DNA from: Balneolaceae bacterium
GTDB lineage: Bacteria; Bacteroidota; Rhodothermia; Balneolales; Balneolaceae
DNA length: 48,007 nt
Assembly: GCA_034521445.1 (NCBI GenBank)
Contig: JAXHMM010000002.1
Coordinates: 1-48,007 of the forward strand
Direction of reading: 5' to 3'
The translations under genes and the position numbers were made by a program. Positions 1-48,007 of this stretch are shown in pieces (the stretch's first letter is position 1; every line of letters begins with the position of its first letter). The notes below the pieces were generated by a model that saw only the letters and a program-made list of their open reading frames with translations, ran no database searches and was not told the DNA's origin.

Positions 1-30
1 AAACGCCGTAAGTCCTTGCCTGTCAAATAG

Positions 31-114
31 TACCGGAGGTCGGATTCGAACCGACACGGGTGTTACCCCATTGGTGTTTGAGACCAACGCGTCTACCAGT
101 TCCGCCACTCCGGC
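31..114 (-). tRNA. tRNA-Leu (anticodon CAA)
   Basis: Read on the minus strand this folds as a long-variable-arm (class II) tRNA. The acceptor stem GCCGGAG pairs with CTCCGGT through a terminal G-U pair and is followed by discriminator A. The D arm has the GGTAGACGC typical of tRNA-Leu. The anticodon loop CTCAAAC is closed by TTGGT/ACCAA, which gives anticodon CAA. The variable arm is GGGGTAACACCC-like and the T loop is GGTTCGAATCC. The 3' CCA is not encoded. It lies just downstream of galE on the same strand. Confidence 0.96.
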
Positions 115-187
115 ATGATAGGCAGGACAATATAAGCATTCCCTGCTGCCGGTTGAAAGGAATTTGATGGGGCGGCTCTTGCCGGGG

Positions 188-1207
188 TCAGTCTCCCGCG
201 TAGCCCCTGGGATTATGGGACTGCCAGTTCCAGGCGTCCCGGCACATTTCCTCCAGGCCTTTTTCGGCCTCCCAGCCCAGCTCGTCCCGTGCGAGGGAGG
301 GATCGGCGTACACCTCGGCCACGTCGCCGGCCCGTCGGCCGGTGATTTCGTAGGGAATTTCCCTTCCCGTGGCCTGCTCGAAGGCCTGCACCATCTGGAG
401 CACGCTGTAGCCGGTGCCGGTGCCCAGGTTGTAGGTGACCGTCCCGGGATGGTCCTGCAGCTTCCGGAGGGCGCTCAGGTGACCCCGCACCAGATCGACC
501 ACGTGAATGTAGTCGCGCACGCCGGTGCCGTCCACCGTAGGGTAGTCGTCGCCGAAAACCGAGAGTTTCTCCAACCGTCCCACCGCCACCTGGGTGATGT
601 AGGGCATCAGGTTTTGTGGAGCGGCGCCCGGGTCCTCACCGATCAGGCCGCTGGGATGGGCGCCCACCGGATTGAAATAACGCAGCAGGGCTACGTTCCA
701 GGCGGGATGGGCCCGCTGAAAATCGCGCAGCATCTCCTCTATATAGAGCTTGGTCCGCCCGTAGGGATTGTAGGGGGAGACGGGCGCCTTTTCGGTGATG
801 GGCACTTCGTCGGGATCGCCGTAAACGGTGCAGGATGAGCTGAAAACCAGGTTCTCCACCCCGTGGTGCAGCATGCACCGGCAGAGGCAGATGGTGCCTC
901 CAAGGTTGTTGTCGTAGTAAAAAAGGGGTTTTTCCACCGATTCCCCGACCGCTTTGGAGCCGGCGAAGTGGATGACCGCATCGATGTCGTGCTCGTCAAA
1001 GATGGCCTCCAGGGTTTTCTCGTCGCGCAGATCTGCCTCGTAAAAGGACGGTTTGTGGCCCGTGAGTTCCTCTATGCGTGCGAGCACCTCGGGACGACTA
1101 TTGGCCAGATTGTCTACGATCACCGCCTGGTGTCCCCCTTCAAGAAGTTCCACGACCATATGACTGCCGATGTATCCGGTGCCGCCCGTTACCAGTATCT
1201 CACTCAT
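188..1207 (-). CDS. galE: UDP-glucose 4-epimerase
   Basis: 339 residues, the usual family length. It interconverts UDP-glucose and UDP-galactose with bound NAD in the cytoplasm and feeds surface polysaccharide and galactose metabolism. The N-terminal Rossmann motif GGTGYIGSH is at residues 8-16, and a VDNL motif follows strand 2 as in GalE proteins. The serine-rich stretch SSSCTVYG is near residues 123-130. The catalytic YxxxK pair is Y149/K153 (YGRTK). The C-terminal part carries the sugar-nucleotide-binding segment with [10 protein letters not shown] and [12 protein letters not shown]. The neighbours (mtgA upstream, tRNA-Leu downstream) do not suggest a galactose operon, so a role in envelope sugar supply is likely (inference). 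Confidence 0.95.
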
Positions 1208-1288
1208 GCTTATTGGGTTCCCAGTTGATAGGTTGACCTGAAAGTAGGCAGGCAGTCCATGCCAGTCAACCGCAGCGGTGCAGGTCCG

Positions 1289-2020
1289 TCAGTCCAGCTG
1301 TTCCAGGTATTGTTCGTTGCCCAGCAGGTTCATGTAGCGAAGTATCCAGGCCTGGCGTTCATACATGTAGGGGGATGGATGGGCCAGATCGTAGCGGTGC
1401 GGGGCGGGCAGAACCGTGGCCATCAGGGCGCTCCGGTAGCGGTCCAGGCGGTCGGCCGGTACACCGAAAAAGTGCTGTGCGGCGGCCTCCACCCCGTAGA
1501 TGCCCTCCCCGAACTCCACCACGTTCAGGTAGATCTCGAGTATGCGCTGTTTGCCCATCAGCAGTTCCATCCAGAGGGCGAACCAGGCTTCCAGTCCCTT
1601 GCGCAGGTAGGAGCGGTTCGGAGTGAGATAGAGGTTCTTGGCCAGCTGCTGGCTGATGGTGCTGGCGCCGCGCAGCGACTCGCCCCGTTCATACTCCTGC
1701 AGGGCATCCTGTACCGACGAGAGATCGATACCCCAGTGCGTGGCGAAACGCTGGTCTTCGGCCGTGATGACCGCCATCTTGAGGTGGGGGGAGATGCGTT
1801 CCCAGGGCATCCATTCCTGCTGCATGCGATACTCCTGAGCGCCGTACCACCAGGCCGACAGATGACGCTGCAGCATGAAGGAGGTGGTGGGGGGATTGAT
1901 CCACTTGAAGGCGAGCACCGAGAGGAGGGTAAAAAGCAGAAAGGCCGCCGCCAGACGGCTGATCCATTTCCAGAGAAAACGCAGCCCGCTACGAAAGTAT
2001 AAAGGTTGCCCTTGTTCCAT
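1289..2020 (-). CDS. mtgA: monofunctional peptidoglycan glycosyltransferase
   Basis: 243 residues, typical for a stand-alone GT51 transglycosylase that polymerises lipid II into glycan strands at the outer face of the inner membrane. One N-terminal membrane segment spans about residues 20-40. The GT51 motifs follow in order: TAEDQRFATHWG with the likely catalytic Glu at 88, then GASTISQQLAKNLYL, then KQRILEIYLNVVEFGEGIYGVEAAA. No transpeptidase domain follows, which separates it from class A PBPs. It sits 35 bases downstream of the Hpt gene on the same strand and 81 bases upstream of galE, so co-transcription is plausible. Confidence 0.95.
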   Translation of the reverse strand: MEQGQPLYFRSGLRFLWKWISRLAAAFLLFTLLSVLAFKWINPPTTSFMLQRHLSAWWYGAQEYRMQQEWMPWERISPHLKMAVITAEDQRFATHWGIDLSSVQDALQEYERGESLRGASTISQQLAKNLYLTPNRSYLRKGLEAWFALWMELLMGKQRILEIYLNVVEFGEGIYGVEAAAQHFFGVPADRLDRYRSALMATVLPAPHRYDLAHPSPYMYERQAWILRYMNLLGNEQYLEQLD

Positions 2021-2054
2021 CAGGAGATCAACAGATATGGGCGGGCCGAGAGTC

Positions 2055-2387
2055 TCAGGATTCGAGCTCCTTCATCTCTACGATGATCTGGTCGCAGAGT
2101 TTGGTCATTCGATCCACGGACGTCTCCTTCTCCTCCTTATCGGATTCGCCCTCAAGAAGGTTTTTTCCATGCTCGTACTCCTCCAATAGCTCCTCGAATT
2201 CCAGCATCTGGGCCGAGGGTTTGATCTTGTGGCCCGCTTTGCGCAGGAACTCCACGTCGCCGGTTTCAAATGCCCGTGCGTAGTGGTTGCGGAATTCAGT
2301 GTAGGATTCCACCGCGGCCCCGGCGAACTCCTTCAGGTATTCCTCGTCGTCGTAGAGCAGTTTTCGAACTTTTTCCTCATCTACCAT
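2055..2387 (-). CDS. Hpt (histidine phosphotransfer) domain protein
   Basis: 110 residues, almost entirely one helical domain. The segment AGHKIKPSAQMLEF around residues 51-64 matches the Hpt signature H-x-[IL]-K-P-S, with H53 as the expected phospho-acceptor. Free-standing Hpt proteins relay phosphate between hybrid histidine kinases and response regulators. No kinase or regulator is encoded nearby, so its partners are unknown. The protein is strongly acidic, with a Lys/Glu-rich stretch near residues 80-90 (GESDKEEKE) that probably lies between helices. It is 26 bases downstream of the thioesterase gene. The domain call is fairly secure; the pathway is not known. Confidence 0.82.
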   Translation of the reverse strand: MVDEEKVRKLLYDDEEYLKEFAGAAVESYTEFRNHYARAFETGDVEFLRKAGHKIKPSAQMLEFEELLEEYEHGKNLLEGESDKEEKETSVDRMTKLCDQIIVEMKELES

Positions 2388-2413
2388 GCCAGATCACCAA
2401 CTACTTCTTATTA

Positions 2414-2803
2414 TTAGATTTCACCGGGATTCTGAGGGGCGCTCTCCCGGGTGACACCGTGGGGGGCGGGACGACCCTCCTCGTCGAGGTGCACGAAGAC
2501 GATTTTATCGATCCTGATAATGGTTTCCTTGGAGAACTTGTTGCGTACGACGCAGCGTACGGTGATAGAGGAGGTGCCGAAGCTTACGGTCTCCATGCCG
2601 ATCTCGATGATGTCGCCCAGCTCGGCCGAGCTGACGAAGTCGATTTCCGACATGAACTTGGTGACCAGGTTGCCCCGTCCCAGCTGGCAGCTTACGAATA
2701 TGGCCGACTCCTCGTCGATCCAACTCAGCACGGAACCCCCGAAGAGGGTACCGTGGGCGTTCAGGTCCTGTGGTTTGATGAGCTTGCGGCTGTAGAAATT
2801 CAT
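2414..2803 (-). CDS. acyl-CoA thioesterase, hotdog fold (YciA/BFIT type)
   Basis: 129 residues, the length of a single-hotdog acyl-CoA thioesterase. The N-terminal motif NAHGTLFGGSVLSWIDE (residues 15-31) is the conserved helix-and-turn of the YciA/acyl-CoA hydrolase group, with D30 in the position of the catalytic acid. The following strands (TKFMSEIDFVSSAELGDIIEIG, then FGTSSITVRCVVRN) fit the hotdog sheet. It is expected to hydrolyse acyl-CoA thioesters in the cytoplasm; chain-length preference cannot be read from sequence. The C-terminal tail is short and basic/proline-containing. It is in a minus-strand run with the genes on either side. Confidence 0.88.
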   Translation of the reverse strand: MNFYSRKLIKPQDLNAHGTLFGGSVLSWIDEESAIFVSCQLGRGNLVTKFMSEIDFVSSAELGDIIEIGMETVSFGTSSITVRCVVRNKFSKETIIRIDKIVFVHLDEEGRPAPHGVTRESAPQNPGEI

Positions 2804-2843
2804 GGATGGATGCTGGCGGTCCGGTTGGTGAGCAATTCGTCTA

Positions 2844-4301
2844 TCATTTTTTCTGCCGCAGGGTGTCGCTGGCCTGGCGGCTCAGGTAGGTGGAGCCGAA
2901 GCGCTCCACCATGCGCCTGTAATATCTCCTGGATTTATCACTATTTCCACTGCGGTGGGCTTCCAGCAGAAGTTCATAGTAAATTTCGTTGGCCACATCC
3001 TGTACGGGGTACTGTTCGGCGAGTTCTTCCATGAAGCCTATCACCTCGGGGGTGTGTCCCAGCACGTCCAGGAAGAGGGTGCGGTTGGCCCGCCAGAGCA
3101 TCCAGAGGGGAGAGGTCAACGGCAGGCCGAGCATGGCCTCCCGCAGCAGGGTGGGGTTGACGGCGAGGGAGTCCTGCACGTCGCCGGGGGGAATGCCGGC
3201 ACGAATCTCCTGAAGGCGCCGCTGCATGTCGAGGTAGCGCACAAAGTAGGATGCCGAGTACACATATCCGGCGTAGAGTACGTGGCGCATGGGTGTGGTG
3301 AGGCTGTCCCCGGAAGCGGAGGACAGGCGGTTTTCGATGCGGCGCATGGACTTCCCATGGAAATAGGGATTCATCATAACCCGCTGTTCCCGCCAGATTT
3401 CGTGCCAGTAGGCCATTAGGCTGTCCTCGTTGGCCGACCGACTGCTAAGCTCCGGGTCGGTGAAGGCTTCGAGGTAGGCTTTGCGTCCGGGATTTCGAAA
3501 AGTGAATATTTCGCGATTGAGCCGCTCCTCCGCAGCGGGCTCCATGGTCCAGGTGGACTGGTTCGGGTCCCGCATCCCCGAGACATAGATGCCGCCGTTG
3601 AAGTCCCTGAAATAGACCGAGTCGGCCCGGTAGGTGAAGCGCACACTGTCACCTTCTACAGGTATAACCGCCACAAAGCTGTTCTCCGGGCCGGGTTCGT
3701 AATACGATGCGCCGGGAAATACCAGCCGGTCGCCTCCCAGTCCCATTAGCTGGTATCGCAGGGTGTCCAGGCTGGTAGCCACGGCCGCCTCCAGGACGGG
3801 TCCCCCGCGGTGCTCGAATTGCACCCCCTTCTGGTAGCTGAAGCCGTTGAAGGAGCCGAATACGCGAATCCACTTGGTGTACTGCGGTTTGTGAAAATAG
3901 CGGTCGCGAACCAGCGTGACCGGGTCGAGGCGGATTTCGAAGTTCAGCTCGCCGGGCTGCCGTATCCAGAGAAGGATGGTGAAGGTCTTGTGCATAACGC
4001 CGTAGGCCTGCAGGCGGTAGAGGCCGGCCCGGTCTGCAACCAGAGAAAAGTGGCCTCCGGCGTTCAGCATGGTCTCCTGCGAACGAAAAAGGGCGTCGTC
4101 CGACCAGGGTTCCAGGCTAACGATCCCTGCAGGGAGGGGCGAGCCGTCCAGACTGGTCACCGTGCCGGAGAGGCGGGCTTCGCCGTGCTCCTGCGCTCGG
4201 GCGGGCAGGGCGGCCAGCAACCCTGTGAGCAGTGCAGTCAGGAAGACGCCAATGACGTGGGACAACCGGTTGGAACTAATAAAATCTATGGTTTGGTGCA
4301 T
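2844..4301 (-). CDS. secreted protein of unknown function with carboxypeptidase-like regulatory fold
   Basis: 485 residues; I do not recognise a family for the full length. The N-terminus has a signal peptide: a hydrophobic run VIGVFLTALLTGLLAALPARA with a likely cut after ARA near residue 36. Residues about 40-130 (RLSGTVTSLDGSPLPAGIVSLEPW, then a DRAGLYRLQAYG-like segment) resemble the carboxypeptidase-D-regulatory/CNA-B-like beta-sandwich common in exported FCB proteins. The middle is beta-rich. The C-terminal 150 residues are mostly helical and TPR-like (YYELLLEAHRSGNSDKSRRYYRRMVERFG). It resembles the N-terminal half of some TlpA-type proteins, but no thioredoxin CxxC is present. Periplasmic or outer-membrane-associated location is inferred. 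Confidence 0.72.
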   Translation of the reverse strand: MHQTIDFISSNRLSHVIGVFLTALLTGLLAALPARAQEHGEARLSGTVTSLDGSPLPAGIVSLEPWSDDALFRSQETMLNAGGHFSLVADRAGLYRLQAYGVMHKTFTILLWIRQPGELNFEIRLDPVTLVRDRYFHKPQYTKWIRVFGSFNGFSYQKGVQFEHRGGPVLEAAVATSLDTLRYQLMGLGGDRLVFPGASYYEPGPENSFVAVIPVEGDSVRFTYRADSVYFRDFNGGIYVSGMRDPNQSTWTMEPAAEERLNREIFTFRNPGRKAYLEAFTDPELSSRSANEDSLMAYWHEIWREQRVMMNPYFHGKSMRRIENRLSSASGDSLTTPMRHVLYAGYVYSASYFVRYLDMQRRLQEIRAGIPPGDVQDSLAVNPTLLREAMLGLPLTSPLWMLWRANRTLFLDVLGHTPEVIGFMEELAEQYPVQDVANEIYYELLLEAHRSGNSDKSRRYYRRMVERFGSTYLSRQASDTLRQKK

Positions 4302-4420
4302 GGCGGATTATTTACTAAGAATATAATACTTGTGTCACCGCTCGTGCAAATTTATGCATAAATTACCTTGCCCGTTTTCGGTTGATTACTTCCGGTAAGG
4401 TGAGATACGGCAGGAAAACG

Positions 4421-5641
4421 TCAACGCTCACCGCCTGCCATCTGTTTTGCCTCGGGCATGCGCCGCAGGCGGTACATGCTCAGGATGCCGAAGAGGGGAC
4501 CGGCGCAGAGAATCAGGAAGGAGTAGTGCCAGCCGAGGGACTTTTCCAGCTCGGGCAGAAGACGGATGCTCACCATGGTCAGCAGGAATCCCAGGCTGGT
4601 CTGTACCGTCAGGGCCGTGCCGATGTAGCGCGGATCGCTCAGTTCGGAGACGGCGGTGCTGAACTGCGCGCTGTCGGCCACCACGGAAAAGCCCCAAACC
4701 AGGCAGAGTACGGTGGCCGCCAGGGGCCAGTCGAAGAGCAGTCCGGCTGTGGCGGCGCATCCGCCTGAAATAAGCAGGCTGGTGATGGTCACCCGCGTGC
4801 GGCCCGCCTTGTCGGCCCAGGAGCCCGCCATCACGCATCCCAGCGCCCCGATGCCGATTACGGCAAAGCCGGCCAGCCTTGCCATGGGTTCCGGCCAGCC
4901 CGCCGCGCGGTAGCTCGCCAGCAGAAAAAGCGGCACCCAGGTCCACATCGCATAGAGTTCCCACATGTGTCCCAGGTAGCCGAAGTTGGCCATGCGTGTG
5001 GGCTTGTAGCTGAAGCCCCGGAGGGCGTAGCGCCAGTTGAAAGGCACGCGATCCACCCTGTAGGGTCCCAGTGACACGGCATACCGCGCCAGGAATCCCC
5101 CGAAGATGGCCAGCATGCTGGTGGTCTGCAGCACGGCCGACCAGGGCGGGAGTCCGCCGCCCCCTGAAAAGGAGAAGGCGTTCAGCAGGTGGGGCAGGGC
5201 GGAGCCCAGGGTGAGCGCACCCACCAGTACCCCTATACCGAAGCCGCGATCCTTCTTGCAGAAGGTGGTGACGATTTTCATGCCGGGAGGGTAGACGCCG
5301 GCCAGGCAGGCGCCTGTTAGAAAGCGCAGGGCGATCATCAGCTGCGGATCGCCCGTCAGGGTGATGGCCCCGTTGAAGGCGGCTCCCAGCAGGGAGGCGT
5401 AGAGGAAGAGACGCCGCGCGTCCAGCCGGTCGGCCAGGTTGAGCAGGGCACTCAGCAGCGCGCCCGCCACGAAGCCGGCCTGTACGCTCATGGTCATCCA
5501 GGAGGCCTCGGAACTGCTGAGATTGAACTCGGCGGTGAGCTGGGGCACCACGGCGGATGCCGAGAACCAGAGGCTCATGGCCAGCAGTTCGGCCAGGGCG
5601 AGCAGCCAGAGATTTTTGGAACGGCAGGGCGTGTCGGTCAC
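4421..5641 (-). CDS. MFS transporter
   Basis: About 406 residues from a GTG start at 5641, placing it 22 bases after the end of the upstream hydrolase gene. A longer open frame runs back to an ATG at 5821, but those extra 60 residues are out-of-frame hydrolase sequence with Trp/Arg-rich, non-membrane character, so the GTG is preferred. The protein has roughly twelve hydrophobic segments, beginning LWLLALAELLAMSLWFSASAVVPQL. The cytoplasmic loop after the second segment (NLADRLDARRLFL) and the matching loop in the second half (GSWADKAGRTRVTI) are MFS motif-A-like. It belongs with the FCB nitrate/sugar-type MFS proteins in general shape. The substrate is unknown; operon context suggests a product of extracytoplasmic hydrolysis. 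Confidence 0.85.
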   Translation of the reverse strand: MTDTPCRSKNLWLLALAELLAMSLWFSASAVVPQLTAEFNLSSSEASWMTMSVQAGFVAGALLSALLNLADRLDARRLFLYASLLGAAFNGAITLTGDPQLMIALRFLTGACLAGVYPPGMKIVTTFCKKDRGFGIGVLVGALTLGSALPHLLNAFSFSGGGGLPPWSAVLQTTSMLAIFGGFLARYAVSLGPYRVDRVPFNWRYALRGFSYKPTRMANFGYLGHMWELYAMWTWVPLFLLASYRAAGWPEPMARLAGFAVIGIGALGCVMAGSWADKAGRTRVTITSLLISGGCAATAGLLFDWPLAATVLCLVWGFSVVADSAQFSTAVSELSDPRYIGTALTVQTSLGFLLTMVSIRLLPELEKSLGWHYSFLILCAGPLFGILSMYRLRRMPEAKQMAGGER

Positions 5642-5663
5642 CGTTGGGGGACTGGATTGAATG

Positions 5664-6609
5664 TCAGTGGCTGGAGAGAAATTCCCGGAGCAGCTCCATA
5701 AACCGGTCGGGACGCTCCATGAAGGCGAAATGACCGCTGCGCTCCAGGAGTTCCATGCGGGCCTCCGGCAGTACCTTCGCCAGGGTATCGCCGCTGATAG
5801 AGGCTGAGGGTTCCTCCTCACCGTAGATCAGCAGGGTGGGAGTGGCCAGGGAGTCGAGGCGCGGGTAGAGGTCGAAGGCGCTCGACTCGCCCACCAGCAT
5901 GCCAAACATCTGGCTGCGCCCGGGGTAGTCCTCGGGCACGTAGAGCTCCAGACCCTCGGCCAGGGCCGGTTCGTGAAACTGGGGGCGGAAGGCGTGGCGC
6001 AGAAGTTCTTCGCGGGCTTCGGGCTCGCCGGCCGGAAGGCCGGGGTGTTGCGCAGGCTGTCACGCTGCTGCAGGTACGAGGGGTCCAGTCGCGAGGAGAG
6101 AGCCTGCTGCTCAGCCTGCCAGTGCGCTGAGCTGGGGGGCATGGGACTCACCAGCGTCAGCGACCGCAGCGATTGGGGATAGGCCAGGGCATAGCGCAAG
6201 GCCAGAAAACCACCCCAGGAGTGTCCCAGCAGGTGCACCCTATCCAGCCCGAGGTGGCGGCGCACCGCCTCGATATCCTCCGTAAAGCGGTCCAGCGTCA
6301 CGTTGGCACTGTCCGATTCAGGGGAGGATCGTCCGCTCAGGCGCTGGTCCATGAAGACCAGGCGGTAGTCGGAAGACAGTTCCCTGAGCCAGGGCTCCAT
6401 GTATCCGTGATCCAGGAGGGGTCCCCCGTGCACCACCATCAGCGGCTCCCCGGCACCCATGACCTGGTAGTCAGAGGCGGGTGTCCTCCAGCTCCACGTA
6501 GCCTTCCTGCGGCGCGCCGGCCGGGCCTACACCCCGCAGCGACCAGGCCCAGGAACAGGATGTTTAAAAGGAGGTATCTATATGATATGGAGTAGTTTAT
6601 ATTATTCAT
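5664..6609 (-). pseudogene. alpha/beta-hydrolase lipoprotein (proline iminopeptidase-like), disrupted
   Basis: Pieces of one hydrolase lie in successive frames. The start at 6609 overlaps the upstream stop by 8 bases and encodes a signal peptide ending LGLVAAGC (lipobox). The frame then changes after the Cys codon (about 6528) into QEGYVELEDTRL. It changes again at about 6472 into YQVMGAGEPLMVVHGGPL (oxyanion HGG) and GHSWGG (nucleophile Ser elbow). A third change at about 6026 leads into EPEAREELLRHAF and the C-terminal YGEEEP...GHFAF with the expected Asp/Glu and His. With two bases removed and one added, the frame closes to about 314 residues, a normal length. Three disruptions in one gene suggest a true pseudogene or a locally poor consensus sequence. 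The intact family member would be an outer-leaflet peptidase or esterase. Confidence 0.72.
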
Positions 6610-8038
6610 TTCGCGTGCTTTCCAGGAGGCTTCCCAGTTCAGACCGGCTGTAGACCGCGCCCTGCTGCACCACCCAGGCGATCGCACGGGTGTTGGAGAT
6701 TTCCTCCAGCGGATTGCCCTCCAGCAGGAGCAGATCGGCCGCGTAGCCCGGGGCCACCTTGCCGTAGCGGTCGTCCACCTCCAGCCAGCGCGCTCCGTTG
6801 ATGGTGGCCGCCTGCAGGGCCGCCAGGGGAGGCAGGCCGTTGTCGACGAGTCGCTGCAGCTCGCGGTGCAGCGACTGCCCCGGGTAGACAAAGGAGTTGT
6901 AGGGTCCTGCGTCGGAGCCGGCCAGGATGCTCACGCCAGCCTCGTACATGGGACGGATCATCTCCCCGAAATCCTCGTTCATGGCCAGCTGGAAGGCCAC
7001 GGCTTCCTCGCTGCGGCGCTGGGCTCCCATCAGGCGGCCCTGGTAGGTCTGCCGGATGCCCGGGTCGATGTAATCGAGGTAGGGATCTCCGGAATGGTCC
7101 GCTTCGTGCAGGTGGTCCAGCACCTCGCTGATATAGAGGGTGGCCACCACGGCGGTGCCCTCCTCAGCCATTATCTCAAAGGTCCTCTGCGCCGTTTCCG
7201 GGTCGTAGGTCTCCATGACCCGCTCCAACACCTCGTAAAAACCGAGGGGGTCTTCGTCGTTCATGCGGGCGGTGTACTCGCGCGTTAGTGCGTTGGCCTC
7301 GCTGGAGGCGGCCTTGTAGACGTAGTACATGTGTTCGGTGGCGTCCAGGCCCAGCCGCACGGCGTTGCGGAAATCGACCGAGAATGGCATATGTCCGGAG
7401 ACCTTCATGCCTCGCTCCTCGGTGTGCTCGAGAATGGCCGTGTAGACCTCGGGGGAGATGGTGCTGTCGTATATTTTCACGTAGTCGGCGCCAATAGCCT
7501 GCAGGGAGTCGAGGGCCTCAGGCACCTGCTGAGGTGTCTCCAGCTCGATGGAGCCGTCCCAGCGGGCGTCGGGACCATCCAGTTTCGGTCCGGAGGTGTA
7601 GATGCGCGGCCCCTCCAGGCTGCCGGCCCGCACCAGGGAGTCCCACTCGAGCACGTGCGGGGTGATGTCGCCCCCCGCGTCACGCACCGAAGTGATACCG
7701 TTAGCAAGGTAGAGTTTCAGCAGCTCGCGGTTCGAGGCCGCCAGGCTGTCCCCGCCGCGAAAATGCACGTGCATGTCCCACAACCCCGGCATAAGGAAGG
7801 CCCCGCCCGCGTCCAGGGTATCGGCCGCCGCCGGGGTGGAGCCGGCCGGTCCTAACTTGTGGATTATCCCGTCGCGCACGGTGAGGCTGCGGTCCTGCAA
7901 CACCTCGCCGGTCTCCATGTCAATAATGTTGGCGTGGTGGATGGCCAGGTCGTTCGCGGGTCCGCCGCAGCCGACGGCCAGCAGGAACAGAAGAAGGCCC
8001 GGTAGGGCCATGATTCGGAAAGGGAAAAAGCGTTTCAT
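6602..8038 (-). CDS. amidohydrolase-family lipoprotein (imidazolonepropionase-like)
   Basis: 478 residues. The signal peptide ends in lipobox LAVGC, with the lipidated Cys at 24, so the enzyme should sit in the periplasm or outer membrane. The amidohydrolase fold begins with the small beta-domain (HHANIIDMETGEVLQDRSLTVRDGII), then PGLWDMHVHF gives the metal-binding HxH at 90/92. A GADYVKIYD segment supplies the likely bridging Lys. Further His residues come in VSGHMPF and DATEHMYYV, and the late Asp is in LAGSDAG. These features match the Zn-dependent imidazolonepropionase-related dipeptidase/prolidase-like group; the actual substrate is unknown. The end overlaps the start of the next gene by 8 bases, indicating translational coupling. 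Confidence 0.88.
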   Translation of the reverse strand: MKRFFPFRIMALPGLLLFLLAVGCGGPANDLAIHHANIIDMETGEVLQDRSLTVRDGIIHKLGPAGSTPAAADTLDAGGAFLMPGLWDMHVHFRGGDSLAASNRELLKLYLANGITSVRDAGGDITPHVLEWDSLVRAGSLEGPRIYTSGPKLDGPDARWDGSIELETPQQVPEALDSLQAIGADYVKIYDSTISPEVYTAILEHTEERGMKVSGHMPFSVDFRNAVRLGLDATEHMYYVYKAASSEANALTREYTARMNDEDPLGFYEVLERVMETYDPETAQRTFEIMAEEGTAVVATLYISEVLDHLHEADHSGDPYLDYIDPGIRQTYQGRLMGAQRRSEEAVAFQLAMNEDFGEMIRPMYEAGVSILAGSDAGPYNSFVYPGQSLHRELQRLVDNGLPPLAALQAATINGARWLEVDDRYGKVAPGYAADLLLLEGNPLEEISNTRAIAWVVQQGAVYSRSELGSLLESTRNE

Positions 8039-8104
8039 GGCTGAGCAGTTGTGTTTAGGTCTTCGGTGTTGAATAATTCCGGGGTCCGCGGCCGGGCGCT
8101 TGCA

Positions 8105-9480
8105 TCAGCGCCAGTCACCGGCGGAATCGGGTCCCAGCCGCCCTTCGGCGGCCTGCAGAAGGGCATCGGGGTTATAGACGATTCCGCCCTTGACTACCGC
8201 ACGCACGTCGCGGGTATGGGTGATATCCTGGAGGGGATCCCCGCCAGCCACAAAAAAGTCGGCGTATTTGCCCTCTTCGATGGTGCCCAGGCGGTCAGCC
8301 GCATGCCGATGGCCCGGGCCCCGTTGGTGGTGGCGATCCTCAGCACCTCGTGGCCGGGTATGCCTGCCAGGGTCATGGCCTGCATCTCGCGGTGGGCGGC
8401 GAAGCCCCCCAGGAAGGGGAGGGTGGATTTCATGACGGGACGGTCGGTGCCCAGGGTAATGCGTCCCCCCGCCTCCCAGTAGCGCTTCAGGATGGCCTTC
8501 TTGGCGTGGTAGACCTCCCGAAAAAGATCCTCCAGGGAGTGGTCGGGGTCGCTTTCGAAGGACTCGCGCATGTAGGGCGTCATAAAACGCAGCTCGTCGG
8601 TCCAGTGCCGGTAGGCGGGATGGTCCACCCGCCCGATGATGCCGTAGGTGGAGAGGGTGGCGTCAAACCACACCCCGTGGCGCGTGTAGAGGTCGATGAC
8701 CTCTCCCACGCAGGCTTCGTCGCCCTCCAGGCCGCGAAGGGAGGCATAGGCGCTCGCGCTAGCCGGCAGGCAGGGTCCCCCGAGAAAGTGCTCCACCCGG
8801 TCGATGCCCATGCGCACAGCGTCGGCCGGATTGACCGAGGAGCCGGAGCCCGAGCCCAGATGGGCGGTGACCGTCAGGCCGTGGCGGTGGGCCCGCTCGA
8901 TGAGGGCCTCCAGGTGCGGGGCGGTGATGCCCTTGGCCTTGAAACCGGCCGCGCCGCGGGCCGCCCAGGTATCCACACGCTCACGGATGGCGGCCTCGTC
9001 CATTTCCCGGCTCCAGTCGGGAGCCGCCGAGCCGTAATAGGGTCCACTGTTGAGCAGCCGGGGACCGTCCCGCTCTCCGGCGTCGAGCAGGCGGCTCAGC
9101 TCCCGCATCTTCTCCGGCTCCACTTCACCGGCCGGGAAGGTGGCCGTTACCCCGTTGGCCAGGAATATCTTGGGAGTGGCCGCTGTGTCGTCGCCCACCA
9201 TGCCCTCCATGACCACGCGGTAGTGGGCGTGAAGGTCCACCAGTCCCGGCAGCAGCACCTCCTCCTCGGAGAGCTGCAGGGTTTGTACGGAGGAGGGGAG
9301 TTCCCCGGGCACATCGCCCACCGACATGATGCGCCCGTTGCGCACGTAGATCCCCGGGTTGGAGACGGTTTGATCGGCCGTGCCGGTGAAGATCTTCCCG
9401 CCCCTCACCACCAGGTCCTGCGCATGCACGGGCAGCGTTCCCAGGAGCATGCCCAGGAGAAGTGGCAGGAACTTGTTCAT
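8105..9480 (-). CDS. secreted amidohydrolase, C-terminus frameshifted
   Basis: About 458 residues if one missing base is restored. The start at 9480 gives signal peptide MNKFLPLLLGMLLGTLPVHA with cleavage near residue 20. A longer upstream frame exists but is not signal-like. PGLVDLHAHY gives the metal HxH (84/86), followed by GFKAKG, VTAHLGSGSG, DRVEHFLGG and LGTDRP as in related amidohydrolases. After ATTNGARAIGM the frame breaks near 8294-8300. The adjacent frame then continues the family's normal C-terminus (RLGTIEEGKYADFFVAGGDP, then VRAVVKGGIVY) to a stop at 8105. Read as printed, the protein ends at 8194 with a nonsense tail. It is paired with the next amidohydrolase gene 66 bases downstream. 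Whether the break is real needs resequencing. Confidence 0.8.
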
Positions 9481-9593
9481 GGTGTCCGAAATCTTAGGGT
9501 GGCGAATTGGAATCCCTGCCAAAGTTAGTATTCTGCGGCGCAATGGCAAAACAGTCCGCGCAGACCGGTTTCCCCTTTTTGCCGGCTGCTTTG

Positions 9594-9600
9594 TACCTTG
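9594..9600 (+). promoter_or_regulatory. candidate -7 element for the M14 peptidase gene
   Basis: TACCTTG here resembles the FCB-type TAnnTTTG element and lies about 30 bases before the ATG at 9630. If it is used, the transcript would start after the upstream in-frame TTG at 9507, which supports the 9630 start. No convincing -33 TTG was seen, so this is weak. Confidence 0.3.
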
Positions 9601-9629
9601 ACGACTCAACGCGAACCAAAGGGCAGGTG

Positions 9630-12600
9630 ATGAAAGCACGCAATTCAAACGGTTCAACGGGCATGCGAAAAGGGGACAGCCAAGAGGAAGCGAGGCGCCC
9701 AAGCGCCGGGGGGCTCTGCAGGAGCGGGGAACGGGTCGCTTCTCGAAGGAGTGCGGCCAGCCTGCCGGTCCTGCTGGCCTTGCTTCTGCTGGCGCTGGCT
9801 GTGGTCCCGGTGTCACCGGCGCAGGGGCAGTCCCGGCACAACTTGCTGCACGATCTTTACGGGCAGGGTTACCTGCTGGCTGACAGTGACGGGGACTCCC
9901 TTGCGGACGTGGTGCGGGGCCGCCTGGTGCTTTCCGACCGTCCCTCCGAGGAGCAGGTCATCACAGCGGCCAACCTGGCCGCACGCCTGGGTTACGAGAC
10001 CACCGCCATGGACCTGGATCTGCTCTGCAGCTACGGGTCCTGCCCGGAAGGCGAGGAAAGGCCCGCATTGTTGGTGGGTGACCCGCAGGCCTTTGGGCTG
10101 GACGTGGACGACCTGAGCCGCGCGCCCGGCCAGGGCAGCGTGCGCCGGGTGGAGCATCCCCATTTCCCGGGAGGCGCGGTGCTGGTGGACGGCTATGACG
10201 CCACCGGCCTGCTGGCCGCCGGCAACTACCTGAGCGGGCGCTACCCTGACCTGGACGAGCCTGGTTCGGGTACGTGGACCGAACTGAGGGAGCGGATCAA
10301 GGAGCTGGTCCGCGGCGATTCGGCCTCGGCAGCCGGAATTTCGCTGGAATCCTTTACCCTTTCTGACGGACGCAAGGGCGTAAGCCGCGCCTCCATGCGA
10401 CTGCAGACCGCTGACGTCTCCTCCTTTCGCAGACTGGCCGACAGCCTTTCCGGGGACGCCTCCGCCGCATGGCGCGGTGCCCTGGACGAAGCCTCGCTCT
10501 ACCGTCTCACCCTTGAGCTGGTCCACGGTGACAGCAGCCGTACCGTCCGCCTGGCCGCCGATGCCTCGCAGCCCGAACGGGAGGGCGGAGACCCGCAGGG
10601 CGGGGGCGATCCCGACTTCGCACTTCAGGAGTTCTATACCACAGGCGGCATCTACCGCGACACCAACGGCGACGAGGTGGCGGACGACCTGCAGGCCTAC
10701 ATCTCCTGGAACGGCACGAAAAATGCCGCTTCGCTGGTGCGCCTGGCCGCGAGGGTGGGACTGGAAACGGCGGGCATGCGCCTCCCGCTGGTTTATCCCG
10801 GCGGCGATGAACAGCATCCCGAAAACCTGGGTTTCCCGGTGATTATGGGCCCCGACGCCTACATCCTGGAACAGCTCCGCGGGAAGGGCGGCTTGCTGGA
10901 GAACGATTCGCAGCCGGGCGACGGCTACATCGAGTTTCTCACCGGTCGGATAGGCGACAAGAACGGGGTGGTCCTCTACGGTAGCGATGCCGCGGGAAGA
11001 GGCGCCGCGGCCGACTACCTGGCCCGGCGCTTGCCCTGGCAGTGGAATTACGGGAAAGGCGAGTGGAGGTTGGAGGAGACGCAGACCGGGGTGAGGCGCT
11101 TCCTGCAGGGTGTGGACGGCGCCGGACAGGTGGCCGCAGGCGTGGAGAAGCTGCGCACCTGGATGGAACGCCTGGAAGTCCAGCCCGAGGAGGTCTCCGT
11201 GCACCTGGCGGCCGAGGAAACCCCGCAGGGACTGGACGCCTTCCTGGAAGGCCTGATGGCCGAACGCTGGCCGGGGGCCAAACATCGGGCGCAGACCCGC
11301 GCCACCGGATTCGGGGTGGGGGATACAGTCTTCGCCGAGCAGGTGAGCTTTCCCTGGGAGGTGGACACCTTCTGGGAGCATTTCGAGCGTGAGGTGGAGC
11401 CTGAACTTGGACCCGCCTCCTTCGGACGTATTGAACTGCGTGTCAGCGAGGCGCCGCAGGTGCGCGACTCCCTGGCCGGGGTCATCCGCACCCGCCTCCG
11501 CGCGGCCGGCGTGCCGGAGGGCGCCGTTGAGGTGGAGGTGCTCTCGGCCTACAAGCAGGGCTACAGCTGGCTGGCCGACCGCATCATTCCCCGGTTGGAG
11601 GGTCGCGAAGTAGCCACCGTCCACATAGACTACCGCCACCTGCGCGACGCCGAGGAGATCAAATGGCAGGCCGCCGTCTCGCCCACGCGCTGGCTGCAGG
11701 AGATCTACCCCATCGACGGGGTGATGACCCGCCGGCTGGGCGTGGCTGACTCGGCCATTACCTTCAGGCCCTTTTACGGGCAGGAGGGACCCACCTACCG
11801 GCTGGCCGCCCTGGATGCGGCGGGGGACACGCTGCTGGCCGACACCTTCAACCCCCGCTACACGGTGCGTTCCTACTTCGACCACTTTCCCAAATACGAC
11901 TCGGTGCGGGTCACCACCGGCTGGGTGGAGGCGGATATCGACGGCCGCAAGCTGCTCAACCGCCGCATACGCACCGACATCGAGGCCTTCTGGGACCACC
12001 TGCAGGGGAGCACCTACCCGAAGATCGTCGACTATGTGATGGATATCCAGGAGGGGCGGCCTGACGAAGACCTGGCGCCCTTTTTCGATGCCTTCCGCCT
12101 GGACGTTACGCTCAGCGAGCCTGACTACCAGATCGGCTTCCTTCGGGAGCAGATCTCCAGCACGGAGGCCCTGCACGAGGATCTCTATTTCGAAACCCTG
12201 CTGCTCTTCGACCTGATCGGCAACCGCTACGGGGTGGGGGGACTCGACTACCCGGGGCGGATCCTGCCCTTCATCCACCCGCCGGAGCATGGGCAGCCCG
12301 GCCGCGCCTCCATCTCGCTGACCGGAAAGCAGGAGGCGCGTCCCCGCCTGGAACTGCGCTACCGCGAGTCAGGAGGAGAAACCCGCGAGTTGAGCTATAC
12401 GCTTCCCAACGCCCCGGTGGAGGACCCGGTGCTGCGCGCCGTGAAGGTGCGTGAGAGCTACGAGGGAGTCGGGGGACTCTATTTCGAGGTTCCGGTGGAT
12501 ACCGCAGACAATCCCTACCCGGGGCTGAAGGAGCGAGACCCGGAGTATGCCATCGACCGCACCTTCGTCTCCGCTGAACGGGTACGCGGCATAATCGCCG

Positions 12601-13946
12601 CACTGGGCGACCTCCATGAGGCCGGACTCTTCCGGCAAACACTGTCCTGGGACCGCGTGGAGGAGGTGGGCTTCCGCTTCACGAAGGACGACAGCCTGCT
12701 TGACCCGGAGCCGCTGGTGCTGCGCCGCAGCGCCGCGCCCGCCTCCACCGAACCGCCGGCCCTGCCAGATGTGGGTGCATTTACGTACGAGGGACAAAAC
12801 CTGGTGCAGTGGCAGCACGCCATCTCCCCGGAGGAGAACAATCGCATCATGGCGCGCATGAACACCTTTGACAATATTTCGGTCTACCACGCGGCCACCT
12901 CTCTGTTGGGCAACGAGGTCTTTGCCATGGACCTGCTGCCGCCCACGCCCTCGACCTACCGCTCGCAGGCCAAGATGAACGCTCTCAAGCCCACGCTATT
13001 TATCTCCGGGCGGCAGCACGCCAACGAGTTCTCCTCCACCAGCCATATGCTAAAGCTGGCCGAAAAGGTGGCCACCGATTCCACCTACCGCCGCTACCTG
13101 GACCGCGTCAACCTGGTGCTGCACCCGGTGACCAACCCAGACGGGGCGGAGCTCTCTATTGCCCTTCATGAGCTCAACCCCTACCACATGAACCACGCAG
13201 CCTACCTGGGTCCCTTGGGCGTGGACATCCCGCGCGACCAGAATCAGCGCGACCCGCGCTACGAGGTGGCGAAAGTTCGCAGGGTAATCCACCAGGCCTG
13301 GCTGCCCGATATCTACATCAATATGCACGGCTACCCGCCCCACGAGTGGGTGCAGTATTTCGCCGGCTACAGCGCCTGGATGACCGGCCGCGAGCGCGGG
13401 CCCAACTCCAACAACTACTGGATCCCGCGGGGCTATTTCCTGACCGGTTTCAACTGGTACGACCACGAGGACCATCCCTTCAACAAGGAGCTCTCCTTTG
13501 CCCTCCTAGACTCCATAAGTACCAGGGTCAACGACGTGCCCGCCATGCGCCGGGTAAACGAGGAGATGCAGCGGCGCTACCGCAAGTACCGCTCGCAGGA
13601 GGACGCCTACGGGGAGTTCTACCGGAACGGCTTGTGGGTGAACGCCCCGCTCGAGGGACGCACCTTCACCGGTTCAGGCTTCTCCGATCCCGACATCACC
13701 TACTTCACCCTCACCTCGGAGGCGCCGGACGAGCCGGCACGGGACGACTGGATGGAGATGAACGCAGCGGCCGGACTGGCCCACAGCACGGCGGTGCTGC
13801 AGTACCTCTACCATGGGCTGAGCGGCATGGAGATCGAAGCGGAGATGGAGTCAGGCCGGGTGCGCAGGGCGCGCTACCGGGTCAAGCCGGTATTGCCGGA
13901 GAAGTTTCACCGTCTGCGGCAGGAGAAGGAGGAGGATGGGAGCTGA
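9630..13946 (+). CDS. very large secreted M14-family zinc carboxypeptidase-like protein
   Basis: 1438 residues from the ATG at 9630; in-frame ATG 9663 is also possible. The hydrophobic signal segment LPVLLALLLLALAVVPVSPA lies about 45 residues in, an unusually long n-region. The N-terminal third contains two copies of a module, each with a Ca-loop-like motif (DSDGDSLADVV and DTNGDEVADDL) followed by a LAARLG(Y)ET-type helix. The middle 600 residues are unassigned. The C-terminus is an M14 peptidase: HxxE in GRQHANE (H1130, E1133), the NPDGAE loop, third zinc His 1233 in NMHGYPPH, and catalytic Glu near 1364 (FTLTSEAP). It is convergent with the next gene (9 bases apart). An exported peptidase is secure; the specificity is unknown. 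Confidence 0.85.
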   Translation: MKARNSNGSTGMRKGDSQEEARRPSAGGLCRSGERVASRRSAASLPVLLALLLLALAVVPVSPAQGQSRHNLLHDLYGQGYLLADSDGDSLADVVRGRLVLSDRPSEEQVITAANLAARLGYETTAMDLDLLCSYGSCPEGEERPALLVGDPQAFGLDVDDLSRAPGQGSVRRVEHPHFPGGAVLVDGYDATGLLAAGNYLSGRYPDLDEPGSGTWTELRERIKELVRGDSASAAGISLESFTLSDGRKGVSRASMRLQTADVSSFRRLADSLSGDASAAWRGALDEASLYRLTLELVHGDSSRTVRLAADASQPEREGGDPQGGGDPDFALQEFYTTGGIYRDTNGDEVADDLQAYISWNGTKNAASLVRLAARVGLETAGMRLPLVYPGGDEQHPENLGFPVIMGPDAYILEQLRGKGGLLENDSQPGDGYIEFLTGRIGDKNGVVLYGSDAAGRGAAADYLARRLPWQWNYGKGEWRLEETQTGVRRFLQGVDGAGQVAAGVEKLRTWMERLEVQPEEVSVHLAAEETPQGLDAFLEGLMAERWPGAKHRAQTRATGFGVGDTVFAEQVSFPWEVDTFWEHFEREVEPELGPASFGRIELRVSEAPQVRDSLAGVIRTRLRAAGVPEGAVEVEVLSAYKQGYSWLADRIIPRLEGREVATVHIDYRHLRDAEEIKWQAAVSPTRWLQEIYPIDGVMTRRLGVADSAITFRPFYGQEGPTYRLAALDAAGDTLLADTFNPRYTVRSYFDHFPKYDSVRVTTGWVEADIDGRKLLNRRIRTDIEAFWDHLQGSTYPKIVDYVMDIQEGRPDEDLAPFFDAFRLDVTLSEPDYQIGFLREQISSTEALHEDLYFETLLLFDLIGNRYGVGGLDYPGRILPFIHPPEHGQPGRASISLTGKQEARPRLELRYRESGGETRELSYTLPNAPVEDPVLRAVKVRESYEGVGGLYFEVPVDTADNPYPGLKERDPEYAIDRTFVSAERVRGIIAALGDLHEAGLFRQTLSWDRVEEVGFRFTKDDSLLDPEPLVLRRSAAPASTEPPALPDVGAFTYEGQNLVQWQHAISPEENNRIMARMNTFDNISVYHAATSLLGNEVFAMDLLPPTPSTYRSQAKMNALKPTLFISGRQHANEFSSTSHMLKLAEKVATDSTYRRYLDRVNLVLHPVTNPDGAELSIALHELNPYHMNHAAYLGPLGVDIPRDQNQRDPRYEVAKVRRVIHQAWLPDIYINMHGYPPHEWVQYFAGYSAWMTGRERGPNSNNYWIPRGYFLTGFNWYDHEDHPFNKELSFALLDSISTRVNDVPAMRRVNEEMQRRYRKYRSQEDAYGEFYRNGLWVNAPLEGRTFTGSGFSDPDITYFTLTSEAPDEPARDDWMEMNAAAGLAHSTAVLQYLYHGLSGMEIEAEMESGRVRRARYRVKPVLPEKFHRLRQEKEEDGS

Positions 13947-13955
13947 AGGCCCGGA

Positions 13956-14849
13956 TCAGTTGCCGGGCAGCTGCCAGATGTCCACGCGGTTCAGGGCGAT
14001 GTAGGGCACGGCCACCCGGTTGCGCCGGGTGTCGATGCCGATGTCGGCGGGGCGTCCGGGCAACTCTATATAAACCCGGTCGGTTCCGTCGCTGAGCACG
14101 TGCAGGCTGGAGTCGGCCTGGCTGGCGGCGATGAGCCGGTTGTAGCGGAATTCGATGCCGTCGAAGTTGCCGCCGCTCTGCGCTTCGGCAAAAACCACGG
14201 GCTCCGGCCCGTCTGCCAGGGCATAGAAGGTGCGTAATCCTCCCCAGGGGGCCAGCACCAGCTCACCTGTGGCGGGGTTGCGGGTGATTCCGTTGGGAGG
14301 GGCCTCAAGGGAGTCCACCGCGCCGGTGACCTGCAAATTCTGGATACGGTAAACGGTGGCGTTGCCCGTGTCGGTCACGTAGATGGCACCGTCGGAGCCC
14401 TCGGTGACGTCGTTCAGAAAGCCGGGAGTGTAGCGGCGGAAGTCCACGAAGGCAAGCTGGTTGCCGCTTTCGCGGTGGAAGGCGTGCACGCCCAGCACAT
14501 CGGCTACCCAGAGGGTGTCGCCGGAGATATACATGCCCCGGGGGGCGTGCAGGGGCGCCTGGTCCGTGCCTGATATGAAGAGCATGCTGGCGATCTCCCC
14601 GTCCGGACGGACAGTGGAAATGTAGCCGTTGGAGTCCTGCGCGCTGCCTCCCCCGTTGAAGCTGGAGACGAACCAGAGGTCCTGCTGCGGGTCGTAGCGC
14701 ACAGCCTCTGGCTGGTTGAAACCCTCCACGGCGTGCAGGCGGTCCTCGACGGTCTGCACCTGGTTCCAGGAGGGACCCTCCTGTGAGCAGGCCGCAAGGG
14801 CCAGGCAGGTTGAGAAAAAAATCAAAAGGGAGCGGGAAAGCGCATTCAT
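13956..14849 (-). CDS. NHL/SMP-30-like beta-propeller lipoprotein
   Basis: 297 residues from the ATG at 14849. This start directly gives a lipoprotein signal, IFFSTCLALAAC, with Cys at 21; the longer frame from 14924 would bury it. The mature part is a run of propeller-blade motifs: PEAVRYDPQQDLWFVSSF, APRGMYISGDTLWVADVLGVHAF, LNDVTEGSDGAIYVTDTGNATVYRI, and a final blade with PADIGIDTRRNRVAVPY. These patterns are typical of NHL or SMP-30/gluconolactonase-like six-bladed propellers. No catalytic metal site could be assigned with confidence, so a binding or structural role is as likely as lactonase activity. It is anchored in the envelope by inference. Confidence 0.82.
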   Translation of the reverse strand: MNALSRSLLIFFSTCLALAACSQEGPSWNQVQTVEDRLHAVEGFNQPEAVRYDPQQDLWFVSSFNGGGSAQDSNGYISTVRPDGEIASMLFISGTDQAPLHAPRGMYISGDTLWVADVLGVHAFHRESGNQLAFVDFRRYTPGFLNDVTEGSDGAIYVTDTGNATVYRIQNLQVTGAVDSLEAPPNGITRNPATGELVLAPWGGLRTFYALADGPEPVVFAEAQSGGNFDGIEFRYNRLIAASQADSSLHVLSDGTDRVYIELPGRPADIGIDTRRNRVAVPYIALNRVDIWQLPGN

Positions 14850-14968
14850 GGGTACCGTTCTACAATTGGTGTTGCCGAGGAAGTAAACTGTACACAAGAA
14901 AGTTGAAAATATGGAGATATACAACGCCCTGGCGTCCAGACCGGAGCCGCTCGGCAGCCTCCCGAAGC

Positions 14969-17799
14969 TTAGCGGTCGCTCTCCTGGAGCTCGTGCAGGC
15001 GCACCGGTTCGCCGTAGCCCAGTCCCTGAAGCCGCTCAAGCTGCGTATCGGCGTCGCCTACCACCAGCCAGTGCATGCGGGCAGGGTTGACGTAGCGCTC
15101 GGCCAGTTCGCGGATGCGTTCGACGGTCATCTCCCGGACCACCTCCTCGCGCTGGCGGACATAGTCGTAGGGCCAGCCGTAGGCGCTGATATCCTGGAGC
15201 ATGCCCAGTTTGGCGCCCAGCGTCTCAAAGGCGCGGGCGTTGCTCTTGAGCAGGAAGCTCTTGGTGGTGGCCAGGTCCTCTTCGCTGAAGGTGTCGGGGT
15301 AATCAGCCAGAATTTGCCGGATAAGCTCGGCCGATTCGTAGGTTACGTTGCTGCGCACGCCTGTGGAGATGGTGAAAGGCCCGCGCAGTTCCGAGCCCCC
15401 GAAGCCGGAACCGATGCCATAGGTATAGCCTTTACCCTCCCGCAGCTCCTGCGTGAGTCGGGAGGCGAAACCCCCGCCGCCCAGTATGTAATTCATTACC
15501 GTGGCGGGGTAGTGGTCGGGGTGCGTCTCGGCCAGTGCGGGGTAGCCGATGCGCAGCTGCGACTGCACCGCGCCGGGCACGTCGTAGAACCAGACGGTGG
15601 AAGACTCCGGCGCCTCAGGTACGGTATAGTCTGGCAGGGTCACCTCGCGCGCCTGCCAGCCCTGATCAAGTCCCTCCAGGGAGGCAAGTACATCCTGGCG
15701 CTCCACGTCACCCGCCACGTGGAAGCGGGCCAGGGAGGGGGAGAGTTTCTGCCGGTAGTGGGTTTTTAGATCGTCCAGCGTAATAGCGCGCACCGACGCT
15801 TCTGTGCCCAGGGCGTTGTGGGAGAGAATGTGCTCCTCCCCATAGACCAGGCGATTCCAGGCGTTGCCGGCCACACTGCCGGGATTGGCCTGCTGCTGCA
15901 CGAGGGCGTTGAGGGTCTGCTGGCGCGCCAGCTCAAACTCCGTAGAATCCCAGCGTGGTTCCAGCAGCATTTCGCGCACCAGGTCCATCGTGGACCCGTA
16001 GTTGCGGGCCAGGGTGGTACCGGTGATGCTGAAGGACTCGCGACCTGCGCTCACATTGATCGAGGCGCCCAGCAGGTCGATGGCCTTCTCAAGCTCAGCA
16101 GGGGTACGGTCCCGCGTACCCTTGTTCATTAGTTCGGCGGTGAGGCTGGCCACGCCCGGCAAGGCGGGATCGTCCAGCAGCAGCCCCCCTTTCATGCGCA
16201 GGGTGAACTGCACCAGGGGGAGCTCGTCGCTGGCGATGCCGTAGACCTCCATGCCGTTGTCCAGCTGCTCTTCCCAGACCTCCGGCACGCGCGTCTGGGG
16301 CGCCTCCCCGTAGGGCGGCTCCACTGTGCGGTCAAAGGTGGAGGGGGTGCGCTCGTAATCGGCTTCTGCAGAGAGATCAAAGCCCTCCTCGGCGCCCATG
16401 ACAATCTCTTCTTCCTGAACTTCAGCACGCTCTGCACCGGCCAGGGCCAGTTCCGACTCGCCCCGGGGTACGAAACTGGTAGCCACGTAGTGGCGGCCTT
16501 TCAGGTAGGATTCGTAGACGCGCATTACATCTCCGCGGTCAACCTCCATGATACGGCGGATGTCCTCGTTCACGTAGCCGGGGTCGCCCGCAAAAATGTT
16601 GTACTGGGCCAGCTGGAAGGCCTTGCCCAGCACGCTGGAGAGTCCCTGGTAGAAATTGGTCTCCTGTCCAGCCTTGATACGCTGCAGGTCGTCGGCGGCC
16701 ACGCCCTCCTCCTCGAAGCGGGCGAAGGCGCGGTCGACGGAGGCGCGCACGGTGTCGAGATCCGTACCGCTGTAGGCCTGGATGCCCAGCTGCATGGAGC
16801 CGGCCAGCTCGGAGGTGGAGTGGTACATGGATACGCCGGGTGCCACCTGCTCCTCCTCGACCAGCACCTGCTGGAAGGGGGAGGACTTGCCGTCTGTGAG
16901 CAACTGCGCCAGTACGGCCAAGGGGTAGGCGTCGGGGTGGTACTGCTCGACGGTGGGCCAGGTCATGGTGAGGCGCGGCGATCGCGCGAAATTATCTTCG
17001 TGGTAGAGGCTGGGACTCTCAGCCAGTTCCGGCTTGGGAGCTTCCAGCGAGGCGATCTCCTCTCCACGCGGGATCTCAGCGAAGTACTTCTCCACCCAGG
17101 CGCGCGCCTGCTCGGTGTCGAAATCCCCTGCCACCACCAGTGTGGCGTTGTTGGGCACATACCAGCGGGTGTAGAAATTCCTGACGTCCTGCAGGGTGGC
17201 ATTCTGTAGATCCTCAAGCGAGCCGATCACCTGCCAGCTGTAGGGATGGCTTTCCGGGTAGAGGTTTCTGTCGATGACATAGCTGGTGTGTCCGTAGGGC
17301 TGGTTGTCGACACCCTGCCTCTTTTCGTTCTTGACCACCTGCTTCTCCTTGGCCAGCACCGGTTCGGTGACGGTGTTGATGAACCATCCCAGCTTGTCGG
17401 CCTCCGCCCAGAGCATCTTCTCCAGGGCGTCGTTGGGCACGGTCTGGAAGTAGTTGGTGCGGTCGCGGCTGGTGGAGCCGTTGGCGCCCGAGCCGCCTAC
17501 ACGGCTGGAGAGGCGGTCGAGTCCCCCGCGCCCCAGGTTCTCCGACTCCAGGAAGAGAGATGCTCGAAGAGGTGGGCGAAGCCGGTGCGTCCCGCCTCCT
17601 CGCGGGCCGAACCCACATGAAAGGTGAGCGCCACAGCCGCCACAGGGTCGGAGCGGTCGGTGTGGAATATCACCTCCAGCCCGTTGTCCAGGGTGAATTT
17701 CTCGTAATTAATGCCGAGTTCAGGCGTGGGTTCGCCGGTCGAACAGGAGACGAGCAGCAGGGCGGGCAGCAGCAGGAGGGTGGAGAAAAGGCGTTTCAT
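14969..17799 (-). CDS. two-domain M16 (pitrilysin-type) zinc metallopeptidase lipoprotein, frameshifted once
   Basis: About 943 residues after restoring one base. The lipoprotein signal is MKRLFSTLLLLPALLLVSC (Cys 19). The M16 active-site motif HxxEH appears as HLFEH, and the frame is lost directly after it at about 17554-17560. In the adjacent frame the normal continuation follows (LFLESENLGRGGL, VGGSGANGSTSRDRTNYF, VPNDALEKMLWAEADK), so the gene resumes seamlessly. The second half repeats the fold without zinc ligands (NGMEVYGIASDELPLVQFTLRMKGG), as in two-domain M16 proteins. These proteases degrade peptides in the periplasm. The position of the break, inside the catalytic motif region, would abolish activity if real. 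A one-base consensus error is the simpler reading. Confidence 0.85.
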
Positions 17800-17895
17800 A
17801 GGGAGAAGTCAGGTTCAGTGATGACGGAGGGGTACGGCGTGGACACGGCCGAAGATATGCGTGTCGACGGCATACGCTTGCCGGTTGGAATGGTT

Positions 17896-17927
17896 CCAAG
17901 GTAGGACGGGGGAGGTTGTAAAGCAAT
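17896..17927 (-). promoter_or_regulatory. candidate FCB-type promoter for the M16 peptidase gene
   Basis: On the minus strand ATTG (17927-17924) is followed after 20 bases by TACCTTGG (17903-17896), resembling TTG-N17-23-TAnnTTTG. It leaves an untranslated leader of about 90 bases before the ATG at 17799. Confidence 0.4.
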
Positions 17928-19099
17928 CAGCCTTCGTCGTCCGCTTCCCATGGTTCCGATCGCGGCTGACCGGAGGGATAGCTGCCCAGCACCCGAAGCA
18001 TGCCCGCCCTCAATTCCATCTCATCCAGGGCTTCCCGCACAGGTGTTTCCGCAGCGTTGCCCTCAATGTCCAGGTAAAAACGGTATTTCCAGGGACGGTT
18101 GGGACGGGGACGCGATTCCAGTTTGGTCATGTTGATATGTGCATCTCCCAGGACCTGCAGGCATTTCAAAAGTTGTCCCTCCCGATGGTCGGTTTCCAGC
18201 AGGAGGGAGGTCTTGGCCGGAATCTGGGGGTCGCAACGGACGGGTTCCGGGGCCACAACGACAAATCTTGTGAAGTTGCCGGACTGGTTGGCCAGATCAT
18301 GCTTCAGGATGACAAGTCCGTAGCGTTTCGCCGCTTGGGCGCCGGCGACGGCGGCCTGGGATAGATCACCGTCTTCCAGCACCTTCCGTGCGGCCTTGGC
18401 GGTATCGATGTACGATTCCACCCTGCAGCGATTCAGTCCACCCAGGAAGCGGCTGCATTGGGCGATGGCCTGCGGATGGGAGATAATGCGCCGAATGCTT
18501 TCGAGGGGTACGTCCTGGGGGGCCATGAGGCAGTGGACCACCCTCAGGATCTCCTCTCCCGTTATGTGCAGATTCCCGTTGCCCAGGATATCGTAGGTGT
18601 CGTTGATGGAGCCGGCGGTGGTGTTCTCAACCGGCAGGATGGCCACGTCGCACGCCCCCTCCGATACCGCGTCGGCCGCCTCATGAAAGGTATCGTAGCC
18701 GTAGCAGGCAACCTCGCCGTATCGCTCGCGGAAATGACGCATGGCCGCCATATGACTGTAGGCGCCGTCGGTACCCTGGTAGGCCACCCTCAGATGCGCG
18801 GCCTGCCCCTCCCGGTTCTGGTGATCCAGCAGCGAGTGGTGCTGGTAGCGTACGGAGTGTTCCAGGATCTCCCGGAACAGTTCTTCCGCGAAATGGCGGT
18901 CAAGTCCACGTTCCCGGGCCAACTCCGATACCTTGTTGAGGAGCTCGTTCTCGCGTTCGGTGTCCCGAATCTCACGGCTGTTTTCCAGTTTCAGATCGGA
19001 TACCCGGCGGACCATTTCGTGGCGCTTTGCCAGGGTTTCGATCAGGTTCCGGTCAAGCCGGTCCAGCTGCTTGCGTATGCGTTCCAACTCATTGTTCAT
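17927..19099 (-). CDS. pheA: chorismate mutase / prephenate dehydratase (P-protein)
   Basis: 390 residues, the normal length of a fused P-protein, which converts chorismate to prephenate and then to phenylpyruvate for phenylalanine synthesis. Residues 1-90 are an AroQ chorismate mutase helix bundle (RKQLDRLDRNLIETLAKRHE with the catalytic Arg/Lys pattern). Residues about 105-285 are prephenate dehydratase (YQGTDGAYSHMAA, PVENTTAGSINDTYD, and catalytic NFTRFVVV). Residues about 295-370 are an ACT regulatory domain ending in ESRP, the phenylalanine-binding motif, so feedback inhibition by Phe is expected. It is the last gene of a three-gene minus-strand run, 28 bases after the membrane-protein gene. 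There is no room for an attenuator directly upstream. Confidence 0.96.
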   Translation of the reverse strand: MNNELERIRKQLDRLDRNLIETLAKRHEMVRRVSDLKLENSREIRDTERENELLNKVSELARERGLDRHFAEELFREILEHSVRYQHHSLLDHQNREGQAAHLRVAYQGTDGAYSHMAAMRHFRERYGEVACYGYDTFHEAADAVSEGACDVAILPVENTTAGSINDTYDILGNGNLHITGEEILRVVHCLMAPQDVPLESIRRIISHPQAIAQCSRFLGGLNRCRVESYIDTAKAARKVLEDGDLSQAAVAGAQAAKRYGLVILKHDLANQSGNFTRFVVVAPEPVRCDPQIPAKTSLLLETDHREGQLLKCLQVLGDAHINMTKLESRPRPNRPWKYRFYLDIEGNAAETPVREALDEMELRAGMLRVLGSYPSGQPRSEPWEADDEG

Positions 19100-19127
19100 G
19101 GGATGCCGGTGGGGCTATGTGCTATCA

Positions 19128-19598
19128 TCAGGTCGCTTCGGCGTCTTTTGAAGCACCGCCGCCTTCCAGCAGGGGGTGCCGCCAGGTAAAGGCCAGGGCG
19201 AGCACCGCACCGAGGGTGAGAATGCCCGGCGCCAGCAGGGGACTGCTCCCGAACAGGGCGTGTCCCATCGCCTCCCAAAAACCGGCGCTGGGCCGGATTT
19301 CTACCTCGAAGAGGTAATTGTGGTACAGATGCTCGTAGACCCCGAATGCTCCGCCTGCCGTGATGAGTACCATTAACAGGCGGTGGCTCTTCAGCAGGGA
19401 GGGAGTGGCTCGAAACCAGACCGCGGCCACCGAGGCGAGTCCCGCTCCACAGAGCACAAAGGGCAGCCACTGCATGAGGCTCCCCGTGTGTTCGGAAAAG
19501 ATCAGCTCCGGGATGGTCCCGGCAAAGACCAGGGCCGAAAGGCCCAGCAGAAATCGCCGGAACCAGGCGATCTCGGAACTTGGACCGGTCGCGGTCAT
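19128..19598 (-). CDS. small integral membrane protein, unknown function
   Basis: 156 residues with four to five likely membrane segments: FLLGLSALVFAGTIPELIF, WLPFVLCGAGLASVAAVWF, LLMVLITAGGAFGVYEHLYH, and APGILTLGAVLALAFTW. The motif YEHLYHNYLFEVEIRP lies between segments, where the His/Glu residues could be functional, but I do not recognise a family. Its start overlaps the end of the upstream HHH-lipoprotein gene by 4 bases (ATGA), so the two are almost certainly translated from one message. pheA follows 28 bases downstream. No link to aromatic amino acid synthesis is evident beyond position. Confidence 0.75.
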   Translation of the reverse strand: MTATGPSSEIAWFRRFLLGLSALVFAGTIPELIFSEHTGSLMQWLPFVLCGAGLASVAAVWFRATPSLLKSHRLLMVLITAGGAFGVYEHLYHNYLFEVEIRPSAGFWEAMGHALFGSSPLLAPGILTLGAVLALAFTWRHPLLEGGGASKDAEAT

Positions 19599-20131
19599 TG
19601 CGAGCCGGACTGCAGGAAGTGTTCGGCGGCGGCCATCTGCTCCTCGCTGACGTATTCGGAGAGGGCTTGCAGGAAGGCTTCATTGGATTCAAAGGGGCGT
19701 GCGCCGATGAGCGATTCAGCTTCGTCGGCATCCAGTCCTGGAATCTGCATCAGCGTAGCGGCGTCGCTGTCGTTTCGCTGAACAGGCACAAAGACGTAGC
19801 CTTCGTAGGTGGCCACCTGTGTGGAATCGACGTACTTGCCGATTTCCTGGCGGAACTGGGAAATGCTGACGTAGGGTCGGTACTCCTCGAATTCATGGAT
19901 CATGTTCTCACCTACGCCCGGGATGGTACCGAAGTCTTCGCCGGAAGCGGTGTTCAGGTTCAGTTTCTGAGTGGGGGCCCAGGCGGAATCGGCTGAAGCC
20001 ATCGCTTCGCTGTCGGCAGTCATGGTATCTTCGGCGGCCTGCTGTTCGGAAGAGCTGCCGCTGCAGCCGGCCAGGATGAGCATGCCGGCGGTCAGAAAAA
20101 TGCCCAGGGTAGAGGATAATATGCGTTTCAT
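19595..20131 (-). CDS. helix-hairpin-helix (ComEA-like) lipoprotein
   Basis: 178 residues from the ATG at 20131, which gives the lipoprotein signal FLTAGMLILAGC (Cys 23); the longer frame from 20173 is less likely. After a low-complexity Ser/Glu/Ala linker, residues about 65-110 read LNLNTASGEDFGTIPGVGENMIHEFEEYR. This is the ComEA-type HhH signature (LN-x-A-x-x-x-L/F-x-x-I-P-G-(V/I)-G). A second, degenerate HhH follows (LMQIPGLDADEAESLIGARPF). Such domains bind DNA non-specifically in ComEA, but many FCB envelope lipoproteins carry HhH of unknown role. It is the first gene of the run leading to pheA. Confidence 0.8.
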   Translation of the reverse strand: MKRILSSTLGIFLTAGMLILAGCSGSSSEQQAAEDTMTADSEAMASADSAWAPTQKLNLNTASGEDFGTIPGVGENMIHEFEEYRPYVSISQFRQEIGKYVDSTQVATYEGYVFVPVQRNDSDAATLMQIPGLDADEAESLIGARPFESNEAFLQALSEYVSEEQMAAAEHFLQSGSQ

Positions 20132-20524
20132 TGTCGGTATGGGAGGTTGGATTAGATAAAGAAGGTTCGCCACACACGGTGTGCGGCGTTATTTATAATG
20201 ATTCTAAATATGCCAACTATTTTTCGGGCAATCCAGTCCGATTTTAAAAAACTGTGAGTTGTCGGCGAATCGAATGAATGTCAACTGTTTCAGAATCGTT
20301 TTTCAAACGAAACTGGAGAACAGGTATTCATCCTGCGAGCAAGACAGAGGTGCTGACAGGCAATATGGAAGCGGACCTTCTGATCACGCTGGGCGTGCCC
20401 TGTGCTGTGGCGGGGCTGCCGCTGCAGATCACCTTGTGGATCATCATCGTTGCGCTCGCCCCGCTGATCTGGTCCTTCTGAAGGCCCGGCAACCGCTCAC
20501 ATCAATTGATATCGTCTTGTTGCA
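20132..20524. other. intergenic region, no convincing gene
   Basis: This AT-richer stretch separates two minus-strand genes. It must hold the promoter of the HHH-lipoprotein gene, but I could not pick a single good site. A short plus-strand frame (start 20278, or 20365 for a 38-residue version, stop 20481) encodes a hydrophobic C-terminus, LQITLWIIIVALAPLIWSF. It could be a small membrane peptide, but no ribosome-binding site or homolog is visible, and I leave it as doubtful. Confidence 0.4.
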
Positions 20525-20623
20525 GCCCTACCCCTATTTTGGACTCTAATTTTTTTATTCGCACTCCGATGTGGCAGGGAATATGGAGGTAAAAAAAATC
20601 AATGTCCAAAATAGGGGTAGGGC
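20525..20623. repeat. 99-base element with perfect 20-base inverted repeat
   Basis: Bases 20525-20544 (GCCCTACCCCTATTTTGGAC) are perfectly complementary to 20604-20623. Inside, a T run (20550-20557) can pair with an A run (20590-20597), extending the hairpin across a small internal loop to a loop of about 32 bases. It starts 18 bases beyond the stop of the S9 peptidase gene. A U tract after the outer stem is missing, so it is not a standard intrinsic terminator; a mobile hairpin repeat or an mRNA 3'-end stabiliser is possible. Confidence 0.7.
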
Positions 20624-20640
20624 AGGCAACATCCAGAACT

Positions 20641-22887
20641 TCAGCGGCTGTCCGGGCCGTTCATACTGTTCCAGTGGGGCGGCTCCACGTCCAGTATATG
20701 CTCCACAAAGTAGTCGTAGCGCATGCGCTGTCCCAAATCCCCGCCCGAGGTGTGCCCCCCGTTGGGAATGGGGAAGAATTCAAAGTCCTTGCCGGCCTGG
20801 ATGAGGGCGTCGGCCACCTGGTAGGTGGAGGCAGGCGGCACGTTGGTATCCTGGTTGCCTACGATCAGCATAAGATCGCCCTGCAGGCGGTGGGCGTTGT
20901 CCACGTTGGAGGAGGATGCGTAGTGCGGTCCCACGGGCCAGCCCATCCACTGCTCGTTCCAGGAGATCTTGTCCATACGGTTGTCGTGGCAGCCCGAGGC
21001 CGATACGGCCACCTTGTAGAAGTCGGGGTGGAACAGCAGTGCCCCCATGGAGCTCTGTCCCCCGGCCGAGGTGCCGTAGATGCCCACCTTGGAGATGTCA
21101 TACCAGTCGTACTCCACGGCCGCCGCCTTGTGCCAGAGAATGCGGTCGGGAAAACCGGCATCCTTCAGGTTTTTCCACGCCACACTGTGGAACTCCTTGG
21201 AACGGTTGTCGGTGCCCATGCCGTCAATTTGCACCACCACAAAGCCCAGCTCCGCCAGGCTCATCATGTGGGAGTGGGCGTCAAAGCTCTTGGGCACGAA
21301 GGAGTCGTGCGGGCCGGCGTAGATGTATTCGATAACGGGGTAGTTTTGGGAGGGGTCGAAGTCCGTCGGACGCACGATCAACCCCCAGATGTCGGTCTCC
21401 CCGTCGCGTCCCTTGGCTACAAAAGGCTCGGGCGCCTGCCAGCCAGCTTCGTGAAGAGGACCCAGGTCGCCTTTCTCCAGTTCCATCACCACGCCCTGGT
21501 CGGAGGTGCGCCGCAGCACGGCCACGGGCGCCTGGTCCACGCGCGACCAGCGGTCCACATAGTAGCGCATGTCCGACGAATAGTCCACCGTATGGGTCCC
21601 GTCGGCCTCGGTGAGGCGTGTGAGTCCGCTTCCGTCAAAGTTGATCCTGTAGGCGTGCAGGTAGTAGGGGTCCCGACCGTCGTCCATGCCGCTGGCCCGG
21701 AACCAGATCTGCCGCTTCTCGGTATCCACGGAATCCACTTCGCGTACGACCCAGTCGCCTGAAGTGATCTGATTCTTCACCTGTCCGGTGCGTCCGTCGT
21801 AGAGGTAGAGGTGCCGCCAGTTGTCGCGTTCGGAGGCCCATACGATCTCCTCCCCGTTGTCGTCGTAGTGACGCCAGAGGGTGGTATAGTAGGAAAAGAA
21901 GGGATTGCCCTTTTCATGGATGAGAGCCCTGGGCTTGCCGGTTTCGGCATCCACTTCGATCACCTTGTAGTTCTGGTGCCCCCTTTCGTTGTACTCAAAT
22001 CGGAAGGCGCGGCTGTCGGACCACCAATACAGGTCGCCCTGGCTGTAGGCGTTGGGGAAGAGGCTGTTGTCGATGAAAATTTGCTCACGATCGTCCACAT
22101 GGAAAAGCACGGGCGACTCTGTCTCCAGGACGTCTCCCGGCTTGGTATACTGGTCGGTCCAGTGGCGCGGCTGCAGGCGGTCGGGTGGCGAGCTCTGCAG
22201 ATAGTGGATGGTGCGGTTGAAACCCGGCACCACGCGGTAGGCGGCCAGCTTTTCGGAATCGGGCGACCAGGCGAAGGAGTCCACCTCGTAATAGTTTCCC
22301 TCCGATCCGTCACTGCTGAGCATGACCCGTTCGCCGCCCTCCGCCGGCCGAATGGCCACGTTGTAGTTGTGTACGAAGGCCACCCACTCACCGTCGGGGG
22401 AGGTTACCGTCTCCTCGTCTTCATCATCCTCGTCGTCCTGCTGCCACCAGGGCAGGGGCGGCTCCTCGGCCGTGCAGGCATAGTCGTCCAGGGAGCAGGT
22501 GTAGAGGGAATCACCGGTCTCAAATTCAATGGATGCTCCATCCTCCCCGTAATCAATTTCCTCGAAGGGCAGGGTCAGCGGACCGTAGGACTCCCCGAGC
22601 CGGGAGGAGAGCACCTCGGCCAGGCGCTGGTGGTCGAAGGATCGCGCCCGGCTCTGCTGCGCGGCATTCACCGTCAGGAACTCGTGTCCGCCCTCCACCG
22701 ATCGGCGGTACCAGAAGCGGTGCGAGTCGCCTATCCACTCCAGTTCATCAATGATGTTCAGAGCCTTGCCTTCGAAATGCTGCTGGAGGGTATCGGCGCG
22801 CCGGTAGTCGGCAAGGGTGCCCTGGGCCGGCAGGAGGCCGGGCAGCAGGAGGGTAAGGCAGAAACAAAGAACCGTCAGGCGTTTCAT
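20641..22887 (-). CDS. prolyl oligopeptidase-family (DPP-IV-like, S9B) peptidase
   Basis: 748 residues from the ATG at 22887, which begins a signal peptide (LTVLCFCLTLLLPGLLPAQG); a start at 22944 would put the signal too far in. The N-terminal 450 residues are beta-propeller with DPP-IV-type repeats (EWVAFVHNYNVAI, FAWSPDSEKLAAYR, YWWSDSRAFRFEYNERGHQNYKV). The C-terminus is the S9 catalytic domain. The nucleophile is S607 in GTSAGG, the Asp is in VGNQDTNVPP, and the His is in PNGGHTSGGD. It should remove dipeptides, usually X-Pro, from peptides outside the cytoplasm. With the M14 and M16 enzymes it suggests a peptide-feeding lifestyle. The gene stands alone. Confidence 0.93.
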   Translation of the reverse strand: MKRLTVLCFCLTLLLPGLLPAQGTLADYRRADTLQQHFEGKALNIIDELEWIGDSHRFWYRRSVEGGHEFLTVNAAQQSRARSFDHQRLAEVLSSRLGESYGPLTLPFEEIDYGEDGASIEFETGDSLYTCSLDDYACTAEEPPLPWWQQDDEDDEDEETVTSPDGEWVAFVHNYNVAIRPAEGGERVMLSSDGSEGNYYEVDSFAWSPDSEKLAAYRVVPGFNRTIHYLQSSPPDRLQPRHWTDQYTKPGDVLETESPVLFHVDDREQIFIDNSLFPNAYSQGDLYWWSDSRAFRFEYNERGHQNYKVIEVDAETGKPRALIHEKGNPFFSYYTTLWRHYDDNGEEIVWASERDNWRHLYLYDGRTGQVKNQITSGDWVVREVDSVDTEKRQIWFRASGMDDGRDPYYLHAYRINFDGSGLTRLTEADGTHTVDYSSDMRYYVDRWSRVDQAPVAVLRRTSDQGVVMELEKGDLGPLHEAGWQAPEPFVAKGRDGETDIWGLIVRPTDFDPSQNYPVIEYIYAGPHDSFVPKSFDAHSHMMSLAELGFVVVQIDGMGTDNRSKEFHSVAWKNLKDAGFPDRILWHKAAAVEYDWYDISKVGIYGTSAGGQSSMGALLFHPDFYKVAVSASGCHDNRMDKISWNEQWMGWPVGPHYASSSNVDNAHRLQGDLMLIVGNQDTNVPPASTYQVADALIQAGKDFEFFPIPNGGHTSGGDLGQRMRYDYFVEHILDVEPPHWNSMNGPDSR

Positions 22888-23086
22888 GTTGCGGGGGTTG
22901 GGTGCGGGTAAGGTTAATTGTATGGGATCCCATTCTTTTCCCATGTTAAACCATCCCGCAATAAATTATCCTCTTAGCGGTATATAGCTAAAATGCTCCC
23001 GTATTGGCAAATCCGCGAACGTATTTTTACAGGTAGGGGAGAGAGCCCGCCTGTCAATGCTGCCGGCATCCCCCTATATTCCGCCC

Positions 23087-23710
23087 ATGGAAGAGATTGA
23101 GCAGCAGATGAGCAGCATCCGAAAGGAGCTGGAGGACTCCCCGGACGATCCCGGCCTGTTAAACGAACTGGGCGTGGGGCACCAGCTTCTGGGCGAGTAC
23201 GAAGAGGCCGAAAAATGCTTCCTGAAGGCCATTGAGGAGGATCCCGGGGAATACACCGCCTACTACAACCTGGCCAATACCTACGTGGAGATGGAGCGCG
23301 TCGAGGAGGCCGTCAATCGCTACCTGGACGCCCTCGACCGCAAGGCCGACTTTGTACCGGCCCTCAACAACCTGGCCGATATCTACTGCATGGCGGGCGA
23401 GGATGAGCGCGCCCTGGAGCTTTTCGAGTACATCACCAGGCTGAAGCCCAAAGATCCTACCGGCCATTTCAACCTTGGTAATCACCTGCTGCGCATGAAC
23501 GACACGGTGGAGGCGGGCCGGGCCTACCAGCAGGTGCTGGAGCTGGACGATGCATATTACGAGGCCTGGAACAACATCGGTTTCATCCTCAAGCACCTGG
23601 GCAAGTACGAAGAGGCCATTCCCTACTACGAGCGCTGCCTGGAAATCAAGCCCGACTACCGGCCGGCGCTGGACGACATCCGCGAGTGCCGGCGCAAAGT
23701 GGGGGAGTAG
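23087..23710 (+). CDS. tetratricopeptide-repeat protein
   Basis: 207 residues from the ATG at 23087; an in-frame ATG at 23057 would add ten uncharged residues and is less likely. The whole protein is TPR-type helix pairs of 34-residue period: LNELGVGHQLLGEYEEAEKC, AYYNLANTYVEMERVEEAVN, ALNNLADIYCMAGEDERALE, GHFNLGNHLLRMNDTVEAGR, AWNNIGFILKHLGKYEEAIP. About five to six repeats can be counted. There is no signal peptide or membrane segment, so it is a cytoplasmic scaffold by inference; partners are unknown. It is divergent from the S9 peptidase gene across a 199-base AT-rich gap that must hold both promoters. Confidence 0.88.
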   Translation: MEEIEQQMSSIRKELEDSPDDPGLLNELGVGHQLLGEYEEAEKCFLKAIEEDPGEYTAYYNLANTYVEMERVEEAVNRYLDALDRKADFVPALNNLADIYCMAGEDERALELFEYITRLKPKDPTGHFNLGNHLLRMNDTVEAGRAYQQVLELDDAYYEAWNNIGFILKHLGKYEEAIPYYERCLEIKPDYRPALDDIRECRRKVGE

Positions 23711-23792
23711 TGTGACCGGAATGGCTCAGCTGTGAATACAGATCGGGGTCCGTGTATGAACACCCTTCTTCTGAGTTTCGCCGGCAATTTTG

Positions 23793-23800
23793 TATCTTGG
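23793..23800 (+). promoter_or_regulatory. candidate -7 element upstream of the DUF883-like gene
   Basis: TATCTTGG matches TAnnTTTG at all but one fixed position and lies 31 bases before the ATG at 23832. The -33 region (TCTG at about 23770) is only a partial match. Confidence 0.35.
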
Positions 23801-23831
23801 CTTCTACAGTTTGAACCAAAGACAAATATCA

Positions 23832-24074
23832 ATGGCTGATAGCAAGAAAGAGAAATCGGAGGAGACCGCCAAGGAGGCGAAGAAGGAGGCTGAAAAGGGC
23901 TACGAACAGCTCATTGACCGCCTTAAAGAAGAGCGGCAGCAGGTGCGCAAGGAAATGGACCGTGACTACAAACGTGCCCGCGGCTACGTCCGCTCCCACC
24001 CCGAGGAGGGCGTCCTAATAGCCTTTGCCGGGGGTGTGGCGCTGGGACTGCTCCTGGGCAGGCTTTCCCGATAA
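23832..24074 (+). CDS. DUF883/ElaB-YqjD-like small membrane-anchored protein
   Basis: 80 residues from the ATG at 23832; the longer frame from 23790 has no coding character before it. The first 55 residues are a highly charged, Lys/Glu-rich amphipathic helix (KKEKSEETAKEAKKEAEKGY, then ERQQVRKEMDRDYKRARGYV). The end is a short Gly-rich hydrophobic anchor, VLIAFAGGVALGLLLGRLSR, preceded by HPEEG. This is the architecture of ElaB/YqjD (DUF883) proteins, which tether ribosomes or stress factors to the inner membrane in enterobacteria. Function here is not known. It has its own candidate promoter and lies 90 bases before prfB. Confidence 0.72.
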   Translation: MADSKKEKSEETAKEAKKEAEKGYEQLIDRLKEERQQVRKEMDRDYKRARGYVRSHPEEGVLIAFAGGVALGLLLGRLSR

Positions 24075-24164
24075 TCCACGTCCCTTTGGGACATCTGCGC
24101 CGGTTGATTAGCCTTCCGGAACGAAACCAACCTGTAAGCACGAATCTAAACCCTTTCTTTGACC

Positions 24165-25305
24165 ATGAGCGTATCAACCACCGTCAATTCCGACCACCTC
24201 AACGAACTTTATGAGCGCGTGGATGCGCTCAGGGGGTATCTTTGACTATGATCAGCGAAAAGTACGCATCATAGAGCTGCAGGAGCAGACACAGGTCCCG
24301 GGCTTCTGGGACGATCCCGACAGCGCGCGCCAGGTCATGAAAAAGCTGGACCACGAGAAAAATCTTCTGGCGAGCTGGGACCGCCTGGACGAGCTGCGCG
24401 ACAGCATCGAAGTCTACCGCCAGTTCGCCGACGAGGGCGAGGAGGTTGGCGAGGAGCTGCAGGCCGAGGTACGCAGGCTGGAAAGAGGCCTTGAGGAGCT
24501 GGAGCTGCGCAACATGCTGCGGGGAGAGGATGATCACCGCGACGCCATTCTCACCTTCAACCCCGGCGCAGGGGGCACGGAAAGTCAGGACTGGGCCGAG
24601 ATGCTCTACCGCATGTACACCCGCTGGGCCAATCAGCACGACTACGAGGTTTCCGTGATAGAGTACCAGGAGGGGGAGGTGGCCGGTATCAAGAGTGCCA
24701 CCGTGCAGGTGGAGGGTGATTCGGCCTACGGCTTTCTCAAGGCCGAAAGCGGCGTGCACCGACTGGTGCGCATCTCGCCCTTCGACAGCAACTCCCGGCG
24801 CCATACCTCTTTCTGCTCGGTCTTTGTCTCCCCGGTGGTGGACGACACCATCCAAGTGGACATCAACGACAAGGACGTGGAGCTGCAGCGCTTTCACTCC
24901 AGCGGCGCCGGAGGACAGAACGTGAACAAGGTGGAGACGGGCGTGCGCCTGGTCTGGGAGGGCACCCTGTCGGACGGCTCCGAGGAGCGCGTGGTGGCCG
25001 AATGCCAGCAGGAGCGCTCGCAGATGCAGAACCGTGAGAAGGCGTGGGTACTGCTGCGTTCGAAGATCTACGAGCTTGAAAAACAGATTAAGGAGCGCGA
25101 GAAGCAGAAGCTGGAGGACTCGAAGTCCAAGATCGAATGGGGGTCGCAGATCCGCTCCTACGTATTCCATCCCTACAACATGGTCAAGGACCACCGCACC
25201 GATTTTGAAACCTCCAACGTGGAGGCGGTTATGGACGGGGAACTGGACGATTTCATCAAGGAGTTCCTGCTGAGCCTTTCGCAGCACGAATCGGGCGAAA
25301 GCTGA
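24165..25305 (+). CDS. prfB: peptide chain release factor 2, programmed +1 frameshift
   Basis: RF2 ends translation at UGA and UAA. The zero frame starts at ATG 24165 and stops after 26 codons at TGA 24243-24245. A +1 shift at CUU-UGA-C continues as DYDQRKVRIIELQEQT to the stop at 25303-25305, for about 379 residues. The RF2-specific tripeptide SPF is seen in RISPFDSNSRRH, and the peptidyl-transferase-centre GGQ in HSSGAGGQNVNKVETG. The shift cassette matches that of E. coli prfB: an SD-like AGGGGG, a short spacer, then CUU UGA C. This allows autoregulation, because RF2 shortage favours the shift. The stop overlaps the coaE start by one base. Confidence 0.96.
24231..24246 (+). promoter_or_regulatory. 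prfB recoding site (+1 frameshift)
   Basis: AGGGGG (24231-24236) acts as an internal Shine-Dalgarno-like stimulator, followed by TAT and the slippery CTT-TGA-C (24240-24246). This is the conserved RF2 autoregulatory cassette; the +1 slip moves reading from CTT into GAC. Confidence 0.95.
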
Positions 25306-25895
25306 TGGTACGCATCGGCGTCACCGGGGGGATAGGAAGCGGCAAGAGCACGGTCTGCCGTGTCTGGGAGGAGTTGGGCGCGGAGATCTGCCAGGCCGAT
25401 GTGGTGGCCAAAGAGCTGATGGTGACCGACCCCGAGGTGGTCCGCGAGATTAAAGAGGCCTTCGGCGATCCCGCCTACGCCGAAGACGGCAGCCTCAATC
25501 GCGACTACCTGGCCCGCGAGGCCTTCGAGAAGGGCAGGGTGGAGGAGCTCAACGCCATCGTGCATCCCCGGGTGCCCGCCGCCGTCCGCCGGCGCATCGA
25601 AGAGGCCGAAGAGAAGGGCGCTTCCGCTTTTGTCTACGAGGCGGCCCTTCTGCCCGGCAACCGCAGGCCCGAATTTGTGGATTACCTTCTTATGGTCCGC
25701 GCCCCCCGCAAGGAGCGCGTGCAACGGGTGGCCGAACGCGACGGCCTGGAGACCGACCAGGTGGAGGCGCGCATCCGAACCCAGCAGGCCTACGAGGAGC
25801 TGGAGCACCTGGCCGACCGTGTGATCCGCAACGACGGCACCGAGCAGGATCTGCGCGAGCAGGCCGAGGCGCTCTACCGGGAGTGGGTGGGTTAG
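25305..25895 (+). CDS. coaE: dephospho-CoA kinase
   Basis: 196 residues, the usual size. It phosphorylates the ribose 3'-OH of dephospho-CoA, the last step of coenzyme A synthesis, in the cytoplasm. The P-loop GVTGGIGSGKSTV lies at residues 5-17. The CoA-binding helix region QADVVAKELM follows. The lid-like segment ARIRTQQAYEELEHLADRVIRNDG carries the conserved R-x-x-x-Q and the D-x-V-I-x-N-D/N-G motif typical of CoaE. The start ATG overlaps the prfB TGA by one base (TGATG), so the two are translationally coupled. Confidence 0.95.
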   Translation: MVRIGVTGGIGSGKSTVCRVWEELGAEICQADVVAKELMVTDPEVVREIKEAFGDPAYAEDGSLNRDYLAREAFEKGRVEELNAIVHPRVPAAVRRRIEEAEEKGASAFVYEAALLPGNRRPEFVDYLLMVRAPRKERVQRVAERDGLETDQVEARIRTQQAYEELEHLADRVIRNDGTEQDLREQAEALYREWVG

Positions 25896-25971
25896 GCCTT
25901 CACTCTCTCGGCGGATTTGGTTATTCTTCCGCTAAATCAAATACGCACTTTCCAAACGTGATCCGCACCCG

Positions 25972-26982
25972 ATGACCCAGCCGAAGCCCAAGCAGCAACT
26001 GGTTACCCTCGAAGAGTACATCATTCAAAGCCAGAACCGCTTTCCCCGGGCCACCGGCGAACTCTCACAGCTGCTGAGGGACATCGGCCTGGCCGCCAAA
26101 ATCATCTCCCGCGAGGTCAACAAGGCGGGCATCACCAACATCCTGGGCGAATCGGGCAACACCAATGTACACGGGGAGGACGTCAAGAAGCTGGACGAGT
26201 TCGCCGACCAGCAGCTCATTTCTGCCCTCAGCCGTTCCGAAATCACCTGCATGGTGATCTCCGAGGAGAACGACGGCATTGTGGACCTGGACAATGAGGG
26301 GGGCAAGTATATCGTCTACCTCGACCCGCTGGACGGCTCCTCCAACATCGATGTGAACGTCTCCATCGGGAGCATCTTCTCCATCTATCTGCGCGACAAG
26401 GACGACTATCCGCTGGAGGCGGAGGATGCCCTGCAGCCCGGCACCCAGCAGGTGGCCGCGGGCTATGTGCTCTACGGCTCCAGCACCATGATGGCCTACA
26501 CCACCGGCATGGGCGTGAGCCTGTTTACGCTGGACCCCGGCATAGGGGAGTTCATCCTCTGCGAGGACGACATCAAGATGCCCAAACATGGCACTATCTA
26601 CAGCGTGAACGAAGGCTACTACCGCTCCTGGCCCGAGGGACTCAAGAAGTACGTGAAATACTGCCAGGAAGTGGAGCCGGATGAGGGGCGCCCCTACTCG
26701 GCCCGCTACATCGGCTCCATGGTGGCCGACGTGCACCGCACGCTCATCAAGGGAGGGATTTTTATCTATCCCCACTCCAAGGACTACCCCGACGGGAAAC
26801 TGCGTCTGATGTACGAATGCAATCCTCTGAGCTTTATCATCGAGCAGGCGGGGGGCATGGCCATCGACGGGGAGGGGCGCATTCTGGAGAAGGTACCCGA
26901 GTCGCTGCACCAGCGCACGCCTATCTTTATCGGATCCAGGGCTAATGTGGAGAAGGTCAGGGAATTCCTCAACGGGGGATAA
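25972..26982 (+). CDS. fbp: fructose-1,6-bisphosphatase, class I
   Basis: 336 residues. It removes the 1-phosphate from fructose-1,6-bisphosphate in gluconeogenesis. The class I metal and phosphate motif is complete (YLDPLDGSSNIDVNVSIGSIFSIY). The C-terminus has the substrate-site pattern YIGSMVADVHRTLIKGGIFIYP, then GKLRLMYECNPLSFIIEQAGG. The N-terminal segment ITNILGESGNTNVHGEDVKKLDEFA is also characteristic. It has its own 76-base upstream gap from coaE. The stop codon is followed after only two bases by the arm of a long hairpin repeat, so the mRNA 3' end would carry that structure. Confidence 0.96.
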   Translation: MTQPKPKQQLVTLEEYIIQSQNRFPRATGELSQLLRDIGLAAKIISREVNKAGITNILGESGNTNVHGEDVKKLDEFADQQLISALSRSEITCMVISEENDGIVDLDNEGGKYIVYLDPLDGSSNIDVNVSIGSIFSIYLRDKDDYPLEAEDALQPGTQQVAAGYVLYGSSTMMAYTTGMGVSLFTLDPGIGEFILCEDDIKMPKHGTIYSVNEGYYRSWPEGLKKYVKYCQEVEPDEGRPYSARYIGSMVADVHRTLIKGGIFIYPHSKDYPDGKLRLMYECNPLSFIIEQAGGMAIDGEGRILEKVPESLHQRTPIFIGSRANVEKVREFLNGG

Positions 26983-26984
26983 CG

Positions 26985-27094
26985 GGCAAGGGGTACGGCT
27001 ATCTCGGCTGGAAATGGTTGATTACCACTACTAGCCTAATTCATCCAATCTCATTTTCAACCATTTAGGCCTGCGATAGCCGTACCCCCTTGCC
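26985..27094 (+). repeat. structured hairpin repeat, copy A
   Basis: A 110-base interrupted hairpin. The outer stem is 26985-27003 with 27075-27094 (19 pairs, one extra C on the right). The inner stem is 27012-27021 (AAATGGTTGA) with 27057-27066 (TCAACCATTT). Between them are two 8-base loop strands, TCGGCTGG and AGGCCTGC. The loop strands, not the stems, recur in copy B on the opposite strand. It directly follows fbp. There is no U tract after the stem, so simple intrinsic termination is unlikely. Confidence 0.75.
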
Positions 27095-27146
27095 GCGAAG
27101 TCCGCGAGCATCCGCCGGATCAGTGTAGGGGTAAGGAGGTGTGAGG

Positions 27147-27170
27147 CGCAGGCCTGATTCTTTTCAGAGA
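27147..27170 (-). repeat. half-copy of the structured hairpin repeat
   Basis: On the minus strand GAAAAGAATC is followed by AGGCCTGCG (27155-27147), matching the right inner-stem and right loop strand of copies A and B. Just before it (27177-27168) is AGCTATCTCT, which resembles the left boundary of copy A (GGCTATCTC). The left inner stem and loop strand are missing, so this looks like an internally deleted relic. Confidence 0.5.
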
Positions 27171-27179
27171 TAGCTGGTA

Positions 27180-27290
27180 GAGGGATGGATGGCCGGGGAC
27201 GGAGGCCTAATTCTTTTCCGATGGGATACGGCATAGGATAGGGTCAAACCGGAAAAGAATTCCAGCCGAGTACCCGGCCGTCCATCCCTC
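27180..27290 (-). repeat. structured hairpin repeat, copy B (inverted)
   Basis: An interrupted hairpin of 111 bases. The outer stem is 27180-27197 with 27273-27290 (18 pairs including one G-U). The inner stem is 27209-27220 (AATTCTTTTCCG) with 27250-27261 (12 pairs), and the internal loop is symmetric (11 bases per side). Read on the minus strand, the loop strands are CTCGGCTGG (27270-27262) and AGGCCTCCG (27208-27200), the same as in copy A with one change. The outer arm ends 2 bases from the DUF192 stop. Confidence 0.75.
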
Positions 27291-27291
27291 C

Positions 27292-27831
27292 TCAGCCCTC
27301 CTCGAACACCACCCGCATCCCTTCCCGGATATCGTGCGACACGCAAAAGCCCCCGTTCACCTCCACCACATAGCGCGCGGGATCCCCGCTGGGAAAGCTA
27401 TCCTGGGAATAGGGGGTGGTGCTGCGGTGGATGCGTACGATTTCCCCGCTCTCGTTGACAAAGATGATATCGAGGGACAGGGGCGTGTTGGCCATCCAGA
27501 AGCTCAAGGGCTCCTGCTGCGGGAAGACGAAGTACATGCCGCGGTCCTCCGGCAGATCGGATACGTTCATCAGGCCTTCGTTGCGCTCCTGCTCCTCGTC
27601 GGCCACGGCCACGCGCACCGAGGCCAGGGTGTCAGCCTCCCCGGCGGGGCCGTCCAGGAAGTGGACCTCCCCGGTGTATTCCAGGGAGGCGCTGCGGTCA
27701 GAACCGGCGGACTGCTCCGTGTCAGTACTCCTCGTACTGCTCGAAGTCGATTTCGTCCGGCGATCCGAACATGCGCTGATTCCAATTGCCAGGACCGCCG
27801 TTATCAGCGCTGATTTCCAAAGTGCGTTCAT
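27292..27831 (-). CDS. DUF192-family lipoprotein
   Basis: 179 residues. The signal peptide ends in lipobox AIGISAC (Cys 21), followed by a Ser/Thr-rich linker to about residue 50. The remainder is a DUF192 domain: RVAVADEEQERNEGLMNVSDLPEDRGMYFVF, then SFWMANTPLSLDIIFVNESGEIVRIH, then RYVVEVNGGFCVSHDIREGMRV. The pattern GLM...GMxFxF...FWMxNTxxxLDIxFxxxxGxI is diagnostic. The molecular function of DUF192 is not established. The signal-peptide end overlaps the C-terminal coding region of the upstream BNR gene by 110 bases in another frame. Confidence 0.88.
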   Translation of the reverse strand: MNALWKSALITAVLAIGISACSDRRTKSTSSSTRSTDTEQSAGSDRSASLEYTGEVHFLDGPAGEADTLASVRVAVADEEQERNEGLMNVSDLPEDRGMYFVFPQQEPLSFWMANTPLSLDIIFVNESGEIVRIHRSTTPYSQDSFPSGDPARYVVEVNGGFCVSHDIREGMRVVFEEG

Positions 27832-30603
27832 GCGTAGCTCCGTTGATTTCGAAGGTGAGGGTGTAGGTGCCGGGTCCGATGTAGGAATCTTCTCCGGTCA
27901 TCAGGTCCCAGCTGTAGCGGTTGAAGCCGTAGTTGGCGGTGTCGTTGATTTCGGCCACCGCGCTGCCTGTGCTGTCGGCTACGGTGATGGTAACCTGGTC
28001 GCCTTCGGCGCCCTCGTTGCCCACCCAGTACATCCATTCGGTGGAGGGCATCTCAGGAGGCTCATAGCCGACGTCCTGCTCGCCCCAGTCGCCGTCGTGC
28101 TCCACCGATTCGGGCTCGAAGACAAAGATCTCATCCTCGAGATGTTCGCTTACGGTATGAATGGGCTCCACGTCGGATACGTAGATGCTGCGTCCGTGGG
28201 TACCGACCACAAGGTCCAGGTCACGAGGGTGGACCAGCATGTCGTAGGAGGCTGCGTTGGGTATGCCGTTGAGCAGGTGCCACCGCTGTCCGTCGTCAAA
28301 GCTCACGAAGGTGCCGTGATCCTGTCCCGCGTAGAGAATGTCGGGCTTCTCAGGGTCCTGCACGATAACGTTTACCACATCCTCGGGCAGGTTGCCGGAG
28401 ATGTCGGTCCAGCTCTGCCCGTAGTCTTCGGTCTTGTAAAGGTAGGTGACGAACTCGTCGTAGCGGTAGCCGTTGAGGGAGACGTAGGCGGTGCCGGCAT
28501 CGTGTTCGGAGGCGTGCACCTGGCTGACCCAGCGTCGCTGGGGCAGCTCGTCCGATACCCGCTGCCAGCTTTCCCCGCCGTCGCGCGTCACATGCACCAT
28601 GCCGTCGTCGCTGCCGGCCCAGATCACCTCGAAATTGACCGGTGATTCGGAGATGGTGGTCAGGGTGGAGTAGGGCACGTTGCCGCTGGGCAGGTTGTGA
28701 GTAAGATCGGGACTGATGGTCTCCCAGTTGTTGCCCCGGTCGAAGGGATCAGGTTCACCTTCTGCGAGCCGAAGTAGATGATGTCAGGGTTGTGGTTGGA
28801 CATCTCGATGGGAGTGTTCCAGTTGTAGCGGTAGCGGTCCTCGCCCAGTTCGTGGGAGGGGGTGATGCTGGCCGTCTGGCCGTCCTCCCCCTGCTCGAGG
28901 CGGTAGTAGTTGCCGAACTGGAAGCCGGTATAGATGCGGTCGGAGTTGCGGGGATCCACCGCCACGTGCATGCCGTCGCCTCCAAACAGGCTCTCCCAGT
29001 AGTCCTGGTCATCCGGCGATCCCTGGGAGGAGCCGTAGTAGACGCCGTTGTCCTGGAGTCCCCCGTAAATGTTGTAGGGCTCCTCCATGTCCACCTCCAC
29101 CGAATAGAACTGTCCCACGGAGGAGGTGTTGTGGTGGATAAAGTTGATGCCGCCGTCGTGACTCTCGTAGAGTCCGCCGTCGTTGCCCAGGAACAGGTGC
29201 TCCGAATCGTTCGGATTGATCCACATGGCGTGATGGTCCACGTGCACCGGCTGATTCTCGGCAATCTCGAACCAGGTCTGTCCCCCGTCGGTCGATTTGA
29301 GAATGGGAACGCCCAGGATGTAGACCACGTCGGGATCGGAGGGGGAGACGCGGATCTCGCCGAAGTAGTAGCCGTAGGTGTTGATGATCCCGGGCAGATC
29401 GTAGTTCTGCGTCTTGCTCCACGACATGCCTCCGTCAGTGGACTTGTAGACTTCCGCGCCCGTGATTTCGGTGTCGAAAAGGGCCTCGTTGGCGTCGCCC
29501 AGGTAGTCGGAGAGGGCGCGGGGCTCATACTCGCCGTTGCGTACATCTCCCTTTACCGTCTCTGCGGTGTGCTTCTGGGGGAAGCCGTTGCGCCGAAGGT
29601 ATCCATTGAGCTTTTCGTTGTCCAACGCCAGGAACTCCTCCTCGCTCATCTCCACAAAATCTTCCTGGTAGAGCTGATCATCGTTGCGGTCCTCCCTGGT
29701 GCGCGACTCCTTCTGGTTGTCCAGGAAGGCGTAGAGTATGTCGGGGTTGGATTGGCTCACGTCCAGCCCTATGCGTCCCACGTCGGCGTGGCTGGGAAAG
29801 CCCTCCATGGCGCGCTGCCAGCTCTCGCCCCCGTCGGTGGATTTCCAGATGGCGGAACCTTCGCCGCCTTCCTGGAAGTTCCAGGCCTGGCGAAAACGCT
29901 GCCAGGTAGAGGCCCAGAGGATGTCGGGATTCCCGGGGTGGCGAACCAGGTCGATGACCCCTGTGCTGTCGGCCGGCGTCAAGGTACGGTTCCAGGTCTC
30001 ACCCCCGTCCGTGGTCTTGTAGACGCCGCGCACGTCGTTTATGGAGTAGAGGGGACCCTGGCTGGCCACCCAGGCGATGTCGGGATTATCAGGGTGCGTG
30101 ATGATACGCCCGATGTGCTGTGAGCCGCGTAGGCCGGCGAACTCCCAGCTCTCTCCGCCGTCGCTGCTTTTGTAGACGCCCGTGCCGGCGTAGCTTGAGC
30201 GGCTGCTGTTGTTTTCGCCGGTACCTGCCCAGAGTATCTGCCCGTCGGCTTCCGAGATGGCGATATCGCCCATGGTGAGCGTGCCCTGGTGGTCAAAGAT
30301 CGGGCTCATGGTATTGCCGCTGTTAGTCGATTCAAAGATCCCGCCCGAGGCGTAGGCCACGAAGAAGTGGCGCGGATTGTCCTCGTAGACGGCAATGTCG
30401 GTGACCCTGGCGCTCATGACCACCGGTCCCACGTTGCGTACGGGATATTCGCGGAAGATGGAATTGGCCCGCATGTCGTGGCGGTGTTCGATGGACTGGG
30501 CGCGTTCCTGGGACGTGGTGGCACGCACCTGTACGTCCTGGGCGGCGCCATAGCCAAGCGGCAGGAAGAGCATCGAAAGAAGGAGAGAGGTAAAAATGCG
30601 CAT
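27722..30603 (-). CDS. secreted BNR/sortilin-like beta-propeller protein, frameshifted once
   Basis: About 960 residues after restoring one base. The start at 30603 gives signal peptide MRIFTSLLLSMLFLPLGYGAAQ. The body is a long series of BNR/Asp-box blades of the form S-x-D-G-G-x-x-W (KSSDGGESWEFAG, KTTDGGETWNRT, KSTDGGESWQRA, KSTDGGMSWSKT, KSTDGGQTWFEI, HVTRDGGESWQRV), as in VPS10/sortilin-type and glycosyl-hydrolase-related exported proteins. At about 28743-28750 the frame breaks after SQKVNL and the next frame continues PFDRGNNWETISPDL. The C-terminal domain (GTYTLTFEINGATHERTLEI) is an Ig-like fold. No catalytic residues can be assigned; adhesion or protein binding is possible. Confidence 0.83.
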
Positions 30604-30803
30604 GGGATCTGCGTTGATTGCGATTTCAAGCGTCGACACTGCTAAAATATAAATCTGGGCGAAGGATCATAAGGATTTATCAATATTTCAAGAACCATTC
30701 GGCAGGGAGCCGGAATGCTTGATGGCAGGGGGGGCTGCACGGAATGTCCGGGGGCAATCCAGAGTTGTATTTTAGCCGTATTAAGGCTAACTTCAACTGC
30801 TGT

Positions 30804-30836
30804 AAAGTGAGCGCCGAGAGGTTCTCACTTTTTTTT
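30804..30836 (+). terminator. intrinsic terminator-like hairpin in the rimP leader
   Basis: AAAGTGAG (30804-30811) pairs with CTCACTTT (30824-30831) around a 12-base loop, and the stem runs into eight T residues (30829-30836). It lies 22 bases before the GTG start of rimP, with no gene ending close upstream on the plus strand, so it probably acts inside the leader of the rimP-nusA-infB message. Confidence 0.75.
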
Positions 30837-30857
30837 GTACCTGTAACCGGGAAATAC

Positions 30858-31319
30858 GTGTCCAATAAAACCGTACAAACAATTTCGGAGCTTGCCGAGA
30901 CGGTCCTGGCCGACTCGGAATTCTTCCTCGTAGATGTGGAGCTCAAGGGGGGCAACACCCCTGTGGTCTGGGTCTACGTGGACGCCGAGGAGAAAGGCGT
31001 GAATATGGATGAGTGCGCCAGGCTGAGCAATGAGCTCGGTTTTTTGCTGGACGCCCACGATATTTTCAAGGCTGGTTACCGGCTCAACGTCTCCTCGCCG
31101 GGACTCAGCCGACCGCTGTCCGACCGACGGCAGTACCCCAAAAACAAGGGGCGAAAGTCACGCGTCAAGTTCCGTTCCGAGGAGGGCTCCTACGAGACGG
31201 TGGAGGGCATACTCAGCGAAATTTCCGACGACGCTATAAGCCTGGAAAAAGAGGAGGGAAACCGCTTGAAAATACCTTTCGAGCAGGTCGTCGAGACGAA
31301 AATAATTCCATCGATTTAG
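30858..31319 (+). CDS. rimP: ribosome maturation factor RimP
   Basis: 153 residues from a GTG start at 30858; no ATG is available in a suitable place, and the frame upstream runs through the leader hairpin. RimP helps assemble the 30S subunit. The N-terminal domain shows LVDVELKGGNTPVVWVYVD and the family motif VNMDECARLSNELGFLLD. The linker YRLNVSSPGLSRPLSDRRQY is the highly conserved SPGLxRPL signature. The C-terminal SH3-like barrel ends the protein (VEGILSEISDDAISLE). It heads the rimP-nusA-infB cluster conserved across bacteria, with nusA 27 bases downstream. Confidence 0.94.
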   Translation: MSNKTVQTISELAETVLADSEFFLVDVELKGGNTPVVWVYVDAEEKGVNMDECARLSNELGFLLDAHDIFKAGYRLNVSSPGLSRPLSDRRQYPKNKGRKSRVKFRSEEGSYETVEGILSEISDDAISLEKEEGNRLKIPFEQVVETKIIPSI

Positions 31320-31346
31320 ATTCAAAAAATCCAGAGGACCCACGCA

Positions 31347-32603
31347 ATGTCAAACGATATTTCCAAGCAGATCATCCAGTCCTTCGCGGAGATTGCCAAG
31401 AACAAGGACATCAACAAGGACCTGCTGCTGTCGATTCTGGAGGACGTGTTTCGCACCATGATCCAGAAGAAATACGGCTCGGACGACGCTTTTGAAGTGA
31501 TTATTAACGCCGATCGCGGTGATATTCAGGTTCTGCACGTGCGAGAGGTTGTGCCCGAAGAGGAACTCACGGACAAAGTGTCCGAGATCACCGTGGAGGA
31601 AGCCCATAAGCACGACCCGGATCTGGAGCTGTACGACGAGTTCGCCCAGGAACTTTCCATCCAGGACTTCGGCCGGCGTGCCGTGATGATGGCGCGCCAG
31701 CAGCTGGCCCAGCGCATCCGTGAAATCGAGAAGGACAACATTTTCGAGGAATACTCCGACCGCGTGGGCGAGATCGTACTTGGAGACGTCTACCAGATCC
31801 GCAATCGTGAAATGCTGGTCAACCACAACGGCGTGGAGCTGGTGATGCCCAAGGGCGAACAAATTTACAAGGACCGTTACCGCAAGGGTGATACCATACG
31901 TGCCGTTGTCAAGGAAGTTAAACGCTACAACGGCAATCCCTCAGTGATCGTCTCGCGCACCTCGTCGCTCTTCCTGGAGCGCCTCTTCGAGAACGAAATA
32001 CCTGAGGTCTACGACGGTATCATCGACCTGGTACGCATCGCCCGCGAGCCGGGCGACCGGTCCAAGGTGGCGGTGATGTCGCACGACGAACGTGTAGATC
32101 CCGTCGGAGCTTGCGTGGGCATGAAAGGCATTCGTATTCACGCCATCGTACGGGAGCTGCAGAACGAAAACATCGACGTGATCAACTGGACCGACGATAA
32201 GTTCGAGTTTATCAAACGGGCCCTGCAGCCGGCCAAGGTACTGAACGTTGAACTAAGTGAGGACGGCAAGCATGCGAAGGTGCTGGTGCCGGCGGACGAG
32301 GTCTCCAAAGCTATAGGAAAGGGCGGTGTAAACATCCGACTGGCCTCTATGCTAACCGACTGTGAAATCGACGTCTACCGGGAGGTGGAGGAGGAGGACG
32401 ACATTGATCTGAAAGAATTTGAAATCGATTTCGGTGAGGAGGTTATCGAAATCCTCCACGAGATCGGCTGTGACACCGCCCGCCAGGTGCTTGAACTTGA
32501 TGAGGAAGAGATCGTCCGCCGTACCGAAGGAAGGATCAGCGAGGAGGAGGCCGAACGCATCCTCGATATCATCGCCTATGAGTTCGATGACGAGGATCGC
32601 TAG
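31347..32603 (+). CDS. nusA: transcription termination/antitermination factor NusA
   Basis: 418 residues. NusA binds RNA polymerase and nascent RNA and modulates pausing, termination and antitermination. Residues 1-125 form the polymerase-binding N-terminal domain (FAEIAKNKDINKDLLLSILED). An S1 domain follows (GEIVLGDVYQIRNREMLVNHNGVELVMPKGEQI). Two KH domains come next, with GxxG loops in GACVGMKGIRI and KAIGKGGVNIRLA. The short acidic C-terminal tail carries one HhH-like repeat (VIEILHEIGCDTARQVLELDEEEI). This is the expected FCB length. Since a terminator-like hairpin precedes rimP, NusA could feed back on its own operon (inference). Confidence 0.96.
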   Translation: MSNDISKQIIQSFAEIAKNKDINKDLLLSILEDVFRTMIQKKYGSDDAFEVIINADRGDIQVLHVREVVPEEELTDKVSEITVEEAHKHDPDLELYDEFAQELSIQDFGRRAVMMARQQLAQRIREIEKDNIFEEYSDRVGEIVLGDVYQIRNREMLVNHNGVELVMPKGEQIYKDRYRKGDTIRAVVKEVKRYNGNPSVIVSRTSSLFLERLFENEIPEVYDGIIDLVRIAREPGDRSKVAVMSHDERVDPVGACVGMKGIRIHAIVRELQNENIDVINWTDDKFEFIKRALQPAKVLNVELSEDGKHAKVLVPADEVSKAIGKGGVNIRLASMLTDCEIDVYREVEEEDDIDLKEFEIDFGEEVIEILHEIGCDTARQVLELDEEEIVRRTEGRISEEEAERILDIIAYEFDDEDR

Positions 32604-32615
32604 AAACAAACTAAA

Positions 32616-32648
32616 TTTGCCCTTATACCGCCGAACCTTATACCTTTC
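32616..32648 (+). promoter_or_regulatory. candidate internal promoter before infB
   Basis: TTTG (32616-32619), a 21-base spacer and TACCTTTC (32641-32648) fit the TTG-N17-23-TAnnTTTG pattern of FCB promoters with one mismatch. It lies in the 103-base gap between nusA and infB and may give extra infB transcription. Confidence 0.38.
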
Positions 32649-32706
32649 AAAGGATGGCCTATAGGATTAAATAGCAAGTAAACAGAGCGTTTCACGAACA
32701 CCCTTT

Positions 32707-35507
32707 ATGCCGCAGAACGACAAGCCCCAAAAGTTATTCAAGGTCGCATCCGAGTTCAATGTGTCGACACAGTCCATTGTGGATGCACTTGCCGAAGAGG
32801 GCATTGAAATCGCCAACAAGCCCAACTCGAAGATCACCTCGGATATGTACGAGGTGCTGGAGGAGGAGTACGGTTCCGACAAGGAGAAGAGCCGTGAACA
32901 TGAAAAGGCGAGAGAGCAGTACGAAAGCCGTCGTAATCAGATTCGTCAGAGCCGTAACGAAACCGTCTCCATCGATGATTTTCTGCAGCCGCAGGATGAA
33001 GAGGAGATGCCCCTCGAGCCACAGGACGGGGACGACGGCACCATTGCGGGCCTGAAACCACAAGTCGAAGAGTCGGAAAGTCCAAAAGTCGAAGAGTCGG
33101 AAAGTCAGGAAGTCGAAAAGTCGGAGGAAGTCGAGGAGTCCGAAGTCGAAGAGTCGGAAAGTCCTGAAGTCGAGGAGTCGGACGAAGTCGAAGAGTCCGA
33201 AGTCGAGGAGTCGGAAAGTCAAAAAGTCGAAGAGTCTGAAAGTCAGGAAGTCGAGGAGTCGGACGAAGTCGAAAAGTCCGAAGTCGAGGAGTCGGACGAA
33301 GTCGAAGAGTCGGAAAGTCAGGAAGTCGAGGAGTCGGAGGAAGACGAGAAAGAGGATGACGGCATCGACGAGGAGATGGTCATCCGTGGCCGAGCCGGCA
33401 AGCTCAAGGGCACCAAGGTGCTTGGCAAGGTTGAGATCGACGAGGAAAACAAGCAGATCAAGCGCCGCAAGAAGCGCAAGCGCAAGAAAGACCTTAAGGA
33501 CTCCGACAGCGACAAGTCAAGCTCCTCCAAGACCAAGAAAAGAAAAAACGCAAGAGCCGGGGCGGACCTGCCGAAGACGACGTCGAGGAGAAGCTCAAGG
33601 AGACTATGCACAAGATGCAGCAGTCCGAGACTGTGGGCTCCCGCCGGCAGAAACGCCGCCGACAGCGGCGTGAGGAGCGTGAAGAGGAGGAGCAGATGCA
33701 GGCCGAACTGGAAGAGTTCGAAGAGCAGATCCTCGAGGTTACCGAATTTATTACCGTGAGTGACTTGGCTGAGGAGCTTGGGGTGAAGGCCAATGAGGTG
33801 ATTACGACCTGTATGAACCTGGGCATGATGGTCTCGATCAACCAGCGCCTGGACGCCAGCACTATTGAGTTGGTGGCTGAGGAGTTTGGTCGCGAGGTGG
33901 AATTCGTAGATGCCGATGAGGCCATCGAGGAGATCGAACTGGAGGAGGACGATCCCGAAGATCTTCAGCCGCGCGCGCCCATTATTACGGTAATGGGACA
34001 CGTGGACCATGGGAAAACCTCCCTGCTGGACCATATCCGTAAGACCCGTGTAGCTGCCGGCGAGGCGGGAGGCATTACCCAGCATGTGGGCGCCTACGAA
34101 ATTATGACTGAAGACGGTCGCCACATTACCTTCCTGGATACCCCGGGCCACGAGGCCTTTACCGCCATGCGCTCGCGCGGCGCCCAAGCTACTGACATTG
34201 TGATCCTGGTGGTGGCTGCTGACGATGCGGTGATGCCTCAGACCATTGAGGCCATTAACCACGCCAAGGCCGCTGGCGTCTCTATTATCGTGGCCATCAA
34301 CAAAATGGACCTGGAGGGTGCCAACCCCGACAAGATCAAGAATCAACTCGCTGAACACGACGTAATCGTTGAGGAATACGGCGGCGAGAGCCAAAGCGCC
34401 GAAGTCTCCGCCAAGACCGGTGAGGGTATCGACGATCTGCTTGAGAAAGTCCTCATCGAAGCCGATCTCATGGAATTGAAAGCCAACCCCGACCGCCGCG
34501 CCGACGGCGTGGTGCTGGAAGCCCGTGTGGACAAGGGCAAGGGTGTAGTGGCTAATATCCTGGTGCAGAATGGCACTCTGCACGTGGGCGATGCCTTTGT
34601 GGCGGGCTCATGCTTCGGTCGCGTACGTGCCATGGAAAATGAACATGGCACTCGCGTTGAGGAGGCCGGCCCCTCGACTCCCGTGCAACTTATGGGTCTT
34701 GACGACATTCCCCAGGCCGGCGACAAGCTGGTGGTGGCCGCCGATGAAAAATCCGCTAAGGAAGTGGCCAACCAGCGCTCGCAGATCCGCCGCGAACAGC
34801 AGCTTCGCCGCACCAAACATCTTACGCTGGACGATCTCAGCCGACGCATGGCGCTGGGCGAGGTCTCCGAGCTCAACATCATCATCAAGGCCGACGTGGA
34901 CGGCTCCATCGAGGCTCTTTCCGGGGCATTGCAGAAACTGAGCACTGACGAGGTCGGCGTGAACATCATTCACACCGGCGCGGGCGCTATCACCGAATCG
35001 GATGTGTTGCTTGCCTCCGCTTCCGAAGCCATCATTATCGGCTTCCAGGTGCGGCCCTCGGCCAATGCGCGCCGCACCGCCGAAGAGGAGGAGATCGATG
35101 TCCGGCTCTTCAGCGTCATCTACGACGCAGTCGACGAAGTGCGCGACGCCATGGAGGGCCTGCTCTCGCCGGAAATCAGCGAGAAACTGCTCGGAAACGC
35201 CGAAGTCCGCGAGATATTCAAGGTCTCCAAGGTGGGCACCATTGCAGGCTGCTACGTGACCGAAGGCAAGATTCATCGAAACAACCCCGTCCGCGTCGTG
35301 AGAGACGGAGTCGTCATTTACGACGGGGAAATCGACTCCCTGAAGCGTTTCAAGGACGACGTCAAGGAGGTGCAGACCGGTTACGAATGCGGCATCAGCA
35401 TCGTCAACTACAACGACATCAAAGTGGGCGACGTCATCGAGAACTACACCATGGTCGAAGAGAAGCGCAGCCTGGAAGACGCCAAGAACCTGGAAGATAT
35501 CGAATAG
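32707..35507 (+). CDS. infB: translation initiation factor IF-2, one frame change at an A-rich site
   Basis: About 933 residues if the frame change is bridged. IF-2 is the GTPase that brings initiator tRNA to the 30S subunit. The start at 32707 opens an IF2N domain ([23 protein letters not shown]). An acidic repeat (33066-33345, EVEESES-type) and a Lys/Arg-rich linker follow. Near 33543-33549 the frame changes by -1, and the downstream frame gives [20 protein letters not shown] and the basic helix [14 protein letters not shown]. The second IF2N is [19 protein letters not shown]. The GTPase has G1 [11 protein letters not shown]3 DTPGHEAF and G4 NKMD, followed by domains II to IV. An internal ATG at 33606 could give a shorter functional form. 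The break is a homopolymer error or recoding. Confidence 0.93.
33066..33345 (+). repeat. degenerate tandem repeat inside infB
   Basis: Short units of GAAGTCGA(A/G)GAGTC(G/C)G are repeated about 20 times and encode Glu/Ser/Val-rich EVEESES(Q/P) peptide. The 12-mer AGTCGGAAAGTC occurs exactly five times (33071, 33095, 33152, 33209, 33308) and once with a single change near 33233. The repeat stays in frame, and no spacers of CRISPR type are present. It lies in the variable linker of IF-2. Confidence 0.85.
33543..33549 (+). other. A-AAA-AAC heptamer at the infB frame change
   Basis: In the upstream frame the codons are AGA AAA AAC, so the sequence reads A AAA AAC, a classical -1 slippery heptamer. 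Slipping back one base gives AAA AAA CGC and enters the frame of the rest of IF-2. Equally, one more A (seven instead of six) would make a continuous gene with no recoding. Confidence 0.55.
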
Positions 35508-35511
35508 CGGC

Positions 35512-35922
35512 ATGAGTGTCCGAACCGAACGCCTGGGCGCAGTTATACAGCGCGACCTGGGAGAAATTATCCAGAAAAGTTACCAGCGGAGCGGTTCCTT
35601 TATCACTGTTACGAAGGTGCGAGTCACCGACGACCTGCTCATCGCCAAGGTCTTTCTCAGTATCTTCGCGCCCGGAAAGGATGACGACGCCATCTTTAAG
35701 AATATGGAGGAGCACAACTCCGAAATACGTCATGAGTTGGCTTCCAGGATACGCCACCAGGTTCGACGCATTCCCGAGCTGCATTTCGTCAAAGACGAGA
35801 CTGCCGAGTACGTGAACCGGATGGAAAACCTTTTCTCGGAAATTCGCAAGGAGCGGCAGCAGCGAGGCAAGGAATCCGGGGGAGAGGATTCGCCCGGGAG
35901 CGCCTCCGACCAGGAGGAATAG
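35512..35922 (+). CDS. rbfA: ribosome-binding factor A
   Basis: 136 residues. RbfA is a cold-shock-linked 30S maturation factor that binds near the 5' helix of 16S rRNA. The single KH-like domain begins SVRTERLGAVIQRDLGEIIQKSYQ and contains VTKVRVTDDLLIAKVFLSIF, followed by RHELASRIRHQVRRIPELHFVKDET, the conserved RbfA C-terminal block (R-x-x-P-x-L-x-F). The last 30 residues are an acidic, Ser/Gly-rich tail (GGEDSPGSASDQEE) beyond the family core. It starts 4 bases after the infB stop and continues the rimP-nusA-infB operon. Confidence 0.95.
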   Translation: MSVRTERLGAVIQRDLGEIIQKSYQRSGSFITVTKVRVTDDLLIAKVFLSIFAPGKDDDAIFKNMEEHNSEIRHELASRIRHQVRRIPELHFVKDETAEYVNRMENLFSEIRKERQQRGKESGGEDSPGSASDQEE

Positions 35923-35932
35923 ATATTCCCGC

Positions 35933-36673
35933 ATGGCCAAAGCCATCCCCCTTTCCGAACTTCCCGTCTTCAGCGCCCGCCGCCCGCCCGATCCCAACTT
36001 TCACTTCCAGGGCGGAGCCGCCTTCCTGGTAGACAAGCCAGCGGGCTGGTCCTCTTTTGAAGTGGTCAAGTTGCTGCGCCGTTGCCTGGATATGCGCAAG
36101 ATCGGTCATGCGGGGACACTTGATCCCATGGCCACCGGTCTACTGGTGCTCTGTTGCGGCCGCGGCACCAAATCCATCCAGCAAATTCAGGTCCTGGAGA
36201 AAGTCTACGTAGGGGAGGTGACCTTTGGGGCGGCTACCGCCAGCTATGATGCGGAGACGGAGGTGACCGAAGAGGCGCCATGGCAGCACCTTACCGGGGA
36301 GCGTATTGCCGACAAGATGGAGGAAGCTTTCACCGGCGATATTATTCAGTATCCTCCCATGTACTCTGCAGTCAAGCACAAGGGACAACCCCTCTATAAG
36401 CTGGCGCGACAGGGCAAGGAGGTGGAGCGCAAGCCGCGCGTTGTAACCGTGCACGAGTTGCGACTGCTGGAATGCAGACTGCCGGTAATTAAGTTATATA
36501 TAAGGTGCGGGAAGGGAACCTACGTACGTTCCATCGCCCACGACCTGGGTCGGGCCCTCGATTCGGCGGCCCATCTCAGCAGTCTGGTGCGCGAACGCAT
36601 CGGGGAGTTCTCCAACGAAGACGCCCTCTCGGTGGCGCAGCTCCGCGACATCTTCGACGTAGAAGAAAAATAA
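35933..36673 (+). CDS. truB: tRNA pseudouridine-55 synthase
   Basis: 246 residues. TruB isomerises U55 in the T loop of tRNAs. The N-terminus shows AFLVDKPAGWSSFEVVKLLRR (motif KPxGxxS) and the catalytic block GHAGTLDPMATGLLVLCCG, with the nucleophilic Asp at 64. Later motifs are PPMYSAVKHKGQPLYKLARQG (the Y-S-A-x-K segment) and IRCGKGTYVRSIAHDLG. A C-terminal PUA domain is reduced, as in many FCB TruB proteins. It begins 10 bases after rbfA, so it is in the same transcription unit. The gap that follows holds a short GACTT-type repeat before ribF. Confidence 0.95.
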   Translation: MAKAIPLSELPVFSARRPPDPNFHFQGGAAFLVDKPAGWSSFEVVKLLRRCLDMRKIGHAGTLDPMATGLLVLCCGRGTKSIQQIQVLEKVYVGEVTFGAATASYDAETEVTEEAPWQHLTGERIADKMEEAFTGDIIQYPPMYSAVKHKGQPLYKLARQGKEVERKPRVVTVHELRLLECRLPVIKLYIRCGKGTYVRSIAHDLGRALDSAAHLSSLVRERIGEFSNEDALSVAQLRDIFDVEEK

Positions 36674-36677
36674 CGGC

Positions 36678-36717
36678 CGACTTCTAGACTTTCCGACTTT
36701 AAGACTTATCAGACTTA
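36678..36717 (+). repeat. short GACTT tandem repeat upstream of ribF
   Basis: Five GACTT units with about 8-base spacing fill the space between truB and ribF. The 12-mer GACTTTCCGACT (36687-36698) is the exact reverse complement of the 12-mer repeated in infB, which suggests a shared dispersed micro-repeat. Confidence 0.65.
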
Positions 36718-36720
36718 AAA

Positions 36721-37665
36721 ATGACTGAACTTGTATACCTGGACGACGTGGAAAGGGACCCAGACACCGTTCTGACGGTTGGCACTTTTGACGGGGTGCA
36801 TGCAGGACACCGGGTGCTGATCGACACCGTGGTGGAAAAGACGAAGAAACACGGTGCGCGAAGCGTAATTGTCACCTTCGACCCTCATCCCCGCGAGATT
36901 ATCAACCCCGGCGATGCCGGAATCAAACTGTTGACTTCACTCACCGATCGCCGGGAAATCCTGGAAGAGTTGGGGGTGGACTGCATGGTGGTCATACCCT
37001 TCGATCGCGACTTCTCTCTGCTCTCCTCCGAGGAGTTTATCGAGGATGTCATTCACCGGAAGATCGGGGTGAGCGAGTTTGTGATCGGCTATGACCACCA
37101 CTTCGGGCGTGACCGCGAGGGAACGATTGAAACGGTGGAGAAACTGGGAAAGAAACTGGACTTCGAAACCTATGTGATTTCCAAGCAGGAGGTGGGCGAG
37201 CGCACCGTCAGCAGCACGGCGATCCGTCGGGCCCTCAGCGAGGTGGGAAATGTTCGCCAGGCAGCGAAATTCCTGCAGCGTCCCTACCGCCTCAACGGCA
37301 TGGTGGTGCACGGCGACAAACGCGGCAAGGAAATCGGTTTTCCCACGGCCAACCTACTGCCGGAAGACCAGCGCAAGATAGTGCCACACGACGGGGTCTA
37401 TGCCGTCAGGGTTCGGGTGGAGGGCGACTGGTACGGGGGTATGATGAATATCGGCGTACGTCCCACCTTTGAGGGACAGCAGCGTGTGCTGGAAGTCCAC
37501 CTTTTTGACTTTGAGGAGGAGATCTACGGCAAGAGCATACAGGTACGCTTCATCGAGCGCATCCGCGACGAGATGAAATTCGAGCGGGTGGAGGAGCTGG
37601 TGGCCCGGCTGGAGTCCGACAGAGAAGACGCGCTCGCCATCCTCCACGAGGCGAAGCAGGATTGA
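36721..37665 (+). CDS. ribF: bifunctional riboflavin kinase / FAD synthetase
   Basis: 314 residues, the usual bacterial RibF length. It phosphorylates riboflavin to FMN and adenylates FMN to FAD in the cytoplasm. The N-terminal nucleotidyltransferase domain starts [18 protein letters not shown] and contains TFDPHPREI, then [15 protein letters not shown], and SSTAIRRAL (the ISSTxIR motif). The C-terminal kinase barrel has [20 protein letters not shown], with the conserved G-x-x-x-G-F-P-T-A-N, and [13 protein letters not shown]. It follows truB after a repeat-filled gap of 47 bases and precedes rpsO. Confidence 0.96.
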
Positions 37666-37671
37666 GTATAA

Positions 37672-37703
37672 ATTGTATAATTACCCCATTTCGTTTATCT
37701 TTG
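37672..37703 (+). promoter_or_regulatory. FCB-type promoter for rpsO
   Basis: ATTG (37672-37675), a 20-base spacer and a perfect TATCTTTG (37696-37703) match TTG-N17-23-TAnnTTTG. Transcription would start around 37710, leaving a leader of about 50 bases before the rpsO ATG. Confidence 0.6.
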
Positions 37704-37759
37704 GTGGCTGTAAACCACGAAGAAATGTACGTACCCGACGAAAGGACCAAAACATACAC

Positions 37760-38029
37760 ATGACGATTACCAAGGAACGCAAGGAAGAGATAATTGAGAA
37801 GTACGGTGGCTCCGCGGAGAACACCGGATCGACCGAAGCCCAGATCGCTATATTCACCGAACGTATCGCCGATCTCACCGAACACCTCAAGGACCATCCG
37901 CAGGATCACGCTTCGCGCCGGGGCCTGCTCAAAATGGTCGGGAAACGCCGGCGCCTGCTGAACTACCTGGCCAAGAATGATATCGAGGCCTACCGTTCGC
38001 TCATCAGCGACCTGGGTATTCGCAAGTAG
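37760..38029 (+). CDS. rpsO: 30S ribosomal protein S15
   Basis: 89 residues from the ATG at 37760, exactly the standard S15 length; a longer frame from 37673 runs through the promoter and is rejected. S15 binds the 16S rRNA central domain early in 30S assembly. The sequence shows [33 protein letters not shown], then [28 protein letters not shown], then [12 protein letters not shown], all canonical. It has its own promoter upstream and an intrinsic terminator 10 bases downstream. It lies beside pnp, the same order as in many bacteria. Confidence 0.97.
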
Positions 38030-38039
38030 CCCACATGAA

Positions 38040-38066
38040 GGCACGTCTCAACGGCGTGCCTTTTTT
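38040..38066 (+). terminator. intrinsic terminator of rpsO
   Basis: GGCACG (38040-38045) pairs with CGTGCC (38055-38060) around a 9-base loop and is followed by six T residues. It starts 11 bases after the rpsO stop codon. Confidence 0.82.
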
Positions 38067-38202
38067 CGTATCCGCACCGAACGGGGGATTTCCCGGCCCA
38101 TCCGATTGATCCCCCTTATGATTGCCGGCAGCATACTAGCCGACAGGGTGCGATCGGAAACCGATTCCTCATTTAACCGAACAGAAAAGAAGACCCATTA
38201 CG

Positions 38203-40320
38203 ATGAAATCAGATTTCAGAACCTGTGAATTCGCTCCCGGAAAAACCATCTCCATTGAAACCGGACGCATCGCCAAGCAGGCCGACGGGGCCGTTGTGAT
38301 CCGCATGGGTGACACCATGCTGCTCTGCACCGCAGTTTGCGAAAAAGATCCCAAGCCGGGCATGAACTTTTTCCCACTGACGGTAGACCTGCGTGAAAGT
38401 TTTTCCGCGGCCGGCAAATTTCCCGGCGGTTTCATCAAGCGTGAGGGACGCCCCTCCGACAAAGAGATTCTCTCCAGCAGGCTTATTGACCGTACACTGC
38501 GCCCCCTCTTTCCCGACGGATTCCGATGCGAGACACAGGCCATCTGCGCCGTCCTTTCCTCTGACGGGGAGAACGACGGTGACGTGCTGGGAGGTGTGGG
38601 CGCCTCGGCAGCCATGCACCTCTCGGACGCCCCCTTTCAGGGTCCGACCGCCATGGTTCGCGTGGGACGCATAGAAGGGGAGTTCATTATCAATCCCACG
38701 GTCAGCGAGCTGAAAGAGAGTGATTTAGACCTGATCGTAAGCGGTACCGCCGAGAGCGTGATCATGATCGAGGGCGAGGCCGACGAAATTTCCGAGAAGG
38801 AGATGCTGGGAGCCATCAAGGCCGGCCACGAGGCCATCCAGAAACTTTGTGCTTTCCAGGAAGAGCTTCGCGAGGAATTCGGCAAGGAGAAACGGGACTA
38901 CGAACCTGATCCTGTAGACGAGACCCTCAAGCAGAAGGTTGAGGAAAACGCTCGTCCGAAGATCCGCGACGTGGTCACCACCGGACTCGGCAAAGAGGAA
39001 TACTCCAAACGGCTCAAAGAGGCCAAGGAGTCCGTGGTCGAGGAGCTCACCGCCATCGAGGAATTCGAAGAGGAGGCTGACGCCATCAAGGAGTTCTGCA
39101 AGAACATCGAGAAAGAAGAGCTCCGGAGCCTCATTCTCAACAAGAAAGAACGCATCGACGGGCGTGCACCGGAAGACATTCGTGATATCTGGACCGAAGT
39201 GGGTTACCTGGCCCGCACGCACGGTTCTGCCATCTTTACCCGAGGTGAGACTCAGGCCCTTGTTTCTATCACCATGGGCACCAAGCAGGATGCACAGTCC
39301 ATCGACACTCTGATGGTGGAGGAAGACAAACAGTTCTACCTGCACTACAACTTCCCGCCTTACTGTGTGGGCGAGGCGCGCTTCCTGCGTGGTCCTGGTC
39401 GGCGTGAGATCGGCCACGGCCATCTGGCCGAACGCGCACTCAAAAAACTGATGCCATCCTTCGAGGAATTCGGCTATGTAATCCGCGTCATTTCCGACAT
39501 TACCGAATCGAACGGCTCGTCTTCCATGGCCTCCGTTTGCGGAGGCTCCATGGCCCTGATGAACGCCGGCGTGCCGCTGAAGAAGCCGGTGGCCGGAATC
39601 GCCATGGGCATGATCGTGGGCGAGGACGAATCTGTGGTACTGTCTGACATCCGCGGAGAGGAGGACTTCATGGGCGACATGGACTTCAAGACCGCCGGAT
39701 CGGCCGACGGCATCACCGCATGCCAGATGGACATGAAGGTGCAGGGCATCTCTTTCGAGGTGCTTGAAAAGGCACTGGAACAGGCCCACCAGGGACGCAT
39801 GCATATTCTCGGCAAGATGGCTGAAACCATATCGCAGCCGGCTGATGAGATTTCCCCCTACGCGCCGCAGTTCATCAATATGGAGATCGAAGCCGATGAC
39901 ATCGGCGCAGTGATCGGTCCGGGCGGCAAGGTCATCCAGACTCTGCAGAAGGAGACCGACACCGAGATCTGGGTCGAGGAGGACGAAGAGCGCCGCAAGG
40001 GCATGATCACCATCACGGCCGACAGTCTTGACAAAGCCGAGGAGGCCAAGAAACGGATCCAGGGTATCGTGGGTCACCTCGATGAGGGAGCCACCTACAA
40101 GGGCACCGTTAAGGCCATCAAGGAATACGGCGCTTTCGTGGAGATCGTACCGGGCAAGGACGGACTGTTGCACGTCTCTGAGATCAATCACACACACGTG
40201 GACAACGTCAGCGATGTCCTTTCAGTAGGCGACGAGCTGGAAGTCAAACTCCTCAAGGTGGAGCACGGCGGTAAGCTGCGTCTCTCCCGCAAGGCCCTGA
40301 TTCCCAAGGACGGCGAATAA
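38203..40320 (+). CDS. pnp: polyribonucleotide nucleotidyltransferase (PNPase)
   Basis: 705 residues. PNPase is the phosphate-dependent 3'-5' exoribonuclease of mRNA decay. Two RNase PH-like cores flank a helical domain: the first begins with GRIAKQADGAVVIRMGDTMLL, and the second with YLARTHGSAIFTRGETQALVSITMG and contains the phosphate-site SNGSSSMASVCGGSMALMNAG. A KH domain follows (DDIGAVIGPGGKVIQTLQKETD, GxxG loop), then an S1 domain (GATYKGTVKAIKEYGAFVEIVPGKDGLLHVSEI). An acidic insertion is present in the linker (EEFEEEADAIKEF). The gene is monocistronic by layout, with an intrinsic terminator directly after it. Confidence 0.97.
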   Translation: MKSDFRTCEFAPGKTISIETGRIAKQADGAVVIRMGDTMLLCTAVCEKDPKPGMNFFPLTVDLRESFSAAGKFPGGFIKREGRPSDKEILSSRLIDRTLRPLFPDGFRCETQAICAVLSSDGENDGDVLGGVGASAAMHLSDAPFQGPTAMVRVGRIEGEFIINPTVSELKESDLDLIVSGTAESVIMIEGEADEISEKEMLGAIKAGHEAIQKLCAFQEELREEFGKEKRDYEPDPVDETLKQKVEENARPKIRDVVTTGLGKEEYSKRLKEAKESVVEELTAIEEFEEEADAIKEFCKNIEKEELRSLILNKKERIDGRAPEDIRDIWTEVGYLARTHGSAIFTRGETQALVSITMGTKQDAQSIDTLMVEEDKQFYLHYNFPPYCVGEARFLRGPGRREIGHGHLAERALKKLMPSFEEFGYVIRVISDITESNGSSSMASVCGGSMALMNAGVPLKKPVAGIAMGMIVGEDESVVLSDIRGEEDFMGDMDFKTAGSADGITACQMDMKVQGISFEVLEKALEQAHQGRMHILGKMAETISQPADEISPYAPQFINMEIEADDIGAVIGPGGKVIQTLQKETDTEIWVEEDEERRKGMITITADSLDKAEEAKKRIQGIVGHLDEGATYKGTVKAIKEYGAFVEIVPGKDGLLHVSEINHTHVDNVSDVLSVGDELEVKLLKVEHGGKLRLSRKALIPKDGE

Positions 40321-40344
40321 TTGCCGTCACCGCATTCTGTTCAG

Positions 40345-40376
40345 CGCCATCCTGGTATTGCCGGGGTGGCGTTTTT
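40345..40376 (+). terminator. intrinsic terminator of pnp
   Basis: CGCCATCCT (40345-40353) pairs with GGGGTGGCG (40363-40371, two G-U pairs) around a 9-base loop, and five T residues follow. It begins 25 bases after the pnp stop. Confidence 0.78.
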
Positions 40377-40470
40377 CTATGCGGGACAGCCTGCATACCA
40401 TAACCTTCTCCCGTGAGTTATGCCCGCGCGGCCTGACACACATGCACATAAAAGATGTATCGATTCCATC

Positions 40471-41733
40471 ATGACCCCCAAACGATCCGCCGAGGAACTA
40501 GACTTTGTTGGCAAAACCACCCTGGAAAACGGACTCAAAGTGGTCACCGAACAGGTGCCCAGCATCAAGAGCGTCTCCGTCGGCATCTGGGTGAAGACCG
40601 GCAGCCGAAACGAGAGCGACCGGCGCGCGGGCATTACCCACTTTCTGGAGCACATGCTTTTCAAGGGCACCGAGAGCCGCTCCTCCTACGACATCGCCAT
40701 GAGCATGGAGTCGGTAGGGGGCTACCTGAATGCCTTCACTTCTTCCGAATACACCTGCTACTACTCCCGATGCCTCAACTCGCAGATGGAGCGGGCGCTG
40801 GACGTGCTTTCCGACATGGTGCTGCACCCGTCCTTCCCTGAGGAGGAGATCGCCAAGGAGAAAAAGGTGGTCATCGAGGAGATGAAAATGTACCGCGATT
40901 CTCCGGACGACTATCTCTTCGAGGAGTTCAGCAATGCCATGTTTAAGGGACATCCCCTGGGACGGCCCATCATCGGCTTCGAGGAGACGGTATCGGCCTT
41001 CAGCCGGCAGGACCTCTACGACTACATGGCCGAGCGCTACCGTCCAGACAACTTGATCGTGGCCGTCTCTGGCAACATGGAGCATGAACGGGTGGTGGAG
41101 CTGGTGGAAGGATATTTCGGTGACCTGGAGCGTGAAGCCACCGAGACGGAGAATCAGCCGCTTACCGGCTACGAACAGGACCGACTGCAGCTGACCAAGG
41201 ACATCGAGCAGACCCATCTCATAATGGGACGACGCGGACTCAACTACGATCACGAGGACAAGTACAAGCTGCTGATGGCCAACACCATCCTGGGAGGGGG
41301 GATGAGCTCGCGGCTGCACCAGAACGTGCGCGAGAAATACGGCTACTGCTACTCCATCACCACCTTTAACCAGTCCTACAGCGACTCGGGTCTGTTCGGG
41401 GTCTACGTTGGTACAGACCGTGACTACGTGGATCATGTACGGGAGCTGATCGTTCGTGAGCTGGACCGCCTGCGAAGCGAAAAGGTGGGCGAGCAGGAGC
41501 TGGCCGAAGCCAAGGCACAGCTCAAGGGCAAGCTTATGCTCTCGCTGGAGAGCATGAGCAACCGCATGTCACGCCTGGCCAAGAGCGAGCTCTATTTCGA
41601 GCGTTTTGTGACCCTGGACGAGCTGGTGGAAAACATTGACGGCGTGGATGCCGAAGGGCTGCGCAACTTTGCGGAGGACTTTTTCGATGCCGGCCGCTAC
41701 TCCGAGGCCCAGCTGCTGCCGGACGGAAACTGA
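40471..41733 (+). CDS. M16-family zinc metallopeptidase (MPP/PqqL-like, single domain pair)
   Basis: 420 residues from the ATG at 40471; an in-frame ATG at 40420 is possible but would add a His/Cys-rich leader with no support. The zinc motif HxxEH is HFLEH at residues 57-61, in the context GITHFLEHMLFKGTESRS. The distal Glu lies in the KKVVIEEMKMYRDSPDD segment, and the C-terminal half repeats the fold (ILGGGMSSRLHQNVREKYGYCYSI, with the conserved R-x-x-x-G-x-x-Y). There is no signal peptide, so it is cytoplasmic, unlike the lipoprotein M16 at 14969-17799. In bacteria this cluster processes short peptides; it is often found near pnp, as here. Confidence 0.93.
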   Translation: MTPKRSAEELDFVGKTTLENGLKVVTEQVPSIKSVSVGIWVKTGSRNESDRRAGITHFLEHMLFKGTESRSSYDIAMSMESVGGYLNAFTSSEYTCYYSRCLNSQMERALDVLSDMVLHPSFPEEEIAKEKKVVIEEMKMYRDSPDDYLFEEFSNAMFKGHPLGRPIIGFEETVSAFSRQDLYDYMAERYRPDNLIVAVSGNMEHERVVELVEGYFGDLEREATETENQPLTGYEQDRLQLTKDIEQTHLIMGRRGLNYDHEDKYKLLMANTILGGGMSSRLHQNVREKYGYCYSITTFNQSYSDSGLFGVYVGTDRDYVDHVRELIVRELDRLRSEKVGEQELAEAKAQLKGKLMLSLESMSNRMSRLAKSELYFERFVTLDELVENIDGVDAEGLRNFAEDFFDAGRYSEAQLLPDGN

Positions 41734-41758
41734 CGTACGCTGCGAAAATCCTTCATTC

Positions 41759-42985
41759 TTACTCAATATGAATGCGGGTCACCCGAAGGACCGGAACATC
41801 GCCGGAGCGGTCGAAAAAGTAGAGTTGGTTCCGGTCGTCTATATGTTTCGGATGAAAGACCGTGTAGAATTCCTGTCTCATGGTGAAATCGTCGTCAATC
41901 TGCGAATACCCGACGTAGGCGCCCGTCTCGGCATCGAACAGTTCCAGGTAGTAGTCTGCATCGTTTCCTTCGGCCACTGTAACGAAATGAAAAAGCCACT
42001 CATCGTTGGCGAAAAGATGATTGCTTTGCAACAACATCTGGTAGCGGTATGAACCTGCCGGATCCCCTCCACTGATCATACCATGCACCTTGCGCGCCAT
42101 TTCAAAGAAATCTACATCCTGATCGAGCTGCCGGTAGGGTGTGGGGTTTGAAAAGCGGCTGTTGATCCCCTGAACGGTGGTCTGCAATTTGTCCTCAAGA
42201 TAGGTATAGTTGATCATGAAAAGGGTTCCCTTGAATACCCGGTGGGTGAAGGCAAGCTGATTGCCGGGGAGACCTGCCATGTTATAGTGGTTTGGTGAAC
42301 GGGCAATACGCCGTTCGATGAGCAGGTCGGGATCCCACATCTTTTCATATATATCCAACACGCCGTGATACTGGGTGTCCAGATCCCGGGACATGAATTT
42401 AATGACCCTGTTGTCCATCTCTTCGACTCTGTCGGAACCTACTTCTCCCCGGTAGTCTTTAGCTGTCACCGCCAGCGTTGAGTCGTCGATGGGGACGATA
42501 TTGTGGCCGCCCGACCAGTCTGACTTGAAGCTGTGTGACCGGTGACTTTCTCCCAGTTCATAAAAATATGTGATGCGCTGGGACCGCGTGTCCAGTGCAA
42601 TGAGTTCTCCGTCCTTCCCTATGGTCATCTCGTCCATATCCAGGAACTCCCCGGGTCCCCGGCCCCGGCCACCAAACCGGGTGATAAAATTTCCCTCTGA
42701 ATAGAAAACCCGGATGGACAGATCCTGGCCCGCCAGGTAGATGCGACCCACGGTGTCCGTGGTCACATGCAGTGGGTTGGCGATCATGTACTCCTCGGGG
42801 GCGTTCTCATCCTGGCCTATAACCATGACCTCTTGGAAGGATATCTCCAACTCCTGTGCGCCGGCTATCTGACCACCTACGAATAACCATGCCACAACAA
42901 TCAGGCAGGCAAGACGAATTGAATATGCAAATAGGGCAGGGGACCACGGAGTAACTGTCGTAGGTAAAGGAGTGGATGTATTCAT
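41759..42985 (-). CDS. secreted six-bladed beta-propeller protein
   Basis: 408 residues. The signal segment LFAYSIRLACLIVVAWLFVGGQIAGAQ ends near residue 45. The mature part matches the FCB six-bladed propeller family: IANPLHVTTDTVGRIYLAGQDLSIRVF, then FITRFGGRGRGPGEFLDMDEMTIGKDGELIALDTRSQRITYF, where GRGPGEF is the most diagnostic motif. The last blades carry the DAETGAYVGYSQIDDDF pattern. Function is unknown; these proteins are exported, often near gut or marine sugar or peptide uptake genes. It is convergent with the M16 gene (25 bases apart) and divergent from the arg operon. Confidence 0.85.
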   Translation of the reverse strand: MNTSTPLPTTVTPWSPALFAYSIRLACLIVVAWLFVGGQIAGAQELEISFQEVMVIGQDENAPEEYMIANPLHVTTDTVGRIYLAGQDLSIRVFYSEGNFITRFGGRGRGPGEFLDMDEMTIGKDGELIALDTRSQRITYFYELGESHRSHSFKSDWSGGHNIVPIDDSTLAVTAKDYRGEVGSDRVEEMDNRVIKFMSRDLDTQYHGVLDIYEKMWDPDLLIERRIARSPNHYNMAGLPGNQLAFTHRVFKGTLFMINYTYLEDKLQTTVQGINSRFSNPTPYRQLDQDVDFFEMARKVHGMISGGDPAGSYRYQMLLQSNHLFANDEWLFHFVTVAEGNDADYYLELFDAETGAYVGYSQIDDDFTMRQEFYTVFHPKHIDDRNQLYFFDRSGDVPVLRVTRIHIE

Positions 42986-43115
42986 AATTCAAGGCCTTTT
43001 CCGTTGTTTACCCGTAACAAGAGCACGCAGTATGCGCTTGTATAGTTTACTACTTATTTAACACTCTGTAAATTTGTAAGATTGGAGATCTTTGGCTTTT
43101 AGTTCAAATTGGGGG

Positions 43116-43144
43116 TTGACATCCAAGGCCGAACCGCTTAGATT
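43116..43144 (+). promoter_or_regulatory. promoter of the arg operon
   Basis: TTGACA (43116-43121, perfect -35) is followed by a 17-base spacer and TAGATT (43139-43144). The same bases read as FCB-type TTG-N20-TAGATTTC. A start near 43151 would place the leader-peptide ATG about 20 bases into the transcript. Confidence 0.72.
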
Positions 43145-43171
43145 TCTCGCATTTCCAAAAGACATCTGTTG

Positions 43172-43237
43172 ATGATAGAGCAAGTGCGCATAGCCTTAAA
43201 CGAACGACGCCGCCGCCCGAAAGGGCGAAATACTTGA
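43172..43237 (+). CDS. argL: arginine leader peptide of the arg operon attenuator
   Basis: A 22-codon frame (21 residues plus TGA) between the arg promoter and the terminator. Six codons are arginine: 6, 12, 13, 14, 15 and 19. Codons 12-15 (43205-43216) form a run of four, CGA CGC CGC CGC, within the peptide segment ERRRRPKGR. Its position, its stop codon inside the second arm of the hairpin set, and the arginine biosynthesis genes behind it are those of a ribosome-stalling leader. No clear Shine-Dalgarno site is present, which is normal for this lineage. The peptide is too short for homology support, and the symbol is used descriptively. Confidence 0.82.
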   Translation: MIEQVRIALNERRRRPKGRNT

Positions 43238-43297
43238 TCTCTATCCATCATTAAGTATTCGCCCGCTCACTCTCACGATTGAGCGGGCTTTTTTTTT
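43214..43297 (+). promoter_or_regulatory. arginine transcription attenuator (1:2, 2:3 and 3:4 hairpins)
   Basis: Three exclusive structures can be drawn. Hairpin 1:2 is CGCCC-GAAA-GGGCG (43214-43227). Antiterminator 2:3 pairs 43223-43235 with 43253-43264, 12 pairs with one bulged A at 43230. Terminator 3:4 is 43261-43269 with 43280-43288. Stalling at Arg codons 12-15 would cover arm 1, favouring 2:3 and read-through into argFGH. Completing the peptide places the ribosome on arm 2 (stop at 43235-43237) and lets 3:4 form. Confidence 0.85.
43261..43297 (+). terminator. intrinsic terminator of the arg attenuator
   Basis: GCCCGCTCA (43261-43269) pairs perfectly with TGAGCGGGC (43280-43288) around a 10-base loop, followed by nine T residues (43289-43297). 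It ends 24 bases before the argF start codon, so it acts in the leader and not at a gene end. Confidence 0.93.
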
Positions 43298-43321
43298 GTA
43301 ACTCACAAAACGTTTAAGGCT

Positions 43322-44323
43322 ATGAACCATTTCCTTTCCATCGGCGGCAACGACCCGTCCTACATTCAGCATCTGCTGCGGCAAAGCCGGTACCTTCACA
43401 CCAATCCCTCCATCAAAACCCTGGAGGGCAAGAATATCCTCTTCTGCTTCGAGAAGCCCTCCTTGAGAACCAAGGTGGGAACCGAGGTGGCCATCAACGC
43501 CCTTGGCGGCGATGTGATCCACATCTCTCCGGAGGCCTTTCTGGGCGGCAAGGTGGTGCATCCCTCCGAGTTTGAATCCGACGTGCCCGAAGAGCGCGAG
43601 GCGCTCAAGGACACCGTGAAGAACGTATCGGAGTGGTGCGACGCCATCTTTGCCCGGGTCTACCGCCACCAGACACTCACCACGCTGGCCTCCTTTTCAG
43701 GTATCCCCATCATCAACGCCCTCTGCGACAAGCACCATCCCATGCAGGCGCTGGCCGATCTTTACACTTTGCAGGAGAAGTTCGGAGAGGGACACCAGCT
43801 CACCGTGTCATTCGTGGGCGATGCCAACAATGTGGCCTTTTCGCTCATCGAGATCCTCCTGATGTCCGGCCATGAGATCCGCTTTGCAGGTCCCCGCGAG
43901 TACTACTGGGACAAGCAGCAGCTGCACCATTTTATCCAGCTGGCCAAGCGGCACCGGGGTACCTTCACCCACTCCACCGATCCTTTGAAGGCCGTCAGCG
44001 GCGCCGACGCCGTCTACACCGACGCCTTCGTCTCCATGGGCGAGGAGAAGATCTACGACGAGAAGCTGGCCGCCTTCCGGAAATACCAGGTAAACGGCGA
44101 GCTCTTCGAAAAGGCGCCCTCCCATGCGGGCTTCATGCACTGTCTGCCTGCCCACCGCGGGGTGGAGGTAACCGACGAGGTGCTCGACCACGAAAACTCC
44201 TGGATCTACGACCAGGCGTGCAACCGGATGGTGGTCTCCAAGGGGGTCTTCAGCACCCTGCTGACCGACAGCCAGGCTGCCTCCCCGGTAGCGTCGCGCC
44301 GTCAGCTGGCCGCCGAGGCCTGA
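43322..44323 (+). CDS. argF: ornithine carbamoyltransferase
   Basis: 333 residues. It joins ornithine and carbamoyl phosphate to give citrulline. The carbamoyl-phosphate motif is FEKPSLRTK (residues 43-51) in place of the usual STRTR. HHPMQALADLYTL is the second phosphate-site block, normally HPxQ. The ornithine loop DAVYTDAFVSMGEE and the HCLPAHRGVEVTDEVLDH motif favour the ornithine enzyme over the N-acetyl- or N-succinylornithine variants found in some Bacteroidota, whose HCLP loop differs. It is first in the attenuator-controlled argF-argG-argH operon, with argG starting 62 bases after its stop. Confidence 0.9.
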   Translation: MNHFLSIGGNDPSYIQHLLRQSRYLHTNPSIKTLEGKNILFCFEKPSLRTKVGTEVAINALGGDVIHISPEAFLGGKVVHPSEFESDVPEEREALKDTVKNVSEWCDAIFARVYRHQTLTTLASFSGIPIINALCDKHHPMQALADLYTLQEKFGEGHQLTVSFVGDANNVAFSLIEILLMSGHEIRFAGPREYYWDKQQLHHFIQLAKRHRGTFTHSTDPLKAVSGADAVYTDAFVSMGEEKIYDEKLAAFRKYQVNGELFEKAPSHAGFMHCLPAHRGVEVTDEVLDHENSWIYDQACNRMVVSKGVFSTLLTDSQAASPVASRRQLAAEA

Positions 44324-44385
44324 GCACCGGGTGCCTCTTTCCGCACGAAACCTTTTTTATCTCCAATTTTCAAGAATACGTAACC

Positions 44386-45640
<1,255 letters not shown>

Positions 45641-45648
<8 letters not shown>

Positions 45649-46984
45649 ACTCTGGGAAAGCGAACACGGAAAGACGCAGAACGACAAGACAGGGAACCGA
45701 GCGGGACTTCGCCGCAAGGTGGAGGCCTTCACCGTGGGGGAGGACTATCTGCTGGACCGCAGGCTGCTTCCCTACGACCTGCGGGCCTCCAAAGTGCACG
45801 CGGAGGCGCTGGTGCACGCCGGCGTACTCGATGAGGAGGAGTGCGTCCGCCTGCAGGAGGCGCTCGACGAAATTCACGGCCTGTGGAAGGCGGGGGATTT
45901 CGAGATTCTTCCAGAGCAGGAGGATTGCCACACCGCCATCGAAGAGTTCCTGACCGACAAGCTGGGGGAGCTGGGACGAAAGATTCACGCCGGGCGCTCC
46001 CGCAACGACCAGGTGCTGGTGGCCATGCGCCTGCTGGAGAAGGACGGGCTCAAGCAGGTGGTCGGTGGCGTAAAGCTGCTGGCCGAGACGCTATTGGACC
46101 AGGCCAGGCGATACGACGGAGTGCCTATGCCGGGCTACACTCACACCCGCAAGGCCATGCTCTCGTCCGTTCCGCTTTGGCTTGCCTCCCTGGCCGAGAT
46201 GCTGATCATGGACCTGGAGGCGGTGCGCGGAGCATGGCGGCAGGCCGACCGCTGCCCCCTGGGTACGGCCGCCGGCTACGGCACGGCCTTCGACCTGCCC
46301 AGGGAGGAGACGGCCCGCAAGCTGGGCTTCTCGCGTCCCCTGGTGGCCTCCCTCGCCGCCCAGAACACCCGGGGGAGGGTGGACCTGCAGGTGGTGCAGG
46401 CGCTGGAGGCGGTGGGCTCCACGCTGGCCCTTTTCGCGGACGACCTGCTTGATTTTACGGCCTCTGAACGGGGATTCTTTGAGCTGGACGACGTCTTCTG
46501 CACCGGCTCCTCCATCATGCCGCAAAAGCGTAACATCGACACTGCCGAGTTGATGCGCGCCCGTCATGCTGAGCTCGCGGGATCGGCGCAGGCCATCCGC
46601 ATGAATATCAACGGCCTGGGATCCGGCTACCACCGCGACCTTCAGCTGGCCAAGGGTCATGTCATACGGTCGCTGGATACCATCCTGGAGATGCTGGAGA
46701 TGGCCACCCTTTTGGCCGAAAGCCTGCGGCCGGTAGAGGAGAATCTGCGGGCGGCCTGTACGCCCGAGCTCTTCGCGGCCGACCGGGCTAACGAGCTGGT
46801 CAGAGAGGGGCTTTCCTTTCGGGATGCCTACCATCGTGTTAAAGAGGAGCTGGATAATTTGGAGGCGGACGACCCCGAGGCCAACCTGCGGTCCAAGACC
46901 CACCTGGGCGCCCCAGGTAACCCGGGTGTGGAGGAGCTGCGAGAGGAAGTGAGGGCTTTTCGGCTGGAACTAGACCGCGATTGA
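45641..46984 (+). CDS. argH: argininosuccinate lyase
   Basis: 447 residues from the ATG at 45641, inside the end of argG. It cleaves argininosuccinate to arginine and fumarate, completing the pathway encoded by this operon. Signatures are EDCHTAIEEFLTDKLGELGRKIHAGRSRNDQV, then MPGYTHTRKAMLSSVPLW, and the superfamily loop GSSIMPQKRNIDTAELMRARHAEL with the catalytic Ser. The usual MPQKKNPD is MPQKRNID here, which still fits GSxxMPxKxN. A C-terminal helical domain (REGLSFRDAYHRVKEEL) is present as expected. No intrinsic terminator is obvious in the 117 bases that follow. Confidence 0.95.
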
Positions 46985-47101
46985 CGCGGCGCACAACGCC
47001 AATATGCCGGTCTCTTTTGCGCTGGAGAGATTTTTAATTTATACTGGCAGTATCAAATTCTGCCGGTCCATGCCGGCCAGGCTATCATCAAGCATCGGGC
47101 C

Positions 47102-47395
47102 ATGAATGATACCGCAACAAATTCCGACGCCAATCGCACCCAGAAGATGCGGGAAAGGGGAGACGACCTGTACCACGTTGGACTTCTTTTCTGGTTTATT
47201 TCCGTACTGCTGGATCACCTTGAGGTTGATGCGCTGTGGACGGACGGGGCCATCGGCATCTCCTATCTGTGTGTTGTCGGGGGACTGACGGTCACCTTTA
47301 TATACAATGAGAAGGGCGGCTGGAAACGGAAGCTGAACGGTTTTTTTCTGCTCTTTCTGCTTGCCGTGACGGTATGGCTGCTCTTCACCTTTTAA
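47102..47395 (+). CDS. small membrane protein 1 of a tandem trio
   Basis: 97 residues, unknown family. After a polar N-terminus (about 22 residues) come three hydrophobic segments: VGLLFWFISVLLDHL, AIGISYLCVVGGLTVTFIY, and LNGFFLLFLLAVTVWLLFTF. A basic connector EKGGWKRK lies before the last one. The connector and last segment resemble the same part of the third gene of the trio (EKGTWKRR, then GFFVVLILLAVFLFL), so the two are probably paralogs. The next gene starts 11 bases after its stop. Confidence 0.68.
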   Translation: MNDTATNSDANRTQKMRERGDDLYHVGLLFWFISVLLDHLEVDALWTDGAIGISYLCVVGGLTVTFIYNEKGGWKRKLNGFFLLFLLAVTVWLLFTF

Positions 47396-47406
47396 AAACC
47401 AGCGAC

Positions 47407-47688
47407 ATGTCTGAAACAAATAACTCCAGCTCTGCCCGTCGCATGATCGTGGACATAGCCCATGAAACAGCCAGGTTCGGGCTTGTGCTTTTGATACTTT
47501 CGCTGCTGCTGATTCGCCTGGACCGCGGTGTGCTGGCCCTGGAAGTTACCGCAATGATCCTCATTCTGGGGCCACATATTGCCATACTGATCTACAGCCA
47601 TAAAAAAAGCGAGCGTCATTCCGCCATGCGCATCCTGGGACTTGTCGTATTGCTTCTGGTTATTGCGGCGATAATGTGGTACCTGTGA
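47407..47688 (+). CDS. small membrane protein 2 of a tandem trio
   Basis: 93 residues from the ATG at 47407, with an in-frame upstream extension rejected because it overlaps gene 1. Three hydrophobic segments are visible: FGLVLLILSLLLIRL, LEVTAMILILGPHIAILIY, and MRILGLVVLLLVIAAIMWYL. A polar connector (SHKKSERHS) replaces the EKG-WKR connector of its neighbours. Topology matches genes 1 and 3 but sequence similarity is weak, so it is a diverged relative at best. Its TGA overlaps the ATG of gene 3 by one base (TGATG), showing translational coupling. Confidence 0.66.
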   Translation: MSETNNSSSARRMIVDIAHETARFGLVLLILSLLLIRLDRGVLALEVTAMILILGPHIAILIYSHKKSERHSAMRILGLVVLLLVIAAIMWYL

Positions 47689-47975
47689 TGCATACGGAAG
47701 ATACATCCAGGGACCAGAGCATGCTGAATAGGGCTGACCGTATGTCTATGCCCATCATTGTTTTATTCATTATTTCTGAAATCATGCACTACCTCGGCTG
47801 GCCCTACTGGAAGCCGATGGTGCTGACAGCACTGACCCTTGCCACCCTGCAGTCCGCCATGCTCATTTATTACGCGGAAAAGGGCACATGGAAACGACGT
47901 TGGGGAGCAGGCTTCTTTGTGGTACTGATCCTGCTGGCCGTTTTCCTGTTTCTCGGATCACAAGGCTGGTTGTAG
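47688..47975 (+). CDS. small membrane protein 3 of a tandem trio
   Basis: 95 residues from the ATG at 47688, which overlaps the stop of gene 2 by one base; an alternative upstream start at 47676 would overlap more. Hydrophobic segments are SMPIIVLFIISEIMHYL, KPMVLTALTLATLQSAMLIYY, and GFFVVLILLAVFLFLGS, with the basic connector EKGTWKRRWGA. The shared pattern IYxxEKGxWKRxxxGFF with gene 1 indicates duplication. Function is not recognised; the tight packing suggests the three products act together, for example as subunits of one membrane complex (inference). Confidence 0.67.
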   Translation: MHTEDTSRDQSMLNRADRMSMPIIVLFIISEIMHYLGWPYWKPMVLTALTLATLQSAMLIYYAEKGTWKRRWGAGFFVVLILLAVFLFLGSQGWL

Positions 47976-48007
47976 GTATTTCATAATAATTAGATTTCAG
48001 AGTAAGT

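Follow-up and report, generated by a model that had tools for sequence, protein, structure and literature searches.

The gap between two convergent genes of a Balneolaceae bacterium contains two interrupted hairpins that share an internal element but have unrelated stems. The question raised by this locus is whether the hairpins belong to a structured repeat family and, if so, what such a family may do at the ends of genes. The window (i.e., the whole stretch of DNA analysed) is a complete contig of 48,007 bases (C2) in an assembly of 18 contigs and 3.2 Mb. The fructose-1,6-bisphosphatase gene (fbp) of the locus was closest to Balneolaceae (Fodinibius/Aliifodinibius), with 81% protein identity. 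A foreign or contaminating origin of the contig was rejected; the tetranucleotide composition of the window fitted the rest of the genome.

Hairpins A and B between fbp and the DUF192 gene

The 5′ end of hairpin A (26983–27097, plus strand) was located 0–2 nt past the TAA codon (26980–26982) of fbp (25972–26982, plus strand; PF00316 and PF18913). Hairpin B (27180–27290, minus strand) started 1–2 nt past the TGA codon of a gene for a DUF192 lipoprotein-like protein (27292–27831, minus strand; PF02643). The two genes are convergent, so that A is in sense orientation to fbp and B to the DUF192 gene. RNA folding gave an MFE of −55.2 for A (z −7.2) and −62 for B (z −7.0), and none of 200 shuffles was as stable in either case. 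The two interrupted hairpins, which a preliminary description had proposed at this locus, were thus confirmed as real structures in the same positions.

The outer stem of A (26985–27002 with 27076–27094) comprised 18 bp and one bulged C, and its inner stem paired 27012–27021 with 27057–27066. The outer stem of B (27180–27199 with 27271–27290) contained two mismatches and enclosed an inner stem formed by 27209–27220 and 27250–27261. The stems had been described as fully complementary; given the bulge in A and the mismatches in B, they are nearly so. The internal element was positioned between the outer and inner stems. Its 5′ strand was CTCGGCTGG in both hairpins (27003–27011 in A and 27262–27270 in B), and its 3′ strand was AGGCCTGCG in A (27067–27075) and AGGCCTCCG in B (27200–27208). 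The two hairpins therefore had CTCGGCTGG / AGGCCT(G/C)CG in common around unrelated stems. The pattern CTCGGCTGGN{40,70}AGGCCTSCG matched the 3.2 Mb genome twice, only in A and B, and the reversed-pattern controls gave 0 matches. The element had been regarded as a conserved, symmetric internal loop. The core does hold its structural place, but the loop is not truly symmetric, because a helix of 3–4 bp (GGY/RCC) stands beside an asymmetric bubble. The literal 9-mers of the loop strands were limited to A and B, and the core of the family is shorter, consisting of GGYT/AGRCC or, in one subgroup, of TTGTGG/CCTAAG.

A half-copy had also been reported between A and B (27147–27170), and it proved to be real. 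It was found at 27147–27168 on the minus strand, 53 nt downstream of B, and was 86% identical to the 3′ side of B over 22 nt (z 5.9). M5, one of the further hairpins described below, was followed 59 nt downstream by a half-copy of its own 3′ side, which was stronger than that of B (z 11.5). The half-copies next to B and M5 point to the tandem duplication of half a hairpin, which explains the half-copy reported at this locus.

Nine hairpins and their placement in the genome

Genome searches with exact patterns and with a covariance model derived from A and B, both of which depend on sequence, recovered A and B alone. A structure scan blind to sequence, which looked for long hairpins whose apical loop is open, was carried out on 2.49 Mb (78%) of the genome; the top shuffle score, obtained from the first 0.54 Mb, was 23.3. 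Two groups were above the shuffle level, namely hairpins made of AAAGTC-type heptamers and nine hairpins of ~104–121 nt, the latter with scores of 27.4–35.8. The few matches at 23.3–24.1 were not taken as members, and other intergenic hairpins outside the heptamer group reached at most 21.5. Besides A and B, the nine included seven hairpins of like shape and size. M3 was in the window (20518–20631, minus strand), and six were on other contigs, i.e., M4 (L090:14939–15055), M5 (L181:939–1042), M6 (L175:6223–6332), M7 (L175:6080–6194), N1 (L218:2476–2596) and N2 (L218:2603–2713). The earlier proposal of a repeat family, according to which further copies should exist in the genome, survives with these seven.

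The anatomy common to the nine hairpins consisted of an outer stem of ~16–24 bp, a small internal element, an inner stem of 6–12 bp and an apical loop of ~24–44 nt. M3 had a perfect outer stem of 20 bp, an inner stem and a C-rich apical loop, and its foot was 9–10 nt from the TGA codon of an S9 peptidase gene (20641–22944, minus strand). The folding z of M3 was −9.95, the covariance model of A and B gave an E of 0.015, and the literal GGYT/AGRCC core was absent. M3, N1 and N2 are probable members on the basis of anatomy, place and loop composition. The family is of low copy number, with nine hairpins found in 78% of the genome. Two further candidates that overlapped predicted ORFs and had no core were dropped, namely L153:12179–12262, which was also too short, and L169:5086–5201. 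The latter and L210:2017–2137 are near-identical hairpins of ~116–121 nt with arms AAGATCTCCTTGTGTTAGGT..AACCTACRCAAGGAGATTCTT.

The AAAGTC-heptamer repeats constitute another structured repeat family in the genome, more abundant than that of A and B. Approximately 55 intergenic clusters of this type were observed, many of which were near-perfect hairpins, often a few nt past stops, with the recurring apex GTCCACCGAC. The sites include L103:15696–15790, L105:14854–14967, L130:15338–15454 and L158:9994–10101 as well as 36679–36720 in the window.

The suspected clustering at gene 3′ ends was borne out, as all nine hairpins were 0–10 nt from a stop codon, and the TAG stop at M5 overlapped the foot of the hairpin. 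At least five of the six loci were between convergent genes, and three were inverted pairs (A/B, M7/M6 and N1/N2). Of the 930 gaps that were 80 nt or longer according to a rough ORF call, 177 were convergent. The M5 locus is most likely convergent, its left gene probably being a DUF4271-like ORF on the plus strand (weak match), and the left side of M3 held a 67-aa ORF only. The hairpins were sense to the nearest gene with the exception of M4, a single hairpin equidistant from two convergent genes (4–5 nt from both stops), for which the gene orientation was ambiguous. The host genes encoded FBPase, the DUF192 protein, an S9 peptidase, an OmpR-type regulator, an MMPL protein, an M29 peptidase, ClpB, an inositol phosphatase and a PIG-L protein; fbp, clpB, the MMPL gene and the others are functionally unrelated.

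No family copy was found in 58 other genomes. The covariance-model search begins with a sequence-like first look, and its negative results in relatives are therefore weak. The fbp neighbourhoods of Balneolaceae type (0.58 Mb) yielded no comparable hairpin, which is weak evidence since ~2 would be expected at the density of this genome. The related fbp loci examined had no hairpin 3′ of fbp. Two Bacteroidales MAG contigs (L064:457–575 and L065:3396–3516) contained ~120-nt hairpins whose arms are unrelated and whose centre, TTTACTNNTGTAAATGAGTATTTTAA, is shared; these are possibly an analogous variable-stem family. Long hairpins with GTCATSCCGAGCGCAGCSRAGG-type arms were observed in Hymenobacter (L078:360–479 and 2058–2160).

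Shared core, variable stems and apical loops

The covariance model was built from A and B only and run with filters off on 60 kb. Four other hairpins were recovered at E values from 8e-10 to 1.6e-5, i.e., M5 (54.8 bits, E 7.9e-10), M6 (40.0 bits, E 1.4e-6), M4 (38.9 bits, E 2.4e-6) and M7 (35.2 bits, E 1.6e-5), and the sense strand outscored the antisense strand in every case. N1 and N2 reached only an E of about 0.07, and the antisense strand of N2 was preferred. A scan for GG[CT]T..AG[GA]CC with both stems returned exactly A, B, M4, M5, M6 and M7 at scores of 30–35; the next place scored 23.0, and the control motifs scored at most 25.7. GGYT/AGRCC was kept between the outer and inner stems in these six of the nine hairpins, which were distributed over four contigs with the core in one orientation throughout, and a short internal motif was common to six or seven of the nine. 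M7 carried GGTT/AGACC, compared with GGCT/AGGCC elsewhere, which is a compensated change from C-G to T-A with the T opposite AG retained. TTGTGG/CCTAAG was common to M4, M7 and N1, and three adjoining pairs in N1 all differed (CAT/ATG) with pairing retained. A TTGTGG/CCTAAG match in G048 was rejected as chance-like, being in coding sequence and without stems. N2 and M3 had no recognisable core.

Three predictions were recorded before the last 387 kb were scanned: a place at a stop codon, an apical loop with C>G and the literal motif. In this held-out sequence, N1 and N2 agreed with the predictions for the stop codon and the loop and failed that for the literal motif. Hence, the core was taken to be looser than the six members had implied. 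The earlier claim of loop conservation holds for the place of the core, but the conservation itself is looser than claimed, with N1 and N2 lacking the literal motif and M3 matching poorly.

The pairing of the outer stems was counted on hand-registered arms at 16 positions in each of the nine hairpins; MAFFT had put the unrelated stems out of register. Watson–Crick pairs accounted for 136 of the 144 positions, with 2 G·T pairs and 6 mismatches, and this pairing is partly a selection effect because the members were picked by their long stems. The 5′ arms were on average 25.7% identical (shuffled arms, 26.2%), and a mean of 3.6 of the four Watson–Crick pair types was observed per outer-stem column. 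Blastn between members revealed no stem or loop similarity across copies. The stems thus differ and yet stay paired over all nine hairpins, as had been noticed for A and B. Since the search itself selected for pairing, the observations independent of it are the common core, the place, the orientation and the loop composition. The results suggest that a folded shape is being maintained at the ends of genes.

In the apical loops of seven members, C outnumbered G by 91 to 26 on the sense strand, compared with 5742 C and 5725 G in comparable genomic 3′ windows. The apical loops of N1 and N2 also had more C than G, as judged by reading the sequence. The antisense strand folded equally or more stably in five of the seven members. 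Hence, the stability of the sense RNA is not what is optimised, and the strand bias sits in the loop and not in the stability of the stems. Taken as a whole, the earlier interpretation of A and B was partly supported.

Possible roles of the hairpins and competing explanations

REPs occur, often as dimers, in the gaps between ORFs that are convergent or codirectional; the distance to the 3′ ends of the flanking ORFs is mostly <20 bp, and the feet of REPs may overlap or supply a stop codon (PMC3733652). They are 20–40 bp in length, have a sequence common to the whole family and a tag (GTAG or CGTC), and are characterised by a high copy number and RAYT transposases (PMC3733652). Like REPs and BIMEs, the present hairpins are extragenic palindromes beside stops, mostly between convergent ORFs and either single or in inverted dimers, and the foot of M5 overlaps TAG. 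Unlike REPs, they are ~104–121 nt long and low in copy number, with stems unrelated between copies, no tag seen and no Y1 transposase. Inspection of the feet and flanks in seven members for a GTAG/CGTC tag revealed no common tetranucleotide. The search for a Y1 (IS200/IS605-type) transposase (PF01797) gave no match at E ≤0.001 in the 97.8% complete genome, and the control search was positive in 5 of 14 genomes. The RAYT-type agent that had been envisaged was therefore not supported. The family shares the placement of REPs, but on three tests (sequence similarity of the copies, presence of a GTAG/CGTC tag and presence of a Y1 transposase) it does not qualify as a REP.

The survey of stem-loop families in bacterial genomes by Cozzuto et al. 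(2008; PMC2267715) clusters by sequence. The present hairpins resemble those families as intergenic repeats with a predicted common secondary structure and differ from them in having no stem similarity. Such a family would probably have been missed by the survey, since it was sequence-clustered. The Rfam scan of the window, L175, L181 and L090 returned only tRNAs at gathering scores, and the sub-threshold matches on the hairpins were unrelated miRNA models. Reverse transcriptase (PF00078), which would indicate a retron or an RT-made element, was absent from the genome.

The reading preferred here, with a probability of about 0.4, is that the hairpins act in RNA as 3′-UTR signals for processing or insulation where convergent genes meet. 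The fold, the family, the location and the loop bias were observed; that the hairpins are transcribed, recognised by a protein and functional is what we infer in addition. The hairpin would be in the 3′ UTR of the transcript, and the RNA would fold as RNA polymerase leaves the gene. A double-strand-specific nuclease or RNA-binding protein might then recognise or cut the bubble within the near two-turn duplex, and RNase III-like processing signals may serve as the model. RNase III processing signals, e.g., those of phage T7, are long irregular intergenic hairpins with two stems around an asymmetric internal loop. By analogy, the present hairpins may be compared with the T7 signals in their long irregular shape, variable stems, asymmetric internal loop and location between genes, whereas the conserved core motif and the long C-rich apical loop set them apart. 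The 3′ end of the mRNA would thereby be fixed and protected, and convergent transcripts would be kept from colliding. Selection would act on the duplex length, the bubble and the unpaired pyrimidine-rich loop, and not on the sequence of the stems. Weighing against this reading are the equal or greater stability of the antisense strand in five of seven members, the poor fit of N1, N2 and M3 to the core, the small number of genes with a hairpin and the related fbp loci that have none. A broader claim, that the hairpins represent a class of cis-acting bacterial 3′-UTR RNAs (or folded-DNA sites) defined by shape and not by sequence, is rather doubtful. Under this claim, a factor at convergent gene ends would read any ~20-bp duplex that has a C-rich loop and a small bubble of the GGYU/AGRCC type.

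The main rival, possible but on the whole unlikely, holds that the hairpins are REP/BIME-like selfish palindromes. The bubble of the folded single-stranded DNA would be read by a putative transposase, the element would insert at the ends of transcripts, and the stem variation would accrue with age. The REP-like placement (PMC3733652), the three inverted pairs and the half-copies beside B and M5 are consistent with this explanation, as are the relatives' fbp loci without a hairpin and the absence of the literal patterns from 58–97 other genomes, one chance match excepted. However, no stem or loop sequence is common to any two copies, signs of recent copying are thus absent, and neutral divergence to random identity should erode pairing, whereas the outer stems are 94% Watson–Crick. 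The lack of a Y1/RAYT transposase in the genome and of GTAG/CGTC tags at the feet, as judged by eye, also argues against it. The half-copies, which are tandem, one-armed and spaced with a period of 53–59 nt, would also fit the improbable explanation that the long palindromes were born independently. Template-switch repair or fold-back duplication would make and maintain near-perfect 3′-end hairpins, and the core of some copies would be a non-functional product of local duplication or conversion. The presence of a second, unrelated class of long hairpins (the AAAGTC heptamer arrays) in similar places of the genome and the missing literal core of N1, N2 and M3 favour such an origin. Nevertheless, homogenisation of the arms should erase the bubble, which is kept at a near-constant structural depth. 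The like-oriented core of six copies on four contigs, with control motifs below that score, and the strand specificity of the C>G loop bias are likewise at odds with it.

Ordinary intrinsic (Rho-independent) terminators would account for strong hairpins directly past stop codons and mostly between convergent genes. The intrinsic terminators with compensatory stem evolution presented in PMC5381666 are also gene-end hairpins with covarying stems; the present hairpins differ from them in having no U-tract, far longer stems and an internal bubble with a shared motif. No U-tract was found directly 3′ of any hairpin. Within the following 40 nt, the longest run of T was 1–3 in six of seven members, and the run of 6 at M4 was ~30 nt on. 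The stems exceed the usual length more than twofold, a shared internal motif would be unexpected, and a terminator scan showed no excess over shuffles and did not pick the hairpins as a whole. Moreover, only ~9 of some 2,000 genes carry a family hairpin, and the hairpins are therefore not a general termination device. The chance that they are ordinary terminators appears slim. Integron attC-like sites, i.e., folded single-stranded DNA recombination sites past the stop codons of genes, are a very improbable explanation in spite of the full integron integrase in the genome (TIGR02249, 433.8 bits vs. a cut-off of 265). The stems of attC are variable, their conservation is structural rather than by sequence, and the conserved fold, the asymmetry and the position 3′ of genes are similar to those of the present hairpins (PMC8946536). 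A strict scan for RYYYAAC..GTTRRRY with a paired interior returned one place (both strands) and none of the nine hairpins, and relaxed box scans likewise missed all nine. Unlike attC, the hairpins have no R′/R″ boxes (RYYYAAC and GTTRRRY) at the foot, their conserved part is inside the stem, and they accompany core housekeeping genes, partly in convergent pairs, with no cassette array.

If the family is real and functional, it would be a bacterial family of dispersed elements kept by structure alone, the stem sequences of the copies being fully randomised. Repeat finders that rely on sequence, and seeding in the style of Rfam, would overlook such families, of which more could exist and which may be common. 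Because the hairpins have no intrinsic-terminator U-tract, the family would also raise the question of how Balneolaceae separate or process convergent transcripts.

Several other elements of the genome were noted. The integron integrase gene (L214:14791–15753; G000 C6:714806–715750) has a PIN-family toxin gene nearby, and two attC-like imperfect palindromes are near the integrase (L214:12678–12783 and 13529–13635). Repeated intergenic elements of ~95–119 nt are bounded by two CRP/FNR-like palindromes (TTTGTGATTTTTTCACAAA) and were found at L127:14347–14441, L127:11140–11240, L191:10984–11088, L128:8550–8660, L125:12587–12699 and L167:18544–18662. In the window, the leader of an ornithine carbamoyltransferase-like gene (43189–43324), which had no Rfam match, contains a 14-nt inverted repeat around a GC-rich hairpin. 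Nine T follow this hairpin, which gives it a terminator-like appearance; the distal arm of the repeat ends at the ATG, and the leader looks like an attenuator.
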